A stretch of DNA of 63,466 bases from NCBI RefSeq assembly GCF_025210595.1, contig NZ_JAOARH010000067.1, positions 1-63,466 of the forward strand. The letters run 5' to 3'. Under the pieces are notes generated by a model that was not told the origin of the DNA, made no database searches, and saw only the letters and a list, made by a program, of their open reading frames with translations. The stretch comes from Winogradskyella sp. Lineage in GTDB: Bacteria > Bacteroidota > Bacteroidia > Flavobacteriales > Flavobacteriaceae. The position numbers and the translations under genes are program-made. Of this stretch, positions 1 through 63,466 are shown piece by piece (position 1 is the first letter of the stretch; the number at the start of each line of letters is the position of its first letter).

Positions 1-62
1 GAAAAACTAAGTGTTGGTAATGCTAAACAAAAAAATACGGTTAGTGAGAGTAGTTTTTTCAT
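1..62 (-). CDS. Exported protein, N-terminal fragment (cut by window edge)
   Basis: The minus strand opens with ATG at 62 and stays open for 20 codons to the window edge. The peptide starts MKKLLSLTVFFCLALPTL, a basic N-terminus followed by a hydrophobic stretch, which is a typical signal peptide. It begins 9 nt after the stop codon of the upstream metalloprotease gene, so the two are probably co-transcribed. Nothing of the mature protein is visible, so no function can be given. Confidence 0.7.
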   Translation of the reverse strand, partial: MKKLLSLTVFFCLALPTLSF

Positions 63-71
63 GAGTAAAAT

Positions 72-2543
72 TTATTTTGGGTCTAAGATAGTGTTAATTC
101 TTTCAATACAATCGTTGTAGTGATATTTTGTATCTGTGTTTATACTTGCTCTTTTTGCAGTATTTAAAACACGTTTTAGTTGATTTAATTCACCTCTAAC
201 AATGGCTCTAACATCAGATTGATTAACATTAAAGTATTGTCTTGAGCGTCTTGGATCTAATTCTTCGGTCATAAGATATGCCATTCTATCTAAATATACA
301 CGTTGCAAATTACGTCTAAAAACAGACACATTAGATAAGTTTTTAGCTTCTGACCACAACCCTAAACGAATATCATTCAACATATCTAAAGCTGAATAGT
401 TTTTTGCATCTATCATTTTATGATCAATAAGTCTTCCTATGCGTTCAAAGTTCAATAGGTTATTTAAATGGCGGCTTTGTAACCTTCTAATTCTATCTGT
501 ATAACCTGCATGATTTATATTTTTTAGAATATCTTTATCTACTAACCAAGTTGGAGTTGCAAAAGCATTTTTATGCAACCATTGCATAGCAGATTTCTGA
601 TAAGCTTTATCTACAGGATTGTAAACAACACCATCTTGCGATGGATTTTTTGTACCTTCTACTACTCCACCAACATGTGTTACTACATGACCAACATAAC
701 GACTCCATACACCTAACATTTCACCATATAACTCAGCTAAATCATCATAGTTATTGGTTTCATCACTTGTCCAGCTCGGTAAATTTTTAGCAACAATTTT
801 TAAGTTTTTGAGTCCATAAGTACTTGCCAATATGCTATTGTTACCAATATCTTCGGTTTGTGCAGTTGGATCGAATCGGCTACTTTGCTTACCAAATTTA
901 TACATTGGATTTCCAGCTTTAGCCATAATCCAATTATTTAGCGTTTCTTTTTCATCATCAGCTGAGTTGGCTTCAGGTATAAAACGGTAACCATAGTTAA
1001 TAGCATAATCGTCATAAGGTCCTAACTGTCTTACAAAACGAATATTGGTATCACCAGGCTGAGCTATATAATTATAACGTGCATAATCCATTATGGTTGT
1101 AGCAATACCATTCTTTTGAGTAAATGCTCCATCTCTATAACTTTCTACATCATAAGCATAGCTAGCACTCATATTGTGTGGTAAGCCTAAGGTGTGGCCT
1201 ACCTCGTGTGCTATTACCATTTTCATCATTTCGCCAATCTCTTCATCTGGTGTATTTAAAGTTCTCGCAGAAGGGTTTGCTGCACCAGTTTCTAATAAAT
1301 AACGATTTCTGTAAGAGCGTAGATGATTATGGTACCAAATTATATCACTCTCTATAATTTCTCCACTTCTAGGGTCAGACACACTTGGTCCCATAGCATT
1401 ACGCGTGGTACTTGCCACATAACGCACTACAGAATATCTAATATCTTCTGGGCTAAATTCTGGATCTTCTTCTTTGGTTGGAGGATTTTTAGCGATAATA
1501 GCATTTTTAAATCCTGCAGCTTCAAAAGCCTTTTGCCAAAGCTCAATACCTTCCTTCATATAGGATCTAAATTTCATTGGAGTTGCAGGATCTAAGTAAT
1601 AAACTATTGGTTTAATAGGTTCAACTAATTCACCACGTTTATAAGCTTCTATGTCTTTTGGAATTAACTTCCATCGCCTAATATAGGTTTTTTCATCTGC
1701 TTTAAGTTTATCACTTCCATAGTCATATTGACTTAAAGTAAACCAACCCACTCTTTCATCAAAATAACGTGGTTGCATAGGTTCTTCAGGCAATAAAATC
1801 ATAGACTGATTTATTTGGACACTAATAGTTTGTGCACTGTAATTACTTGGCGGTTCAGCAGCATTATAAGTAAAGTCCTGAACTACTTCTATATTCTTCG
1901 GGTAACTCTTTACAGAATTAATAAAACTTCTAGATTTATCAAGACTTCTTACTTTGTATTGCTTTCTAAAATAAGATGGTAAACCACTTATAGACTTTAC
2001 GTCAGAATTATAAAACTTAGTAACATCAACCACTATTGCAGAAGAATCTTTTGAGAATGCTACTATATCAAAAGCGTATAATGTTGGTTCGTAATTATTA
2101 GCTCTAACTGATACATGAATTGGCAAACTATCTGCAGCAATAGCACTTGAAGACTTTTCTTTGATTAAAATCTTATTTTTAAAACGCTCCCAATTAATCA
2201 TCCTGGTATTAATTTTTGAGCCAGCATTAACATAACCACCACCTAAATTGGCAGGTAATTTAGACAGTCTACTTACCAAAAGCATATCTGTATTAAGATA
2301 AGATTTAGGAATTTCAAAATAATACTTATCACCTACAACGTGTACATCAAACAAACCTTTATCTGTTTTGGCATCTTTAGTGATTACCTTATCGTAGGGT
2401 TTTATCTTTCCTTTCTTCTTTTTTGGTGTTTGTGGCTTGGGTGCTTGTGTTGTTTGAGGACTTTTTGATTTTGAAATTTTATTAGCAGTAGCACAAGACC
2501 ACACTAAACTTGCGCAAAGTGAAAGTAAAAGAATTTTTTTCAT
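72..2543 (-). CDS. Zinc-dependent metalloprotease, DUF5117/DUF5118/DUF4953 (met-zincin) family lipoprotein
   Basis: A large secreted peptidase of 823 aa. The N-terminus MKKILLLSLCASLVWSCAT ends in a lipobox (VWSC), so it is probably a lipoprotein. The zinc site HEVGHTLGLPH lies near residue 445 and fits HExxHxxGxxH. A Met-turn-like TIMDYARY follows about 40 residues later, as in metzincins. The region between the signal and the zinc site matches the DUF5117/DUF5118 architecture, and the size is normal for the family in Bacteroidota. A Lys/Pro/Thr-rich linker follows the lipobox. The substrate is unknown. It is first in an operon with the exported protein at the left edge. The family call is confident and the role is inferred. 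Confidence 0.9.
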   Translation of the reverse strand: MKKILLLSLCASLVWSCATANKISKSKSPQTTQAPKPQTPKKKKGKIKPYDKVITKDAKTDKGLFDVHVVGDKYYFEIPKSYLNTDMLLVSRLSKLPANLGGGYVNAGSKINTRMINWERFKNKILIKEKSSSAIAADSLPIHVSVRANNYEPTLYAFDIVAFSKDSSAIVVDVTKFYNSDVKSISGLPSYFRKQYKVRSLDKSRSFINSVKSYPKNIEVVQDFTYNAAEPPSNYSAQTISVQINQSMILLPEEPMQPRYFDERVGWFTLSQYDYGSDKLKADEKTYIRRWKLIPKDIEAYKRGELVEPIKPIVYYLDPATPMKFRSYMKEGIELWQKAFEAAGFKNAIIAKNPPTKEEDPEFSPEDIRYSVVRYVASTTRNAMGPSVSDPRSGEIIESDIIWYHNHLRSYRNRYLLETGAANPSARTLNTPDEEIGEMMKMVIAHEVGHTLGLPHNMSASYAYDVESYRDGAFTQKNGIATTIMDYARYNYIAQPGDTNIRFVRQLGPYDDYAINYGYRFIPEANSADDEKETLNNWIMAKAGNPMYKFGKQSSRFDPTAQTEDIGNNSILASTYGLKNLKIVAKNLPSWTSDETNNYDDLAELYGEMLGVWSRYVGHVVTHVGGVVEGTKNPSQDGVVYNPVDKAYQKSAMQWLHKNAFATPTWLVDKDILKNINHAGYTDRIRRLQSRHLNNLLNFERIGRLIDHKMIDAKNYSALDMLNDIRLGLWSEAKNLSNVSVFRRNLQRVYLDRMAYLMTEELDPRRSRQYFNVNQSDVRAIVRGELNQLKRVLNTAKRASINTDTKYHYNDCIERINTILDPK

Positions 2544-2653
2544 AAAGAAATTTATGTTTTTGATTGAAAGCCTAAAGATAACTAATAGAAATTTAGTGTG
2601 TAATTATTTCTTAAAAGCTGTTAAAAAACTATGGTTTTTCTTCATTTCTAGGT

Positions 2654-2661
2654 TATTTTTG
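2654..2661 (+). promoter_or_regulatory. Probable -7 element upstream of the DUF3817 gene
   Basis: TATTTTTG matches the Bacteroidota -7 consensus TAnnTTTG and ends 16 nt before the ATG at 2678. The -33 position carries TATGG rather than TTTG, so the match is partial. Confidence 0.45.
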
Positions 2662-2677
2662 CGAAAAGATATTTTGT

Positions 2678-2971
2678 ATGTCAAAATTATTACCAACATT
2701 TAGAATTGTAGCATTATTAGAAGGTGTTTCATATATTTTGTTACTATTTATTGCTACACCTATTAAATATATTGCCGACGACCCTCAGTATGTAAGATGG
2801 CTCGGTATGCCTCATGGTCTTTTATTTATAGCCTATGTGATAATGGCTATTTTAATTAGTAGTGATATGAAATGGTCTAACAAAACACTATGGATTGTTC
2901 TTATAGCATCTATACTTCCTTTTGGAACTTTTTATATCGATAAAAAATACTTAAAAGTAGCAAATGCTTAG
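2678..2971 (+). CDS. DUF3817 family small integral membrane protein
   Basis: 97 aa with three predicted membrane segments, roughly residues 8-28, 41-60 and 69-87. The pattern FRIVALLEGVSYILLL, then a WLGMPHG loop, then DKKYLK at the end, fits DUF3817 (YdzA-like) proteins. Function is unknown in the family. The 3' end overlaps the start of the mechanosensitive channel gene by 8 nt, implying translational coupling and possibly a membrane-stress or osmotic role, which is inference from context only. Confidence 0.8.
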   Translation: MSKLLPTFRIVALLEGVSYILLLFIATPIKYIADDPQYVRWLGMPHGLLFIAYVIMAILISSDMKWSNKTLWIVLIASILPFGTFYIDKKYLKVANA

Positions 2972-4205
2972 TATTAGGCACTATATATACGATTTACTTC
3001 TTGAGCAAGGGATTTCAGCAAATACAGCAAAATACCTTAACATGCTCATTCTTTTATTTGGACTTCTATTAATTGCATTTTTAGTTGATTTTATCACCAA
3101 ACGTTTGCTCAGAAAGGTTTCAGCAAGTATTGCTAAACGCACCAAAACTAACTTTGATGACATATTAATTACTAATAAATTACCAAGAAACATTGCTCAT
3201 ATTATTCCGCTTATAATTCTAATAGAATTTGTGCCAGATGTTTTTTCAGACTTCACTTATATTGAAGATATAATAGAAAAAACACTAAAAATTATTGCCA
3301 TAATTCTAACGCTTAGAATTATAAAAAGTTTTTTAGATGCTATTAAAGATTATTTAAAAACATTGGCTCGCTATAAGGACAAACCTATTGATAGTTATAT
3401 CCAAGTCTTTATGATTTTTGCGTGGCTACTTGGTATCTTTTCAATTTTTGCGATTATCACAGGTATTTCCTTTTTAAAGTTTATGACAACACTTGGCGCT
3501 GCCTCTGCTGTTATCCTTTTAATCTTTAAAGATACTATTTTAGGTTTTGTCGCCAGTATTCAAGTCTCTATAAACGATATGGTGAGAATTGGAGATTGGA
3601 TTACTTTTGAAAAATATGGTGCTGATGGTGATGTTACGGAAATTAATTTAGCAACTGTGAAAGTTCAGAATTGGGATAAAACCATAACAACCATACCAAC
3701 TTATGCGCTTATATCTGATTCGTTTAAAAACTGGAGAGGTATGATTAATTCTGGCGGAAGACGTATAAAGCGATCTGTAATAATTAAAACCTCCACTATT
3801 AAGTTTTTGACTAATGACGATATAGAGCGTTTTAAAAAGATTCAATTAGTATATGATTATATTACCACAAGTTCAGAACTAATTAAAAGCTATAATTCAG
3901 AGCATGGCGCAGATAAATCTGTTTTAATAAATGGTCGTAATCTAACTAACTTTGGTGTTTTCAGAAAGTATCTTCAAACATATATGGATAATCATTCTGC
4001 CATAAATAAAGATATGACATTAATGGTTAGGCAATTAGAGCCTACTCCACAAGGTATTCCTATGGAGATATATGCTTTTAGTAGCGATATACGTTGGCAA
4101 AACTACGAATACATAATAGGTGACATCTTTGACCACGTTTTAGCTTCTGTAAAATATTTTGATTTGGAAATTTATGAGCTAGCTGTAGCTTCTTCTAATT
4201 CGTAA
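2964..4205 (+). CDS. Mechanosensitive ion channel, MscS family (YbdG-like)
   Basis: 413 aa. About five membrane helices occupy the first 200 residues. The last, around residues 170-200, is the Gly/Ala-rich pore helix with LGAASAVILLIFKDTILGF. The soluble beta domain follows (GDWITFEKYGADGDVTEI near 213), as in MscS. The length and the long C-terminal part resemble YbdG (miniconductance) channels rather than minimal MscS. It opens under membrane tension to release solutes on osmotic downshock. It is coupled to the preceding DUF3817 gene. Confidence 0.88.
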   Translation: MLSIRHYIYDLLLEQGISANTAKYLNMLILLFGLLLIAFLVDFITKRLLRKVSASIAKRTKTNFDDILITNKLPRNIAHIIPLIILIEFVPDVFSDFTYIEDIIEKTLKIIAIILTLRIIKSFLDAIKDYLKTLARYKDKPIDSYIQVFMIFAWLLGIFSIFAIITGISFLKFMTTLGAASAVILLIFKDTILGFVASIQVSINDMVRIGDWITFEKYGADGDVTEINLATVKVQNWDKTITTIPTYALISDSFKNWRGMINSGGRRIKRSVIIKTSTIKFLTNDDIERFKKIQLVYDYITTSSELIKSYNSEHGADKSVLINGRNLTNFGVFRKYLQTYMDNHSAINKDMTLMVRQLEPTPQGIPMEIYAFSSDIRWQNYEYIIGDIFDHVLASVKYFDLEIYELAVASSNS

Positions 4206-4286
4206 TTTCTCTATTCTATACTTGTTTTTGCTTTTTACTTGAAATAGTTAAAAACTGTTAAACTGTAACACTTTAAAAACTAAGTG

Positions 4287-4314
4287 TGTAACATTTTGTT
4301 TTTATGATCGTCTA
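4287..4314 (+). promoter_or_regulatory. ECF-sigma-type promoter (TGTAAC-N16-CGTCTA)
   Basis: TGTAAC at 4287-4292 and CGTCTA at 4309-4314 are separated by 16 nt. This is the same layout as the element before the ECF sigma gene at 57275 (TGTAAC-N16-CATCTA). It lies 30 nt upstream of a 28-codon ORF. The -35 hexamer and the TCTA core are identical in the two places. It is proposed as a target of that sigma factor and has not been tested. Confidence 0.5.
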
Positions 4315-4344
4315 TTTAGTGTAATCAATTAAAAAACAAATATC

Positions 4345-4431
4345 ATGAGAACTTTAAACAGCAATCAATTAACAAGTACAACGACAGAAACAAGAAGTTA
4401 CACTTGGAACAGCAAAAGACGTTATAGATAA
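4345..4431 (+). CDS. Possible 28-aa peptide ORF
   Basis: ATG at 4345 to TAA at 4429-4431 gives a 28-aa peptide, rich in Thr/Ser/Asn and ending in the basic run SKRRYR. It sits 30 nt downstream of the ECF-type promoter. I do not recognise it. Coding is supported only by its position and an unremarkable start. The transcript could equally be a non-coding RNA. Confidence 0.35.
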   Translation: MRTLNSNQLTSTTTETRSYTWNSKRRYR

Positions 4432-4468
4432 TAGCGTATCATTCATCAATCATTAAATCTTATCAATT

Positions 4469-4540
4469 ATGAAAGTCTTATCAAAAATCGTCAATACATC
4501 TCACAGTTTAGATGATGACTTAGAAAACATTAAATTATGA
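4469..4540 (+). CDS. Possible 23-aa acidic peptide ORF
   Basis: ATG at 4469 to TGA at 4538-4540 gives a 23-aa peptide beginning MKVLSKIVNTS and containing DDDLEN. It follows the 28-aa ORF by 37 nt and precedes the terminator hairpin at 4577. It would be the second member of a two-peptide transcript. There is no recognisable family and low certainty. Confidence 0.3.
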   Translation: MKVLSKIVNTSHSLDDDLENIKL

Positions 4541-4576
4541 ATTGGAATAATCACCCAATAGCGTTAAAATAAAAAA

Positions 4577-4604
4577 CCAACACTATAAAGTGTTGGTTTT
4601 TTTA
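4577..4604. terminator. Bidirectional intrinsic terminator
   Basis: Perfect stem CCAACAC / GTGTTGG (4577-4583 with 4590-4596) and a 6-nt loop. A T-run follows on the plus strand (4597-4603), and the mirrored A-run 4571-4576 gives a T-run on the minus strand. It serves the tiny-ORF transcript and the convergent E1 gene. Confidence 0.8.
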
Positions 4605-4608
4605 TTTG

Positions 4609-6609
4609 TTAATAATTTATCAGAGCTTTAAGAGCTTCTTCAAACTTACCTTTTGCTAGATATTGGGTTTCTAATTGAGGTGCAAAAGGTATTGGCGTTT
4701 GCATACTTGCCACACGCTTAACAGGTGCGTCTAAATACTCAAAGCATTCTTCCATAAGAATAGCAGAAATATCACTAGCTACACCTCCAAATATTGAATC
4801 TTCTTGAAGTATAATAGCTTTACCTGTCTTTTTTACAGAGTTTATAATGCTTTCTTTATCTAAAGGTTGTAGTGTTCTTAAATCAATTAAATCTGCAGAT
4901 ATATCAGAATTATATTCAAGCGTATCTAAAGCCCAATGTACACCAGCACCATAAGTAATTATGGTAACTTCCTCACCTTCTTTTATAAGAGACGCTTTAC
5001 CAAATGGCAAAGTGTAATAATCTGAAGGTACTTCTTGACGAATACTTCTATATAAAGCTTTATGCTCAAAGAATAATACAGGGTTTGGATCGTTAACAGC
5101 AGTTGCTAACAAGCCTTTTGCGTCTGAAGGAAAAGCTGGGTAAACTACTTTTAAGCCTGGCGTTTTTGTAAACCATGCTTCATTAGTCTGTGAGTGAAAA
5201 GGACCAGCCGCTACACCTGCACCACATGGCATTCTTACAACAACATCTGCATGTTGTGACCAACGATAATGTGATTTTGCTAAATAATTTACCACAGGAT
5301 TAAAACCAGAAGTTACAAAATCTGAAAACTGCATCTCTACAACTGCTTTCATACCTGCTATAGACAGTCCCATACCAGCTTCAACAATAGCAGACTCACA
5401 AATAGGTGTGTTTCTTATCCTCTCTTTACCAAATTGATCTAAAAAGCCTTCAGTAATTTTAAAAACACCACCATATTCAGCAATGTCTTGTCCCATTATT
5501 ACTAAATCTTTATGCCTTTCCATAGATTGTTTTAAACCTTCAGAAATAGCATCTACCAATCTTAATTCTTTTGAATTCTTGCTTGGCGTAACTTCTTTAT
5601 ATTCAAAATGTTTATAAACATCATTTAACTCATTAGTTTCATTTGGAATAATATCCTCTTCTGCATAAGCAGATTTTAACGAAGCATCAATTTCTGCTTT
5701 AATTTCAGTAACATATTTTTCATCAATTTCTGCAGATAAGATTTGTTTACTAAATAAATAACTTCTAAAGTTATCTATAGGATCTTTAGTTTTCCACGCC
5801 TCCATTAAATTTTTAGGGACATACTTAGTACCACTAGCTTCTTCGTGTCCACGACGTCTAAATGTTTTAAACTCAATTAAAATTGGTCTTGGTCGTTTTC
5901 TTATGCTTTCTGCTAGTTTTTTTACTTTAGAATAGGTTTCTATAATATTGTTTCCATCTAAAATAAAAGACTCTATGCCATAACCTTTGCCTCTATCGGC
6001 AAGATGCTTACAACGATACTGCTCGCTTGTTGGTGTAGAAAGACCATAACCATTATTTTCTATACAGAAAATTACAGGTAATTGCCAAACAGAAGCCACA
6101 TTTAAAGCTTCGTGAAAATCCCCTTCACTTGTACCACCTTCGCCTGTAAAAACAGCAGTAACCTGTCCATTATTTTTTAAAAGATTTGCTAAAGCAATAC
6201 CATCTGCAACACCAAGTTGTGGTCCTAAATGCGAAATCATTCCTACAATATTATATTCTTGTGTTCCGAAGTGAAACGAACGATCTCTACCTTTTGTAAA
6301 TCCACTTGCTTTTCCTTGCCATTGGCAGAATAAACGGTGCAATGGAATTTCTCGGGTTGTAAACACACCTAAATTTCTGTGCATTGGTAAAATGTACTCG
6401 TTAGGTTTTAATGCCATAGTAACACCAACAGAAATGGCTTCTTGGCCAATACCAGAGAACCATTTTGAGATTTTTCCTTGACGCAATAATATCAGCATTT
6501 TTTCCTCAATTAATCGAGGGCGTAACATGTTATAGTAAAGTTTAAGTAATATTTTATCGCTTAAATTGCGCTTATCGTAGCTTATATTGCTCTTAGTTAT
6601 CGTTGGCAT
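4609..6609 (-). CDS. 2-oxoacid dehydrogenase E1, fused alpha and beta subunits (branched-chain type)
   Basis: 666 aa. The first ~330 residues are the E1 alpha fold with the thiamine-diphosphate region GEGGTSEGDFHEALN followed by CIENNGYGLS. Residues ~345-666 are the beta subunit (VMGQDIAEYGGVF, FFEHKALYR, ILQEDSIFGG). It decarboxylates a 2-oxoacid and passes the acyl group to the E2 lipoyl domain. The fusion is common in Bacteroidota, where it is usually annotated as branched-chain 2-oxoacid dehydrogenase. No E2 or E3 gene is nearby, so the substrate cannot be fixed. A -7 element lies at 6632-6639. Confidence 0.9.
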   Translation of the reverse strand: MPTITKSNISYDKRNLSDKILLKLYYNMLRPRLIEEKMLILLRQGKISKWFSGIGQEAISVGVTMALKPNEYILPMHRNLGVFTTREIPLHRLFCQWQGKASGFTKGRDRSFHFGTQEYNIVGMISHLGPQLGVADGIALANLLKNNGQVTAVFTGEGGTSEGDFHEALNVASVWQLPVIFCIENNGYGLSTPTSEQYRCKHLADRGKGYGIESFILDGNNIIETYSKVKKLAESIRKRPRPILIEFKTFRRRGHEEASGTKYVPKNLMEAWKTKDPIDNFRSYLFSKQILSAEIDEKYVTEIKAEIDASLKSAYAEEDIIPNETNELNDVYKHFEYKEVTPSKNSKELRLVDAISEGLKQSMERHKDLVIMGQDIAEYGGVFKITEGFLDQFGKERIRNTPICESAIVEAGMGLSIAGMKAVVEMQFSDFVTSGFNPVVNYLAKSHYRWSQHADVVVRMPCGAGVAAGPFHSQTNEAWFTKTPGLKVVYPAFPSDAKGLLATAVNDPNPVLFFEHKALYRSIRQEVPSDYYTLPFGKASLIKEGEEVTIITYGAGVHWALDTLEYNSDISADLIDLRTLQPLDKESIINSVKKTGKAIILQEDSIFGGVASDISAILMEECFEYLDAPVKRVASMQTPIPFAPQLETQYLAKGKFEEALKALINY

Positions 6610-6631
6610 ATTGTCTTAATATTATAAGGTT

Positions 6632-6639
6632 CAAAAGTA
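6632..6639 (-). promoter_or_regulatory. Probable -7 element of the E1 gene
   Basis: On the minus strand the sequence is TACTTTTG, a full match to TAnnTTTG, 22 nt before the ATG at 6609. No clear TTTG is seen at -33. Confidence 0.5.
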
Positions 6640-6752
6640 CATGATTTTTTTTATTTGAAAGTTCCCAAAAGCCAAATAAAGTGCAACAATATTGTAAAAT
6701 TTCTGCTTGTATTATCATAAATAGTTATTCAATAATTTAGCGCTATTTTCGT

Positions 6753-6760
6753 TACTTTTG
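6753..6760 (+). promoter_or_regulatory. Probable -7 element of the 2OG-oxygenase gene
   Basis: TACTTTTG matches TAnnTTTG and lies 33 nt before the ATG at 6794. No convincing -33 box is present. Confidence 0.5.
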
Positions 6761-6793
6761 TATATTGACTTAAATTTTAAATAAAATTTCAAA

Positions 6794-7744
6794 ATGGATA
6801 GAATACCTAGCGTAGATTTAAAGGATTTCCTTTCTGAAGACCCAAATAGAAAACAAAAGTTTATTGATGAAATCGGTAAAGCATATCAAGATATTGGTTT
6901 TGTAGCTTTAAAAGGGCATTTTTTAGATGATGAATTAGTAGATAGACTATATGGTGAGGTTAAAAACTTTTTTAATTTACCACTAGATGTAAAAGAAGGT
7001 TATGAAATTCCAGGCATTGGAGGGCAACGCGGCTATGTTTCGTTTGGTAAAGAAAGTGCTAAAGGAAAAAAAGAAGGCGATTTAAAAGAATTTTGGCATT
7101 TTGGACAGTATGTTGAAGATGACGAAGAACGCAAAAAAGAATATCCTGAAAATGTTGAAGTAAAAGAACTTCCTAATTTTAATAAGGTAGGTAAAGAAAC
7201 CTATCAAATGTTAGAAAAAACTGCAAAGTATGTTTTACGTGCTTTGGCTTTGCATTTGGGCTTAGAAGAAACATACTTTGATAATTTTATACACAACGGA
7301 AATTCTATTTTAAGACCAATACATTACCCACCAATTATTGAAGAACCAAAAGAAGCTGTAAGAGCTGCTGCGCATGGCGATATTAATCTCATTACATTAT
7401 TAATGGGTGCGCAAGGTAGAGGTTTACAAGTGCAACGTCATGATGGTGAATGGTTAGATGCCATTGCAGAACCAGACGAACTTATGATAAATGTTGGTGA
7501 TATGCTTTCTAGACATACAAACAACAAGTTGAAGTCTACAATACATCGTGTTGTTAATCCGCCAAGAGAACTTTGGGGAACATCTCGCTATTCTATTCCA
7601 TTTTTTATGCATCCTATCAGTGAAATGAAATTAGATGTATTAGACAGTTGTGTAGATGCTGACAACCCTAAACAATTTGAAGATATTACAGCTGGTGAGT
7701 TTTTAAATGAACGTTTAGTAGAGCTTGGACTTATAAAAAAGTAA
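6794..7744 (+). CDS. 2-oxoglutarate/Fe(II) oxygenase, isopenicillin N synthase-like family
   Basis: 316 aa. The N-terminal DIOX_N region (PSVDLKDFL) is followed by the double-stranded beta-helix. Iron ligands are visible as HGD (His194, Asp196) and His251 (TIHRVV). The 2-oxoglutarate-binding RxS is Arg265-Tyr-Ser267. This places it in the plant-type DIOX / IPNS superfamily found widely in bacteria. The substrate is unknown. It is transcribed alone, with a -7 box upstream and 76 nt before the next gene. Confidence 0.87.
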   Translation: MDRIPSVDLKDFLSEDPNRKQKFIDEIGKAYQDIGFVALKGHFLDDELVDRLYGEVKNFFNLPLDVKEGYEIPGIGGQRGYVSFGKESAKGKKEGDLKEFWHFGQYVEDDEERKKEYPENVEVKELPNFNKVGKETYQMLEKTAKYVLRALALHLGLEETYFDNFIHNGNSILRPIHYPPIIEEPKEAVRAAAHGDINLITLLMGAQGRGLQVQRHDGEWLDAIAEPDELMINVGDMLSRHTNNKLKSTIHRVVNPPRELWGTSRYSIPFFMHPISEMKLDVLDSCVDADNPKQFEDITAGEFLNERLVELGLIKK

Positions 7745-7820
7745 TTAAGAGCAAAGTATAAAGTTTTTAATTTAGATTCAATACATTGACAGATTACTTT
7801 GCATTCATTCTAATAAACAC

Positions 7821-8150
7821 ATGGATTTACAAGACCAGTTAAAACATTTATTTCCAGATCATGTTTCTCAACCTTCAGAAGATGAAAACGTTGAAAAAAG
7901 CAGCATTTGGCTTCAAGATGATCCTATTATTTGTAAATACGAAAAACGAAAAGGTAAACCAATAACCATTTTAGAAGGTTATACAGGTGCAACCGAAGAC
8001 TTCAAAAAATTAGCCAAAGAATTAAAAACCAAACTTAGTGTTGGTGGCAGTTTTAAAGATGATAAAATTATCATTCAAGGAGATTATCGTAATAAGATCA
8101 TGGAGATACTAAAAGAAAAAGGCTTCAACGTAAAACGTGTAGGTGGTTAA
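7821..8150 (+). CDS. SUI1/YciH-type translation initiation factor
   Basis: 109 aa with the SUI1 fold in the C-terminal two thirds: KRKGKPITILEGYTG, then the loop before LAKELKTKLSVGGSFKDD and GDYRNKIMEILKEKGF. This is the family of eukaryotic eIF1 and bacterial YciH. YciH influences initiation fidelity in E. coli under stress. It starts a three-gene operon, since the next gene begins 3 nt after its stop. Confidence 0.9.
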   Translation: MDLQDQLKHLFPDHVSQPSEDENVEKSSIWLQDDPIICKYEKRKGKPITILEGYTGATEDFKKLAKELKTKLSVGGSFKDDKIIIQGDYRNKIMEILKEKGFNVKRVGG

Positions 8151-8153
8151 TTT

Positions 8154-9095
8154 ATGGCTAAACAAGTCCTTCATATCACCAATGGTAATGCCCTTACGGA
8201 GTATTTAAGAGAATTAGATTTTAAAGACGACATCTTAACATGGCAGGAAATGTTGTGTGAAGGCCCAACGATACCTGCAATAGCTTCCGATAAGTTTTTT
8301 GAAATTAGAAGCAATTTCTTAAAAGAGTATTATGATATTGAAGTTGATAATTATGAGCTTCAGAAAGAATTATCTAAGCTAGATAATATTGATAAATATG
8401 ACGAAATTCACCTTTGGTTTGAATATGACTTATTTTGTCATATTAACTTATTAGGTGTCTTAAACTTATTACATCAAAAAGAAAATAAAAAACCGCTTTA
8501 TCTTATATGTAGTGGCAGAGTTGAAGGCGAAAAAAACCTTAAAGGCCTTGGTGAATTAACACCAGAACAATTACTAGATCATTATAATAAAAGAATTAGA
8601 CTTACCAATAAAGATAAGGAATTGTCGATTACTCTATGGAGAACCTATTGTGGTAAAGATCATAATATACTTAAACCCTATATAGTTACAGAATCTAATT
8701 TTAAATATATGAGCAATTGTTTAAAAGCTCATCTTAAACGTTTTCCACACCAAAAAAGCGGCCTAAGTGTTTTAGAAGATAATATCCTTAGGATTGTGAG
8801 AGATAATGAAATAAAATCTAGGCATCATCTTTTAGGTTATAGCCTTAATTACCAAGGCTATTATGGCTTTGGCGACACCCAACACATAAGATTGATTGAA
8901 AAACTAAGCCTATTTTTTAACGAAGACGAAAAAGGCCTTAAACTCAATAGAAAAGGACATGAAGCTCTATTAAGGCAACATAATTTTGCTTCAGAAATAA
9001 ATAACAACTTAGCCTATGGAGGTGTTGCTCGTTTAGGTTTTCAATTCAGTATAGATAAAAATAAACTTATAAAGACAATATTGCATGTCAATTAA
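8154..9095 (+). CDS. DUF1835 domain protein
   Basis: 313 aa. The N-terminus KQVLHITNGNALTEYL and the following WQEMLCEGPT are characteristic of DUF1835. The C-terminal half, with conserved His/Arg, resembles the companion DUF3658 region. There are no signal peptide or membrane helices, so it is cytosolic. The biochemical role is unknown. It is coupled on both sides: 3 nt after the SUI1 gene and an 11-nt overlap with the nucleoside phosphorylase gene. Context hints at a link to RNA or nucleotide turnover, which is inference only. Confidence 0.83.
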   Translation: MAKQVLHITNGNALTEYLRELDFKDDILTWQEMLCEGPTIPAIASDKFFEIRSNFLKEYYDIEVDNYELQKELSKLDNIDKYDEIHLWFEYDLFCHINLLGVLNLLHQKENKKPLYLICSGRVEGEKNLKGLGELTPEQLLDHYNKRIRLTNKDKELSITLWRTYCGKDHNILKPYIVTESNFKYMSNCLKAHLKRFPHQKSGLSVLEDNILRIVRDNEIKSRHHLLGYSLNYQGYYGFGDTQHIRLIEKLSLFFNEDEKGLKLNRKGHEALLRQHNFASEINNNLAYGGVARLGFQFSIDKNKLIKTILHVN

Positions 9096-9957
9096 AAATT
9101 CAGAATTAATATTAAATCCAGATGGTAGTGTTTATCATTTAAATCTAAAACCAGAGGATATAGCAGATACTATCATCTTTGTTGGTGATCAAGATCGTGT
9201 TGAAAAAATAACTAAACACTTTGATAGTATTGAGTTTAGTACTCAAAAACGAGAGTTTAAAACGCAAACAGGTTATTACAAAGACCGAAGAATTACAGTA
9301 CTTTCTACTGGTATTGGACCAGACAATATAGATATTGTTCTAAATGAGTTAGATGCCTTAGTGAATATAGATTTAAAAACTCGTAAGCCAAAAACAGACC
9401 TTACTAGCTTAAATATTATTAGAATTGGCACATCTGGTTCCTTACAAGCAGATATACCTGTAGATGCTTTTGTTATGAGTACTCATGGTCTTGATATTAA
9501 TGGTATGCTACATTTTTATCAAATAGACGGAATTAGTAATCCAGAAATAGAAGATGCATTTATAGAACACACAAATTGGGATAAAAACAAAGCAAGACCA
9601 ATAATAATTAATAATAGCAAATACTTAGAAAAGTATTTTGATGGCAGTGAGGTTTTTAAAGGTATGACAGGTACAGCTGGCGGATTTTATGGTCCACAAG
9701 GTAGAGTATTGCGTTTGCCATTACATGATGCCAACTTAAATTCTAAATTAGATAATTTTAGCCATAAAGATTTTCGTATTGCAAATTTTGAAATGGAAAC
9801 TTCTGTTATATATGGTTTATCAAAATTATTAGGTCATGAAGCTTTATCATTAAATGCAATTATAGCCAATAGAGCAACAGGAGATTTCAGTGAAAACCCA
9901 AAAAAAACAGTAGAAAAATTAATCATATATGCGTTAGAGCGTATTGTGAATATTTAA
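9085..9957 (+). CDS. Nucleoside phosphorylase (uridine phosphorylase-like)
   Basis: 290 aa of the PNP/UDP family. Visible motifs are IIFVGDQDRVEKI near the N-terminus, STGIGPDNIDIVLNEL, the phosphate-site region IRIGTSGSLQ, and NFEMETSVIYGL, which holds the Met-Glu pair that contacts ribose. It splits a nucleoside with phosphate to base and ribose-1-phosphate, and the best guess for the base is uracil. Last gene of the SUI1-DUF1835 operon. A strong hairpin follows at 9966. Confidence 0.88.
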   Translation: MSIKNSELILNPDGSVYHLNLKPEDIADTIIFVGDQDRVEKITKHFDSIEFSTQKREFKTQTGYYKDRRITVLSTGIGPDNIDIVLNELDALVNIDLKTRKPKTDLTSLNIIRIGTSGSLQADIPVDAFVMSTHGLDINGMLHFYQIDGISNPEIEDAFIEHTNWDKNKARPIIINNSKYLEKYFDGSEVFKGMTGTAGGFYGPQGRVLRLPLHDANLNSKLDNFSHKDFRIANFEMETSVIYGLSKLLGHEALSLNAIIANRATGDFSENPKKTVEKLIIYALERIVNI

Positions 9958-9965
9958 ATAAAAAC

Positions 9966-10011
9966 ATGATAAAGCACTTAATTTAAAAAAAAAGATTAAG
10001 TGCTTTATCAT
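9966..10011. other. Perfect 17-bp inverted repeat with A-rich loop
   Basis: Arms 9966-9982 and 9995-10011 are perfectly complementary over 17 bp and enclose a 12-nt loop of almost only A. On the plus strand no T-run follows, only ATAAAAAATG. On the minus strand a short T-rich tract follows. It lies between the nucleoside phosphorylase stop and the SBP-like gene. It may act as a terminator or as an mRNA-end stabiliser. A GTG start at 10000 would fall inside the hairpin, which argues for the later start at 10048. Confidence 0.75.
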
Positions 10012-10047
10012 ATAAAAAATGAGATTGCTGCTTTAGTGGTAAATGTT

Positions 10048-10902
10048 ATGAAAAAAGTAAATATAGGAGGTGTTCCAGAGCATTTTAATTTAGCCTGGTA
10101 TTTAACCCTAAAAAATGGAGAATACAAAGCTGAAGGTATTAATTTAAGATGGCACGATTATCATGGTGGCACTGGTGCTATGTGCCAAGGTTTGCGCACA
10201 GGAGATATTGATATTGCTGTAATACTTACAGAAGGCATTATAAAAGACATTATAGCAGGAAATCCTTCTAGTATTGTGCAAACTTTTGTTGAGACACCTC
10301 TAATTTGGGGAATTCATGTTGCTGATAAATCTAGTTTTAAAACGATTGAAGATATAAAAGGGACTAGAGCAGCAATAAGCCGTTACGGTTCTGGTTCGCA
10401 TTTAATGGCTTATATCAATGCTAAGAATAATGCATGGAATCTAGAGAAAGACTTAAATTTTGAAGTCATTAAAAACCTTAATGGCGCAGTTGAAGGATTA
10501 ACTTATGGTGCTGCCGATTATTTTTTATGGGAAAAGTTTACCACAAAACCTTTAGTAGATGATGGTGTTTTTAGACGCATAGGAGAATGCCCATCACCTT
10601 GGCCGTGTTTTGTAATTGCTGTAAGGAATGAGTTTATAGAAAACAATGAAGAAGATCTTAAAACCATTCTAGAGACTATAAATTTAACCACTTCTGAATT
10701 TAAATCTATACCAAGTATTGATAAAACAATCTCTAACCGATACGATCAAGAACTCGAAGATGTACAAGAATGGTTATCACTAACGGAATGGTCTCAAGAA
10801 CTCATAGATGAAAAAACCGTTACTAACGTACAAGAAGAACTTTTAAAACTTGATATTATACCAAAAAAGGTAGCATACTCAGAGTTAATCTATAAGGTTT
10901 AA
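10048..10902 (+). CDS. Cytosolic periplasmic-binding-protein-like protein (SBP / NMT1-like fold)
   Basis: 284 aa from ATG 10048 (MKKVNIGGVPEHFNLAW). An upstream GTG at 10000 lies in a hairpin and is unlikely. The pattern KAEGINLRWHDYHGGTG, LRTGDIDIAV, IEDIKGTRAAISRYGSGSH is that of solute-binding proteins of the SsuA/NMT1/THI5 type. There is no signal peptide or lipobox and no permease or ATPase gene nearby, so it is probably not a transporter component. Some cytosolic members of this fold are enzymes (MqnA/MqnD, THI5). The function is open. Confidence 0.75.
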   Translation: MKKVNIGGVPEHFNLAWYLTLKNGEYKAEGINLRWHDYHGGTGAMCQGLRTGDIDIAVILTEGIIKDIIAGNPSSIVQTFVETPLIWGIHVADKSSFKTIEDIKGTRAAISRYGSGSHLMAYINAKNNAWNLEKDLNFEVIKNLNGAVEGLTYGAADYFLWEKFTTKPLVDDGVFRRIGECPSPWPCFVIAVRNEFIENNEEDLKTILETINLTTSEFKSIPSIDKTISNRYDQELEDVQEWLSLTEWSQELIDEKTVTNVQEELLKLDIIPKKVAYSELIYKV

Positions 10903-11067
10903 GCCTAAAATGACGTCCATTATCAACAAAAAAGTAGATGCTTTAAATAATAAACAAACCACCCAAACATCAATAAACATAGACAAAAGGCATTAGGTTC
11001 TTTTTTACAGCATAAAAGTTATTCCTACTCTTTCTGTTGATAACTTTCAGTATTTCAAAATTTTAGT

Positions 11068-11075
11068 TACATTTG
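11068..11075 (+). promoter_or_regulatory. Probable -7 element upstream of the 65-aa membrane peptide
   Basis: TACATTTG matches TAnnTTTG, 42 nt before the ATG at 11118. No TTTG lies at the expected -33 distance. The preceding gap, 10903-11067, holds nothing else I can support. Confidence 0.4.
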
Positions 11076-11117
11076 TTTTAACCACATCAATGCTATTAAC
11101 ACTAGAAAAAGATTAAT

Positions 11118-11315
11118 ATGATTTTAACAATTACTCTGATTCTATCTTTTTTAGTTGCTATTAACTTTTTATTATTAAAATTTAGTTGCAACAAAACTTC
11201 TAAAAAAGTTGAACTTGTAGATCAAAAACCACATAGAATACGGGTTAAAAAGCCTACTCCTACTCTAGTTTCCAATCAATTGCCTTCAAGCCCTCTTGCT
11301 GCAACTGGCAGTTAG
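11118..11315 (+). CDS. Small single-pass membrane protein, unknown
   Basis: 65 aa. A single hydrophobic segment covers residues 1-24 (MILTITLILSFLVAINFLLL). A short basic linker with KKVELVDQKP and RVKKP follows, then the ending PLAATGS. It has a -7 promoter element. Its last 56 nt overlap the 3' end of the convergent ung gene, which is unusual and is a reason for caution. The architecture and the Ala-Thr-Gly-Ser end look designed rather than random, and I favour a real gene of unknown role. Confidence 0.5.
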   Translation: MILTITLILSFLVAINFLLLKFSCNKTSKKVELVDQKPHRIRVKKPTPTLVSNQLPSSPLAATGS

Positions 11316-11934
11316 TTGTACTAAAATGCTTATTACCAAACCAATACCCTCTATTGGCACTTAAAGGCGAAGGATGACCTGTTTCTAATACTGTATGCAA
11401 ATCTGTATTAATGAGTTTCTTTTTCTTTTTAGCAAATCCTCCCCAAAGTAAAAAAACAATATTTTGTTTTTTTTCGCTAATAAGTTGAATCACTACGTTT
11501 GTAAACTGCTCCCAACCTTTGTTTTGGTGACTACCAGCTTGATGAGCTCTTACTGTTAATGTAGCATTTAAAAGCAACACTCCTTGATCTGCCCAAGGCA
11601 TAAGATTACCACTTTTAGGATATGGAATACCTAAATCTTGCTCAATTTCTTTAAAGATGTTAATTAATGAAGGTGGATGAGTAATACCATCATTAACAGA
11701 AAAGCATAAACCATTTGCTTGACCAATACCATGATAAGGATCTTGACCAATAATAACCACTTTAATAGCATCAAATGAACAATAATTAAAAGCATTGAAA
11801 ATCTCAGAACCCATAGGGAAACATTTATGATTTTTATATTCAGACTTTACAAAATCAGTTAAATTTTTAAAATATGGTTTTTCAAATTCTGTTTGTAAAT
11901 GAGGTTTCCAACTAGGATGAATATTAACATTCAT
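11260..11934 (-). CDS. ung: Uracil-DNA glycosylase
   Basis: Family 1 UDG that removes uracil from DNA. The water-activating motif GQDPYHGIGQANGLCF and the C-terminal HPSPLSANRG loop are intact. I take the start at 11934 (MNVNIHPSWKPHL), giving 224 aa, the normal length. An in-frame ATG at 11970 would add 12 residues not expected in the family. The 3' end overlaps the convergent small membrane ORF. Confidence 0.95.
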   Translation of the reverse strand: MNVNIHPSWKPHLQTEFEKPYFKNLTDFVKSEYKNHKCFPMGSEIFNAFNYCSFDAIKVVIIGQDPYHGIGQANGLCFSVNDGITHPPSLINIFKEIEQDLGIPYPKSGNLMPWADQGVLLLNATLTVRAHQAGSHQNKGWEQFTNVVIQLISEKKQNIVFLLWGGFAKKKKKLINTDLHTVLETGHPSPLSANRGYWFGNKHFSTTNCQLQQEGLKAIDWKLE

Positions 11935-12042
11935 AAGTTCATAATTTTCATCAAAAGTAATAATTAGCATCTTATTTTCATCAATTGATATTAACCTAAA
12001 TAGTTTCTATTTTCAACAAAATTTCATGTGAAAAATTTCATA

Positions 12043-12050
12043 TACTTTTG
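12043..12050 (+). promoter_or_regulatory. Probable -7 element of the mutS2 gene
   Basis: TACTTTTG matches TAnnTTTG and ends 23 nt before the GTG start at 12074. The -33 box is not obvious. Confidence 0.5.
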
Positions 12051-12073
12051 CATCTCAAAAATCAAAACAACAC

Positions 12074-14239
12074 GTGATACGTATTCATGAAAAAACCTTA
12101 AAAGACCTCGAGTATTTTTCGGTTTTAGAACAAATAGCAGAACATACTATAACAGCTCTAGGAAAAGAAGCTGTCTTGGCTGTGCTTCCTATTGAAGTTG
12201 AAACTCAGCTTATTCGAGAATTAGATTATGTTAATGAGTATTTATCTTCTTTTGATAATGACAATCGTATTCCTAATCATGGTTTTGAACCCATTTCTAA
12301 AGAAATAAAGCTTCTCAATATTGAAAATACATATTTAGAAGTTAAGAGTTTGCAAAAGCTCGTTAGTATTTCTTTAACTAGCAATAGCATTGTTAAATTC
12401 TTAGAAAAATTTAAGGAATACTACCCAAAACTTCAACAATATAGTGAGCATATAGAAATTACTACAGCCATCATAGAACAGGTTGATACTGTTATTGATC
12501 GCTTTGGTGATATAAAAGATGATGCCTCGCCGCAACTCTCCGAATTACGCCAAGAAATTAATAAGCTAAAAGGAAAAATAAATAGTAGTTTTTCTTCGGC
12601 TTTAAACAGATATCATGGTCTAGATTACTTAGACGACATTAGAGAATCTGTTGTAGACAATAGACGTGTTTTGGCAGTAAAAGCAATGTATAGGAGAAAA
12701 GTTAGAGGCGCAATAATGGGAGGAAGCAAAACAGGTAGCATAGTTTATATTGAGCCAGAAACAACGCTTCAGCACACCAGAGAACTTAATAATTTAGAAT
12801 ACGAAGAAAAAGAAGAGGTTATTAAAATCCTAAAAGAACTAACCGATTATATTCGATTATTTCTTCCGCTTTTAAATGATTACCAAGCATTTTTAACTAA
12901 AATAGATGTTATTTCTGCGAAAGCAAAATATGCAAAAAGCATGAATGCTATTTTGCCTAAACTAACCAACGAACGTAACTTATATCTTAAAGATGCCTAT
13001 CATCCATTACTCTATTTAACCAATAAAGAAAAAGGTGAAACCACCTTTCCGCAAACCATAGAATTAAGTAGCGACAACAGAATAATTGTAATTTCTGGAC
13101 CCAATGCTGGTGGAAAAAGTATAACACTTAAAACAGTAGGTTTATTACAAGTAATGCTGCAAAGTGGTATTTTAATTCCTGTGCATGAGCGAAGTACAGT
13201 TTGTTTATTTGATCGTGTGGTAAGTGATATTGGTGATAATCAATCTATAGAAAATCATTTAAGCACATACAGTTATCGATTAAAGCAAATGAATTACTTT
13301 TTAAAGAAAGTAAATAACAAAACACTTTTTCTAATTGATGAATTTGGTACAGGTAGCGATCCTGAACTTGGTGGAGCGCTTGCAGAAACATTCTTAGAGG
13401 TATTTTATGACCGTAAAGCATTTGGTATTATAACAACGCACTATTCTAATTTAAAATTATTAGCAAACGAATTGCCGTATATGCAAAATGCAAATATGCT
13501 ATTTAATGAACGTAGTTTAGAGCCTATGTACAAGCTCGTAACAGGACAAGCTGGTAGTTCTTTTACGTTTGAAGTAGCTCAAAAAAATGGAATTCCGTAT
13601 AGTTTAATCAATAAGTCTAAAAAGAAAATTGAACGCGGAAAAGTTCGGTTTGATGCTACTATAGCAAAGCTTCAAAAACAAAGAAGTCGATTAGAAAAAA
13701 CGCAATTATCACTTAAAGAAAACGAAAAGAAAAAACAATCTGAAGCAGAAAAACTCGAAGAAACTAATGCTAAGATTCAAAAGAAATTAGAAAACTTTCA
13801 AGAATTATATGATAGCAACCAACGCTTAATATATCTCGGTCAAAAAGTTAATGACTTAGCTGAAAAATTTCAAAATAATAAGAAAAAGCGAGAGTTAATG
13901 GCTGAGTTATTTAGATTGGTACAAATTGAAAACTCTAAGCGAAAAAAACTTTCTACTAAGCAAAAACGTGCCGAAAAAGCTAAAGAAGCACAAATTAAAA
14001 AAGAAGCAGAAAAGAAAGTTGAAGTTATTCGTAAAAAGAAAAAAGCTGCAAAACAAAAAGAAGTTGTTGTAGAAAAGCCAAAACCAGTTTTAAAAGTGGG
14101 TGATCGTGTACGTATGCACGATGGTAGAGCTGTAGGAAGTATCGATACTATTGAAAAAGGTAAAGCCACTGTAAACTATGGCATTTTCACAACCAATGTT
14201 AATGTTGATTTATTAGAATTGGTTGAAGCTAAAAAGTAA
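12074..14239 (+). CDS. mutS2: MutS2-family ATPase without Smr domain
   Basis: 721 aa from a GTG start, MIRIHEKTLKDLEYF. The clamp/core region is followed by the MutS ATPase: Walker A GPNAGGKSITLKT near residue 342, Walker B TLFLIDEFGTGSDP near 416, and THYS. A long Lys/Glu-rich coiled coil (residues ~520-670) precedes a KOW-like end (KVGDRVRMHDGRAVG). The C-terminal Smr nuclease domain of classical MutS2 (about 780 aa) is absent. MutS2 proteins act in suppression of recombination and in rescue of collided ribosomes. Without Smr it would have to work without its own nuclease. Confidence 0.9.
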   Translation: MIRIHEKTLKDLEYFSVLEQIAEHTITALGKEAVLAVLPIEVETQLIRELDYVNEYLSSFDNDNRIPNHGFEPISKEIKLLNIENTYLEVKSLQKLVSISLTSNSIVKFLEKFKEYYPKLQQYSEHIEITTAIIEQVDTVIDRFGDIKDDASPQLSELRQEINKLKGKINSSFSSALNRYHGLDYLDDIRESVVDNRRVLAVKAMYRRKVRGAIMGGSKTGSIVYIEPETTLQHTRELNNLEYEEKEEVIKILKELTDYIRLFLPLLNDYQAFLTKIDVISAKAKYAKSMNAILPKLTNERNLYLKDAYHPLLYLTNKEKGETTFPQTIELSSDNRIIVISGPNAGGKSITLKTVGLLQVMLQSGILIPVHERSTVCLFDRVVSDIGDNQSIENHLSTYSYRLKQMNYFLKKVNNKTLFLIDEFGTGSDPELGGALAETFLEVFYDRKAFGIITTHYSNLKLLANELPYMQNANMLFNERSLEPMYKLVTGQAGSSFTFEVAQKNGIPYSLINKSKKKIERGKVRFDATIAKLQKQRSRLEKTQLSLKENEKKKQSEAEKLEETNAKIQKKLENFQELYDSNQRLIYLGQKVNDLAEKFQNNKKKRELMAELFRLVQIENSKRKKLSTKQKRAEKAKEAQIKKEAEKKVEVIRKKKKAAKQKEVVVEKPKPVLKVGDRVRMHDGRAVGSIDTIEKGKATVNYGIFTTNVNVDLLELVEAKK

Positions 14240-14287
14240 ACTTTTCTAATAACTTGTTAATAGTTTTATCAAAAAAGCTTGATATCA

Positions 14288-14295
14288 TATCTTTG
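14288..14295 (+). promoter_or_regulatory. -7 element placing the DCC transcript start at its GTG
   Basis: TATCTTTG matches TAnnTTTG. It ends only 4 nt before the GTG at 14300, so the transcript would start at or next to the start codon. It also excludes the TTG at 14279 as start. Confidence 0.5.
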
Positions 14296-14299
14296 CACT

Positions 14300-14722
14300 G
14301 TGACAAATAACATACCCAAAAACAAACAATTAATACTTTTTGATGGTGTTTGCAATCTCTGTAACAGCAGTGTTTTATATGTTATAAAGCGAGATACTAA
14401 TAATGTCTTTTTATTTGCTCCTTTACAAAGTTCAGTTGGAAAATTGATAACTAAGAAGTACAATATAGATACTAATAAAATAGATTCAATTCTACTTTAC
14501 AAACCAAGCCAAGATAAAATCTATCAAAAATCTAGCGCAGCATTACATGTCGCTAAAAAACTAACATTTCCTACTAGATTAATGGTGTTATTTTTTATCG
14601 TACCAACATTTTTTAGAAATTGGGTATACGATTATGTTGCAAAGAATAGGTACAAATGGTACGGTAAAAAGGACGCTTGTATGATACCTACTCCAAAACT
14701 TAAAGCGAAATTCTTAGAATAA
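14300..14722 (+). CDS. DCC-family thiol-disulfide oxidoreductase (DUF393)
   Basis: 140 aa from GTG 14300. The DxxCxxC hallmark DGVCNLCNSS appears near residue 16, followed by FLFAPLQS and SILLYKPSQDKIYQKSSAAL, all typical of DUF393. The C-terminal part has a hydrophobic stretch (TRLMVLFFIVPTFF). The predicted activity is thiol-disulfide exchange, and no substrate is known. I reject the longer reading from 14279 because a promoter -7 box overlaps it. Confidence 0.85.
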   Translation: MTNNIPKNKQLILFDGVCNLCNSSVLYVIKRDTNNVFLFAPLQSSVGKLITKKYNIDTNKIDSILLYKPSQDKIYQKSSAALHVAKKLTFPTRLMVLFFIVPTFFRNWVYDYVAKNRYKWYGKKDACMIPTPKLKAKFLE

Positions 14723-14756
14723 AAAAAGCCTTGAATACAAGTATTAAGGCTTTTTT
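14722..14756. terminator. Intrinsic terminator after the DCC gene
   Basis: The stem AAAAAGCCTT with AAGGCTTTTT is extended by an inner AATAC/GTATT pairing across a G bulge, and is followed by a T-run. It begins at the stop codon of the DCC gene. Confidence 0.8.
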
Positions 14757-15022
14757 AAATTAACAACTTACTTAAAACTAATTTTTATAGTTAAACAAAA
14801 CTTATTTGTTAGGTGAGGGTAATAACAAATTGTTTAATAATATAAATTTTGTTTGTTCTAAAATAGCTCATCATTTTTTATAGAGTAAAAAAACTCGATA
14901 TAAACCCATATTAATTGTTTTAAAAGTTAAAAATGTAAATAATATCATTCAGACAGCTTTTATATTTTACTAATTAAACAGCAAATTTTACTAAGTAAAT
15001 TTTATAGTACACTCATTGGTGA
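14757..15022. other. AT-rich intergenic stretch without visible gene
   Basis: About 270 nt of very AT-rich sequence between the DCC terminator and the muiA-like promoter. I see no ORF worth reporting, no tRNA and no strong hairpin. Confidence 0.6.
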
Positions 15023-15053
15023 TTTGTTTCCATTATGATTAAAAATAGTTTTG
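15023..15053 (+). promoter_or_regulatory. Consensus sigma-70-type (Bacteroidota) promoter
   Basis: TTTG at 15023-15026 and TAGTTTTG at 15046-15053 have exactly 19 nt between them, the textbook Bacteroidota spacing. It lies 25 nt before the ATG at 15079. Confidence 0.7.
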
Positions 15054-15078
15054 AAAGTAAACAAAACACAAAACTATT

Positions 15079-16983
15079 ATGAAAACCTTATCTCAATTAC
15101 TATTCTTTATATGCACAGTATTCGCCTTTGCTCAAGAGGCAAGCAAGATTAAAAATGTTACTGTTTATCTTGATGGTGCAGAAATAACCCGAACAGCACA
15201 TGTAACTTTAAATGCAGGAACTACAGAATTAACGTTCAATAAATTATCCTCTCATATAGAAGAAAGTAGTATTCAAATTTCAGGTTTAAAAAACACATCA
15301 GTATTATCCATTAACTATGGTATTAATTATTTGTCTAAACAAAAACAAAACGACTCAATAATAGCTTTAAAAGAAGTATTGAATAATCTAGATGATAAAA
15401 TTCAGACCGAATACCATCTAATTTCTGGGTATAATGAAGAAATAAGTCTCATACAAAACAACAAACAATTAGGAAACGAAGCCAAAGTTGTAAGCTTAGA
15501 ACAACTTAAAACCTTTGCAACCTATTATAGAACTCGTATTACTGAATTAAAAAAGGCACTACACAAGTCTAATAAAGCAATTATTGATTTTGAAAAAAGC
15601 AAAAATGACATTAAACAACAATTAGCAGAATTTAATGTTGATGACAAAGTACAAACTGGTGAAATTAAGTTAAAGCTTAATAGTGATAAGCCAGAAAATT
15701 TAGATTTAAAGATATCATACAACATAAAAAATGCTGGATGGTTTCCGATATACGATTTAAAAGCAGATAAAATTAATAGTCCTATAACTCTTGAATATAA
15801 AGCACATGTATTTCAAAATTCTGGATGCAATTGGGATGATGTAAAATTAGTTTTATCTACCAGCGACCCAAATACCAATAACGAAAAACCAATTGTTAAT
15901 CCTAAATACTTAAATTTTATAAGTGCCTATAGTAATTACCAATCACATCGTGCCACAAAAAGTTATAATTATAAATACAATCCCCTAGTAAAAACTGTAA
16001 CAGGTGTTATTACAACTGCTTCTGACGGATTGCCGTTACCTGGAGCATCAATAATAGAAAAAGGAACAACTAATGGCACACAAACCGATTTTGATGGTCG
16101 TTATTCCCTAAAAACCACTTCAGGAAACACTCTAGTGTATTCTTATGTTGGTTTGGATTCAGAAGAATTACCTATTCATTCTAGTATAATGAATGTGGCT
16201 TTAAATGAAGGAAATACTTTAGATGAAGTAGTTGTGGTTGGTTATTCAGTTAAATCAACATCTAACGGAATGGCAAATCGAGTACAAGGCATGATTGATA
16301 ATGATTCTTATGATGATGAAGAACCTTATGAAGAACCAATTGACTACATAGCTACAGGAAATATAGTTGAAACAGGTATAGCCAACACACGCTTTAAAAT
16401 TGATAAATCCTATTCCATTCCTTCAGATGGTGATGTTACTGTAATAGAAATTGACAAATTTAACTTACCTGCTAAATATGAGTATTTTGCTGCACCAATA
16501 CTTAACGAAAATGTGTTCTTAACTGCTAAAATTGGAAACTGGGAGCGCTACAATTTATTACCAGCAGAAGCCAATGTTTACTTTGAAGGAAGCTATTCTG
16601 GTAAAACCAATATTAATCCTGGTGCTACCACAGATAGTTTAACAATTTCATTAGGTGTAGATCCAAATATCATTGTAAAACGAAAACAACGAAATGATTT
16701 TAAAAAGACCACTTTTATTGGTAACAATAAAGTTGTTTATAAAGGTTTTGAAATTGAAATACGAAATAATAAACCATCAGAGATAAAATTAACATTAATA
16801 GACAGAATACCTATAACACAAAATAAATCTATTAAACTTGATGATATTGAAACTGGCTCATCAGATTTCGATAAAGAAAAAGGACTCTTAAAATGGATTA
16901 TAAACCTAACTTCAGGCGCAACAGAAAAAGTGAATCACTCCTACTCTGTTAAATACCCTAAAGGCAAACGTATTAATCTTTAA
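15079..16983 (+). CDS. MuiA-like DUF4140/DUF4139 protein with inserted SusC-type N-terminal domain
   Basis: 634 aa. The signal peptide ends near FAFAQ. DUF4140 (KIKNVTVYLDGAEITRTA) is followed by a coiled coil (residues ~90-190) and then DUF4139. The DUF4139 part is interrupted around residues 308-390 by a complete carboxypeptidase-D-regulatory-like domain: GVITTASDGLPLPGASI, then TDFDGRYSL, then YSYVGLDSEE. It ends in LDEVVVVGYS, which is the TonB-box-type motif of SusC receptors. DUF4139 resumes afterwards (GYSIPSDG-like, RIPITQNKSIKL). No beta-barrel is present. It is secreted and of unknown function; the MuiA name comes from a mucoidy inhibitor in other bacteria. Confidence 0.88.
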   Translation: MKTLSQLLFFICTVFAFAQEASKIKNVTVYLDGAEITRTAHVTLNAGTTELTFNKLSSHIEESSIQISGLKNTSVLSINYGINYLSKQKQNDSIIALKEVLNNLDDKIQTEYHLISGYNEEISLIQNNKQLGNEAKVVSLEQLKTFATYYRTRITELKKALHKSNKAIIDFEKSKNDIKQQLAEFNVDDKVQTGEIKLKLNSDKPENLDLKISYNIKNAGWFPIYDLKADKINSPITLEYKAHVFQNSGCNWDDVKLVLSTSDPNTNNEKPIVNPKYLNFISAYSNYQSHRATKSYNYKYNPLVKTVTGVITTASDGLPLPGASIIEKGTTNGTQTDFDGRYSLKTTSGNTLVYSYVGLDSEELPIHSSIMNVALNEGNTLDEVVVVGYSVKSTSNGMANRVQGMIDNDSYDDEEPYEEPIDYIATGNIVETGIANTRFKIDKSYSIPSDGDVTVIEIDKFNLPAKYEYFAAPILNENVFLTAKIGNWERYNLLPAEANVYFEGSYSGKTNINPGATTDSLTISLGVDPNIIVKRKQRNDFKKTTFIGNNKVVYKGFEIEIRNNKPSEIKLTLIDRIPITQNKSIKLDDIETGSSDFDKEKGLLKWIINLTSGATEKVNHSYSVKYPKGKRINL

Positions 16984-17012
16984 CTCATTGAAATATTACT
17001 TTCACTTACCCT

Positions 17013-17041
17013 AAAAACCAATACACTCAGTATTGGTTTTT
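17013..17041 (+). terminator. Intrinsic terminator of the MuiA-like gene
   Basis: Stem AAAAACCAATAC / GTATTGGTTTTT with loop ACTCA, then more T. It lies 30 nt after the stop. Confidence 0.85.
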
Positions 17042-17114
17042 TTGGCTTTTAATTTAAAGTAACTTTGAATAAGAGCTTATTTTAAGTAATGGTTTTTAAG
17101 CTTAATAATACAAC

Positions 17115-17251
17115 AAACCTCAAAGCAAAATGATGTTAGTTTGACCCTAACTTCTGTTAGTTAGGAATGAGTCAAATTCTATATAGAAGCATGTCTAACT
17201 TCTTTATGGTGTTCATACAAATGGATAGACTAATATTTAGCTTTGAGGTTT
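17115..17251. other. Structured intergenic element between convergent genes
   Basis: A 12-bp perfect inverted repeat (AAACCTCAAAGC at 17115-17126, GCTTTGAGGTTT at 17240-17251) bounds 137 nt. Inside is a second hairpin at 17140-17176: TTTGAC+CCTAAC pairs with GTTAGG+GTCAAA with a 5-nt bulge. A palindrome TTCTATATAGAA lies at 17177-17188. CTAACTTCT occurs twice (near 17147 and 17198). The right arm touches the stop codon of the DUF1704 gene. It could be a long-range terminator, a 3'-UTR-derived small RNA or a mobile-element relic. Confidence 0.5.
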
Positions 17252-18411
17252 TATTTTAAGCTTTTCAAAATAAAATCTAAATTAGAATCTTTATTATCAT
17301 TAGTGATATAAGCATCAGTAAAATACTTAGGTTTAACAGCTAACCCTAAATCTATGAGCTTATTTATTGTTGGTATATATTCTTGGCTTACTTTACCAGT
17401 CAATAAAACACCTAAATCCTTATCTGCATTTGCATATTTATAGATATTTCTAATGCCTCTAAGATATAAATGGTCTTTTGTAAAACCACCTCCTCTGTGT
17501 ACACGCAAAGTAATTGCAAATGCTTCGTCTCTATTTAACTTATATTGGTTGTGTAATAGGTGAAACGTATCCGAAAAACTATAACCTTTATTTAAGCTAT
17601 CTACCGCTATTACTCTAAAGGCTAATTCTTTTAAGCGTTCTATGGTTAAGCATCCGCTCATAAATTCAGAATATACCGCCAAACCTTCTTGTGTTTCTAC
17701 ATTGTTTGGCAAACCGTTAGAGAAAATCTTTAAAGGTTGTTCTAAGCCATTAAAAGTCGTTACCAAATGCACACCAATTTCATGATTAGCTAATACTTTA
17801 AGCTGATTTAAACTGTATTTATAGCTCTTTTTTAACACCAAAGTTTGTGTGTTATTTAAAACCATTGCAGCAGCAGAAAGGTTGTTAGATATTTTTAAGT
17901 TGTATTTAAAATCATAACGCTTAGAGAATTCATCAAAATAATCTTTTGCTTCATAGGCACTATACTTCGGAAGCATAATATCATCTTCTTCAGAATCCTC
18001 AAAACGTAAAATAAACTTAGCGTTTTCTATATCTTTTTCAGTTGGTGTTCCATAGCTTTTAAGACTATTAAAGTAAAACTTACGACCTTGGCCTATGGTT
18101 TCTATACATTCTATTAAACCAGAATACTCATAGATAATGTCTTCATATAATTGTCTTATATCTTCATCATCTATACGTTCTAAACGTTGCGAAAAAAACA
18201 AGCGATGCAATTTATAGCCATTAAATCGCATCTTGGGATATTTAAATTGTGGCTCGTAATTGTATTTTGAAGAAAAGAATTTTTTCTTTTCGGCAGCAAT
18301 ATTTAAAGGGTTTATGTAATTGAGTAATTCAATATTTTTAACTAATCGATTAAGATTAGCATCAATATCAAATAAATCTTGAAACTCTTGTGTGGTCTTA
18401 ATTTGAGACAT
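17251..18411 (-). CDS. DUF1704 zincin ('flavohemoglobin expression-modulating QEGLA motif' family)
   Basis: 386 aa. The metallopeptidase signature HEIGVH (an HExxxH form) is followed about 30 residues later by TQEGLAVYSEF, giving the family its QEGLA name. The family includes the eukaryotic tubulin tyrosine carboxypeptidase MATCAP, so a carboxypeptidase-like reaction is a reasonable inference. The bacterial name about flavohemoglobin is historical. There is no signal peptide, so it is cytosolic. It is the last gene of a five-gene operon and overlaps the preceding gene by 1 nt. Confidence 0.88.
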   Translation of the reverse strand: MSQIKTTQEFQDLFDIDANLNRLVKNIELLNYINPLNIAAEKKKFFSSKYNYEPQFKYPKMRFNGYKLHRLFFSQRLERIDDEDIRQLYEDIIYEYSGLIECIETIGQGRKFYFNSLKSYGTPTEKDIENAKFILRFEDSEEDDIMLPKYSAYEAKDYFDEFSKRYDFKYNLKISNNLSAAAMVLNNTQTLVLKKSYKYSLNQLKVLANHEIGVHLVTTFNGLEQPLKIFSNGLPNNVETQEGLAVYSEFMSGCLTIERLKELAFRVIAVDSLNKGYSFSDTFHLLHNQYKLNRDEAFAITLRVHRGGGFTKDHLYLRGIRNIYKYANADKDLGVLLTGKVSQEYIPTINKLIDLGLAVKPKYFTDAYITNDNKDSNLDFILKSLK

Positions 18412-19241
18412 TAGGCTTTAAAACTCTTATAAAATTCGTTAGCGTGCTTTGGTAAAAGTGTTTGCAATTGTTGCTCTACAGCACTAACAACTTCTGGGTA
18501 ATTAATCTGCTTATATTCATCACAGTACACTTTTGCAATTTCGGTTGCCAAAACTAAGGTATTCTTAAAGTTTTTAGTAATGTATTTTAAAAAATATCCA
18601 TTACCTTGAAATGTATCATTAACTTTAGCTGTTTGCTTTATTTTATTAGGTAATACAATACTTTCTAACGATTGTCTCCAAGATTCAATTGAATTACCAA
18701 AACGCATATTATCTATATTAGAAGTGCCTAAATTCCAAGTTGGCACTTCCCTATCCCAACGTTGCCAATTATAACTATGCATATCATAAACTACACATAC
18801 TCCAAACTTTTCTTCTAATTTTGAAATTAAAGCATGTACAACTTTATAAAAATTTAAGTGTTTTTGAAGACTTAGTTCTTTTTCTTTATCTGGTAAAGGT
18901 TGCCTCCATAATTGTTTTCCCCAAGCGGTATCAAAAACTGCATTTTCTGGATCGCGATTTAGATCATATTCAAAACGAGAGTCACAACCAGCAATAACAA
19001 TAGGATGCGATATTATCATATTTTTGGTTTCAGGATCTTCTTCGTACCAACGCTCATATTCGGTATGCAAACAATTGCCCCAAAGCGATTTTCTAAACTG
19101 ATGCCCATCATGTACTGCACCACAAGCATAGTGCACATATTTATCAATCTTTATTGTAAAAGAATAATCTTCAGTAACAGCATGAAACGTTTCTTCGGTT
19201 TCAATTTTAGAAATAATAGATTTTATAGAGAGACGTTGCAT
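18411..19241 (-). CDS. N-formylglutamate amidohydrolase-family protein
   Basis: 276 aa. Signatures are CGAVHDGHQFR near the N-terminus, SRFEYDLNRDPENAVF, YDMHSYNWQ and ATEIAKVYCDE, all conserved in the HutG-like (FGase) zinc amidohydrolase fold. Family members hydrolyse N-formyl-glutamate or related amides. No histidine-degradation genes are here, and the neighbours are an ATP-grasp ligase and a DUF1704 zincin. A role in processing an amide-linked metabolite or peptide is more likely than Hut catabolism. It overlaps both neighbours by 1 nt. Confidence 0.87.
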   Translation of the reverse strand: MQRLSIKSIISKIETEETFHAVTEDYSFTIKIDKYVHYACGAVHDGHQFRKSLWGNCLHTEYERWYEEDPETKNMIISHPIVIAGCDSRFEYDLNRDPENAVFDTAWGKQLWRQPLPDKEKELSLQKHLNFYKVVHALISKLEEKFGVCVVYDMHSYNWQRWDREVPTWNLGTSNIDNMRFGNSIESWRQSLESIVLPNKIKQTAKVNDTFQGNGYFLKYITKNFKNTLVLATEIAKVYCDEYKQINYPEVVSAVEQQLQTLLPKHANEFYKSFKA

Positions 19242-19576
19242 TATAGAGATTTAAATAAGCGTTCTAAAGATTTAAGCATATTTCTTTCATTAATACTGAA
19301 ATTGCCATCAGAAAAAAACAAGGTTTTTATGTCTTTCAGAAGTGTCTCAATATCATTTTTTTGGTAATTGTGTTGTTTTAAACTGGTCATTATTTTTTGA
19401 ATACTTTGATAATCATTGTCTTTATCAAACTCATTATGTATTTCTTGAAAGGTGTTCATATTAACCTTAGAAATAATGATATTTCGCTCATTGTTGTCTT
19501 CTTTAAAATCTGAATGAGCAGCAAATAATAATACATAAGCTATAAGTTGTTCTCTAGTCCAATTCTTTGTTTTCAT
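19241..19576 (-). CDS. Small TerB-like helical protein
   Basis: 111 aa and predicted all-helical. The start REQLIAYVLLFAAHSDF and the later LFFSDGNFSINERNML resemble the TerB/DjlA fold, in which acidic loops bind metal. The similarity is weak by eye. It lies between the rhodanese (1-nt gap) and the amidohydrolase (1-nt overlap), so it is part of the operon. Confidence 0.65.
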   Translation of the reverse strand: MKTKNWTREQLIAYVLLFAAHSDFKEDNNERNIIISKVNMNTFQEIHNEFDKDNDYQSIQKIMTSLKQHNYQKNDIETLLKDIKTLFFSDGNFSINERNMLKSLERLFKSL

Positions 19577-19577
19577 A

Positions 19578-20384
19578 TTAATTTATTAGAGTTCCATATT
19601 CTGTCCATGAGCCATCATAAACAACAAGATTATTAAAGCCACATTGTGTAGCTCCTAAAGCTAAAATACATGCAGTTATACCAGATCCACAACTAAATAC
19701 CATCGTTGTTGTTTCACCTACTAATTTATCAAAGATTTTTAAAAGTTGATCTTTAGATTTTAGAATATTGCCATTAAATAATTCTGTATATGGTAAATTT
19801 TTAGAATTTGGAATGCTTCCTCGTCGTAAGCCTTGCCTTGGTTCATCTATTAAGCATTTAAATCTAGCTTCAGATCTAGCATCTAATATTAAAGTCTTAG
19901 AATCTTTTGAAAATTGATTAATGCCTATAAAATTGGTCATTAATTCTGGCCTAAAAACTGCCTTAAAGTTTCCTTTTGCTAGGTGTTCTTTTTTATAAGG
20001 TTCAATTGAAAAACCATGTTGTTTCCATTCGGGCAAACCACCATCTAAAACTGCTACATTATTAAAACCAAAAGTTTTAAAAACCCACCAAGCTCTAGCA
20101 CTAGAATATATACCTTTATCATCATAAACCACGATAAAAGAGTCGTTATTTATTCCTAAAATTTTAGCTTCTTTTTCAAACTGTTCAATACTAGGCAATG
20201 TGCTTGGAAATCTAGCACTAGTATCGCTAAACTTATATTTTATATCAAAAAATCTGGCATTAGGTATTCTTGTTGAATTACTGTCAATAGCCTTATTGAT
20301 AGTAGCATCAAGTATAACTACATTCTCAGCTTCTTTGTTAGCATATAACCATTCTACAGAAACTAATGATTTATTGAAAGACAT
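19578..20384 (-). CDS. Sulfurtransferase with two rhodanese domains
   Basis: 268 aa. The N-terminal inactive rhodanese domain (LVSVEWLYANK, GLPEWKQHGF) and the C-terminal active domain (LILDARSEARF, PGxG-like SIPNSKNLPY) are both present. The active-site loop is CGSGITACILALG, and the Cys is present. It moves sulfane sulfur from thiosulfate or 3-mercaptopyruvate to an acceptor. It is second in the operon, 8 nt after the ATP-grasp gene. Confidence 0.9.
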   Translation of the reverse strand: MSFNKSLVSVEWLYANKEAENVVILDATINKAIDSNSTRIPNARFFDIKYKFSDTSARFPSTLPSIEQFEKEAKILGINNDSFIVVYDDKGIYSSARAWWVFKTFGFNNVAVLDGGLPEWKQHGFSIEPYKKEHLAKGNFKAVFRPELMTNFIGINQFSKDSKTLILDARSEARFKCLIDEPRQGLRRGSIPNSKNLPYTELFNGNILKSKDQLLKIFDKLVGETTTMVFSCGSGITACILALGATQCGFNNLVVYDGSWTEYGTLIN

Positions 20385-20392
20385 TCAATTTA

Positions 20393-21430
20393 TTATGCTT
20401 CTTCAACCGTTTTACGTAATCTTGCACGCCTATCAAAAGCTTGTAACTGGTCTAATACTTTACTTTCTAAAAAGTCAATCACTTTCTCTTCAACTCTAGT
20501 TTTAGATTTATAAACTTTATTGATATACGTAATACCACCTGGCGACATAACATTGACTTCTACTAACTTTCCGCCAATAACATCTATACCTACAAAATAC
20601 AACCCATCTTTAACCAGTTTTGGTCCTATTTGTTTGCAAAGTGCTTTTTCTGCTTTTGTTAAGGAGTGCTTTTGAACACTACCGCCTGCTGTAACGTTAG
20701 AACGATGGTCATCAGATCCTGGAACGCGTTTCATAGCGCCTACAGGTTCACCATTAAGCATTAATATTCTTACATCACCTTGGTCAGCACCTTCAATATA
20801 ATCCTGTAGAATAACATAATTGGAAGACCCATCAGAACTATTAATATAAAAATCTAGCAGTGAATTAATATTACTCATCGCAGATTTTTCTATAAGGATA
20901 ACTCCAGATCCACCAAAACCATTCAATGGTTTAATAATCATTTTATCTGCTTTAGATTCCTTAATCTGCTTAATGAGATAATTTTTGTTTTTTGACACAT
21001 GCGTATTAGGAATAATATTACTGTGTGCATCACCAAAAGCAGCTGTATATAATTTATTATTAGCCTCTCTCATACCTTCGAGAGAATTTATAATAAAAAC
21101 ATCATCCTTAACAGAATCTAAGAAGTTAAGCATTATAGGATCTAAAGGTGGGTTTGCTCTAAAGAAAATAGCATCAAAACCTGCTAAGGGTAACATCTCT
21201 TCTCTAAGCTTTGCTTTGTTATAAAATGATTTTAGTGAAGAAGGTACTTTATCCATACGACCAATAACATTACAAAACGCATTGGTAACACTATCTCTTA
21301 TTGTAAGATTAGCAGGTATACATGTTGCAACGCCATGACCTCTTTTTACACATTCTTTTATTAAAGCTAAACTGGTATCATTTTCTGGGTCTATTGATTC
21401 CCAAGGATACATTATAAAACAAACATTCAT
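20393..21430 (-). CDS. GshB-like ATP-grasp ligase (glutathione synthetase family)
   Basis: 345 aa. The N-terminal pre-ATP-grasp domain starts MNVCFIMYPWESIDPENDTS. The ATP-grasp core shows IIKPLNGFGGSGVILI, QDYIEGADQGDVRIL, and the metal-binding EVNVMSPGGITYINKVY near the end. These are close to proteobacterial GshB, which joins gamma-glutamylcysteine and glycine. No gshA is nearby, so the substrate could be a different peptide. It is the first gene of the operon gshB-like / rhodanese / TerB-like / amidohydrolase / DUF1704. I see no clear -7 box before it. Confidence 0.85.
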   Translation of the reverse strand: MNVCFIMYPWESIDPENDTSLALIKECVKRGHGVATCIPANLTIRDSVTNAFCNVIGRMDKVPSSLKSFYNKAKLREEMLPLAGFDAIFFRANPPLDPIMLNFLDSVKDDVFIINSLEGMREANNKLYTAAFGDAHSNIIPNTHVSKNKNYLIKQIKESKADKMIIKPLNGFGGSGVILIEKSAMSNINSLLDFYINSSDGSSNYVILQDYIEGADQGDVRILMLNGEPVGAMKRVPGSDDHRSNVTAGGSVQKHSLTKAEKALCKQIGPKLVKDGLYFVGIDVIGGKLVEVNVMSPGGITYINKVYKSKTRVEEKVIDFLESKVLDQLQAFDRRARLRKTVEEA

Positions 21431-21496
21431 TTCGGTAATTTTTGGTTAGTTCTATGAATTTGTTTAAAATTAAAAAATAAATCGATTTTTATAAAT

Positions 21497-22822
21497 TTAT
21501 TTTACTTCGTCATAATTATCGTCCCATTCTTTGGGTTTTGGATTATCATGAAGCTTTCCTATAGATTTTGCTACTATCATAGATACTGTAGCATCTCCAG
21601 TAACATTTACAACGGTTCTGCACATATCTAGAGGACGATCTACTGCAAATATTAAAGCCAATCCTATTGGTAATAATTCCGCAGGAAATCCAATAGATTC
21701 TAAAACAATAACAAGCATTACCATACCTGCACTTGGCACAGCTGCACTACCAATAGAAGCTAAAAGTGCTGTTAAAACAATAACTAATTGGTTTGTAAAC
21801 GTTAATCCATCTGGCCAAATTACCTGCATAATAAATACTGCTGCAATACCTTGATAGAGGCTCGTACCATCCATATTTACGGTTGCACCAACAGGTAATA
21901 CAAAACCAGATACTTCTTTGTCTACACCAAGATGTTCCTCTACACGCTCCATGGTTACAGGTAAAGTAGCAGCACTACTACTAGTAGAAAATGCTAATAA
22001 TTGTGCTGGACTAATTTTGTTTAAAAACCACATTGGAGACTTTTTGGTAAAGACCTTTACAAGAATTAAATAAAAGCAAATCATTAATATTAGGCCTCCA
22101 ACAACACAAAATGCATATTGTAATAGTTTGAGTAGTATTTCAGTATCATCAAAAGCTATAATAACATTTGCCATAAGTGCAAAAACGGCATAAGGTGCAA
22201 AAAGCATAATTAGATCCACCATTTTCATGACGACTTCATTGAGTGAATCAAAAATATCTATCATAGGTTTGGCCTTCTTTTCTCCAATTAAAAGCAAACA
22301 AATACCAACAAAAAGTGCAAAGAATATAACCTGAAGCATTTTAGCTTCACCCATAGCTTGAAAAATATTACTCGGAAAAATATCTACTAATGCTTGCAAA
22401 GGACCAGCATCTTGTTGTGCACTTGCTTTAGCCAATTTATCGGTTACACCAGCATCGTTGGCGTATTTCATTTTTATTTTAGCAATAGTCTCTTCTGGCA
22501 TACCAGTACCTGGTTTTACTACATTAACAATAGATAAACCTATTACTATAGCCACAAGTGTTGTTCCTATATAAATAGAAATGGTTCTTAAACCCATATC
22601 TCTAATCTTTGAGATATCTTTTAGGTCTGATATACCTTTAATAAGTGAAGCCAAAATTAATGGAACTGCAATTAATTTTAGAAGATTAATAAATATTGTA
22701 CCAAAAGGCGCAATCCAATCTGTTACAAACTGTTGTCCATTAACGGAGTTCATAACAAATCCAAATACGATACCGAGTACCATACCTATAATAATCTTCC
22801 AATGTAGTGCGAGTTTTTTCAT
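21497..22822 (-). CDS. Dicarboxylate/amino acid:cation symporter (DAACS)
   Basis: 441 aa membrane carrier. It starts at ATG 22822 with MKKLALHWKIIIGMVLGIVFG. The serine-rich hairpin STSSSAATLPV, the NMDGTSLYQ substrate/sodium site and the DRPLDMCRTVVNVTGD motif are all intact. It imports glutamate, aspartate or C4 dicarboxylates with Na+ or H+. It lies downstream of aroC with a 76-nt gap that holds a repeated palindrome. Confidence 0.93.
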   Translation of the reverse strand: MKKLALHWKIIIGMVLGIVFGFVMNSVNGQQFVTDWIAPFGTIFINLLKLIAVPLILASLIKGISDLKDISKIRDMGLRTISIYIGTTLVAIVIGLSIVNVVKPGTGMPEETIAKIKMKYANDAGVTDKLAKASAQQDAGPLQALVDIFPSNIFQAMGEAKMLQVIFFALFVGICLLLIGEKKAKPMIDIFDSLNEVVMKMVDLIMLFAPYAVFALMANVIIAFDDTEILLKLLQYAFCVVGGLILMICFYLILVKVFTKKSPMWFLNKISPAQLLAFSTSSSAATLPVTMERVEEHLGVDKEVSGFVLPVGATVNMDGTSLYQGIAAVFIMQVIWPDGLTFTNQLVIVLTALLASIGSAAVPSAGMVMLVIVLESIGFPAELLPIGLALIFAVDRPLDMCRTVVNVTGDATVSMIVAKSIGKLHDNPKPKEWDDNYDEVK

Positions 22823-22873
22823 AATATTTGCCGCGAATGCGTTAATCTTTTAATTTTAATTCAAGTGTTATAA

Positions 22874-22893
22874 ATTCCTGCTTCCACAGGAAT
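22874..22893. repeat. REP-like palindrome, copy 1
   Basis: A 20-nt imperfect palindrome with arms ATTCCTG / CAGGAAT and a CTTCCA loop, between aroC and the symporter gene. Related copies are at 27141 and 29588. Confidence 0.65.
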
Positions 22894-22898
22894 AGCGT

Positions 22899-23969
22899 TT
22901 ACCAATCTTTAGACTCCTGTCTACGTAGAAGTGAGTAATCCGCTAAAACCAATGCAGCCATAGCTTCTACAATAGGAACAGCTCTCGGTACTACACAAGG
23001 ATCGTGTCTGCCTTTACCTTGCATTTCTACAGTTTCTCCTTTATTATTTATTGTTTCTTGCCTTTGTAATGTAGTGGCTACTGGCTTAAAAGCAACTCTA
23101 AAGTATATATCCATACCATTGCTAATACCACCTTGAATACCACCAGAAAGGTTGGTTTTTGTGCTTCCGTCTTCATTAAAGGCATCATTGTGTTCGCTAC
23201 CCATCATTTTGGCACCACAAAACCCACTACCATATTCAAACCCTTTTACTGCATTTATAGATAACATAGCTTTGCCTAATTCTGCATGCAACTTATCAAA
23301 AACAGGCTCTCCAAGTCCTATAGGTACATTTTGTAAAACACATGTAATTGTTCCACCTATAGTGTCACCTTGTCTTTTTACTTCTTTAACTTTAGCTATC
23401 ATTTTTTCCGCTGAAGCTTCATCTGGACATCGAATTGCATTTGACTCAGTTTTATTGAAATCTAATTTCTGATAAGGCTTATCTATAAAAATATCACCAA
23501 CTGAAGATGTAAAAGCATTAATCTTAACTGAACTAAGCATTTGCTTTGCAATAGCTCCTGCTACTACTCTACAAGCCGTTTCGCGTGCAGAACTTCGTCC
23601 TCCTCCTCTATAATCTCTTACACCATATTTTTTATCATAAGTATAATCGGCATGGCTTGGTCTATAAACATCTTTTATATGTGAATAATCTTTTGATTTT
23701 TGATTAGTGTTTTTAATAACAAATCCTATAGGAGTTCCTGTTGTAGTACCCTCAAAAATACCAGATAAAAATTCGACTGCATCTGATTCTTTACGCTGAG
23801 TTACAATTTTTGATTGCCCTGGTTTTCTTCTATTTAATTCATTTTGAATAGCTTCAAAATTTAATTTTAATCCAGAAGGACAACCATCAATAATTCCGCC
23901 TATTGCTTCTCCGTGCGATTCACCAAAAGTGGTGAGTTTAAATAATTTTCCGAAGGAATTTCCTGCCAT
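22899..23969 (-). CDS. aroC: Chorismate synthase
   Basis: 356 aa and full length. Signatures are [18 protein letters not shown] at the N-terminus, [30 protein letters not shown] and [17 protein letters not shown] at the end. It uses reduced FMN to convert EPSP to chorismate, the last step of the shikimate pathway. Stand-alone shikimate gene, as is common in this group. Confidence 0.97.
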
Positions 23970-24177
23970 TAATTCTTATTTTACGCTAATGTAAATTTAT
24001 TATTACAGAAACCAAAATGCGTTTTTTGTTTTGTAAGCGCTTCTATAATATTAACCCGTTTCATCAGCACTATGCACCATAACAATATGGTAACATTCTC
24101 ATTATAAATTATTAATTCTATAGTTACAGTAAGTTAACACTAATTCTAGTTATTTGTTACGACTTAATAACTTGATT

Positions 24178-25032
24178 TTGAAACTAAAACGTAAGGTTGA
24201 AATAGCAGTTATTTCTGATGTTCATCTTGGGACATTCGGTTGCCATGCAAAACAATTATTAACCTACCTTAACAGCATAGAGCCCAAAAAACTCATTCTT
24301 AATGGTGACATTATAGATATTTGGCAATTTAAGAAACGTTATTTTCCTAAGTCGCATTTAAGTGTTATTAAAAAAATAATGGATTTTGCGGCTAATGGCA
24401 CTGAGGTTATATACATTACTGGTAACCATGATGAAATGTTAAGAAAGTTTGCTGATACCGAAATCGGCAACATTTCTATAGTTAACAAAGTAGTTTTAAA
24501 TTTAGATGGAAAAAAAGCCTGGTTTTTCCATGGAGACGTTTTTGACATCTCTATACAAAATGCCAAATGGCTTGCAAAGCTTGGTGGTTGGGGCTACGAT
24601 TTACTAATTCTAATTAACCGATTTGTAAATTGGTGCTTAGACAAAATGGGTAGAGAACGTTATTCGCTTTCTAAAAGAATAAAAAACAGTGTAAAAAGTG
24701 CTGTTAAGTACATTAATGATTTTGAAAATGTAGCCGCAGATCTTGCAATTGAGAATGGATATGACTATGTGATTTGTGGTCATATACATCAACCAAAAAT
24801 GCTTATAAAAGAAAATAAATTTGGCAAAACAACATATTTAAACTCAGGTGATTGGGTTGAAAACTTTACTGCTTTAGAATACCAGTTTAAACGTTGGAAA
24901 GTTTATAATTACAGTAAAGATAAGCTATCTCCATTCTTTGCAGACGAAGATCTTAAAGACATGGATGTTAAAGATTTAATTGCTGCAATAACTATTGTGG
25001 AGCAACCAAAGAAAAAGAAAACTAAAGGATAA
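24178..25032 (+). CDS. LpxH-like UDP-2,3-diacylglucosamine diphosphatase / metallophosphoesterase
   Basis: About 284 aa. The calcineurin-like set DVHLG, GDIID, GNHDE, HGDVFD and CGHIHQP is complete, so the two-metal site is intact. Size and motif spacing fit the LpxH-like enzymes that cleave UDP-diacylglucosamine in lipid A synthesis. The start is uncertain: there is no ATG, and TTG codons occur at 24154, 24172 and 24178. I take 24178 because it begins just before the conserved KVEIAVISD strand. A Lys-rich tail KKKKTKG ends it. Confidence 0.8.
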   Translation: MKLKRKVEIAVISDVHLGTFGCHAKQLLTYLNSIEPKKLILNGDIIDIWQFKKRYFPKSHLSVIKKIMDFAANGTEVIYITGNHDEMLRKFADTEIGNISIVNKVVLNLDGKKAWFFHGDVFDISIQNAKWLAKLGGWGYDLLILINRFVNWCLDKMGRERYSLSKRIKNSVKSAVKYINDFENVAADLAIENGYDYVICGHIHQPKMLIKENKFGKTTYLNSGDWVENFTALEYQFKRWKVYNYSKDKLSPFFADEDLKDMDVKDLIAAITIVEQPKKKKTKG

Positions 25033-25063
25033 GGTTTTGAGTTTAGATTTTTCAACTACATAT

Positions 25064-26452
25064 TTACATGTCCAACACCTTACCTCTATTCAGTAAGTTC
25101 TTTGGATCTAAAGCCATTTTAAGTTGTTTCATTAATTCAATTTCTTCTGTGGTTCGGCAAAGTTTTAAATAATCTTTTTTATGCAAACCTATGCCATGTT
25201 CTGCTGAAACAGATCCTCCTAAAGCTTTTAACGGCTTATAAACTGCTTCGTTTATTTTCAGTCTTAATTCATCTGACTCATTTTCTTTTCCAATAATAAA
25301 ATGAATATTTCCATCTCCTATATGACCAAAAGGAAAAATATGTGTTACACCCTCAATTTTACTAATATTTTTAGAAATATCTGCTATAGTTATTCCTATA
25401 GCATTAATAGGTAAACTAATATCAAAATGCTGATCGAATTTACAAACAGCAACTAGAGCATCTACATTCTCACGAATATGCCAAAATCTATTCAAATCTG
25501 TTTTTGAATAAGCAGGTGCTGCATCTAATATTAAACTATCATTTAAGGCTTTTTCTAGAAGCTGTTCTAGTCGCTCCTCATCTTGCTGTTGATTGCTCCC
25601 AAGACCTTCTAACAATACATAGTAATTATATGTATCTGGTAAAGGTGATCTATCAACCGATGGGTCATTTGTTAGAGTTATGTAAGAATCTTTCCAAATT
25701 AACTCATAGCTACTTAAAGTGCCAGCTAAACCTTGATCCATGTAGCGCATAAATGCTACAACTTTATCAAATTCATTAATGCCTACAAATGCACTAACTC
25801 TACTTTTTGGCAACTCTACTAGTTTTAAAACGGCTTTTGTAACTATTCCCAATGTGCCTTCAGAGCCGATGAACAATTGTTTAAGATCGTAAGCAGAGTT
25901 GTCTTTTATTATTTTTTTTAGCGATGATAACACTGTACCATCAGCAAGAACTGTTTCTAAGCCAAGGACTAAATATCTAGTCATCCCGTAGCGGAGTACT
26001 TGTAAACCACCAGCATTAGTAGAAATTGCACCACCAATTTGAGCAGAACCTTTTGCTCCATAATTAAGTGGAAAAAGTAGCCCTTTATCTAAAACTGCTT
26101 GTTGCACATTTTCTAAAATTGCACCAGCTTCAGCAGTAATAGTTCTACTTTGCAAATCTGGTTCTTCAATTTTATTCATACGTTCCATAGAAATAACCAC
26201 TTCATCTCCTGAAGTTTCAGTACTACCAACCAAGTTTGTTAATCCACCAAAAACAATAACTGGCTGACTGTTTGCATTACAAATCTTCATAATGGCTGCC
26301 ACTTCTGCAGTAGACTCTGGTATTAGCAGAGCTTTTGCTATTAATGCTTTATCCATGTGCCAAATATGATGATAACGAGATTGGAGAGAATCTTCTACTA
26401 ATATTTGATCGGGTCTTAAAATCTCTGAGAATGAATCTATGAGTGTTTTCAT
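25064..26452 (-). CDS. FAD-binding oxidase, GlcD / D-lactate dehydrogenase-like
   Basis: 462 aa. The PCMH-type FAD-binding domain (VVIFGGLTNLVGS, AEAGAILENVQQAV, GAKGSAQIGGAISTNAGGL, GSEGTLGIVTKAVLKL) is followed by the FAD-oxidase C domain with HIFPFGHIGDGNIHF and SAEHGIGLHKKDYL. The family oxidises 2-hydroxyacids such as D-lactate, glycolate or 2-hydroxyglutarate. The exact substrate cannot be told. Single gene, convergent with the LpxH-like gene. Confidence 0.9.
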   Translation of the reverse strand: MKTLIDSFSEILRPDQILVEDSLQSRYHHIWHMDKALIAKALLIPESTAEVAAIMKICNANSQPVIVFGGLTNLVGSTETSGDEVVISMERMNKIEEPDLQSRTITAEAGAILENVQQAVLDKGLLFPLNYGAKGSAQIGGAISTNAGGLQVLRYGMTRYLVLGLETVLADGTVLSSLKKIIKDNSAYDLKQLFIGSEGTLGIVTKAVLKLVELPKSRVSAFVGINEFDKVVAFMRYMDQGLAGTLSSYELIWKDSYITLTNDPSVDRSPLPDTYNYYVLLEGLGSNQQQDEERLEQLLEKALNDSLILDAAPAYSKTDLNRFWHIRENVDALVAVCKFDQHFDISLPINAIGITIADISKNISKIEGVTHIFPFGHIGDGNIHFIIGKENESDELRLKINEAVYKPLKALGGSVSAEHGIGLHKKDYLKLCRTTEEIELMKQLKMALDPKNLLNRGKVLDM

Positions 26453-26519
26453 TATATAAAAATACGTGTGTCAGTATAGGTTTCAGTTATAAAATCAAAT
26501 ATAATTACATTTTTGGCGT

Positions 26520-26527
26520 TATTTTTG
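26520..26527 (+). promoter_or_regulatory. Probable -7 element for the small outer-membrane protein
   Basis: TATTTTTG matches TAnnTTTG and ends 36 nt before the chosen ATG at 26564. It leaves too short a leader for the upstream ATG at 26537. Confidence 0.45.
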
Positions 26528-26563
26528 TCTGATTAAATGAAATCAATAAAAAACGAAATAATT

Positions 26564-27031
26564 ATGAAAAAATTAATTTTAGCAACTTTTACAGTTTTTG
26601 CAGGATTTGCATTTATGAATGCTCAAGAAATTGCTGATAATGCCATTGGATTAAGACTAGGAGATAGTGATGGTTTTGGTGCCGAAATATCTTACCAACG
26701 TGCCCTTAAAGATAATAATAGACTTGAAGCAAATTTAGGTTGGCGAAGTGGTAAAGATTATGATGGCTTTAAGCTAACAGGATTATACCAATGGGTTTGG
26801 GAACTTGAAGGAAACTTTAATTGGTATGCTGGAGCTGGTGGTGGTTTTGGATCATATGATTTTGATGAAGATGATGAAACTTTTTTCTTTGTAGCTGGTG
26901 ATATTGGTATAGAATATCGTTTTGATATTCCTTTACTATTATCATTAGATTTTAGACCAGAATTAGGGTTTGGTGATTTTAGAGATGATGTCGATTTTGA
27001 TATAGCATTAGGCATTAGATATCTATTCTAA
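26564..27031 (+). CDS. Small outer-membrane beta-barrel protein
   Basis: 155 aa from ATG 26564. A signal peptide (MKKLILATFTVFAGFAF..NAQ) is followed by amphipathic strands with alternating aromatics, such as GFKLTGLYQWVWELEGNFNWYAG, and ends in IALGIRYLF. A terminal Phe is typical of barrels inserted by BamA. An upstream ATG at 26537 would add 9 residues before the signal peptide. Role unknown. Confidence 0.8.
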   Translation: MKKLILATFTVFAGFAFMNAQEIADNAIGLRLGDSDGFGAEISYQRALKDNNRLEANLGWRSGKDYDGFKLTGLYQWVWELEGNFNWYAGAGGGFGSYDFDEDDETFFFVAGDIGIEYRFDIPLLLSLDFRPELGFGDFRDDVDFDIALGIRYLF

Positions 27032-27051
27032 AATTGAAAAAGATAATAAAC

Positions 27052-27080
27052 AAAAGCCACTTTATTACAAGTGGCTTTTT
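27052..27080 (+). terminator. Intrinsic terminator
   Basis: Stem AAAAGCCACTT / AAGTGGCTTTT with a 6-nt loop and a T-run, 20 nt after the barrel gene. Confidence 0.85.
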
Positions 27081-27140
27081 TATGTATTTATGCCACAAAA
27101 TTTATTTAAATTAGCGCAACCAAAAATTAATTTTAATGAG

Positions 27141-27160
27141 ATTTCCGCTTACACGGAAAT
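27141..27160. repeat. REP-like palindrome, copy 2, 15 nt before gcvT
   Basis: A 20-nt palindrome with arms ATTTCCG / CGGAAAT. The flanks (ATGAG before and an A-rich 15-nt spacer after, ending in the gcvT ATG) match copy 3 over about 45 nt. Confidence 0.75.
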
Positions 27161-27175
27161 GAAAATAAATTTTCA

Positions 27176-28258
27176 ATGAAAAACACAGCCTTAACAGAAA
27201 CACATATAGCCTTAAATGCCAAAATGGTACCATTTGCTGGATATAATATGCCAGTACAATACGAAGGCGTAACTATAGAACACGAAACCGTAAGAAAAGC
27301 CGTAGGTGTTTTTGATGTGTCTCATATGGGAGAATTTTTAATTGAAGGCCCAAATGCTTTAGCGCTTATCCAAAAAATATCAAGTAATGATGCGTCTAAA
27401 CTAGAAATTGGTAAAGCACAATACAGTTGTTTACCAAATGATGATGGTGGTATTGTAGACGATCTTATTATTTATAAAGTAAAAGAAGAAACATATTTAC
27501 TAGTTGTAAATGCAAGTAATATAGAAAAAGACTGGAACTGGATAACCTCTAAGAATAGTGTTGGTGCAGATATGCGCGATTTAAGTGAAGAATATTCATT
27601 ATTAGCTATACAAGGTCCAAAAGCTGTAGAAGCAATGCAATCGTTGTCTAGTCACGATTTGTCTGCTATAAAATTTTACAACTTTGTTGTTGGTGATTTT
27701 GCAGGTATAGAGCATGTTATTATTTCTGCAACTGGTTACACTGGTAGTGGTGGTTTTGAAATTTACTGTAAGAATTCTGAAGTAAAACAAATCTGGGATA
27801 AAGTTTTAGAAGCTGGTGCAGATTTTGGTATTAAACCTATAGGATTGGCAGCAAGAGATACACTTCGTTTAGAAATGGGTTATTGTTTATATGGTAATGA
27901 TATTGATGATACGACCTCTCCTATTGAAGCTGGACTAAGTTGGATTTGTAAATTCAATAAAGAATTTACTAATAGCGAAGCTTTAAAAGCCGAGAAAGAG
28001 CGTACACCAGAACGCAAATTAGTTGCCTTTAAGTTAGACGAAAGAGGAATTCCACGTCAAGGATACGATATTGTAGATAATAACGGAAACACAATTGGTA
28101 ATGTTACATCTGGTACCATGAGCCCAAGTTTAGGCATTGGTATTGGTTTAGGATATGTACCAAAAGTATTCTCTAAAGTAGATAGCAAAATTAATATTCA
28201 GGTGAGAAAAAAAGCGATTCCGGCTACTGTTATTAAGCTACCATTTTATAAAGGTTAA
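27176..28258 (+). CDS. gcvT: Glycine cleavage system T protein (aminomethyltransferase)
   Basis: 360 aa, normal length. Motifs are [68 protein letters not shown] and the GcvT C-terminal barrel [16 protein letters not shown]. It transfers the methylene group from the H-protein aminomethyl-lipoyl arm to tetrahydrofolate. The other gcv genes are not in the window. A REP-like hairpin sits directly upstream of its start. Confidence 0.97.
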
Positions 28259-28285
28259 CCCCTTTTAAAAAGTGTTGATGGATTA

Positions 28286-29116
28286 ATGAAGAAGAGTTTA
28301 ATTAAACACAGAATCCTAATACTTGGTGCTAGTGGTTATATAGGCAATGCTATTTATAAAGAATTAGCGCCTTATTTTAAAACCTTTGGCACCTACAGAG
28401 TACCAAAGAAAGAGTTTGAAAACAATAAACAATTCTTTCAATACAATGTAGAAGAAGATGATGTTTATGAAATTCTTGAGGCTACAAAACCCTCTATCAT
28501 TATTTCTGCATTACGAGGCGATTTTAATGCACAGGTAATTGCGCATCATCATATAGCAGAATATGCATTAGAGTTTAATTGTAAAATCATTTTTTTATCC
28601 TCAGCAAATGTTTTTGATGCTTATAGTAAATATCCAAGTTACGAGTTAGATAAAACTTTAAGTCTTAGTGTTTATGGGCATTTTAAAATTAAGATAGAAA
28701 ACATGCTATTACGCTTGCCAAAAAAGCACGTAGCTATTTTGAGATTACCAATGGTTTTTGGTAATAATTGCCCAAGAATTCAAGAAATGAAAACTCTAAT
28801 TTCTGAAAATGAATCGGTTGAAATTTTTCCTAACCTAATAATGAATGTTACATTAGATAAAAAGGTAACACAACAAATTCATTATATCATTAATAGAAAT
28901 AAATACGGAGTTTTTCATTTGGGTAGTACAGATTTAGTACATCATGATGAATTTGTAAAACATATTTTAGAAATTATAAGCTCTAAAAAAGCACTATTAA
29001 AACACGTGTTTACTACTAATGACGATCGTTATTTGGCAGTTTTGCCAAAGTTTAATAAGCTACCAAAACACCTTCAAATTACTAGTGATGTAGTTTTAGA
29101 AGCGCTTCAAAATTAA
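28286..29116 (+). CDS. NAD(P)-binding sugar-nucleotide reductase/epimerase (RmlD-like)
   Basis: 276 aa Rossmann protein. The dinucleotide site is ILGASGYIGNAIYKEL. The short length and the pattern around FLSSANVFDAY...YPSYE and YGHFKIKIENMLL (a YxxxK-like Tyr/Lys pair) suggest an extended SDR of the RmlD/NAD-dependent epimerase group. The substrate is unknown. It lies 27 nt after gcvT and may be co-transcribed. Confidence 0.78.
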   Translation: MKKSLIKHRILILGASGYIGNAIYKELAPYFKTFGTYRVPKKEFENNKQFFQYNVEEDDVYEILEATKPSIIISALRGDFNAQVIAHHHIAEYALEFNCKIIFLSSANVFDAYSKYPSYELDKTLSLSVYGHFKIKIENMLLRLPKKHVAILRLPMVFGNNCPRIQEMKTLISENESVEIFPNLIMNVTLDKKVTQQIHYIINRNKYGVFHLGSTDLVHHDEFVKHILEIISSKKALLKHVFTTNDDRYLAVLPKFNKLPKHLQITSDVVLEALQN

Positions 29117-29227
29117 AAACTCCTGCTAAATAATTTTTAGCCAATTCTTGTATTAAACACTTAGAGTGAATTAATTCTTTTATAGCCCATTACTATTTTG
29201 TAATTTTCAGTAAATAAATTCAATACC

Positions 29228-29512
29228 ATGAAATTAGACGATACTATAATCGAAAAAAAACTACTTCATTTTCCGGAATGGGATTATTATGATAATGCCA
29301 TTCATGTAGAACTTGAGTTCGAAAATTTTAAAGATTGTTTTAGTGCTATGAGTAGAATAGCTTTTGAGTGCGAAGCACAAAATCATCACCCAAATTGGAG
29401 CAATGTATTTAATGTTTTAAAAATATCTCTATCAACACATGATGCTGGTGGAGTTACCCAAAAAGACTTTGATTTAGCAGAAGCTATAGAGTCTATTGTA
29501 GAAGAGGAATGA
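29228..29512 (+). CDS. phhB: Pterin-4a-carbinolamine dehydratase
   Basis: 94 aa, normal for PCD. The active-site region ECEAQNHHPNWSNVFNVLKI carries the His-His-Pro-x-Trp motif, and STHDAGGVTQKDFDLA follows. It dehydrates 4a-hydroxytetrahydrobiopterin to recycle the pterin cofactor of aromatic amino acid hydroxylases. No phenylalanine hydroxylase gene is in the window. Confidence 0.92.
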   Translation: MKLDDTIIEKKLLHFPEWDYYDNAIHVELEFENFKDCFSAMSRIAFECEAQNHHPNWSNVFNVLKISLSTHDAGGVTQKDFDLAEAIESIVEEE

Positions 29513-29587
29513 ATTAATTTGTATAAATTATCAAAAGAATTATATTTGAAATCATCTGACAAAACAGATGCTAAATAGTTTAATGAG

Positions 29588-29607
29588 ATTTCCACTTATA
29601 CGGAAAT
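29588..29607. repeat. REP-like palindrome, copy 3, 15 nt before the YebC gene
   Basis: A 20-nt imperfect palindrome with arms ATTTCC..GGAAAT. The distance to the ATG at 29623 is 15 nt, the same as for copy 2 and gcvT, and the flanks match. Confidence 0.75.
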
Positions 29608-29622
29608 AAAAATACAATTTTA

Positions 29623-30369
29623 ATGGGAAGAGCTTTTGAATTTAGAAAAGCAAGAAAAATGAAACGTTGGTCTGCCATGAGTAAAGCCTTTACTCGTATT
29701 GGTAAAGACATTGTAATGGCTGTAAAGGAAGGCGGACCAGATCCAGACAGTAACTCGCGCTTAAGAGCAGTTATTCAGAATGCCAAGTCGGTAAACATGC
29801 CTAAAGACAACATAGAACGTGCCATAAAACGTGCTAGCGATAAAAGCCAAGGCGACTATAAAGAAGTTCTTTTTGAAGGTTATGCACAGCATGGTATTGC
29901 TGTTCTTATAGAAACTGCTACAGATAACAACACACGTACCGTTGCAAATGTTAGAAGCTATTTCAATAAATGTGATGGTAGCTTAGGTACACAAGGCTCA
30001 GTGGTTTTTATGTTTGATCATACTTGTAATTTTAAGATAAAAGGAGAAGGATTAGATTTAGAAGAACTAGAATTAGAGTTGATTGACTTTGGTGTTGAAG
30101 AAATTTTTGAAGATACTGACGAAGATGCTGATGGAAACGAACAAACAAGCATTATGATTTATGCACCTTTTGAAAGTTTTGGTAACATTCAATCCTATTT
30201 AGAAGAAAATAATATTGAAATTATTTCTTCTGGCTTTGAGCGTATTCCACAAGTGACAAAAAAGCTTTCAGCAGAGCAAATGGAAGATGTAGAAAAGCTT
30301 ATTGAAAAGTTAGAAGAAGATGATGATGTACAAAACGTTTATCATACTATGGAAGAAGTTACAGAATAA
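29623..30369 (+). CDS. YebC/PmpR-family protein (TACO1-like)
   Basis: 248 aa. The N-terminal MGRAFEFRKARKMKRWSAMSK, the VKEGGPDPDSNSRLRAVIQNAK segment and the VLFEGYAQHGIAVLIE core are diagnostic of YebC. Family members were called transcription factors. More recent work on YebC and TACO1 points to helping ribosomes translate proline stretches. A REP-like hairpin precedes the start and a strong terminator follows. Confidence 0.94.
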   Translation: MGRAFEFRKARKMKRWSAMSKAFTRIGKDIVMAVKEGGPDPDSNSRLRAVIQNAKSVNMPKDNIERAIKRASDKSQGDYKEVLFEGYAQHGIAVLIETATDNNTRTVANVRSYFNKCDGSLGTQGSVVFMFDHTCNFKIKGEGLDLEELELELIDFGVEEIFEDTDEDADGNEQTSIMIYAPFESFGNIQSYLEENNIEIISSGFERIPQVTKKLSAEQMEDVEKLIEKLEEDDDVQNVYHTMEEVTE

Positions 30370-30395
30370 TTTTTATATAAATATTGAATATTTAT

Positions 30396-30420
30396 AGAGG
30401 GCTTCTGCCCTCTTTTTTTT
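30396..30420 (+). terminator. Strong intrinsic terminator of the YebC gene
   Basis: Stem AGAGGGC / GCCCTCT with loop TTCT, followed by seven more T residues. Confidence 0.92.
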
Positions 30421-30484
30421 ATCAAAACATAAACATTTAACGCAACCATTGCACCGTTAACTCATCATAAAAAAAAGTAATACT

Positions 30485-31033
30485 ATGAAAAAAAAGATTT
30501 TGGCTCTATTTTTCTGCTTAAATCTCACCTGTTTAATAAACTGCTTTGAACATTGCAAAGATTATGAGTTTTTTGATTATGAAGGTATTAAAACTGTAGT
30601 CCAAAACCCATACGTAATGGAAAATGATAGTCTTTCATTTGGTGCTAGTTATATTAATATAGAGTATTTATCAGGTGTAAAATTCAATTTTAATTTTGGA
30701 AACAAATTATATGCAACCGTTGATTGTGATAAAGGTTATGGAGGTGAAAAATATCCATTAAATAGAATTACAATAACTAGTGACTCTGACTTTAATACTG
30801 ATTTTCCTGCAAATTCTGAATTAAATGAAATAATTTCAGTTAATGGAACAAACTCAAATGGTGATTATGTTATTGGTAAAATTATTGATTTTGAAGCCTC
30901 TAATGTAAATCTTAGCAATATGTACTTATCAATGAGACCAAATAATAATGAAAGCCATAAAATCACAATAGAAATAGAAAAATCAAACGGAGAAGTTTTA
31001 TCAAGCACAACAGAAGAAATCATATGGGAGTAA
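30485..31033 (+). CDS. Putative lipoprotein, unknown
   Basis: 182 aa. The N-terminus MKKKILALFFCLNLTCLINC could be a lipoprotein signal (LINC at residue 20). Sequence beyond it is beta-rich, with FEHCKDYEFFDYEG, Ser/Asn-rich turns, and a closing EEIIWE. It contains several Cys. I do not recognise a family. It is preceded by the YebC terminator and followed by an AraC regulator in the same direction. Confidence 0.65.
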   Translation: MKKKILALFFCLNLTCLINCFEHCKDYEFFDYEGIKTVVQNPYVMENDSLSFGASYINIEYLSGVKFNFNFGNKLYATVDCDKGYGGEKYPLNRITITSDSDFNTDFPANSELNEIISVNGTNSNGDYVIGKIIDFEASNVNLSNMYLSMRPNNNESHKITIEIEKSNGEVLSSTTEEIIWE

Positions 31034-31154
31034 AACTGTATGAAAAAAATGAATGAACAATCACAATTTAAAACACTCATATTGCTTAATAAAATTTATG
31101 TAACTTGCATTTATAACAGCAATAATAAACCTTCTGCTTTACTTCACGTAGTAA

Positions 31155-31162
31155 TATCTTTG
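31155..31162 (+). promoter_or_regulatory. Probable -7 element of the AraC regulator gene
   Basis: TATCTTTG matches TAnnTTTG, ending 12 nt before the ATG at 31175, so the leader would be very short. The -33 region is weak. Confidence 0.4.
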
Positions 31163-31174
31163 ATTATAATTTGA

Positions 31175-32020
31175 ATGAGTTTTCAAGAAAAAGTCATAAC
31201 CTATAAAGAAAAAATAGTTTTCATTAAACTATCTATGCCATTTTTTAACAGAACGCTAAAAAGTTATGTCGAAGATGAAGCTTGTTTTATGTTTGTTAAT
31301 AAAGGTGAAGTTGGTGTAAGAACTCCAGAAGATTATCTTACACTTAATCAAAATACTGCAATGATTGCTAAATGTCTAAACTACTTTTTTGAACCAACTA
31401 ACAACCAAAAAATATCGAGAGAAGGAGTTGAGTCTGTAGGAGTATTTCTTTATCCTTCTTTAATCAAAGATTTATTTGATTTAGATATTACAACCTCAAA
31501 TCACAAAAATGATTACAATGTAAAACAAGTACAAGTAGATTTAATGCTAAATAATTTTAGACAAAGTATTGACATATTGTTAGAAAACCCGGAATTGGTT
31601 GATAATAATATGATAGAAACTAAACTGAAAGAGTTTGTTCAATTGCTTGCAAAATCACAAAATGCACCTTCACAATTAGATTTTTTAGCAGCTCTATTTA
31701 AGCCTAATGAAACTGAATTTAAAAAAGTAATTAAACAAAACCTATATGCAAATCTTTCCATTAAAGAGCTTGCATTGTTAACACATTTAAGCGAATCTTC
31801 ATTTAAAAGAAAATTTAAAGAAATTTTCAACGAAAGCCCAAAAAAGTATCTTACTCAAAAGAAATTAAAACAAGCTGCAGTGCTTTTAAAATCAAACTCA
31901 AATCGTATATCAGATATTGCTTATGATGTTGGCTTTGATTCCGTATCTACTTTCAATAGAAATTTTGTTACTTATTATGGCAAATCACCTTCCGAATATC
32001 GTTTGACCCAAACTGAGTAG
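31175..32020 (+). CDS. AraC-family transcriptional regulator
   Basis: 281 aa. The N-terminal cupin-like sensing part (residues 1-160, ExsA-like, with VGVRTPEDYLTLNQNTAMIAK) is followed by two helix-turn-helix motifs at the C-terminus: LSIKELALLTHLSESSFKRKF and ISDIAYDVGFDSVSTFNRNF, ending YYGKSPSEYR. It likely controls the DUF4345 and SDR genes downstream (71 nt away), as AraC proteins often do. The inducer is unknown. Confidence 0.92.
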   Translation: MSFQEKVITYKEKIVFIKLSMPFFNRTLKSYVEDEACFMFVNKGEVGVRTPEDYLTLNQNTAMIAKCLNYFFEPTNNQKISREGVESVGVFLYPSLIKDLFDLDITTSNHKNDYNVKQVQVDLMLNNFRQSIDILLENPELVDNNMIETKLKEFVQLLAKSQNAPSQLDFLAALFKPNETEFKKVIKQNLYANLSIKELALLTHLSESSFKRKFKEIFNESPKKYLTQKKLKQAAVLLKSNSNRISDIAYDVGFDSVSTFNRNFVTYYGKSPSEYRLTQTE

Positions 32021-32091
32021 TCTTTGGCCTAAACTGCATTTAAAACTGAATTAAGTGTCATCACCTTTGTACCAACAAAAAATACAAGGTT

Positions 32092-32493
32092 ATGAATACT
32101 TCAAAAATTTTAAAAATCTACTTATTTATTTCTGGGCTAATTTTAACAGTCATTGGCACTTTAACTACGTTCAATCCTGTAAATATTAAGGCTAATGAAG
32201 GAATAGAAATCGCAGGAAATTCAAGTGCTTTAAATGATGTTCGTTCATTTGGAATGCTTTTGTTAGCTACAGCACTACTTTTATTTTTAGGAAGCTTTAA
32301 AAGCTCATTAAGAAAATCGGCTTCAATATTATCATTTCTTCTTTTTCTGTCATTAGGAATAGGTAGATCATTAAGCATTATTTTAGATGGTGCACCTTCA
32401 GATGGAATGATTAAAGCGACAGGATTGGAACTCATTTTAGGTATAACCGGACTTATCCTATTTATATCAAACAGCAAAAAACAAACTTTTTAA
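32092..32493 (+). CDS. DUF4345-like four-helix membrane protein
   Basis: 133 aa with four hydrophobic segments and short loops: FISGLILTVIGTLTTF, SFGMLLLATALLLFLG, ILSFLLFLSLGIGRSLSII, LELILGITGLILFIS. It matches the DUF4345 layout, in which the GRxxS segment is conserved. Function unknown. The SDR gene begins 11 nt after the stop. Confidence 0.75.
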   Translation: MNTSKILKIYLFISGLILTVIGTLTTFNPVNIKANEGIEIAGNSSALNDVRSFGMLLLATALLLFLGSFKSSLRKSASILSFLLFLSLGIGRSLSIILDGAPSDGMIKATGLELILGITGLILFISNSKKQTF

Positions 32494-32504
32494 ATTTTAT
32501 CAAG

Positions 32505-33428
32505 ATGAACAAATCAATATTAATTACAGGAGCCAATGCAGGAATAGGTAAAGAAACCGCAAGACAGTTAGCGTTAATAAAAGAAACAGAAATTATCTAT
32601 TTAGCATGTAGAAATCTTGAAAAAGCAGAAACTGCAAAAAAAGAACTTATCCAAACTACAGGAAGAGATATTTTTAAAATTGTAATTCTTGATGTATCCA
32701 AAACAGAAACAGTTAAACAAGCTGTTTTGCAATTGCAAGAGCCTATTGACGCTCTAATAATGAATGCTGGTGGGACAGGTGGTAAAACGCCAGAAAAATT
32801 AACTAAAGATGGTGTTACAATATTAACAGCGAGTAATTTATTAGGACACGTAGTACTTGTAGATGAACTAATAGCACAAAGTAAATTAAACAAAGTAGCT
32901 TTATTTGCTAGTTCTGAAGCAGCAAGAGGAGTGCAAAAAGTAGGTATGAAACGTCCAGACTTAAAAGATAACTCTATAGAGGAATTTGTTTCAGTTTTTG
33001 ATGGCAGCAAATTCAAAGGAAACTTTGATGCTTATCAAATTTATGGGTGGATTAAATATGGAGGCACACTTTGGATGAGTAACATGGCTAGAAAATACCC
33101 TAACATCAAATTCATAAGTATGAGTCCTGGTGGTACAAGAGGCACAAATGGAATGAATGATTTACCTTTTCTAAAAAGATTATTTTTAAAGCATATTGGA
33201 ATGAAATTAATTATGCCACTAATGAAAATGTCTCATTCAGTAGAAAAAGGTGCAAAACGTTTTGTTGATGGCATTAATAATCCTAAATATATAAGTGGTG
33301 TTTTTTATGCAAGTAAAGAAAATGTATTAACAGGACCTGTAATAAACCAAAGTAGTATTTGGAAAGATTTAGACAATCAAATATTTCAAAACAACGCAGA
33401 TATTGCAATTCATAAGTTTACACAATAA
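32505..33428 (+). CDS. Short-chain dehydrogenase/reductase (SDR)
   Basis: 307 aa. Cofactor site GANAGIGKETARQLA, then LDVSKTETV, the NAG motif (IMNAGG), LFASSEAARG and the catalytic Tyr-Lys (YGWIK) followed by the SPGGTRGTNG loop. The length and gaps resemble the retinol/WWOX-like bacterial SDRs. The substrate is unknown. It belongs to the AraC-DUF4345-SDR module. Confidence 0.88.
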   Translation: MNKSILITGANAGIGKETARQLALIKETEIIYLACRNLEKAETAKKELIQTTGRDIFKIVILDVSKTETVKQAVLQLQEPIDALIMNAGGTGGKTPEKLTKDGVTILTASNLLGHVVLVDELIAQSKLNKVALFASSEAARGVQKVGMKRPDLKDNSIEEFVSVFDGSKFKGNFDAYQIYGWIKYGGTLWMSNMARKYPNIKFISMSPGGTRGTNGMNDLPFLKRLFLKHIGMKLIMPLMKMSHSVEKGAKRFVDGINNPKYISGVFYASKENVLTGPVINQSSIWKDLDNQIFQNNADIAIHKFTQ

Positions 33429-33440
33429 CTTAGTCAATAA

Positions 33441-33500
33441 TATGTAGCCTAAATTAGCCTTATAATGTTATTCTTGCTTATAACTGGTTTAAGCTACATA
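33441..33500. other. Imperfect long inverted repeat
   Basis: TATGTAGC (33441) pairs with GCTACATA (33493), and after one mismatch a further TAAA/TTTA extends the stem. The 60-nt element lies between the SDR and DUF3841 genes. It has no T-run and its role is unknown. Confidence 0.45.
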
Positions 33501-33525
33501 TAGTGCAAAAATTACGATACTTTAA

Positions 33526-34119
33526 ATGAAACTCTGGACAATTCAACCTTTAGAATTTTACAACAAACTCATTGCTGAAGGTGAAATACACACAACAGAA
33601 ACATATGCTGAACCCGATTATAAAAATGCATATAAATGGATGATTAATGAAATGGAAAACAGACTAGGAAAAAGACCTCATAGAAAGGTTTATCCTATTT
33701 GGGCTTGGTATCAATATAAAAACATAAAGTCTAGAAAACCCGATTTAAGAAATAACGGTTTTCTAACAAGAGGAACAAAAGGTGTACGTATTGAGTTTCA
33801 AAAACCAAAAAATCAAGTTTTACTTTCCGATTTTAATTTATGGCATTTTCCACTTAATAATTGGTACATAGCTGATGATGAAAAACAAGAATCTGAGTTT
33901 AAAGAGCTACTTAAAGTATCTAAAGCAGGAATCATAAAAAAAGACAATAAGATTTTAAAAATAAAGCAGATTACAGAACAAAGCTGGAAAAAAATTTTTG
34001 ATATGAATTATGATTGTGACTATGTTACAGATTCTTTTAATGATAAAAAAATTCAAGCCACGTTTTGGAATTTAAAAAATAGTGAGATTACCAACGTAGA
34101 TTATTTTATTGCTAAATAA
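33526..34119 (+). CDS. DUF3841 family protein
   Basis: 197 aa. The opening MKLWTIQPLEFYNKL and the central YPIWAWYQY and WHFPLNNWYI patterns are diagnostic of DUF3841. It is aromatic-rich, cytosolic and without a known reaction. Monocistronic by spacing. Confidence 0.83.
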   Translation: MKLWTIQPLEFYNKLIAEGEIHTTETYAEPDYKNAYKWMINEMENRLGKRPHRKVYPIWAWYQYKNIKSRKPDLRNNGFLTRGTKGVRIEFQKPKNQVLLSDFNLWHFPLNNWYIADDEKQESEFKELLKVSKAGIIKKDNKILKIKQITEQSWKKIFDMNYDCDYVTDSFNDKKIQATFWNLKNSEITNVDYFIAK

Positions 34120-34196
34120 GTAGCGATGAGAGTATATAATTTAGCTTTATCCTATTTGTACTTTTTATTTTGTAACTTACGTTTTAATAATTTTAA

Positions 34197-34718
34197 ATGA
34201 AACAAAACATTAAAATCAGAATAGTTTTGGTTTTACTTTTTTCAGTTATTTTTCTACTAAAAATATCTGATTATTATGATTTACTTTCTGGTTTTATAGT
34301 TTTTATTCTCCTCGCATTTGATTTATTTGAAAGGAATCATACAAATGTAAAAGAACATGAATTAATCTATTATTTTTCATGGATATTAATTGGACTTATA
34401 ACAACTACTGTTAGAAGATGTAACATCGTTCCTTATACACCAATATTTTTAGTTTCAATAATGAAATTAATTCTTATTATTGGTTATCTATTTAGATATA
34501 AAAGCTTTAAAGTTACAAGAACATTATTATCAAAAATAACTTTGATAGTAATTGCTTTGTATATAATCGAATTAATAGTTAATTCGACTCACGGATTCTC
34601 TTCAATAACATTATTGTGGACTAAAGTTTCAACTGTCGAACTAATATTATTATTAATCATAAATAAGAACAGGATAGATTTCAAAATATCTATATTAGAA
34701 TTTTTGTGGAAAAAATAA
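34197..34718 (+). CDS. Membrane protein of unknown function
   Basis: 173 aa, very hydrophobic, with about six membrane segments (for example VLVLLFSVIFLLK, LLSGFIVFILLAF, YYFSWILIGLITTTV, ITLIVIALYIIELIV). A KRN-type basic cluster lies between them. I do not recognise a family. Confidence 0.6.
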   Translation: MKQNIKIRIVLVLLFSVIFLLKISDYYDLLSGFIVFILLAFDLFERNHTNVKEHELIYYFSWILIGLITTTVRRCNIVPYTPIFLVSIMKLILIIGYLFRYKSFKVTRTLLSKITLIVIALYIIELIVNSTHGFSSITLLWTKVSTVELILLLIINKNRIDFKISILEFLWKK

Positions 34719-34821
34719 CTTCATACAATAATAATTATAACTCATTATGAAGAACTTCTTCTAATAATCTGTTATAAATTGTATTTTGTTAAAAAAGCAA
34801 TAAAATACTACCTCTAAACCC

Positions 34822-34829
34822 TATATTTG
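34822..34829 (+). promoter_or_regulatory. Probable -7 element of the DUF1624-like gene
   Basis: TATATTTG matches TAnnTTTG, 19 nt before the TTG start at 34849. Confidence 0.45.
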
Positions 34830-34848
34830 TTGTTCAACCAATCAATAA

Positions 34849-35940
34849 TTGAATAAAACACGCCTTTATTTTATAGATGCTGTAAGAGCCTTTGCTATTT
34901 TAATGATGCTACAAGGGCACTTTATAGATACCTTATTAGATGTGTCTTATAGAGATGAGTCTAATATGTTTTTTAAATGCTGGCAGTATTTTAGAGGTAT
35001 TACAGCTCCAACTTTTTTTACAATTTCTGGCTTAATTTTTTCTTATTTATTAATAAAAGCTAAGCAAAAAGGCCAAGTAAAAAAAAGAATGCGAAAAGGG
35101 GTAATGAGAGGTCTTATGCTTATTGGTATTGGGTATTTGCTTCGTGTGCCAATTTTTGAATGGCTTTTTGGAAAATTCAGTTCTTATTTTTTAATTATTG
35201 ATGTACTACAGTGTATTGGTTTATCTTTAATTCTTGTGGTTGGCATCTATAGATTAACATTCAAAAAAAACTTGGTATTTTCAATGTTAATGTTTGTACT
35301 AGGCGTTGTAACTTTTTTAACTGAACCACTCTACCGATATATAGATTTGCCTAATATTCCTAAAGTTTTCGCTAATTGGCTAACAAAAGATTACGGCTCT
35401 GTTTTTACCATTTTGCCTTGGTTTGGTTATGTAGCTTTTGGAGCTTTTATTGCCACATTATTTTACAGATTTGTAGAGCAGCCTAAGTTTAAGCCTTCTA
35501 TTATTATTGGGTTTATAACTGTTGGTTGTTTTTTAATATTTAAGTCTAGTTGGTTGTTAATGCGATTGCATTTTATTACTGACATTGTACTATTTAAAGA
35601 TGTTGCTTATTATAATTATCTGTTTACTAGATTGGGTAATGTATTACTGCTTTTCGCTTTATTTTATTCCTTAGAACGCTATATAAAGCAACCATTGTTT
35701 CTTAAAATCGGACAAAAGACATTGTCCATATATGTTATTCATTTCGTTATAATTTACGGTAGCTTTACAGGTATTGGACTTCATCAACTTATTGGTAAAA
35801 CACTATTACCTTGGCAAGCTATAATTGGTGCTATTGTGTTTCTTAATTCGGTATGTTTTATATCGTTTTATTATGCTAAGACAAATGCTTTTGTTTATTC
35901 TGTAATTCGACGCATTATTGATAAGGTAAAATCTCGCTAG
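34849..35940 (+). CDS. DUF1624/HGSNAT-like membrane acyltransferase
   Basis: 363 aa from a TTG start. The opening RLYFIDAVRAFAILMMLQGHF holds the Asp/Arg/His pattern of HGSNAT-type acetyltransferases. About ten membrane helices follow, with RGITAPTFFTISGLIF and RGLMLIGIGYLLR. The family moves acyl groups across the membrane to sugars, but the substrate here is unknown. No sugar-pathway gene is next to it. Confidence 0.82.
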   Translation: MNKTRLYFIDAVRAFAILMMLQGHFIDTLLDVSYRDESNMFFKCWQYFRGITAPTFFTISGLIFSYLLIKAKQKGQVKKRMRKGVMRGLMLIGIGYLLRVPIFEWLFGKFSSYFLIIDVLQCIGLSLILVVGIYRLTFKKNLVFSMLMFVLGVVTFLTEPLYRYIDLPNIPKVFANWLTKDYGSVFTILPWFGYVAFGAFIATLFYRFVEQPKFKPSIIIGFITVGCFLIFKSSWLLMRLHFITDIVLFKDVAYYNYLFTRLGNVLLLFALFYSLERYIKQPLFLKIGQKTLSIYVIHFVIIYGSFTGIGLHQLIGKTLLPWQAIIGAIVFLNSVCFISFYYAKTNAFVYSVIRRIIDKVKSR

Positions 35941-35989
35941 TTTTATTTAACTTTAATACTAATATATTTTGATATTTTAATAAGCTATA

Positions 35990-36454
35990 ATGAAAAATAC
36001 TATAACTCGTTTTTACGAAGCCTTCAATAACTTAGACGCAGATACGATGTGTTCTTTTTATCATAATGATATTGTTTTTGAAGATCCTGCGTTTGGTATA
36101 TTAAAAGGCGAACGCGCTAAAGCCATGTGGCAGATGTTATGCAATTCTCAAAGAGGTAAAAACTTTAGGGTTGAAGCGTCTAATATTAATGATAATTCTG
36201 CGCATTGGGAAGCATATTATAAGTTTAGCAAAACAGGAAGAAAAGTACACAATAAAATAGATGCCAAATTTGAATTTAAAGATGGTTTAATTATTAAGCA
36301 TACAGACAATTTTAATTTGCATCAATGGGCTAAACAAGCTCTAGGTTTTAAAGGATTATTATTAGGAGGTACACGATTTTTTAAAAATAAGCTACTAATA
36401 CAAACCAATACATTGCTTAATAAATATATTGCAGAAAAAAAGCTATCAGTATAA
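35990..36454 (+). CDS. SnoaL/NTF2-like protein
   Basis: 154 aa. The alpha-beta cone fold is suggested by TRFYEAFNNLDADTMCSFYHNDIVFEDPAFG, WEAYYKFSKTGRKVHNKIDAKFEF and DNFNLHQWAKQALGF. It could be an enzyme or a binding protein. The last residues lie inside the terminator stem. Confidence 0.8.
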   Translation: MKNTITRFYEAFNNLDADTMCSFYHNDIVFEDPAFGILKGERAKAMWQMLCNSQRGKNFRVEASNINDNSAHWEAYYKFSKTGRKVHNKIDAKFEFKDGLIIKHTDNFNLHQWAKQALGFKGLLLGGTRFFKNKLLIQTNTLLNKYIAEKKLSV

Positions 36455-36469
36455 AATTGATAGCTTTTT
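36436..36469 (+). terminator. Intrinsic terminator overlapping the NTF2-like stop codon
   Basis: Stem AAAAAGCTATCA / TGATAGCTTTTT, arms 36436-36447 and 36458-36469. The stop codon TAA at 36452-36454 lies in the loop. Confidence 0.8.
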
Positions 36470-36564
36470 GAGGCAATGTTTCTTTTTAGGGACTTTATAA
36501 GTTTACTTTATGTTTCATTGCATAATGTTAGAAACAAATCTTATGCCAAACTACTGTGATTTAA

Positions 36565-37113
36565 TTAGCTATAAGCTTTTATCTTACCTTCTACTCCATC
36601 ATAAAAATCTTTCATAAATTTAAAATCTGCATTTATATTGTCAGTTGGATAAAAAGGTAGTGATATTTTATTTTGCTTATTTTTAAAATCTAAGGTAAAC
36701 ATAATGATTGGTACATTAGCTGCTTTTGCTATGTAGTAGAATCCTGTTTTCCATTTATCTACTTTTTTTCTAGTTCCTTCTGGTGCTAATGTTAATCTAA
36801 ATTCTTTTTCATCATCAAAAAGTTTAGCTATGGCTTCAACTTTATTTTGCCCAGATGTTCTGTCTAATGCTTTACCTCCAATGGCTCTGAAATAATAACC
36901 AAAAGGCCAACGAAACAACTCTTTTTTTGCTATAAAATTAGTTTTAACACCAACAATTTTTCTTAGTAATACACCAATATAAAAGTCGTGCCAACTAGTA
37001 TGAGGTACAGCAATAATTACAGCTTTCTTAACAGTATCTATTGAAAAATTAGTGTTACCAACTATTTTCCAACCCAAAATTTTAAAGTAAATAAGTTTAG
37101 CCAGCCAACGCAT
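36565..37113 (-). CDS. 1-acyl-glycerol-3-phosphate acyltransferase-like protein (PlsC family)
   Basis: 182 aa. The catalytic HX4D (HTSWHDF) and the PEGTR substrate motif (LAPEGTRKK) are intact. The short form resembles bacterial lysophospholipid acyltransferases. It starts 1 nt after kdnB and ends the Kdo operon, so it may act on a lipid A or membrane lipid. Confidence 0.88.
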   Translation of the reverse strand: MRWLAKLIYFKILGWKIVGNTNFSIDTVKKAVIIAVPHTSWHDFYIGVLLRKIVGVKTNFIAKKELFRWPFGYYFRAIGGKALDRTSGQNKVEAIAKLFDDEKEFRLTLAPEGTRKKVDKWKTGFYYIAKAANVPIIMFTLDFKNKQNKISLPFYPTDNINADFKFMKDFYDGVEGKIKAYS

Positions 37114-37114
37114 C

Positions 37115-38197
37115 TTACATTTTTTTGTAGAGCTCTAATAACTTCTGTCTAGTTATTACAGATTTCCAATTCTTTCCGATAGCGTTTTCCCATAAAGGTT
37201 CTAAACTTAGGGCTACATCTATCATAGCATCAAATTGCGCGTCATCTAAACCTGCACAAACATCTTTTGGTAAAGTTATGCCATGCTTTTCTTTCATTTG
37301 TTTAAACATTGCTACTCCTTCAGGATAAAATTCTTCTAAATGATCAAATACAATACAATTTCCTATGCCATGCTTTACACCTAGAAGATAGCTAAGTCCG
37401 TAACTCATAGCATGAGCTACACCTACTTGAGAATAAGCAATACTCATACCTCCATGCCAAGATGCCATCATTAACTTATCTTGTGCTTCTTTTTTACTTA
37501 GTGTGTCATCTAAAAATATTTCCTTACATAACTCAAAAGCTTTTTCTCCATAGCTCTGACTAAATGCATTTAAGAATGTACCATTAAGAGACTCTACGCA
37601 ATGTACAAAACAGTCCATGCCAGTATAAAACCATTGATCTTTTGGTACGTTTCTTGTCAATTCTGGGTCTAAAATTACCTGATCAAAAGGTGTATAATCG
37701 CTATTAATGCCTAATTTTCTTTCTGGTCCTGTTAAAATTGTAGTTCTGGATACTTCTGCGCCAGTACCAGAAATGGTTGGTATGCCTACATGATAAATCG
37801 CAGGATTTTTAATTAAATCCCAACCTTGATAATCTTTAGATTCTCCTTTATTAGTAAGCATTAGCGATACTGCTTTAGCAATATCCATAACTATACCTCC
37901 ACCTATACCTATAATACCAGAAGGTAACTCACTATGTTCAAGAATAATATCTTCTACTAATTGGTCTATCTGAGACGTTTTTGGCTCTTCTTTGGTAGAA
38001 ATGTAAATGATCTTATCCTTATAAGACAAACTAATTCTTGAAGTTAACCAATGATTGCCTTTAAAGACATCATCAACATAAAATATAAATGGTGCATTAC
38101 GTCCTTTTCGTTTTGGCGCTAAAATTTCATCTAACTGATTGAAACTTCCGCGTCCAAAAACAACTCTAGACACCATTGGATAATTTTTATATATCAT
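37115..38197 (-). CDS. kdnB: 3-deoxy-alpha-D-manno-octulosonate 8-oxidase (KdnB-like)
   Basis: 360 aa iron-containing alcohol dehydrogenase. The dinucleotide loop GIGGGIVMDIAKA, the TISGTGAEVSRTTI segment and the metal ligands in MDCFVHCVES, VAHAMSYGL and KHGIGNCIVF are present. In Shewanella, KdnB oxidises C8 of Kdo so that KdnA can aminate it to 8-amino-Kdo. The match to KdnB and the neighbouring kdsB support this call. The aminotransferase kdnA is not in the window. Confidence 0.83.
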   Translation of the reverse strand: MIYKNYPMVSRVVFGRGSFNQLDEILAPKRKGRNAPFIFYVDDVFKGNHWLTSRISLSYKDKIIYISTKEEPKTSQIDQLVEDIILEHSELPSGIIGIGGGIVMDIAKAVSLMLTNKGESKDYQGWDLIKNPAIYHVGIPTISGTGAEVSRTTILTGPERKLGINSDYTPFDQVILDPELTRNVPKDQWFYTGMDCFVHCVESLNGTFLNAFSQSYGEKAFELCKEIFLDDTLSKKEAQDKLMMASWHGGMSIAYSQVGVAHAMSYGLSYLLGVKHGIGNCIVFDHLEEFYPEGVAMFKQMKEKHGITLPKDVCAGLDDAQFDAMIDVALSLEPLWENAIGKNWKSVITRQKLLELYKKM

Positions 38198-38233
38198 TTA
38201 CTCTTTAATCTTTAACAAAAATAAAAACTTAGT

Positions 38234-38944
38234 TTATTTAGTTTTTATAAAATTTAAAATTTCATTTAGATTATTAACAGTTTTATATTCTAAACCGTTA
38301 GTCTCATTTTCGTTTACTTTTTCGTGCTGCCATGTAGTATGAAATGGCACATGTATTGCTTTAGATCCTATATTAATTAGAGGTAAAACATCTGATTTTA
38401 ACGAATTACCTATCATTAAAAATTCTGAAGGATTAATATCTAAATGGTTTAATAATTTTTCATAATTTGTTTCTTGTTTTTCACTTAAAACTTCAATGTG
38501 ATGAAAGTATTGTAACAAACCAGATTTTTCTAGTTTTCTCTCTTGATCTAACAAATCTCCTTTTGTAGCTACAATTAATTTATAATTCTTTGATAAAGTT
38601 TTTAAAACATCTTCTACTCCATCAAGTAGTTCGATAGGTTTATTTATCATATCTTTTCCGATATTCAATATTTTACCTATAATGTCGTTTGAAACTTTAC
38701 CATTAGATAATTCTATTGCAAGCTCTATCATAGACAATACAAAACCTTTTACACCATAACCATAAATAGATAGGTTTTTCATCTCCATTTTAAAAAGCTC
38801 TTGATCTATTTTATTAGGCGTCTCATAATGAGACAATAATAAACCGACTTGTTCTTCAGCCTCTCTAAAATAGGTTTCATTTACCCAAAGCGTATCATCT
38901 GCATCAAAGCCTATGACTTTTATGTCTTTATAATCTATTTCCAC
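38234..38944 (-). CDS. HAD-family hydrolase (YjjG-like)
   Basis: 236 aa. The nucleophile motif is FDADDTLW (Asp14, Asp16), motif II lies in LIVATKGD, and motif IV is [10 protein letters not shown] helical cap lies between. It is a phosphatase of unknown substrate. It overlaps kdsB by 10 nt and precedes kdnB, so it may act on a Kdo intermediate, although classical KdsC belongs to a different HAD subgroup. Confidence 0.82.
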
Positions 38945-39663
38945 AATTTTTTAGCTCTTTCTAAATCTTCTGGTGTATCAATTTCTACTCCTTGCACTTG
39001 GGTTTCTACCATTTTAATTTTCTTCCCATATTCTAAATAGCGAATGCATTCTATTTTTTCTGTTGCTTCAATAAATTGCATTGGTAGCACAGTGAAATCT
39101 AGTAATGCTTCTTTTCTAAAGGCATAAATCCCTTTATGTTTAAAGTAACGTGCTCCAGCTTCTTTATCTCTAGGAAATGGAATTGGACTTCTTGAAAAAT
39201 ACAGCGCAAAATTATCTTGATCTACAATAACCTTCACCGTATTTGGATTATTAATTTCATCCCAATCTGTTATTTCTACCATTAGAGACGCTAAATCTAT
39301 TTTTTTATCTACATCGTCCTTAAAAACTTCTAAGACTTTATGCAAACTTTCGCGCTCGGTAAATGGTTCGTCTCCTTGCACATTTACTACAATATCACAA
39401 TCTATATCTGCAACAGCTTCAGCAATTCTATCACTACCAGACTCGTGCTCTTTTTTGCTCATTATAGCTTTACCGCCATGGTTAACTATTTCATCATAAA
39501 TAATTTTACTGTCTGTAACTACATATACCTCACTAAAGAGTTTTGTAGCTACAGTAGCTTCATAAGTTCTTAGAATTACTGATTTTCCGGCTAAATTTTG
39601 CATTAATTTGCCAGGAAAACGAGATGCACTATAACGTGCAGGAATCATGGATATAATTTTCAT
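38935..39663 (-). CDS. kdsB: CMP-Kdo synthetase (3-deoxy-manno-octulosonate cytidylyltransferase)
   Basis: 242 aa, normal length. Signatures are [42 protein letters not shown] and [13 protein letters not shown]. It activates Kdo, or 8-amino-Kdo in KdnB-containing bacteria, with CTP for transfer to lipid A. First gene of the operon. A -7 box lies at 39684. Confidence 0.95.
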
Positions 39664-39683
39664 GTATCTAATTTAGATAAAAT

Positions 39684-39691
39684 CAAAAATA
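39684..39691 (-). promoter_or_regulatory. Probable -7 element of the kdsB operon
   Basis: TATTTTTG on the minus strand, 20 nt before the kdsB ATG. No clear -33 box. Confidence 0.45.
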
Positions 39692-39703
39692 AAGTTTTCT
39701 GTT

Positions 39704-41146
39704 TTAATCTGCGTTCTTTTCTACAAACATTTCATCTTTAAAACCGATAAGGTATAATTTTTCTTTTGCGCGAGTTACAGCTGTATATAACCAACGTAAA
39801 TAATCTTTGTCCATACCATTTGGCAAGTAAGGTTGCTCTATAAAAATGGTATTCCATTGTCCGCCTTGGGATTTATGACAAGTAATAGCATAAGAAAATT
39901 TAACTTGTAAGGCATTAAAATACTTATTGTTCTTAACACCTAAAAATCGTTTGTAATTAGATTTCTCATTGACATAATCTTTAGCAACTTCTTGATATAA
40001 TCTATTAGAATCATCGTAACTTAAAGAAGCACTTTCCGCATTTATTGTATCTAAAAGCAAAACGGTTTCAAAAGGTCGCATACGAGGATAATCTACCATT
40101 TTAACTTTAACTTCGGCAAACTTAAAGCCGTATAACTCTTTAATATTAAAAATCTCTAAAACTTCAATAATATCTCCGTTTGCAATAAATCCGGCTTCAG
40201 TTGTAGGCTTAATCCAAAAATAATTGTTCTTAACTACCATGAGATAATCGCCTGCAGATAATTCACTTTCATTAAATAAGATGCGTTCTCGTATTTGTTT
40301 ATTATATAGATTAGCGCGCTTATTACTACGAACTATAATAGCAGTTTCTTCATAACCTTCATTACTATAGGCATCATTAATGGCATCCATAATTTCATGA
40401 CCATCAATTAATCTTACAATATCTTTAAAAGGAGCTACATTAAATTTAAAACTTTCATAAAATCCTGTTTCTAGCGTTGCTCTAAGTTCTGTTGCGTTTT
40501 CTAAAATTCCTGAATTTTGTTCTTGCCTTACAACTTCATCTAGTTCTAAACCAGTTACATCTTTATTATAGTTTAAACCAAGCTTATCTGCATTTAAAGC
40601 TGGACTTAAATCTGACTTTACAGGTGGTAATTGTGCTTTATCTCCTATTAACAATAATTTACACTGATGGCCAGAATATACATACTGCATTAAATCATCT
40701 AAAAGTGATCCGTTTTCAAAAAGCTTAGAATCTGAAGGTACATCTGGTACCATTGAAGCTTCATCAACAATAAAAATGGTGTTTCTATGTTTATTGGGCT
40801 GCATTACAAACTTTACTCCTCCTCCTTTGTCCTTTTTAGGGAAATATATTTTTTTATGTATTGTAAAGGCTTCCTTTTTAGAATAGTTAGAAATGACTTT
40901 AGCAGCTCTTCCTGTTGGTGCCAATAGTACAGCACTCTTTTTAGCATGCCATAAATTATTAACAATTGTACCTATAATACTTGTTTTACCAGTACCTGCA
41001 TACCCTTTTAATAGATAGATAGAATTAGATGATTTATTAAAAATAAACTGTGACAATTGCATGAGCACCATATCTTGTTTAGATGTTGGCTCAAAAGGAA
41101 ACTTAGATTTTAAAAGTGAGTAAAATGCTGATGCATTAGTAACCAT
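39704..41146 (-). CDS. RecD-like ATP-dependent DNA helicase
   Basis: 480 aa from ATG 41146 (MVTNASAFYSLLK). An upstream ATG at 41167 would add MPFIYFY. Helicase motifs are Walker A GYAGTGKTSIIG, the Ia motif LLAPTGRAAKV, Walker B IFIVDEASM and the UvrD-C2 end ITCHKSQGGQWNTIFIEQ followed by RWLYTAVTRAKEKLYL. It is a superfamily 1B helicase, shorter than RecD2 and without a clear N-terminal extension. No recB or recC is nearby. Confidence 0.88.
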   Translation of the reverse strand: MVTNASAFYSLLKSKFPFEPTSKQDMVLMQLSQFIFNKSSNSIYLLKGYAGTGKTSIIGTIVNNLWHAKKSAVLLAPTGRAAKVISNYSKKEAFTIHKKIYFPKKDKGGGVKFVMQPNKHRNTIFIVDEASMVPDVPSDSKLFENGSLLDDLMQYVYSGHQCKLLLIGDKAQLPPVKSDLSPALNADKLGLNYNKDVTGLELDEVVRQEQNSGILENATELRATLETGFYESFKFNVAPFKDIVRLIDGHEIMDAINDAYSNEGYEETAIIVRSNKRANLYNKQIRERILFNESELSAGDYLMVVKNNYFWIKPTTEAGFIANGDIIEVLEIFNIKELYGFKFAEVKVKMVDYPRMRPFETVLLLDTINAESASLSYDDSNRLYQEVAKDYVNEKSNYKRFLGVKNNKYFNALQVKFSYAITCHKSQGGQWNTIFIEQPYLPNGMDKDYLRWLYTAVTRAKEKLYLIGFKDEMFVEKNAD

Positions 41147-41233
41147 ATAGAAATAAATAAATGGCAAGATAACATTATTATAAATTGAAGTTTATTTTTT
41201 ATTTAGATAGTTTTAAGCAATAAAAAAAAATTG

Positions 41234-41241
41234 TAGATTTG
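41234..41241 (+). promoter_or_regulatory. Probable -7 element upstream of the DUF3822/rsmD operon
   Basis: TAGATTTG matches TAnnTTTG, 28 nt before the ATG at 41270. Confidence 0.5.
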
Positions 41242-41269
41242 CGTGAGACCTAATTAATAAAAAAATAAA

Positions 41270-41998
41270 ATGTTAAACATAATTATTGCTATTGTAGCCA
41301 TTATAATTTCAACCATTGCTATTGTATGGTTAATTGACAAATTTGTTCCTAGAAAAATAAAACCATTAATCAATATAGTACTTTGGGGACTTATTATTTT
41401 TCTTGGATATATAACATTTAACTCTGTATATGATGAGATAAAATTCAACAAATTAAAAGTAGAGCGCTATAAAGTTGTAATTGATCGTTTGGTAGACATT
41501 AGAGATTCTCAATTAGCATATAAAGAAGTTAACGGTGAATATGCTGGTAGCTTTGATAAGCTTATCGATTTTGTTGAAAACGGAAAAGTTCCTATTACTC
41601 AAAGAAGAGATACTTTAGTATTAGATGAAGAGAGAACTCGTGCTTTTGGTGGTGTAGAAACCATGAAAACCATTACACTTATTGACACCTTAAGTTATTA
41701 TACTGTAAAAGACTCAATCTTTAAAGGTAACAACCGTTTTAAAACTATGGATGATGTTGGTGTTGGTAAATCTGGCGCTAAATTCAAATTAGAAGCTGGT
41801 AAATTAGACCAAATCCCTGTTTTTGAAGCTAGTGTAGATAAAGCTATAATATTAGATGACCAAGAAAAATATCTTGTAGAAAAAGAAAAACAAGCAGTTT
41901 CTATTGCTGGTGTTAAAGGTGAATCTGTAAAAATTGGTTCTATGGAAGAAGTAAACACAAGCGGAAATTGGGGTAAAGATCTTTCAACTAAGGAATAA
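41270..41998 (+). CDS. Conserved membrane-anchored protein, unknown
   Basis: 242 aa. Two N-terminal helices (residues 1-24 and 33-52) are followed by a soluble part with VERYKVVIDRLVDIRDSQLAYKEVNGEYAGSF, reminiscent of type IV pilin-like or tail-anchored periplasmic domains. The rest is Lys/Glu-rich. I do not recognise a family. DUF3822 begins 3 nt after its stop, and rsmD follows. Confidence 0.65.
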   Translation: MLNIIIAIVAIIISTIAIVWLIDKFVPRKIKPLINIVLWGLIIFLGYITFNSVYDEIKFNKLKVERYKVVIDRLVDIRDSQLAYKEVNGEYAGSFDKLIDFVENGKVPITQRRDTLVLDEERTRAFGGVETMKTITLIDTLSYYTVKDSIFKGNNRFKTMDDVGVGKSGAKFKLEAGKLDQIPVFEASVDKAIILDDQEKYLVEKEKQAVSIAGVKGESVKIGSMEEVNTSGNWGKDLSTKE

Positions 41999-42001
41999 AT
42001 T

Positions 42002-42811
42002 TTGAATAATAATAACATTAAAGAGCTGTCCATTCAAGTTAATTTGAATGGGCTTTCTTTTTGCATATTAAACAGAACTACTAATACTATTGAATACCTT
42101 AATAGTATTTTGTTTGCAAATAAACTTTCCCCTTTTGAAGTGCTTAATAGTTTAAAAAATGAGTTGAGTACAAATGCTATCTTTTATAATGATGATTTTA
42201 ATACAGTTGCTGTTATTCATCAAAATGAATTATCTACTCTAGTACCAAAAGATCTGTATGATGAAAATCAGAAAGCTGATTATTTAAAATTTAATACAAA
42301 GATTTTAAAGACCGATTTTATTGCGCATGATGAACTTGTGGTAAACCATAGCGTTAACCTCTATATTCCATATGTAAATATTAATAATTACATCTTTGAA
42401 ACCTTTGGTGAGTTTACCTATAGACATTCATCAACAATTTTAATAGATACGGTTTTACAAAAGGTAAAAACGACTAATAATACTCAAGTATATCTTCATG
42501 TTAATAGCTCTACGATAGAAATTATGGTCGTAGAAAAAGGACAATTACAATTATTTAATGTTTTTGATTATTACAGTAAAGAGGATTTTATCTATTATGT
42601 ACTGTTTGTTTTTGAACAATTAAACTTGGATGTAGAAACTAGCATTATCTACTTAAGTGGTTGTATAGAAAAAAACGATACCCTTTACGACTTACTTTAT
42701 ACCTACATAAGACATGTAGAACTTATTGATATTAATTTTACATATCATTTTTCAGAACGTGCAAAAGCTTTAAATCTTCACCATCATTATTTGATTTTAA
42801 ATTCGTTTTAA
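42002..42811 (+). CDS. DUF3822 family protein
   Basis: 269 aa from a TTG start at 42002. KELSIQVNLNGLSFCILN and the region VYLHVNSSTIEIMVVEKGQLQLFNVFDYYSKEDFIYYVLFV-like strands fit DUF3822, a Bacteroidota family of unknown role. It overlaps rsmD by 1 nt, so the two are translationally coupled. Confidence 0.8.
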   Translation: MNNNNIKELSIQVNLNGLSFCILNRTTNTIEYLNSILFANKLSPFEVLNSLKNELSTNAIFYNDDFNTVAVIHQNELSTLVPKDLYDENQKADYLKFNTKILKTDFIAHDELVVNHSVNLYIPYVNINNYIFETFGEFTYRHSSTILIDTVLQKVKTTNNTQVYLHVNSSTIEIMVVEKGQLQLFNVFDYYSKEDFIYYVLFVFEQLNLDVETSIIYLSGCIEKNDTLYDLLYTYIRHVELIDINFTYHFSERAKALNLHHHYLILNSF

Positions 42812-43344
42812 TGCGTATTATCTCAGGCACATATAAAGGCAGAAAAATTGTAGCACCTAATAAACTACCCGTTCGTCCTACTACAGACATGGCAAAGGAG
42901 GCTTTGTTTAATATTTTAAATAATCAATATTATTTTGATGACATTTCTGTATTAGATTTATTCTCAGGTACCGGAAACATCTGTTACGAATTTGCATCGA
43001 GAGGTACAGAACACATTACCGCAGTAGATGATCATTATGGTTGTATAAAATTTATTAATGATACTGCAGCTTCATTTGAAATGCCTATTAATACCATAAA
43101 AAGTGATGTCTTTAAATTTTTAGAAAATTTCAGACAAAAACACACCATAATTTTTGCTGATCCACCTTACAACTTCGATATAGATTTATTCTCTAAAATC
43201 CCAGAATTAATATTTCAAAATAACCTATTAGAAGAAGACGGTCTTTTAATTATAGAACATTCTAAACATACCGATTTAAGCCATTTAGATCATTATTCGC
43301 ACTCAAAAAAATATGGAGGTAATATGTTTAGCTTTTTTGTTTAA
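42811..43344 (+). CDS. rsmD: RsmD-like 16S rRNA (guanine-N2)-methyltransferase
   Basis: 177 aa. The N-terminus MRIISGTYKGRKIVAP and the PTTDMAKEALFNIL motif are diagnostic of RsmD. The SAM loop is VLDLFSGTGNICYEF and the catalytic motif is ADPPY. It methylates G966 of 16S rRNA. Coupled to DUF3822. Confidence 0.92.
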   Translation: MRIISGTYKGRKIVAPNKLPVRPTTDMAKEALFNILNNQYYFDDISVLDLFSGTGNICYEFASRGTEHITAVDDHYGCIKFINDTAASFEMPINTIKSDVFKFLENFRQKHTIIFADPPYNFDIDLFSKIPELIFQNNLLEEDGLLIIEHSKHTDLSHLDHYSHSKKYGGNMFSFFV

Positions 43345-43571
43345 AAACCCTATTTATTTACTTTAATTTTTCATCTATTAATATTGTATTTACTACAAAA
43401 CTGATTTGTAGTATTAATCCCAAATCAAAATTTTTAGTAACTTAATTATCTGTAAATCTACCTATTACAGAAAAATTATAGTAATAACACGTCCCTTTTT
43501 ATTCATGAGTTGATTAACCTAGTTGGTACTTGCTATTAAACATTTTTACTAACCAATTAAAACAATTAATT

Positions 43572-44354
43572 ATGAAAAATTTTAAAACGGGATTATTAAG
43601 CTTATTTATTATAGCTTTTACTTTCAATTTTGCAAACTCACAAGACAAAGAAAAAGAAGAAGACGCTCAACCAACCATGTTTGTTGTTCATACAGACAAT
43701 GTAAAGTTTGAAATGATGCCTAAATACGAAGAGTTAGCTCTTAAATTAAAAAAGAGTTGCGAGGAAAATGATATTGAAAATATGAGCTGGACAGCTATAA
43801 GTATTGAAGACGGTCGCTATGTATATGTATCACCAATTAAGAATATGGCTGAATTAGACACAAACCCTATGGCAGACTTAGCAGAAAAAATGGGAAAAGA
43901 AGAAATGGGAGAAATGTTTGAAGAAATGGATAGTTGTTATGACTCTCATGGTGATGAAATTGTACATTATATACCCAAACTATCTTATATGCCAGAAGGG
44001 TATTCAACTAAAGATAAAAACGAAAGAGAATATCACTTTTTATATTATTCACCTAAAGATGCTAAAGAAATGAAAAAAGCCATGACTGATGTTAAAAATT
44101 TGTTTGAAACAAAAGGTGTAAAAAATGGTTATAGTGTCTATCATAGTGGATTTGGTAGTGAAGAGAGCTACTATATGGTTTCTATAGCTGGTGAAAGCGA
44201 ATTAGAAATTGTCAAAGGTGGTGAAGAAAATGATGAAATTTTAGGTGATGATAAAAAAGCTGTATTTTGGAATGTCATTAAACTCACCACCAAATACGAT
44301 CAGTTAGAAGCTAATATAAGACCAGATTTAAGTTATTACCCGAATAAAGAATAA
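43572..44354 (+). CDS. Secreted protein with two similar halves, unknown
   Basis: 260 aa from ATG 43572; an upstream TTG at 43530 would precede the signal peptide. The signal peptide ends at FANSQD. Two segments with a similar pattern (SWTAISIEDGRYVYVSPI near residue 70 and SVYHSGFGSEESYYMVSI near 195) suggest an internal duplication, perhaps of a ferredoxin-like domain. The middle is Met/Glu-rich. No family is recognised. Confidence 0.7.
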   Translation: MKNFKTGLLSLFIIAFTFNFANSQDKEKEEDAQPTMFVVHTDNVKFEMMPKYEELALKLKKSCEENDIENMSWTAISIEDGRYVYVSPIKNMAELDTNPMADLAEKMGKEEMGEMFEEMDSCYDSHGDEIVHYIPKLSYMPEGYSTKDKNEREYHFLYYSPKDAKEMKKAMTDVKNLFETKGVKNGYSVYHSGFGSEESYYMVSIAGESELEIVKGGEENDEILGDDKKAVFWNVIKLTTKYDQLEANIRPDLSYYPNKE

Positions 44355-44389
44355 CTCGTTAGTAGTTATCTATATTAATTTATAAATTA

Positions 44390-44427
44390 AAAAAGCTGTC
44401 ACAATTTATGATGAGACAGCTTTTTTT
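44390..44427. terminator. Intrinsic terminator, bidirectional
   Basis: Stem AAAAAGCTGTC / GACAGCTTTTT with a 14-nt loop and a T-run. It lies between the exported protein and the convergent CAP gene. Confidence 0.85.
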
Positions 44428-44453
44428 CGCTATTAATCAACTTTTAGTGCGGT

Positions 44454-44951
44454 TTAACGCTTAATGAAGATATTAGTAAAATACCACTTTCCTTCATTGT
44501 TTTGTTCGGCTGAGATGTCAAAATCTGTATAATCGCCTTCAATATTTTCTTTATGGCTTGGACTGTTTAACCAAGCATTAACTACCGATTCTGCTGAACT
44601 AAATCCGTATGCTACATTTTCTGACACAATATTAGCACTCGCATTTGTTTGTAAACTTTGTTTTCTCTGAAAAAAATTATCGTGAGAAACATTATTTACC
44701 TCTATCATATAGTCTGTATGTGTATAAGCTACAGCTTTAACAGTATTATGATCGTTTAAAGGATTTAGACCTTCTGTAATTCTATGAGCATTAATAAGCT
44801 CCATTATTTCAATTTCAATCTGTTTTGCTTGTGGCGCAACAGGTACGTCTATAGAATTAATTTCATCCTTAGCTACACTGTCTGTTGTGCAAGATGATAA
44901 GCCTAAGAGGGCAACAATAGCCAGTAAAGGCAATAGCTTTATAGCTTTCAT
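44454..44951 (-). CDS. CAP-domain (SCP/PR-1) lipoprotein
   Basis: 165 aa. The lipoprotein signal ends in LGLSSC at residue 21. The CAP domain shows LINAHRITEGLNPL, VSENVAYGF, NAWLNSPSHKENIEG and YFTNIFIKR, including the conserved His and Glu. It is an extracytoplasmic protein of unknown activity and the gene is monocistronic. An inverted repeat is upstream at 45045. Confidence 0.88.
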   Translation of the reverse strand: MKAIKLLPLLAIVALLGLSSCTTDSVAKDEINSIDVPVAPQAKQIEIEIMELINAHRITEGLNPLNDHNTVKAVAYTHTDYMIEVNNVSHDNFFQRKQSLQTNASANIVSENVAYGFSSAESVVNAWLNSPSHKENIEGDYTDFDISAEQNNEGKWYFTNIFIKR

Positions 44952-45044
44952 AAGTAGGTTAAATTTAGGTTTGGGATTACTAATTTAACAGCCTACTTTT
45001 GCTTAATTGTTAAAAAAAAGTTAAAATCGATTAAAAACGTGTGT

Positions 45045-45076
45045 TTTGTCGATTTTTATTGTAAAACATCGACAAA
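45045..45076. other. 9-bp inverted repeat upstream of the CAP gene
   Basis: TTTGTCGAT at 45045-45053 and ATCGACAAA at 45068-45076 flank a 14-nt spacer in the 199-nt gap between the CAP and pdxH genes. It may be an operator or the end of the pdxH transcript. No flanking T-run was seen on the minus strand until ACGTTTTT. Confidence 0.45.
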
Positions 45077-45150
45077 GTGCAAGTTTGAAGGTGAAAAAAG
45101 TGAATTTAAACGTTAAAAAAGGTGTTTTATCGTAAATATAAATTTAAAAA

Positions 45151-45801
45151 TTAAGGAGATAATCGGTCTATTTTCCAGTTGTAATCTTCTTGTAATTTAT
45201 ACCGAATTCTATCGTGCAATCGGTTAGGTCTTCCTTGCCAAAACTCAATTTCTATTGGTCTTACCATATATCCTCCCCAATGTTGAGGCCTTAAAATATC
45301 CTTACCATCATTATACTCTAGCTCTAATGCTTTTAATTTATCTTCTAATGTTTTTCTATCTTCTAAGATTTCGCTTTGATTAGACGCTATGGCTCCAAGC
45401 TGACTGCCACGAGGACGAGATTCAAAATAACCATCACTTAAATTCTCAGCAATTTTTTCAGCTTTTCCTTTAATAATTATTTGTCGTTCTGCAGAGTGCC
45501 AAAAAAAAGATAAGCAAACATTTGGGTTAGCTTCTATAGCTTTACCTTTTTCACTATTATAATTTGTGTAGAATATAAAACCTTCAAAGGTATACTTCTT
45601 AAGAAGCACTACTCTACTCTTTGGGTAACCATCTAATCCTATTGTAGAAACTGTCATAGCATTAGCCTCATCTACATTAAAATGCGTATCTACTTCTACA
45701 AACCAATCTCTGAATAATTCAATTGGATTGTCTGGTACATTGGTTAATAATAACTCTCCTTTTTCGTAAGATTTTCTGTAATCGCTTAGGTCTTTTTCCA
45801 T
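45151..45801 (-). CDS. pdxH: Pyridoxamine 5'-phosphate oxidase
   Basis: 216 aa, full length. Motifs are AMTVSTIGLDGYPKSRVVLLKKY, FYTNYNSEKGKAIEANP, SRPRGSQLGAIAS and the C-terminal EFWQGRPNRLHDR. FMN-dependent oxidation of pyridoxamine or pyridoxine phosphate to PLP. Divergent from the gene at 45883. Confidence 0.95.
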   Translation of the reverse strand: MEKDLSDYRKSYEKGELLLTNVPDNPIELFRDWFVEVDTHFNVDEANAMTVSTIGLDGYPKSRVVLLKKYTFEGFIFYTNYNSEKGKAIEANPNVCLSFFWHSAERQIIIKGKAEKIAENLSDGYFESRPRGSQLGAIASNQSEILEDRKTLEDKLKALELEYNDGKDILRPQHWGGYMVRPIEIEFWQGRPNRLHDRIRYKLQEDYNWKIDRLSP

Positions 45802-45825
45802 GATTTTACGAAGTTAAATCAATAT

Positions 45826-45855
45826 TTTGTTTCTATCAAAAAAAGTGTAGATTTG
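45826..45855 (+). promoter_or_regulatory. Near-consensus promoter (TTTG-N18-TAGATTTG)
   Basis: TTTG at 45826-45829 and TAGATTTG at 45848-45855 with 18 nt between. The TTG start at 45853 lies inside the -7 box and is therefore rejected in favour of ATG 45883. Confidence 0.6.
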
Positions 45856-45882
45856 ATAAACTTAACCTATTTATACCCTAAC

Positions 45883-46296
45883 ATGCACTTTGAAGAATCA
45901 TCCTTTTCAAAATCATTGAGTTATAAAAAAATTACTCTAGATTTTGGTGTTTATTATATATGTGACGACTTTTTTATTCTTGAAGTAAACGAAGGAGTAC
46001 ATTTTAATTGGGATAAGTTAAGTATACTTCTAGGCTCTCTTAGAAACTATTTCGGAAATCATAAAACTATAGCTTACATTTCTAACCGTATTAATTCATA
46101 TTCTATAGACCCAGTGCTTTGGTCCTATTTTGACAAAGATGATAGTATTTTAATAGCAGCATCTATAGTAAGCTACAGAAGTAGTACTATTATAAATGCT
46201 AATATCGAAAAAGAAATGGCTTCAATACCTATAAAGCGTTCACGCAGCTTAGAAGAGGCTGTTAATTGGGTGCAACAGCTAAAAGAATTTAACTAA
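45883..46296 (+). CDS. STAS/SpoIIAA-like protein, unknown
   Basis: 137 aa from ATG 45883 (MHFEESSFSK). The start was chosen by the promoter at 45826. The protein has a mix of strands and helices, with YKKITLDFGVYYICDDFFILEV and ISNRINSYSIDPVLWSYF, somewhat like a SpoIIAA/STAS fold. It is convergent with rnz and overlaps it by 4 nt. Another small STAS-like gene sits on the far side of rnz. Confidence 0.6.
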   Translation: MHFEESSFSKSLSYKKITLDFGVYYICDDFFILEVNEGVHFNWDKLSILLGSLRNYFGNHKTIAYISNRINSYSIDPVLWSYFDKDDSILIAASIVSYRSSTIINANIEKEMASIPIKRSRSLEEAVNWVQQLKEFN

Positions 46297-47198
46297 AACT
46301 CAAATGACCTACCGTCTTTTGCTAAAAGTACATTATTAAATTCTTCTTTAGCTTCGTTTTCAAATTCTTCGTAACCATTGTAACGTGTGGAAAAGTGCCC
46401 AAGTATTAAGTTTTCTACATTAGATTTTTTAGCAATTATTGCAGCATGCCTTGCTGTGCTATGCTTAGTACGTTTACAAAGGTCTTCATTCTTATCTAAA
46501 AAGGTAGATTCGTGGTAAAGAACTGTTGCATTCTTTATAATAGGAATAATGTCTTCATTATAAACGGTATCACTACAAAATGCATAACTTTTGGGTGGTA
46601 AAGGATCTTTTGTAACTAAAGCATTATCTATTAATACTCCATCTTCATTTTCTACATCTGCTCCTTGCTTTAATTTTCTATAGTAAGCTACATTAATATT
46701 AGCGTTTAAAACAGCATTTATATCTAGCTTACGTTCGTTTTCTTTTTCCTTGAATAAAAATCCGTTGGTATATACTCTATGCTTTAGAGGAATGGTATAA
46801 ACTTCTACTTTATCATCTTCAAAAATTAATTCAGATTTTTTTGAAGTTAACTCATGAAAAACTAACGAATAACTAGTCCAAGATTCTGAAAGCTTAAGCT
46901 GAAGTAAAATAATGTCTTTAATTCCTTTAGGGCCATAAATATGAAGCTCAGTTTCTCTGGTTAATAATTGAAACGTACTTACTAAACCGATTAAACCGAA
47001 ATAATGATCTCCATGAAGATGAGAAATAAATACACGCTTAATTCTAGAAAACTTTACCTTATTACGTCTTAATTCTACTTGTGTACCTTCACCACAGTCA
47101 ATTAAAAACATATGGTTCTTAATTTCTAAAACCTGAGATGTTGGGTTGGTATTAGTGCGTGGTGTAGCGCTATGGCAGCCGAGTATGGTTAGTTTCAT
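46293..47198 (-). CDS. rnz: Ribonuclease Z
   Basis: 301 aa. MBL-fold tRNA 3' processing nuclease. The metal site HLHGDHYFG, the N-terminal LGCHSATPRTNTNPTSQV, the later HESTF and GHFSTRY are intact, matching RNase Z. Downstream of a small STAS-like gene. Confidence 0.94.
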   Translation of the reverse strand: MKLTILGCHSATPRTNTNPTSQVLEIKNHMFLIDCGEGTQVELRRNKVKFSRIKRVFISHLHGDHYFGLIGLVSTFQLLTRETELHIYGPKGIKDIILLQLKLSESWTSYSLVFHELTSKKSELIFEDDKVEVYTIPLKHRVYTNGFLFKEKENERKLDINAVLNANINVAYYRKLKQGADVENEDGVLIDNALVTKDPLPPKSYAFCSDTVYNEDIIPIIKNATVLYHESTFLDKNEDLCKRTKHSTARHAAIIAKKSNVENLILGHFSTRYNGYEEFENEAKEEFNNVLLAKDGRSFEF

Positions 47199-47266
47199 AA
47201 ATTTGTCGTTTAGTTGTTACTTTCAATTCAACTTTACCGACTAAAAGCACAACAGCTAAATATTGA

Positions 47267-47599
47267 TTAAAAGCCTAAATCGCGTTCAATCTCTTCCATT
47301 TCAATAATATCGTAGGCTTCTTGTATAGTAGGCACCACTACTATTTCATCTGGCATTTGATCTAAATCGACCTTATCTGTAACAATAACAAAAGATTTAT
47401 TATCGCTACGATGGTTATTACTTAATCGAAGAAATTCAATAATATCTTCTAAATTAATTTTGTCTAAACTCGTTAAATTAACAATTAAATGATCGTTTTT
47501 ATACGTATCATAAGCTTGCTCAATAGCATTCACTAAAGTCGTTATAGAAGCTTTTTCTTGAGTTATTATTGTAATATTTCCATCTCTATCTACAATCAT
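47267..47599 (-). CDS. Small STAS-like protein next to rnz
   Basis: 110 aa. MIVDRDGNITIITQEKAS, then NAIEQAYDTYKNDHLIVNLTSLDKINLEDIIEFL, is an alternating strand-helix pattern like a STAS or anti-sigma antagonist domain. It follows pyrB by 3 nt, so it ends the pyrR-pyrB operon, with rnz 68 nt downstream. It has no catalytic residues. Confidence 0.65.
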   Translation of the reverse strand: MIVDRDGNITIITQEKASITTLVNAIEQAYDTYKNDHLIVNLTSLDKINLEDIIEFLRLSNNHRSDNKSFVIVTDKVDLDQMPDEIVVVPTIQEAYDIIEMEEIERDLGF

Positions 47600-47602
47600 A
47601 GC

Positions 47603-48532
47603 TTATTGTTTTATTTTAGAAGCTAAAAGATATATTACGGCCATTCTTACAGCAACACCATTTTCTACCTGATCTAAAATTATGGCTTGTTTAGAATCTG
47701 CTACATCACTTGTAATTTCTACACCTCTATTTATTGGTCCTGGGTGCATTATTACAATCTCCTTATCTAAACTATCTAATAATTCTTTGTTAACTCCAAA
47801 TTGTTGGGTGTACTCTCTTGTTGTTGGAAAATAACTTATATCCATACGCTCATTCTGAACTCTAAGCATATTTGCTACATCACACCATTCTAATGCTTTA
47901 CGAAGGTTTGTTTCAACCTTTACTCCAAGCTCTTTGATATATTTTGGAAGAAGTGTTTTTGGTCCGCAAACCATAACATTTGCACCTTGTAATTGTAATG
48001 CATAGATATTAGAAAGCGCTACTCTACTATGTAATATATCTCCAACAATAACTACATTCTTCCCTTTTACAGTGCCTAACTTCTCTCTTATTGAATAAGA
48101 ATCTAATAAAGCTTGTGTAGGGTGTTCGTGTGCTCCATCACCAGCATTAATAATACTTGCATTAACGTGTTTTGATAAAAACACACCTGCTCCTGGATTA
48201 GGATGACGCATTACTACCATATCTACTTTCATAGATAGTATATTGTTAACTGTATCTATAAGTGTTTCTCCTTTTTTTACTGAAGACTGTGATGCAGAAA
48301 AGTTAATGACATCAGCCGAAAGTCTTTTTTCAGCAAGCTCAAAGGATAATTTGGTACGTGTAGAATTTTCAAAAAATAAGTTGGCTATGGTAATATCTCT
48401 TAGAGAGGGAACCTTTTTAATTGGCCTATTAATTACCTCTTTAAATTGATCTGCGGTTTCAAAAATCAATTCTATATCTTGTTTTGTAAGATATTTTATT
48501 CCTAATAAGTGCTTAACACTTAGCTCACTCAT
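47603..48532 (-). CDS. pyrB: Aspartate carbamoyltransferase catalytic subunit
   Basis: 309 aa. Carbamoyl-phosphate loop FFENSTRTKLSFELAEKRL, VMRHPNPGAG, DGAHEHPTQALLD, VVIVGDILHSRVALSN and MHPGPINRGVEI are all intact. It makes carbamoyl-aspartate in pyrimidine synthesis. No pyrI regulatory gene is next to it. Confidence 0.96.
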   Translation of the reverse strand: MSELSVKHLLGIKYLTKQDIELIFETADQFKEVINRPIKKVPSLRDITIANLFFENSTRTKLSFELAEKRLSADVINFSASQSSVKKGETLIDTVNNILSMKVDMVVMRHPNPGAGVFLSKHVNASIINAGDGAHEHPTQALLDSYSIREKLGTVKGKNVVIVGDILHSRVALSNIYALQLQGANVMVCGPKTLLPKYIKELGVKVETNLRKALEWCDVANMLRVQNERMDISYFPTTREYTQQFGVNKELLDSLDKEIVIMHPGPINRGVEITSDVADSKQAIILDQVENGVAVRMAVIYLLASKIKQ

Positions 48533-48546
48533 TTACTTATTATTTG

Positions 48547-48567
48547 GCTTTAGGCTATTGCTAAAGC
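48547..48567. other. Hairpin in the pyrR-pyrB gap
   Basis: GCTTTAG (48547-48553) and CTAAAGC (48561-48567), 7-nt loop, in the 69-nt gap. No T-run follows on the minus strand, so it is not an obvious attenuator. Confidence 0.45.
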
Positions 48568-48601
48568 ATTATTCTTTGCTATTGTACTAACCTTACGCTT
48601 T

Positions 48602-49141
48602 TTACTTATCAATTAAATATACTGCATCTTCTCCTCCATTCTCAATCCAATTCACTTTTACCTTTTGATGATCGATAGCATCTACTTGCCTTCCTTTATA
48701 ATTGGGCTGAATTGGTAAATGACGACTAAAACGCCTGTCTATTAAGGTTAATAACTCAATATTTTTGGGTCTTCCAAATGATTGTACTGCTGTTAATGCA
48801 GATCTTATACTACGTCCAGTATATAAAACGTCATCTATAAAAACAACATTTTTACCTTCTACTATAAAATCTATCTCTGTAGTATTGGCTTCTAGAGGTT
48901 TATCACCTCTTCTAAAATCATCTCTAAAAAACGTAATATCTAAATGCCCTAACTGAATGTTCTTAATCTTATAAGATTCTGTTAGCATTTGTGCCAAACG
49001 ATCTGCAAGATATTTTCCTCTTGGCTGTATGCCAATTAATACTGTTTCAGAAAAATCGTCGTGATTTTCAATAAGTTGGCAAGCCAATCTGTGCAGTGTT
49101 ATATTGACTTCTTTAGAATTGAGTAATACTTTTTGACTCAT
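48602..49141 (-). CDS. pyrR: PyrR bifunctional regulator / uracil phosphoribosyltransferase
   Basis: 179 aa. The PRPP-binding loop is FIDDVLYTGRSIRSAL. The N-terminal GIQPRGKYLADRL and the ending LIDRRFSRHLPIQPNYKGRQVD are typical. In Bacillus, PyrR binds the pyr mRNA to attenuate it. Here the leader upstream is only about 20 nt, too short for a classic attenuator. It forms an operon with pyrB and has a consensus promoter. Confidence 0.93.
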   Translation of the reverse strand: MSQKVLLNSKEVNITLHRLACQLIENHDDFSETVLIGIQPRGKYLADRLAQMLTESYKIKNIQLGHLDITFFRDDFRRGDKPLEANTTEIDFIVEGKNVVFIDDVLYTGRSIRSALTAVQSFGRPKNIELLTLIDRRFSRHLPIQPNYKGRQVDAIDHQKVKVNWIENGGEDAVYLIDK

Positions 49142-49166
49142 GTAGTATCCAAACGTAATTGATTAG

Positions 49167-49197
49167 CAAAGTTAAGGTAAAATATTAGAGTATCAAA
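49167..49197 (-). promoter_or_regulatory. Consensus promoter of pyrR (TTTG-N19-TAACTTTG)
   Basis: On the minus strand TTTG (49197-49194) and TAACTTTG (49174-49167) are separated by 19 nt. It lies 26 nt before the pyrR ATG. A second -7-like TACGTTTG lies at 49157-49150. Confidence 0.65.
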
Positions 49198-49216
49198 CAC
49201 ATAATTTACCATAAAA

Positions 49217-49243
49217 AAAGCCTCTTGAAAATCAAGAGGCTTT
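49217..49243 (-). terminator. Intrinsic terminator of rpsA
   Basis: Perfect 12-bp stem AAAGCCTCTTGA / TCAAGAGGCTTT with a 3-nt loop. On the minus strand it ends in a T-run, 22 nt after the rpsA stop. Confidence 0.88.
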
Positions 49244-49265
49244 ATACAGTTATAATGTAAAGGAA

Positions 49266-51101
49266 TTATTTCTTCCCATCCATTTTATCTTTAAGTGCTT
49301 GTAAAGCATCGTTTGCATCACCTAAAGTTGGTTTAGCTTCTGCCGCTTGTGCTTCTGCTTTTTTAACAGCTTGCTTAACGATCTTAGCTTCTTCTTCTCT
49401 AAATACTGCTGTATGAGATGCTACTACACGCTTGAATTCTTTATTGAACTCAATGATCTTAAATTCTGCTTCTTCACCTTTCTTAAGTTTAGAACCATCT
49501 TCTTTTTCTAAGTGACGAGATGGAATGAAAGCAACGATATCTTCATTAAACTCAATAGTTGCACCTTTATCAACAACCTCTGTGATAGCAGCTGTATGAG
49601 ATGTACCTAAAGCAAACTCTTTTTCGTACTTATCCCAAGGATTTTCTTCTGTTTGCTTATGACCTAATGATAATTTACGTCCTTCAACATCTAGTTCTAA
49701 TACAACAACTTCTAATTTATCACCTACGTTACAGAACTCTGAAGGGTGCTTGATTTTCTTAGTCCAAGATAAATCAGAGATGTAGATTAATCCATCAATA
49801 CCTTCTTCTAATTCTACAAATACACCAAAGTTAGTAAAGTTGCGTACTACACCTGTGTGTCTAGAACCAACAGGATATTTAGATGTAATATCTGTCCATG
49901 GATCTGGTGTTAATTGCTTAATACCAAGAGACATTTTACGATCTTCTCTATCTAATGTTAAGATTTGTGCTTCAATTTCGTCACCAACAGCTACGAAATC
50001 TTGAGCTGAACGTAAATGCGTAGACCAAGACATTTCAGAAACGTGTACTAATCCTTCTACACCTTCTTCAACTTCTACAAAAGCACCGTAATCTGCAATA
50101 ACAACTACTTTACCTTTTACTTTATCACCTACTTTTACGTCTTCACCTAACGCTTCCCAAGGATGCTTAGATAATTGCTTAAGACCTAATTGAATTCTAG
50201 ATTTGTTTTCATCAAAGTCAAGAATTACAACATTTAATTTCTGATCTAACTCAACAATCTCATTTGGATGGTTGATACGAGACCATGATAAATCTGTAAT
50301 ATGAACTAAACCATCTACACCACCTAAATCTATAAACACACCATAAGAAGTAATATTTTTTACAATACCTTCTAATACTTGTCCTTTTTCTAACTGGCCA
50401 ATGATTTCTTTCTTTTGCTCCTCAATATCAGCTTCAATAAGTGCTTTATGAGAAACAACAATGTTTTTAAATTCGTGGTTAATCTTAACAACCTTGAATT
50501 CCATTGTTTTATTAACGTACTGATCGTAATCTCTAATTGGCTTAACATCGATTTGAGAACCTGGCAAGAATGCTTCAATACCAAATACATCTACGATCAT
50601 ACCACCTTTAGTTCTGCATTTTACAAAACCATTAACGATCTCACCTGTATCGTGTGCATTATTTACACGATCCCAAGCTTTAATTACTCTTGCTTTTCTG
50701 TGAGATAATACTAACTGACCTGTTGCATCTTCGCGTACATCAATTAATACTTCTACTTTGTCACCAACTTTAAGATCTGGATTGTAACGGAACTCATTAA
50801 GAGAAATTACACCTTCAGATTTAGCATTGATGTCTATAATAGCATCTCTGTCTGTAATATGAATTACTTCACCAATTACAACTTCATCATCTAAAGTATC
50901 TACGAAATTTTCAGATACTAATTTTTCAAATTCTGCAAGCTTGTTGTCCGCTACTTGCTCAATTCCTTCTTCGTAATTGTGCCAATCGAACTCTTTTAAG
51001 AATTTTTCTGGATTTGCTTGAGCTTCAGAGATTACTGGAGCTTCAACTTTAGTAGCTTCAGTTGTTACAACTTCAGCATCTTTTGCTTTATTTTCAGCCA
51101 T
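49266..51101 (-). CDS. rpsA: 30S ribosomal protein S1
   Basis: 611 aa, typical for Bacteroidota. Repeated S1 domains are visible, for example GIVKNITSYGVFIDLGG, KVVVIADYGAFVEVEEG and GVVRNFTNFGVFVELEEG, each with the V-GLVHI or GLIYISDLSW continuation. The N-terminal and C-terminal Glu/Ala/Lys tails are normal. It binds mRNA for initiation, which matters in a genome without Shine-Dalgarno sites. Its leader carries a strong stem-loop. Confidence 0.96.
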   Translation of the reverse strand: MAENKAKDAEVVTTEATKVEAPVISEAQANPEKFLKEFDWHNYEEGIEQVADNKLAEFEKLVSENFVDTLDDEVVIGEVIHITDRDAIIDINAKSEGVISLNEFRYNPDLKVGDKVEVLIDVREDATGQLVLSHRKARVIKAWDRVNNAHDTGEIVNGFVKCRTKGGMIVDVFGIEAFLPGSQIDVKPIRDYDQYVNKTMEFKVVKINHEFKNIVVSHKALIEADIEEQKKEIIGQLEKGQVLEGIVKNITSYGVFIDLGGVDGLVHITDLSWSRINHPNEIVELDQKLNVVILDFDENKSRIQLGLKQLSKHPWEALGEDVKVGDKVKGKVVVIADYGAFVEVEEGVEGLVHVSEMSWSTHLRSAQDFVAVGDEIEAQILTLDREDRKMSLGIKQLTPDPWTDITSKYPVGSRHTGVVRNFTNFGVFVELEEGIDGLIYISDLSWTKKIKHPSEFCNVGDKLEVVVLELDVEGRKLSLGHKQTEENPWDKYEKEFALGTSHTAAITEVVDKGATIEFNEDIVAFIPSRHLEKEDGSKLKKGEEAEFKIIEFNKEFKRVVASHTAVFREEEAKIVKQAVKKAEAQAAEAKPTLGDANDALQALKDKMDGKK

Positions 51102-51119
51102 TGCTGATTAAAATTTGTA

Positions 51120-51159
51120 TTCTGTAGTTTTAGAAAGCTTTGCGGAAAAACCTACAGAA
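51120..51159 (-). promoter_or_regulatory. Stem-loop in the rpsA leader
   Basis: On the minus strand TTCTGTAG pairs perfectly with CTACAGAA (51159-51152 with 51127-51120). After one bulged G the stem extends by TTTT/AAAA. The loop contains CCGCAAAGC. It ends 18 nt before the ATG, within a ~115-nt leader from the promoter at 51222. It is a candidate site for S1 autoregulation. Confidence 0.6.
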
Positions 51160-51221
51160 GTATATTATGGTTTTATTTACAATTCCTTTTCCTCTTTCTT
51201 ATATCCGCCAAAAAAGGTGTG

Positions 51222-51252
51222 CAAAATTAATCATTTTCAATCAATTAACAAA
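51222..51252 (-). promoter_or_regulatory. Consensus promoter of rpsA (TTTG-N19-TAATTTTG)
   Basis: On the minus strand TTTG (51252-51249) and TAATTTTG (51229-51222) are separated by exactly 19 nt. It gives a leader of about 115 nt. Between here and the LysM gene at 51503 (51253-51502) the plus strand holds only AT-rich sequence, with no convincing gene or consensus promoter. Confidence 0.7.
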
Positions 51253-51502
51253 AAAATCATATTTTTTAATTTTTTAAATCAAAAAGCAATATTTATTTTA
51301 TTAGCTACTCTAAATGAAAGAGATATAAACTATTTGCACTCCTAACTCTTTATTTAATATTAAAAGTTTCATTTTAAAGTGACCAGCAACATATTTTATG
51401 TGTCATATATACAAATACGAATTTGATGCTTGTCTTATCAGAAAATCGGCATATAAATTGGTATATTTACAATACTATTAATACTTAAAAAATCACACAA
51501 TC

Positions 51503-51880
51503 ATGGTTAAAGCAAAATACCAAGACGTATTAGACTTAGGAGAGCAATTAAACATTCAAGATGGAAGAGTTGAAGAAGCGGATGGACAATTGAAAGTTTG
51601 GGGAACTGCTGCTACGCAATACGAGAAAAATTTACTTTGGGATAAGATTAAAGAAATTGGTGGAGATGAACCTGCTGATATTATGGCAGACATTAAGGTA
51701 GCTGATGAGTCTGTATATGCAAGACACACTGTTGCTTCTGGTGAAACTTTAGGGAAAATTGCAAAACACTATTATGGAGATGCAATGAAGTACAAAGAAA
51801 TCTTTGCTGCTAATACAGATATTCTTAAAAACCCAGATGTAATTCATCCAGATCAGGAATTAGTGATTCCTAATCTTTAA
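51503..51880 (+). CDS. LysM-domain protein (Kbp/YgaU-like)
   Basis: 125 aa. The N-terminal two thirds (KYQDVLDLGEQLNIQDGRVEEADGQLKVWGTA) resembles a BON domain. The C-terminal LysM has TVASGETLGKIAKHYYGD and ANTDILKNPDVIHPDQELVIP. The BON-LysM layout matches E. coli Kbp (YgaU), a cytosolic potassium-binding protein. There is no signal peptide, consistent with this. Confidence 0.88.
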   Translation: MVKAKYQDVLDLGEQLNIQDGRVEEADGQLKVWGTAATQYEKNLLWDKIKEIGGDEPADIMADIKVADESVYARHTVASGETLGKIAKHYYGDAMKYKEIFAANTDILKNPDVIHPDQELVIPNL

Positions 51881-51901
51881 TTAGAGAGATATTTACAAAA
51901 T

Positions 51902-51930
51902 AAAAAAGCGACCTAAATGGTCGCTTTTTT
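51902..51930. terminator. Bidirectional intrinsic terminator
   Basis: Perfect stem AAAAAAGCGACC / GGTCGCTTTTTT with loop TAAAT. Shared by the LysM gene and the convergent cmk gene. Confidence 0.88.
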
Positions 51931-52612
51931 ATACTTTAGTTTTTGCAAACTTTAATAAAGTTTCTAATTGTTCTTCTATTGTGAGGTTAGAATTATCGAT
52001 TTCAATCGCATCTTCTGCCTTTACCAAAGGAGAATCTTCCCTTGTAGAATCTATACGATCTCTGGTTGTTACGTTTTCAAGAACTTCATCATAGCTTAGA
52101 TTATGGCCGCGTTCTAATAATTCTTTATAACGTCTTTGCGCTCTGGTTTCAGCAGAAGCTGTCATAAACACTTTTAATTCGGCATTTGGAAATACAACAG
52201 TACCAATATCTCTCCCATCCATTACAATGCCTTTATCCTTACCCATTAATTGCTGTTGCTCTACCAATTTTTGACGAACTTCAGATATGGTTGCAATTGG
52301 ACTAACATAGCTAGAAACCTTTAGTGTTCTTATGGCTTTTTCAATATTTTTTCCATTTAAATAGACCTCAGCAAAACCTAATGCTTCATTAAACTTAAAT
52401 GTTATATGAATATCATCTAGCTTATCAATTAATTTTTCTGAATGAAAAAAGCCTTCTCCTATTAAATTATTATCTAATGCAAAATAGGTTACTGCTCTAT
52501 ACATAGCACCTGTATCTACATAGATATAGTTTAATTGTTTAGCTAGTTGTTTTGCAATGGTACTTTTTCCTGTAGATGAAAATCCGTCAATTGCTATAAC
52601 TATTTTGTTCAT
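51929..52612 (-). CDS. cmk: Cytidylate kinase
   Basis: 227 aa from ATG 52612 (MNKIVIAIDGFSSTGKST). An upstream ATG at 52642 would add ten residues overlapping porQ. P-loop GFSSTGKSTIAK, YVDTGAMYRAVTYFAL, VMDGRDIGTVVFPNAE and RDRIDSTREDSPL are intact. It phosphorylates CMP and dCMP. It follows porQ by 10 nt. Confidence 0.95.
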   Translation of the reverse strand: MNKIVIAIDGFSSTGKSTIAKQLAKQLNYIYVDTGAMYRAVTYFALDNNLIGEGFFHSEKLIDKLDDIHITFKFNEALGFAEVYLNGKNIEKAIRTLKVSSYVSPIATISEVRQKLVEQQQLMGKDKGIVMDGRDIGTVVFPNAELKVFMTASAETRAQRRYKELLERGHNLSYDEVLENVTTRDRIDSTREDSPLVKAEDAIEIDNSNLTIEEQLETLLKFAKTKV

Positions 52613-52622
52613 TTTATTAAGG

Positions 52623-53657
52623 TTATCTTCTTCTTCTCCCATCTAAATCTATTTGAAGCCCAAAAAAGCTTGTGTTTGATGCACTTGTATATCTTGCATG
52701 TGTATAACTAAATCGCATTGAGTTTAACCTTATACCTACTCCTACAGAAAGTCCTGAAAAGTTTCTTTGATCAATTATTCTTAATTCTTCGGCACGTCTA
52801 AAGTTATAGCCAAACCTTAAATTAAACCCACGCTCTGGCCATAATTCTGCTCCCAAAATTAAATGGCGTAAGGCTTTATTAAAGAAACCTACTTTTTCTT
52901 GTGTTTGATTGCCATCTAAATCTGTAGTTGCTCTTGCTGGATTTGCTACACCTATTGGCCATTTTTGTAAGTTCTCTAAAGTTAAATGCCAACGAATAGG
53001 CACATTCTCTAATGTTTGAGACATTCCAAAATTAACTTCAAAAGGTAAAGGTTCGTTCTGTCCAGCGTAAGTAGAGAATTGGGTTCCTATATTCCTTACT
53101 GTTAATGCTGCATGAAAATCTAACTTTTCATTAATGTACATTAAACCTATATCTACTGCTCCACCAACAGAGTTGTACTGCTCTAATAAAGACGTTATTA
53201 TTTTTACATTAGCACCTACATAAAAATCTGTAAAAGGAATATTATAATTGTAGCCAGCAGAAATTGCAGCTTCATTACCTTTAAATGTTCCTGTTGACAC
53301 ACCATTAACATCGTATCCATCAAATGTACCATAATTAATATAGGTCACACCAAAATGAAAGGTTTGTACATGTCTATCCCAAGTATAAGCATAAGCAGCA
53401 GTACCATAAGTAATACCACCTAAATAACTAGATACATTTACTGCCAACTGGTTGTGCATTTGCCAATTTAATGACGCAGGATTGTATAATGCCTCCGTAA
53501 CGTCATGATCAAAATTGGTAATGATTTTTCCACCTAACGCAGCTTGTCTTGGTGAAGAAACTAAATTAAGGAATTGATAAGTAGACTCACCACCCAATTG
53601 AGCAAACATTGGCAATGCTAAAAGTATAAAACAGAATTGGGTAACCCTCTTTATCAT
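52623..53657 (-). CDS. porQ: Type IX secretion system protein PorQ
   Basis: 344 aa. Signal peptide, then LGGESTYQFLNLVSSPRQAALGGK and VTEALYNPASLNWQM, ending in a Phe/Arg-rich barrel (SFFGLQIDLDGRRRR). It belongs to the PorP/PorQ/PorV FadL-like family of outer-membrane proteins. PorQ is part of the T9SS attachment complex with PorU, PorV and PorZ. The rest of the T9SS is not in the window. Confidence 0.9.
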   Translation of the reverse strand: MIKRVTQFCFILLALPMFAQLGGESTYQFLNLVSSPRQAALGGKIITNFDHDVTEALYNPASLNWQMHNQLAVNVSSYLGGITYGTAAYAYTWDRHVQTFHFGVTYINYGTFDGYDVNGVSTGTFKGNEAAISAGYNYNIPFTDFYVGANVKIITSLLEQYNSVGGAVDIGLMYINEKLDFHAALTVRNIGTQFSTYAGQNEPLPFEVNFGMSQTLENVPIRWHLTLENLQKWPIGVANPARATTDLDGNQTQEKVGFFNKALRHLILGAELWPERGFNLRFGYNFRRAEELRIIDQRNFSGLSVGVGIRLNSMRFSYTHARYTSASNTSFFGLQIDLDGRRRR

Positions 53658-53730
53658 AGATTTTGCAAAATAAATAAATCTATCTTAAAACGATGATATG
53701 ATTTTTTTATTTTTTGCTTAAAGTTATTTT

Positions 53731-54609
53731 CTATTTTAACTTTAATTTTTGACCAACTATTATGAGATTATCTGGAAGATCATTTAGATACTTTAACTCT
53801 TCTACTGTAGTACCATTATTCTTTGCAATGCTGTATAAAGTGTCACCTTCAGAAACGACCCAAACAGATAAATCTCCTTGTGAATTGTGTGAATCAAAAT
53901 TAGCAATACGCAACTCTTCACCTGTTATAATAAGATTAGAATTTAATCCGTTTTGATATTTTAACTCATCAACAGTTGTTTCATAAAGTTTTGCCAAGCT
54001 GTATAAGGTTTGTCCTTTTTGTACTAAATGATAATCTGTTGTGCTTTTTATGTACTCTACTTGTCCTGAATAATTTTCTGCAATGTCAGCTTGTGTCGTG
54101 CCAACATTAGAACTATACTCTGAAGCGTTATCATTAATGCTTTCTGAGTTAGAACTATTTTCAGCAATAGTATCATTACCACTTTCTGATGCAACATCAG
54201 TAAGCTGGTCTCCATAATTGGTAATAGCTCTAACCTGAAGTTTTTGCCCAACATTAACCAAAGTTGTTTCTAATTTATTAAGTCGCTTTAACTCTGTTAA
54301 CGTTGTGTTGTAACGATTTGCGATATCTAAAAGTGTTTCCTTTTCCTTTACAGTATGAAAATCTGAATATTTATCGGAAATCCTAGAGTCATTAGTTGCT
54401 TTATTTGAGCTTTCAACTGCATCACTTAATTCTACAGATTTAATTTTATCCTCAGGATTTACTAGAGTAATTTCTCCAGTATTAACATTAAGTTTTGCTG
54501 GTTTTCCATCTAAAATAACGTCTTTAAATTCTGCCTCTTGCCCAAACGCAAAAGCTCCTGATAGTAATACTACTATTATGGAAAGAATCAATCTATAGTT
54601 TCTTCGCAT
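53731..54609 (-). CDS. Secreted protein with three LysM domains
   Basis: 292 aa. Signal peptide to FAFGQ. Three LysM copies are visible: [40 protein letters not shown] and [20 protein letters not shown], each followed by LKxLNxL and VGQKLxL. Probably binds peptidoglycan in the envelope. Its start overlaps the 3' end of lon by 17 nt. Confidence 0.9.
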
Positions 54610-57046
54610 TTTTTACTTTTTGATTTGTAATCGCAATATCTAAAACATCGCTCATGTCTTTTACGTAATGAAACGTTAAGCCTTTTAGATATTCTGGTTT
54701 TATTTCATCAATATCTCTCTTATTGTCTTCGCACAATAATATCTCTTTAATTCTAGCACGCTTTGCAGCTAAAATCTTTTCTTTTATTCCGCCAACAGGT
54801 AACACTTTCCCTCTTAGTGTAATTTCACCAGTCATTGCTATGCTCTTTTTCACCTTTCTTTGAGTGAATAAAGATACTAAAGATGTTAACATAGTAACAC
54901 CTGCACTTGGACCATCTTTTGGAGTTGCTCCTTCTGGCACGTGAATATGCACATTATATTTGTCAAAAACTAATGGATCTATACCAAATCTTTCTGCATT
55001 AGCTTTAATATACTCCATAGCAATAGTTGCAGATTCTTTCATTACCTTACCTAAGTTACCTGTAATAGTAAGACTTCCTTTTCCTTTAGATAAGATAGAT
55101 TCTATAAATAAAATATCTCCTCCAACTCTTGTCCAAGCCAACCCTGTTACAACACCAGCAACATTATTATTTTCATATTTATCGCGCTCTAATCTTGGAC
55201 TTCCTAATACTTCAATAACGTCTTCATTAGAGATTTTCACATTATAATCCTCTTCCATTGCAATATTTTTGGCAGCATAACGCACCATTTTCGCAATTTG
55301 TTTTTCTAATCCTCTAACACCAGATTCTCGTGTATAACCTTCAACTATTTTTTCTAACTGCGGTTTCCCTATTTTAAGTGCTTTATTATCTAAACCATGC
55401 TCTTTTAGTTGCTTAGGTAGTAAATGACGCTTTGCTATTTCTACCTTTTCTTCAATCGTATAACCCGTAACGTTAATAATTTCCATACGATCTCTTAGAG
55501 CTGGCTGAATCGTTGCCAAGCTATTTGAAGTAGCTACAAACATAACTTTAGAAAGGTCATAACCCATTTCTAAGAAATTATCGTAAAACTCGTTGTTCTG
55601 CTCAGGATCTAATACTTCTAACATGGCAGACGACGGATCACCTTGATGACCTGCAGACAACTTATCTATTTCATCTAATACAAATACAGGATTTGATGTG
55701 CCAGCTTTCTTTAAACTCTGAATAATTCGGCCTGGCATTGCGCCAATATAAGTTTTACGATGCCCACGAATTTCAGCTTCGTCACGTAGTCCACCTAATG
55801 AAATCCTTACGTATTCTCTACCAAGAGCTTCGGCAATAGACTTACCTAATGATGTTTTACCAACACCTGGAGGGCCATACAAACAAAGTATTGGAGATTT
55901 CATATCGTTACGAAGTTTCAATACCGCTAAGTATTCAATAATTCGCTTTTTAACATCATCTAAACCGAAATGATCGCGATCTAAGATTTTCATGGCATGC
56001 TTAAGATCAAAACGATCTTCGCTAAACTCATTCCATGGTAGATCTAAGAATAAATCCAAATAATTACGCTGAATAGAATATTCAGCCACTTGCGGATTCA
56101 TGCGTTGCATCTTTGCTAATTCCTTTTCAAAATGCGCATTTACCTTCTCATCCCAATTCTTTTCCTTAGCACGTGCTTTCATTTCTTCAATTTCTTGACC
56201 AGAAGACATACCTCCACCTAATTCTTCTTGGATGGTTTTCATTTGTTGATGCAAGAAATACTCACGTTGTTGTTGGTTCATATCGCTTTGAACCTTGTTT
56301 TGAATATCATTTTTTAATTCTAATTTTTGATATTCAAGATTCATGTATTTTAAAGTCTGAAGCGCACGTTCTTTTAAATCATTAATTTTTAAAAGCTCTT
56401 GCTTCTCTTCTACTTTAAGATTCATGTTAGAAGATACAAAGTTCACCAAAAACGAATTACTTTCAATATTCTTAATGGCAAAAGTAGCTTCGGTAGGTAT
56501 GTTTGGACTTTCTTTAATGATTTCTAAAGATAAGTCCTTTATAGAATCTATAATGGCAGTAAACTCTTCGTTTCCTTTTTCTGGTTTTGATTCAGCTATA
56601 TCAGAAATAGTTGCTGTTAAATATGGTTTTTCTGAAATTACCTCATTAACCTGAAAGCGCTTTTTTCCTTGAATGATAACTGTAGTGTTACCATCTGGCA
56701 TTTTTAAAACTTTTAAAATTCTAGCTACAGTTCCTGTTTTATAGATATCTTGAGCTGTTGGTTTTTCTACTGATTCGTCTTTTTGGGCTACAACACCAAT
56801 TACTTTTCCGCCTTTATTAGCATCGTTTATTAACTTTATAGAAGTGTCTCTTCCTGCTGTAATAGGGATAACAACACCTGGAAATAAGACAGTATTTCGT
56901 AAAGGTAGAATTGGTAACGATTCTGGGAGCGATTCACTATTAATTAATTCTTCATCTTCAGGTGTCATTAATGGAATTAATTCTGAATTTTCGTCAAAAT
57001 CCTGAAATGACAAACTGTCAAGACTTAAAAAATTTGATTTCTTCAT
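54593..57046 (-). CDS. lon: Lon protease (endopeptidase La)
   Basis: 817 aa from ATG 57046 ([12 protein letters not shown]). An ATG at 57070 would add eight residues. N-domain [17 protein letters not shown], Walker [15 protein letters not shown], Walker [12 protein letters not shown], catalytic Ser in [11 protein letters not shown] and Lys in [13 protein letters not shown] are intact. Degrades misfolded and regulatory proteins. Single gene with a slight overlap into the LysM gene. Confidence 0.97.
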
Positions 57047-57225
57047 ATTATTTTTAAGCCATTCTGTCATTAAAACATGCAGAATAGCATTGGTTTAAAT
57101 GTATTAATAATTAACTTCATATTGAATATCAATGCATTATAAGATATTCAAAGTTATTCACACTAGTGTAAATTCAATTGTTATGCCATTACCTTTATAA
57201 AAAATAAAAGTTTTTTTAGTAAAAC

Positions 57226-57253
57226 TGTAACACTTAATAAAACCTTTCATCTA
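57226..57253 (+). promoter_or_regulatory. ECF-sigma-type promoter (TGTAAC-N16-CATCTA)
   Basis: TGTAAC at 57226-57231 and CATCTA at 57248-57253 with 16 nt between, 21 nt before the sigma gene start at 57275. This is the pattern expected for ECF autoregulation. It is matched at 4287-4314. Confidence 0.55.
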
Positions 57254-57274
57254 TATACCAAAGCAATTGTTTTT

Positions 57275-57826
57275 TTGACATCAACCAATCAAAATATCGA
57301 ACAGTTACTGTTGCTTTGTAAATCTTGTAACCAACGTGCGCAGTTGGAAGTTTACAATAGATATAACAAAGCCATGTATAACACAGCATTAAGAATTGTA
57401 AAAGATTCTTATAAAGCTGAGGACATTATGCAAGAGTCATTTTTAACGGCTTTTACAAAACTAAATACACTAGAGGATACTAAATTATTTGGTGCATGGT
57501 TAAAACGAATTGTGGTGAATAATAGTATTGCTCACTATAATAAAATTACCAAACATAGCGAAGTGCCTTTAGATACTGTAATGTATAAAGTTGAAGATGA
57601 TAACGGCATCGAAGAAGGTGACCACAATACAGATAAAGTAAAACAGATAATACGTGTAATGAAAACCTTAAAACCAAATTACAGTTTAGGCTTGACTTTA
57701 CATCTTATTGAAGGTTATGATTATGAAGAAATCTGTGACATTATGAATATTTCTTATGCTAATTGCAGAACAATGATTTCTAGAGCAAAAGAAAGTTTAC
57801 GTCAAAAACTAATGCAACCCGCTTAA
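57275..57826 (+). CDS. ECF-family RNA polymerase sigma factor
   Basis: 183 aa from a TTG start (MTSTNQNIEQLLLLCK). Sigma-70 region 2 is AQLEVYNRYNKAMYNTALRI..EDIMQESFLTAF, and region 4 is LTLHLIEGYDYEEICDIMNI..NCRTMISRAKESLRQKL. It starts an operon with a membrane protein and two toast-rack-like envelope proteins, so it most likely responds to envelope stress. A matching ECF promoter precedes it. Confidence 0.92.
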   Translation: MTSTNQNIEQLLLLCKSCNQRAQLEVYNRYNKAMYNTALRIVKDSYKAEDIMQESFLTAFTKLNTLEDTKLFGAWLKRIVVNNSIAHYNKITKHSEVPLDTVMYKVEDDNGIEEGDHNTDKVKQIIRVMKTLKPNYSLGLTLHLIEGYDYEEICDIMNISYANCRTMISRAKESLRQKLMQPA

Positions 57827-57837
57827 AGGTAAAGATT

Positions 57838-58401
57838 ATGCAAAAAGACACTTTAGATGATTTATTTAATGAGCTTAAAGGTGAATTTGATATTAACACA
57901 CCTAACAATGGGCATGAAAATAGATTTTTAGCAAAACTTGAGAGTGATAGTTTAGCTTCGGCTAAATCTAAAAAATCATCTAGATTTTATTGGAAACCAT
58001 TTTTAGCTATTGCAGCTTCTTTAGTGATTTGTTTTAGTGTGTTTACTACAGTTAATAGCCAACCAGAAATTATGGATTTAGCAAGTGTATCACCAGAAAT
58101 GTCTGAAACACAAGATTTCTTTACGGCAACTATAGAATCTGAGCTAAAAAAATTAGATAAAGAACGTTCGCCGTTTACAGAACAAGTTATCTCAGATGCT
58201 TTAAATAGAATAGAACTCTTAGAAAAAGACTATCGAAAATTAAAAACCGACTTAACTGAAAGTAACAACGATCAGCGTGTTATTTATGCCATGATTAACA
58301 ACTTTCAGAATAGAATTGACATTTTAAATACAGTTCTAGAACAAATTGAAACTATTAAACAACTAAAAAACAGCAATAATGAACCTAAAAATACACTATA
58401 G
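57838..58401 (+). CDS. Putative anti-sigma / membrane-anchored partner of the ECF sigma
   Basis: 187 aa. A cytosolic N-terminal part of about 45 residues (DTLDDLFNELKGEFDINTPNNG) is followed by one membrane segment near residues 48-70 (KPFLAIAASLVICFSVF). The periplasmic part has a helical coiled coil (residues ~110-180). The layout fits anti-sigma factors but I see no zinc HxxxCxxC motif. It lies 11 nt after the sigma gene and overlaps the next gene by 23 nt. Confidence 0.68.
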   Translation: MQKDTLDDLFNELKGEFDINTPNNGHENRFLAKLESDSLASAKSKKSSRFYWKPFLAIAASLVICFSVFTTVNSQPEIMDLASVSPEMSETQDFFTATIESELKKLDKERSPFTEQVISDALNRIELLEKDYRKLKTDLTESNNDQRVIYAMINNFQNRIDILNTVLEQIETIKQLKNSNNEPKNTL

Positions 58402-59467
58402 AATAGCACTACTCTTCTTACTAGTACCCTTTTTTGCATTAGCAAATTCAAAACTAGAAGTAAGAAAGACGTCTAAGGAACGTAACATTAAAAAATCGTA
58501 TAATGTTTCCTCTAACGCAACACTAAAAATAAATAACAGCTATGGCAACTTAGAAGTTATAACCTGGGATAAAAACCAAATAGATTTTGACATTACTATT
58601 AAAGTCACAGGTAACAATGCAGAAAAAGTTCAGGATAGATTAGATAGAATTAATGTAGAATTCTCTGAAAGCAATGATTTTGTTTCTGCAATTACCAAAA
58701 TAGGAAAAAATAGCAAAAATTGGTGGAATTGGGGAAAAAGGATGAATCTAAAATTAGAAATTAACTATGTAGTTAAAATGCCTATGTCTGGTAACGTAGA
58801 TTTAAATAATGACTATGGTTCCATTAATTTAGATCGATTAGAAGGCAATGCAAAAATTATATGCGACTATGGTAAAATAACCACTAAAGAGTTACTGTCA
58901 GATAACAACGAAATACGCTTTGACTATACCAACAACAGCTATTTTGAATTTATAAAAGGAGGAAGAATATATGCAGATTATAGTGGATTTACTGTTGCCA
59001 AAACAGAAAATTTAAAGCTGAATGCAGACTACTCTAAATCTGTCATTGAAGTTGTTGAAAACATAGAATATGTTTGCGATTATGGTTCTTTAAAAATTGA
59101 AAACGCTAACAACATTAAGGGCAATGGAGACTATCTCTCTCTTAGGTTAGGTAATGTTTATAAAAACATAAGTATTAGAGCAAACTATGGCTCTTTAAAA
59201 ATAGATCATATTGCCTCAAAAGCACAAAGTATTTCTATTAATTCAGAATTTATGGGTATGACTATAGGTTATGATAGTGGCTACCATTTTGATTTTGATA
59301 TAGATTTAGAATATGCTTCACTTAGAGACTCAGACAATTTTAACTTCACTAATAAAGAAGTAGATGGAACTGATAAGAAATATAACGGTTATCATGGCTC
59401 AAAAGGTTCAGGTAATCTGGTTAAAATTAAATCTCAATACGGAAGTGTGAGTTTTAAACAACAATAA
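58379..59467 (+). CDS. DUF4097-like (toast-rack) envelope protein
   Basis: 362 aa. Signal peptide to FALANS. The rest consists of recurring beta-coils with the repeated Asp-Tyr-Gly/Ser element: NSYGNLEVITW, NDYGSINLDRL, CDYGKITTKEL, CDYGSLKIENA, ANYGSLKIDHI, SQYGSVSF. This is the DUF4097/DUF2807 solenoid seen in envelope stress proteins. Third gene of the ECF operon. Confidence 0.82.
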   Translation: MNLKIHYRIALLFLLVPFFALANSKLEVRKTSKERNIKKSYNVSSNATLKINNSYGNLEVITWDKNQIDFDITIKVTGNNAEKVQDRLDRINVEFSESNDFVSAITKIGKNSKNWWNWGKRMNLKLEINYVVKMPMSGNVDLNNDYGSINLDRLEGNAKIICDYGKITTKELLSDNNEIRFDYTNNSYFEFIKGGRIYADYSGFTVAKTENLKLNADYSKSVIEVVENIEYVCDYGSLKIENANNIKGNGDYLSLRLGNVYKNISIRANYGSLKIDHIASKAQSISINSEFMGMTIGYDSGYHFDFDIDLEYASLRDSDNFNFTNKEVDGTDKKYNGYHGSKGSGNLVKIKSQYGSVSFKQQ

Positions 59468-59510
59468 CTTAATAATCAATAAACGAACAGTAAACAAACA
59501 ATTTTAACAA

Positions 59511-60227
59511 ATGAAATTATTAAAATCAATTACAGTAATTGCATTGATGCTAAGTGTATCAACAGCTTGTGCACAATGGAAAAAAAAGAAAGGTGACGGT
59601 AACATTACTACAATCACAAGAACAACAGGTGACTACGAGGGTTTAAAAGCTGCAGGACCAATGGATTTTAAACTCGTACAAGGCAAAGAAGGTAACATTA
59701 CCATAAAAGGGGACGCTAATTTAATGGAATACATTGTTACCAAAATAAAAGACGGTAAACTAATCGTTAAGATTAAAGATGGTGTTAACATAAGACCAAC
59801 TAAAACTATCGTTGTAACGGTTCCTTATGAATCTATTTCATCAGTTTCTTTAGCTGGCTCTGGTGATATTGACAATTCAGGAACTATTAAAACTGACGAT
59901 TTTAAAGTCGCTATTGCAGGCTCTGGTGATATTAACCTTAATATAGAATCTAACACTACAGAAAGTAGTATTGCAGGCTCTGGTGATATAGAATTAAGAG
60001 GTTCTACAAAAGACTTAACTGCAAAGATTGCAGGTTCTGGTGGTTTTGATGGTACAAACTTAGATAGTATTAACGTCTCTGTAAAAATTGCTGGCTCTGG
60101 TGATGCAGATGTGGTTTGTAATGGAGAGTTAAATGTTAGAATTTCTGGCTCTGGTGATGTTAACTATTCTGGCACACCAACTAGTAAAAACACTAAAATT
60201 AGTGGCTCTGGTAGCGTTAGTAATTAG
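59511..60227 (+). CDS. Head-GIN domain protein (DUF2807)
   Basis: 238 aa. Signal peptide with STACAQ. Head-GIN/DUF2807 region: FDFKLVQGKEGNITIKGD-type opening, then seven repeats of the element AGSGD (I/D/G variants), spaced 18-21 residues apart. It is a small beta-solenoid, as in other head-GIN proteins. It is the fourth gene of the ECF operon, with a terminator downstream. Confidence 0.86.
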   Translation: MKLLKSITVIALMLSVSTACAQWKKKKGDGNITTITRTTGDYEGLKAAGPMDFKLVQGKEGNITIKGDANLMEYIVTKIKDGKLIVKIKDGVNIRPTKTIVVTVPYESISSVSLAGSGDIDNSGTIKTDDFKVAIAGSGDINLNIESNTTESSIAGSGDIELRGSTKDLTAKIAGSGGFDGTNLDSINVSVKIAGSGDADVVCNGELNVRISGSGDVNYSGTPTSKNTKISGSGSVSN

Positions 60228-60250
60228 ACCAAATACCAATCAAAAAAATG

Positions 60251-60280
60251 AAAAGGACAAGTTTATAGCTTGTCCTTTTT
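60251..60280 (+). terminator. Intrinsic terminator of the ECF operon
   Basis: Stem AAAAGGACAAG / CTTGTCCTTTT with a 7-nt loop and a T-run. Confidence 0.9.
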
Positions 60281-60313
60281 TATATTATCTAACCTTTTAA
60301 ACCAATATCATTT

Positions 60314-61840
60314 CTACTTAGTCCCTCCCTCAAAATCCACTTTCCATTTAGCCCATTCATCTAAAAAGTAATTGAGTATAATTGGGTTGTCTAAAGTGTT
60401 CTGTTTGGTTTCTGCAATTGTAATATCATCAGGAAAAATAAAAGCTTGCTCTACTTGATTTGCGTTAAGGTACTTTAAATCGTTTGGTAGAGCTTTTGTA
60501 TTTACTTCATTCGTAGTCCCATTATGTCTGGCAATAATAAATCCCCAATCACCAAACGAAGGAATGTACGTGTGGTAAGGTTGTACCTTTTCAAAAACCG
60601 ACTCTAAAGTATTATTAATACAGCTAAACACGGTGTTTGAGAAATAAATCTCACCAGATTGTGTAACAAAAACACCATCTCGCTTTAAGTTGCGTTTTGC
60701 CATTAAAAAAAACTGCTTACTATACAATCTTGCAAGAGCCTGATTGGTTGGGTCTGGTAAATCTGCAATGATAACATCGTACTTTTCAGTGTTATTAAAC
60801 AGATAGGTAAAGGCATCTTCTGCGATGAGATTCACTTTTTTGTTAGTAGCAGCATTTTGGTTAATATCCTTTAGGTATTGGTTCTGTTTGGCTAAATGAA
60901 ACATGGTACTATCTATATCAACCACATCAACCTGTTGTACAGAGTTATGCTTTAGCACTTCTCTACTCGCTAAATTTTCACCACCACCAAGAATTAAAAC
61001 ACGCTTTGGGTTGTGGTGCATTGCCAAAGGAACATGCACCAAAGATTCATGATAACGATGCTCATCTGCAGATGAAAACTGAATTACACGATTTAAATAC
61101 AACCTAACATCTCCTTGAGTTTTGGTCATTACTATCTTCTGGTAAGGTGTCTGCTCATTTAACACAATTGGTCGTTTATAAATTTTCTGATCCCAAACCT
61201 TTAATAGTTTCCCGCCAAAAAACACTAACGTTAATAATGCCATAATGGCTATAAAACCATAAATACTATTCCGTTTTTTGTTTTTAAGTAAAGTGTAGTT
61301 CAATACAATTCCTAAAACAATATTAACGATTCCAAAAATTAAAGATGAATAATACAATCCAACAAAGGGCAGAATAATAAAAGGGAATATTAGTGTAGCA
61401 ATAAGTCCGCCAATATAATCTAAGGATAGTACATTAGAAAGATTGTTCTTTATATTACTTTCCTCAAGTGCAAAAGTTAGCAATGGTACTTCCATACCTG
61501 TAAGCAACCCAATAACAAAAATTATTGCCAAGCAACTTATCTGTAACACCATTGGTGATACGTACACAAACAGCATATAAAGTAAAGGCACAGATATTCC
61601 TCCAATAAAGCCTAGAAGATATTCTACATTAATAAAAAAAGTAAGTGGTTTATGTTTTAAAAACTTAGATAAAAATGCACCAATACCCATCGAAAACAAA
61701 TAAACTCCAATAATGATAGAGAACTGTCTTACACCATCACCCAAAAAATAAGTAGCTGTAGTGCTTATTAGTAATTCGTATATAATTGAGCATAAACCTG
61801 CAATAAAAACGGCAAATGGGATAAGTGCTTTTTTATTCAT
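60314..61840 (-). CDS. speE: Membrane-bound spermidine synthase-like protein (polyamine aminopropyltransferase)
   Basis: 508 aa. About seven membrane helices in residues 1-215 are followed by the SpeE domain: YQKIVMTK, the QFSSADEHRYHESLVHVPLA motif, VLILGGGENLASREVLKH, VDVVDID, and the catalytic region ADLPDPTN. It transfers aminopropyl from decarboxylated SAM to putrescine. The domain order is that of the bacterial MFS-SpeE fusions. The start is 39 nt from the divergent lipoprotein gene. Confidence 0.88.
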   Translation of the reverse strand: MNKKALIPFAVFIAGLCSIIYELLISTTATYFLGDGVRQFSIIIGVYLFSMGIGAFLSKFLKHKPLTFFINVEYLLGFIGGISVPLLYMLFVYVSPMVLQISCLAIIFVIGLLTGMEVPLLTFALEESNIKNNLSNVLSLDYIGGLIATLIFPFIILPFVGLYYSSLIFGIVNIVLGIVLNYTLLKNKKRNSIYGFIAIMALLTLVFFGGKLLKVWDQKIYKRPIVLNEQTPYQKIVMTKTQGDVRLYLNRVIQFSSADEHRYHESLVHVPLAMHHNPKRVLILGGGENLASREVLKHNSVQQVDVVDIDSTMFHLAKQNQYLKDINQNAATNKKVNLIAEDAFTYLFNNTEKYDVIIADLPDPTNQALARLYSKQFFLMAKRNLKRDGVFVTQSGEIYFSNTVFSCINNTLESVFEKVQPYHTYIPSFGDWGFIIARHNGTTNEVNTKALPNDLKYLNANQVEQAFIFPDDITIAETKQNTLDNPIILNYFLDEWAKWKVDFEGGTK

Positions 61841-61879
61841 TAAAAATTGATTATGTTTGAAGAAATTAACTCGTCAAAG

Positions 61880-62440
61880 ATGAATAAAAAAATTATAACT
61901 GGTTTAGCTTTAACTAAAAAAATAACTTTGTTAGCTGCTGTTTCTGCCGCTCTTACACTACAAAATTGTGGCGGAGAAAATGTAGGCCCAAGAATTAAAG
62001 ATGCTACTCAAGAAACCGTTTATGAATCTACAAAAGGTGTTGTTACAGAGGTTGAAGAAGTAGAACCAGGTAATGATTACAAAATTATTGACGAGCGCAT
62101 CATTGACGAAAAAGATAAATCTATAGCCATAGTACATACCTTAGAAGGCACAACAGATACATTGTCTTTAAAGAAAATGAAAAGTGATGAGTCATCTTAT
62201 AGTCGTCATTCTGGTTTAAGAGGTATATTATATTATTCTTTAGCAGCTTCTTACTTTAACAGAAGTATGCGTAATGTTACACCAAACCAAAGTAACTACA
62301 AAAATGCTTCAGCTTATAATAAATCTACTGGCTTAAAAAACGATTTAAAGAGCTCAGCAACATCTCGTAAAGTTAACGTACCTGGAAGATCATCTAGAGG
62401 ATATGGCAGCGGAAAATCGTTTAGATCGTTTGGAGGATAG
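61880..62440 (+). CDS. YgiB-like (DUF1190-like) small lipoprotein
   Basis: 186 aa from ATG 61880 (MNKKIITGLAL); the earlier TTG and ATG at 61847 and 61853 precede the signal region. The signal ends LTLQNCGG, a lipobox-like Cys. The C-terminus ends in a Gly/Ser/Arg-rich tail SRGYGSGKSFRSFGG. This layout resembles E. coli YgiB, whose gene neighbours the GSP-synthase-like ygiC. The next gene here is such a protein and overlaps by 38 nt. Confidence 0.65.
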   Translation: MNKKIITGLALTKKITLLAAVSAALTLQNCGGENVGPRIKDATQETVYESTKGVVTEVEEVEPGNDYKIIDERIIDEKDKSIAIVHTLEGTTDTLSLKKMKSDESSYSRHSGLRGILYYSLAASYFNRSMRNVTPNQSNYKNASAYNKSTGLKNDLKSSATSRKVNVPGRSSRGYGSGKSFRSFGG

Positions 62441-63466
62441 TCGTTTTAAAGAGATAAAACGTCTCAAAAAAAAACACGTTCCTCATCGTTTACATTGGTA
62501 CTTAGAAGAAGATTACTTCTCAGAAGAATTACTTGGCATTTATCGTTCTGAAGTTGAACAATTACGTCGTATCTCTGATGAAGCCTTTTACTTATTTCAG
62601 CGCGCTACCGATAAAATTATTGCAGAAAACAAATTAAGTGAATTAGGAATTCCTTTATCCTTTCATACTTGTATAGAGCATAGCTGGAAAAACAAGAATA
62701 AGCACCCTTTTCTTTACGGACGTTTTGATATTAATGGTGGCTTAAAATCTGATTATGGTCATATTATAGAGTTTAATGCAGATACTTGTAGTACCATTCC
62801 AGAAACACTTTTGTGGCAACCACTACAGCTCGAAAAGTTAAAAGGTAATCCACAAAGTTTTAATACACTTAAATACGATATTAAGGATACACTTTCTAAT
62901 CTTAAACCTTTATTAGGAAAGGACAATCCAACATTCTTAGGAACTTCATTTGGTTATATTGAAGACAAAGAGAATGTAAATTGCATTATAGATATTGCTT
63001 ACGAAGCTGGTTATAAACCGTTTTATTCTGATCTTGAAAATGTGATATTTTCAGATGAAGGTGTTTTTCATCAAATTGGTGACGAGTACGAAGATATTGA
63101 TGTGCTTTTTAAAATGGTGCCTTGGGATTGGATGTTTAATGACGAGCCTGAATTGGCTCAAACGCTTTCAGACCTCATTATAAACGAAAAAGTTGTAATC
63201 TTAAATCCACCTTTTACAGCTATTTGGCAAAACAAAAAATTCTTGGCTTATATTACCAAAAACTTCCCAAATTCAATTTTGGCAGAAACGTATTTAAGCA
63301 AAGAACCAGGTCTATATAGTTATGTTCAAAAACCTGTTTATGGTCGTTTGGGTGAAAACATATCTATAGAAGCTATGGGAAATTCTGAAGCAAAATCTGA
63401 TGGTGATTTTGGCAATCAAGATATGATTTACCAAAAGTATTATCCGTTACAAAAAGATATGGAAAA
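62403..63466 (+). CDS. Glutathionylspermidine synthase-like ATP-grasp protein (YgiC-like), 3' end beyond window
   Basis: ATG at 62403 (MAAENRLDRLEDSRFK), open for 354 codons to the edge. Conserved pieces include HTCIEHSWKNKNKHPFLYGRFD, IIEFNADTCSTIPETLLWQP, VPWDWMF and NPPFTAIWQNKKFLAY, as in the ATP-grasp domain of GspS, YgiC and YjfC. GspS links glutathione to spermidine, and the stand-alone YgiC group has no proven reaction. It overlaps the lipoprotein gene by 38 nt, and spermidine synthase is next door. Confidence 0.86.
   Translation, partial: MAAENRLDRLEDSRFKEIKRLKKKHVPHRLHWYLEEDYFSEELLGIYRSEVEQLRRISDEAFYLFQRATDKIIAENKLSELGIPLSFHTCIEHSWKNKNKHPFLYGRFDINGGLKSDYGHIIEFNADTCSTIPETLLWQPLQLEKLKGNPQSFNTLKYDIKDTLSNLKPLLGKDNPTFLGTSFGYIEDKENVNCIIDIAYEAGYKPFYSDLENVIFSDEGVFHQIGDEYEDIDVLFKMVPWDWMFNDEPELAQTLSDLIINEKVVILNPPFTAIWQNKKFLAYITKNFPNSILAETYLSKEPGLYSYVQKPVYGRLGENISIEAMGNSEAKSDGDFGNQDMIYQKYYPLQKDME

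Follow-up and report, generated by a model that had tools for sequence, protein, structure and literature searches.

The window, a 63,466-nucleotide stretch of a Winogradskyella sp. contig, carries five minus-strand ORFs at 17251-21430. Read along that strand, an ATP-grasp ligase is followed by a rhodanese, a 111-residue protein, an FGase-family amidohydrolase and a MATCAP metallopeptidase (Table 1). As the initial annotation had described, successive ORFs are separated by gaps of 8 and 1 nt and then joined by two 1-nt overlaps. Pfam profiles also bear out its domain calls for the ATP-grasp, rhodanese, FGase and MATCAP/DUF1704 proteins, but not for the 111-residue protein, which had been called TerB-like and gives no match to the TerB profile (PF05099). 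The terminator-like hairpin, a candidate for this operon, sits between the convergent ends of the MATCAP gene and a plus-strand gene (15079-16983). Promoter-like sites were no commoner than in shuffled sequence (28 versus a shuffle mean of 34.5).

Table 1. Genes, motifs and signals at the MATCAP locus of the window
Feature	Position	Strand	Remarks
GshB/RimK-like ATP-grasp ligase (type I, ATPg1), 345 aa	20393..21430	-	core; NF009110 match
double rhodanese, mercaptopyruvate-sulfurtransferase-like, 268 aa	19578..20384	-	accessory; PF00581 in two stretches
111-aa protein, possibly TerB-like	19241..19576	-	accessory; 25/80 loci
FGase-family amidohydrolase, 276 aa	18411..19241	-	core; PF05013
MATCAP/DUF1704 metallopeptidase, 386 aa	17251..18411	-	core; PF08014
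HExxxH motif of MATCAP (H210, E211, H215)	17767..17784	-	invariant, 13 aligned sequences
third ligand E242 in QEG motif of MATCAP	17686-17688	-	invariant, 13 aligned sequences
terminator-like hairpin	17013..17041	+	consensus scan, scored on + strand; candidate for operon

The MATCAP protein matches PF08014 at 330.6 bits (cut-off 27), and its metal-binding and catalytic residues (H210, E211, H215, E242) are invariant across the 13 aligned MATCAPs. Against the QEGLA family TIGR02421 it scores 313.3, under a cut-off of 338.65 that an FGase-MATCAP fusion from another locus (L017) exceeds with 365.7. Bacterial relatives bear the NCBIfam label 'flavohemoglobin expression-modulating'. The only solved structures found by the MATCAP profile at E values up to 0.1 are those of KIAA0895L (7z5g, 7z6s), and the motifs of the window protein agree with those reported for KIAA0895L, HExxxH and EEG (PMC10499314). 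The FGase protein, the only FGase match in this whole genome, reaches 47.7 bits against PF05013 (cut-off 28.9) and lies far under the cut-off for HutG (TIGR02017; 18.6 versus 278.75).

The co-occurrence check proposed with the initial annotation showed, in raw genome counts, an association beyond chance. Strong matches to NF009110, the family to which the window's ligase belongs (454.8 bits, cut-off 408), were found in 18 of 19 MATCAP genomes and in none of the other 376 among 395 sampled Bacteroidota genomes. In all 18 the ATP-grasp gene stands beside MATCAP, starting at most 3.6 kb from it. Across 80 MATCAP loci, an ATP-grasp gene lies upstream of MATCAP in 76 and an FGase gene in 77; both do so in 73 of the 76 loci from named genomes with at least 6 kb upstream of MATCAP. 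The trio is likewise present in 10 of 12 proteobacterial plasmid loci that were opened; Sinorhizobium meliloti 1021 carries it on pSymB. Exceptions are loci with MATCAP but no ligase (G313/L123, L147 and L118, the last with MATCAP fused to FGase) and three with neither ATP-grasp nor FGase upstream (L083, L094, L100). The conserved unit is three of the five genes: ATP-grasp ligase, FGase amidohydrolase and MATCAP.

A conserved unit of all five genes, as originally proposed, was rejected: the rhodanese is upstream of MATCAP in 32 of the 80 loci and the 111-residue gene in 25, against 76 and 77 for ATP-grasp and FGase. These two are optional accessories outside the core, encoded as one ORF in 7 loci. 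The rhodanese has a CGSGITA loop and falls below the equivalog cut-off for 3-mercaptopyruvate sulfurtransferase (NF008557; 208.3 bits, cut-off 250). Because it is found in fewer than half of the loci, the sulfur supply attributed to it is not a general step of the system. TerB membership of the 111-residue protein is weakly suggested by faint profile matches in 7 of its 19 aligned relatives (best E 6e-4); no TerB structure appeared among its 12 structure matches.

We also considered as a fourth member the SDF symporter gene at 21497-22822, whose product is most like an aspartate transporter; an SDF gene lies upstream in 63 of the 80 MATCAP loci, and in many loci proteins of about 440 residues stand upstream. 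These proteins, however, are beta-lactamase-family serine hydrolases in three loci (L017, L021, L022) and a radical-SAM protein in a fourth (L024), and the pairing of aroC with SDF occurs in 26 of 29 genomes with MATCAP and 19 of 27 without it (counts that omit 8 rows, second copies 36-39% identical in genomes already with a better match). Since the upstream proteins of these four loci differ and the aroC pairing is independent of MATCAP, the symporter was dropped; it belongs with aroC and not with the trio. The same counts bear on whether the operon, symporter included, serves salvage by taking up acidic or formylated peptides and breaking them down. Its two hydrolases and the frequent presence of an aspartate-transporter-like protein would suit that role, but the symporter was not found in seven type I loci (L017-L019, L021, L022, L024, L125) and an ATP-using ligase has no part in simple salvage. 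We regard this explanation as very unlikely.

The ligase has the PF02951 and PF02955 (GSH-S) domains of GshB, and its closest solved relative is E. coli GshB. In plain glutathione biosynthesis the ATP-grasp protein would be GshB itself and the other genes would degrade or recycle glutathione, a reading consistent with that kinship, with a score over the cut-off of the glutathione synthase equivalog NF003573 (278.5 versus 272), and with PF04107 matches in 6 of 25 MATCAP genomes. Yet the ligase misses the cut-off of TIGR01380 (232.8 versus 299.05). Genome-wide searches of this genome, which is 96.94% complete, gave no match to either gshA family (PF04107, PF04262), in agreement with the absence of gshA noted initially; among the 25 MATCAP genomes, PF04107 is missing from 19 and PF04262 from all. 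Furthermore, the two plain GshB-like matches among the 395 Bacteroidota genomes both stand in genomes without MATCAP. Glutathione synthesis is unlikely because neither of the gshA families searched was found in this genome, and with the TIGR01380 shortfall and the pairing of NF009110 with MATCAP it was rejected as the main reading; we consider it highly improbable. The window ligase shares GshB's two-domain architecture but represents a separate family, tied to MATCAP in a genome without a gshA match. The initial annotation had named two findings that would tell against it, an unconserved neighbourhood and a plain GshB with gshA elsewhere in the genome; neither applies, since the neighbourhood is conserved and gshA was not found in this genome.

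The hydrolases point to the kind of substrate. FGase and MATCAP are merged into a single ORF in 7 of the 14 type I loci read. In type II loci, which also occur in Alphaproteobacteria, a degenerate domain is fused to the N-terminus of MATCAP and is FGase-like (96.7%, E 3e-10; controls 0.1%). All 8 type II loci among the 25 MATCAP genomes are adjoined by a gene for an FGase (5) or an AstE/AspA protein (3), both families of small-molecule hydrolases. That one or the other is always next door speaks for an N-acyl acidic amino acid. A small N-acylated Glu/Asp peptide, rather than glutathione, is the most likely substrate.

We tentatively read the core as a make-and-break module in which three enzymes form and cleave amides on a short N-acylated acidic peptide; the two accessory genes are optional. 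At the expense of ATP, the GshB/RimK-like ATP-grasp enzyme would couple an amino acid to a short acidic substrate through a free carboxyl of the latter. MATCAP, a predicted zinc carboxypeptidase akin to the tubulin-tail enzyme, would remove the C-terminal residue again, in keeping with the preference of human TMCP2 for a C-terminal glutamate (PMC10499314), and the FGase domain (in some genomes an AstE/AspA-family deacylase) would split the remaining N-acyl acidic amino acid, whose acyl group may be formyl-, acetyl- or succinyl-like. Gene composition, joint inheritance, fusions, conserved motifs and the lack of a gshA match in this genome are observations, whereas the activities of these particular proteins, the substrate, and the direction and order of the steps are inferred. 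Joint inheritance, as such a module should show, is what we found (18 of 19 versus 0 of 376 genomes). The add-and-remove idea of the initial annotation, one ligase with two hydrolases, survives as the best reading, stripped of the rhodanese sulfur supply and the five-gene unit.

Several observations count against this proposal: no enzyme that makes the N-acyl group is found in the conserved unit, an operon that encodes both maker and breakers would need some control to avoid futile cycling, some MATCAP loci lack the ligase and three have neither it nor FGase upstream, and the ligase passes NF003573 and is kin to E. coli GshB. The same enzymes could instead mature a peptide in one direction to a final product: the ligase would extend an acidic amino acid protected by an N-acyl group, FGase would deprotect the resulting peptide and MATCAP would trim its C-terminus, on the model of carrier- or protection-based pathways such as LysX/LysK. 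Ligase and hydrolases are indeed encoded together, but the loci read share no exporter, no carrier protein and no additional biosynthetic enzyme. A probable homologous pair in Photobacterium is induced jointly at low salt (38- and 27-fold in a table of PMC10308900), which fits one direction better than a cycle. One-way maturation nevertheless seems quite unlikely to us.

A further possibility is a writer-eraser system for a protein tail: the ligase would attach Glu, Tyr or a similar residue to the C-terminus of a protein and MATCAP would take it off, in the manner of TTL/TTLL with MATCAP on tubulin or of RimK with RimB on ribosomal protein S6. The joint inheritance of ligase and MATCAP would be expected, but the loci encode no conserved substrate protein, the ligase is closest to GshB, a small-peptide enzyme, and FGase and AstE/AspA proteins hydrolyse small molecules, FGase even being fused to MATCAP in half of the type I loci read. 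Known MATCAPs do work on protein tails and strip polyglutamate (PMC10499314). RimK and RimB form a bacterial ligase-protease pair for which hybrid proteins exist (PMC11957791). We judge writing and erasing on a protein tail unlikely, and the claim that the trio is a bacterial writer-eraser for a protein or peptide tail, with ATP-grasp writing and MATCAP erasing, rather unlikely. If it were true, tubulin tyrosination and glutamylation would rest on an enzyme pairing older than tubulin modification.

Across two phyla and in two gene arrangements, MATCAP genes are tied to one particular ATP-grasp ligase and to a hydrolase of the N-acyl-amino-acid type. This partnership offers a concrete handle on the bacterial substrate of a family otherwise familiar from the regulation of microtubules. 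'Glutathione synthetase' labels in such loci may hide another product: a strongly salt-regulated Photobacterium damselae 'GshB' is discussed as glutathione synthetase in PMC10308900, although the next locus tag is a QEGLA/MATCAP protein. Our search of open-licence PMC papers found none on the bacterial trio, and we make no claim that it is unpublished.

Among known systems, RimK-RimB, which acts in glutamylation of ribosomal protein S6, resembles the trio in that an ATP-grasp ligase is encoded with a hydrolase of another fold that undoes its product (PMC11957791), as is proposed for the trio. The trio differs in its GshB-like NF009110 ligase, in a MATCAP metallopeptidase instead of a retropepsin, and in a constant third part, the FGase/AstE-type deacylase. 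On tubulin tails, TTL, an ATP-grasp-fold ligase, opposes MATCAP (TMCP), a peptidase of the same family with HExxxH and a Glu ligand; the trio, in contrast, lacks a tubulin substrate and has a GshB-like ligase, and a type II ligase (L016) scores below the TTL cut-off (PF03133; 15.3 versus 20.1). The mammalian NAAG cycle (RIMKLA/B, glutamate carboxypeptidase II and aspartoacylase) likewise applies a RimK-like ligase, a zinc carboxypeptidase and an AspA-family deacylase to one N-acyl dipeptide, but the trio's carboxypeptidase has another fold, FGase replaces AspA in most loci, and no acyltransferase is seen in the conserved unit. Finally, Iyer and colleagues reportedly surveyed ATP-grasp amidoligase operons in 2009 and described ligases beside peptidases of unrelated folds, a theme that the trio appears to share.

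The five ORFs described in the initial annotation, with their shared strand, gaps and overlaps, were borne out by ORF coordinates. Four of the five were assigned by Pfam and NCBIfam: a GSH-S ATP-grasp protein, a double rhodanese, an FGase-family amidohydrolase and a metallopeptidase of the DUF1704 family, now named MATCAP. The remaining 111-aa protein, initially labeled TerB-like, matched nothing above cut-off in either database; seven of 19 aligned relatives matched TerB weakly (best E 6e-4) and no TerB was among the 12 weak structure matches of its profile, so that a possible resemblance to TerB is what stands of the label. The nearest named relatives are from Winogradskyella, with MATCAP identities of at most 90% among the best 80 matches listed.

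Coordinates of the operon, its flanking genes and features of other MATCAP loci (L-numbers)
Locus	Positions	Strand	Feature
Window	15079-16983	+	634-aa protein convergent with the operon; putative inserted carboxypeptidase-regulatory/plug-type segment mid-protein, as read from the translation
Window	17251-21430	-	Five-gene operon
Window	21497-22822		SDF symporter
L017	4175-5497		Serine hydrolase of the beta-lactamase family, 2 nt upstream of the ligase
L017	8528-10513		Flavoprotein oxidoreductase and TANGO2-family protein, downstream
L123	5931-7205	-	MATCAP, 424 aa; no ligase or FGase nearby
L147	5419-6699	+	MATCAP, 426 aa; no ligase or FGase nearby

A scan of named genomes yielded at least 567 MATCAP relatives, the best 80 of which, all from records titled as flavobacteria or unplaced Bacteroidia, were retained for counting genes within 6.5 kb upstream of MATCAP. 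An ATP-grasp gene was present at 76 of these 80 loci and an FGase gene at 77; both occurred in 73 of the 76 loci with ≥6 kb of upstream sequence (four had <6 kb). Loci L083, L094 and L100 have neither upstream of MATCAP, which is immediately preceded by a symporter gene (positions about 6.5-9.1 kb of each locus); there, the ATP-grasp and FGase genes have been lost or moved. The five-gene unit originally proposed did not hold at this scale: a rhodanese gene was found at only 32 of the 80 loci and a 111-aa gene at only 25. Because these two form a single ORF in seven loci (L040, L044, L053, L084, L091, L101 and L103), they look like mutual partners that are accessory to the trio of ATP-grasp ligase, FGase and MATCAP.

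MATCAP was present in 19 of 395 sampled Bacteroidota genomes, and strong matches to the GshB-like family NF009110 (≥396 bits; 17 above the cut-off of 408, one at 396.5) in 18, all of which carry MATCAP, with 1.0 to 3.2 kb between the two gene starts in each (Fisher's exact p = 3e-30 across the 395 genomes, relatedness uncorrected). Conservation of the neighborhood, a check suggested in the initial annotation, is thus seen in 18 of 19 MATCAP genomes; the other, G313, has a solitary 424-aa MATCAP. Second ATP-grasp copies in G079 and G095 lie ≤3.6 kb from MATCAP. Genomes G216 and G321, without MATCAP, gave weaker NF009110 matches (194 and 215 bits), and G350, a sampled member of the window's genus, has neither gene. 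In an order-level sample, FGase occurred in 16 of 148 genomes and lay within the MATCAP locus in 12 of 13 MATCAP genomes, the thirteenth (G039) having an AstE-type protein in its place.

Reading the MATCAP locus in 25 genomes (the window's and 24 others) revealed two main arrangements. Type I (ATPg1, FGase, MATCAP1) accounts for 14 loci, in seven of which FGase and MATCAP form a single ORF (L017, L018, L019, L021, L022, L024 and L125); the two are separate in the other seven, window included. L017 carries additional neighboring genes (table), and L021 and L022 encode proteins similar in size to its serine hydrolase. In type II (eight loci), a ~235-aa N-terminal domain is joined to MATCAP2, beside ATPg2, accompanied by a separate FGase in five (L126, L128, L129, L130 and L133) or an AstE/AspA-family protein in three (L025, L131 and, on the opposite strand, L132). 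Two loci (L016 and L020) are hybrids with ATPg1, FGase, MATCAP2 and ATPg2, and one (L123) is solitary.

The type II N-terminal domain was recognized by BLAST in seven of eight loci (L133 has the right length and no match) and gave no Pfam match in L016 or L025. Alignment of its profile with that of FGase spanned 204 columns (96.7%, E 3e-10), with 0.1% for control comparisons to the ATP-grasp and MATCAP profiles; as read from the alignments, the domain lacks the conserved FGase motif residues. Judging from these sequences, fusion of an FGase-like domain to MATCAP therefore seems common to both types; in type II this domain seems to have decayed, with a free-standing FGase or AstE provided alongside. 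Both types coexist in some genomes: G519, G524, G542, G550 and G564 have more than one MATCAP gene, with forms of about 390 and 615 aa adjacent, which suggests that they are not simply redundant. The MATCAPs of L123 and L147 apparently constitute a third, free-standing group.

Outside the Bacteroidota, 127 plasmid records were found to carry MATCAP relatives, with Sinorhizobium accounting for 79 of them. Among 12 plasmid loci picked for variety, ten contain the trio: Mesorhizobium, three Sinorhizobium meliloti strains, Shinella, Aminobacter, Pararhizobium, a Roseateles-labeled record marked unverified, and two Photobacterium. ATPg2 and the type II order characterize the rhizobial-type loci, and the Photobacterium loci are type I with an FGase-MATCAP fusion. 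Vibrio L118 has the fusion with no ATP-grasp gene found within 13 kb, and Pseudoalteromonas L147 has a solitary MATCAP and no trio.

The initial annotation took the absence of gshA to argue against plain glutathione synthesis, and neither glutamate-cysteine ligase family (PF04107, PF04262) was found in the window's genome. Across 25 MATCAP genomes, PF04107 occurred in six and PF04262 in none; the strong GSH-S match was the MATCAP-adjacent protein in 24, any remaining matches being far weaker (≤79 bits). Counter to a non-glutathione role, the window's ATP-grasp protein scores above the cut-off of one glutathione synthase equivalog family out of two, and among solved structures E. coli GshB is its best relative.

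FGase and AstE/AspA proteins hydrolyze N-acyl acidic amino acids, and ATP-grasp enzymes of the GshB/RimK type attach amino acids through amide bonds. The window FGase retains the H-x-G, SR-x-x-x-DLNR and D-x-HS elements, as in one HutG-type protein (L142), and 13 aligned bacterial MATCAPs share the HExxxH and Glu residues without exception. Human MATCAP relatives are metallocarboxypeptidases, and one of them, TMCP2, prefers glutamate as the C-terminal residue it removes (PMC10499314). The simplest joint substrate would be a short N-acylated acidic peptide, extended by the ligase and dismantled by the two hydrolases; substrate, direction and order of steps are all inferred.

The SDF symporter gene immediately upstream of the operon has an aspartate transporter as its best solved relative and retains an LDMxRTxVNVTGD segment, which has a role in binding acidic amino acids. 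In 60 sampled family members (four without a match for one of the two genes aroC and SDF), these genes lay ≤1 kb apart in 26 of the 29 that carry MATCAP versus 19 of the 27 that do not, and no symporter was found in the seven type I loci with the fused ORF. We rejected it as a member of the system, since its pairing with aroC is independent of MATCAP and these loci lack it.

In Photobacterium damselae RM-71 at 1% versus 3% NaCl, PMC10308900 lists A0J47_RS17020 ('GshB') as up 38.42-fold, A0J47_RS17025 ('QEGLA motif protein') as up 27.51-fold and, in the same Table 2, RimK as up 52.24-fold. Because the first two tags are consecutive and ATPg1 lies directly upstream of the fusion in both Photobacterium loci examined, they very probably represent the trio operon. 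The joint increase at low salt in this one strain hints that hypo-osmotic adjustment and ATP-grasp ligases are connected.

The trio is a real, conserved three-enzyme module to which the rhodanese and 111-aa protein are optional additions. We found no assigned function for it, and an earlier description may exist. It extends a known theme in which ATP-grasp ligases are paired with hydrolases. The mammalian NAAG cycle, which runs on ligase and hydrolase logic around an N-acyl acidic peptide, follows the same scheme of extension and dismantling as that proposed here. RimK and RimB constitute a bacterial pairing of ligase with protease, also known in hybrid form (PMC11957791).
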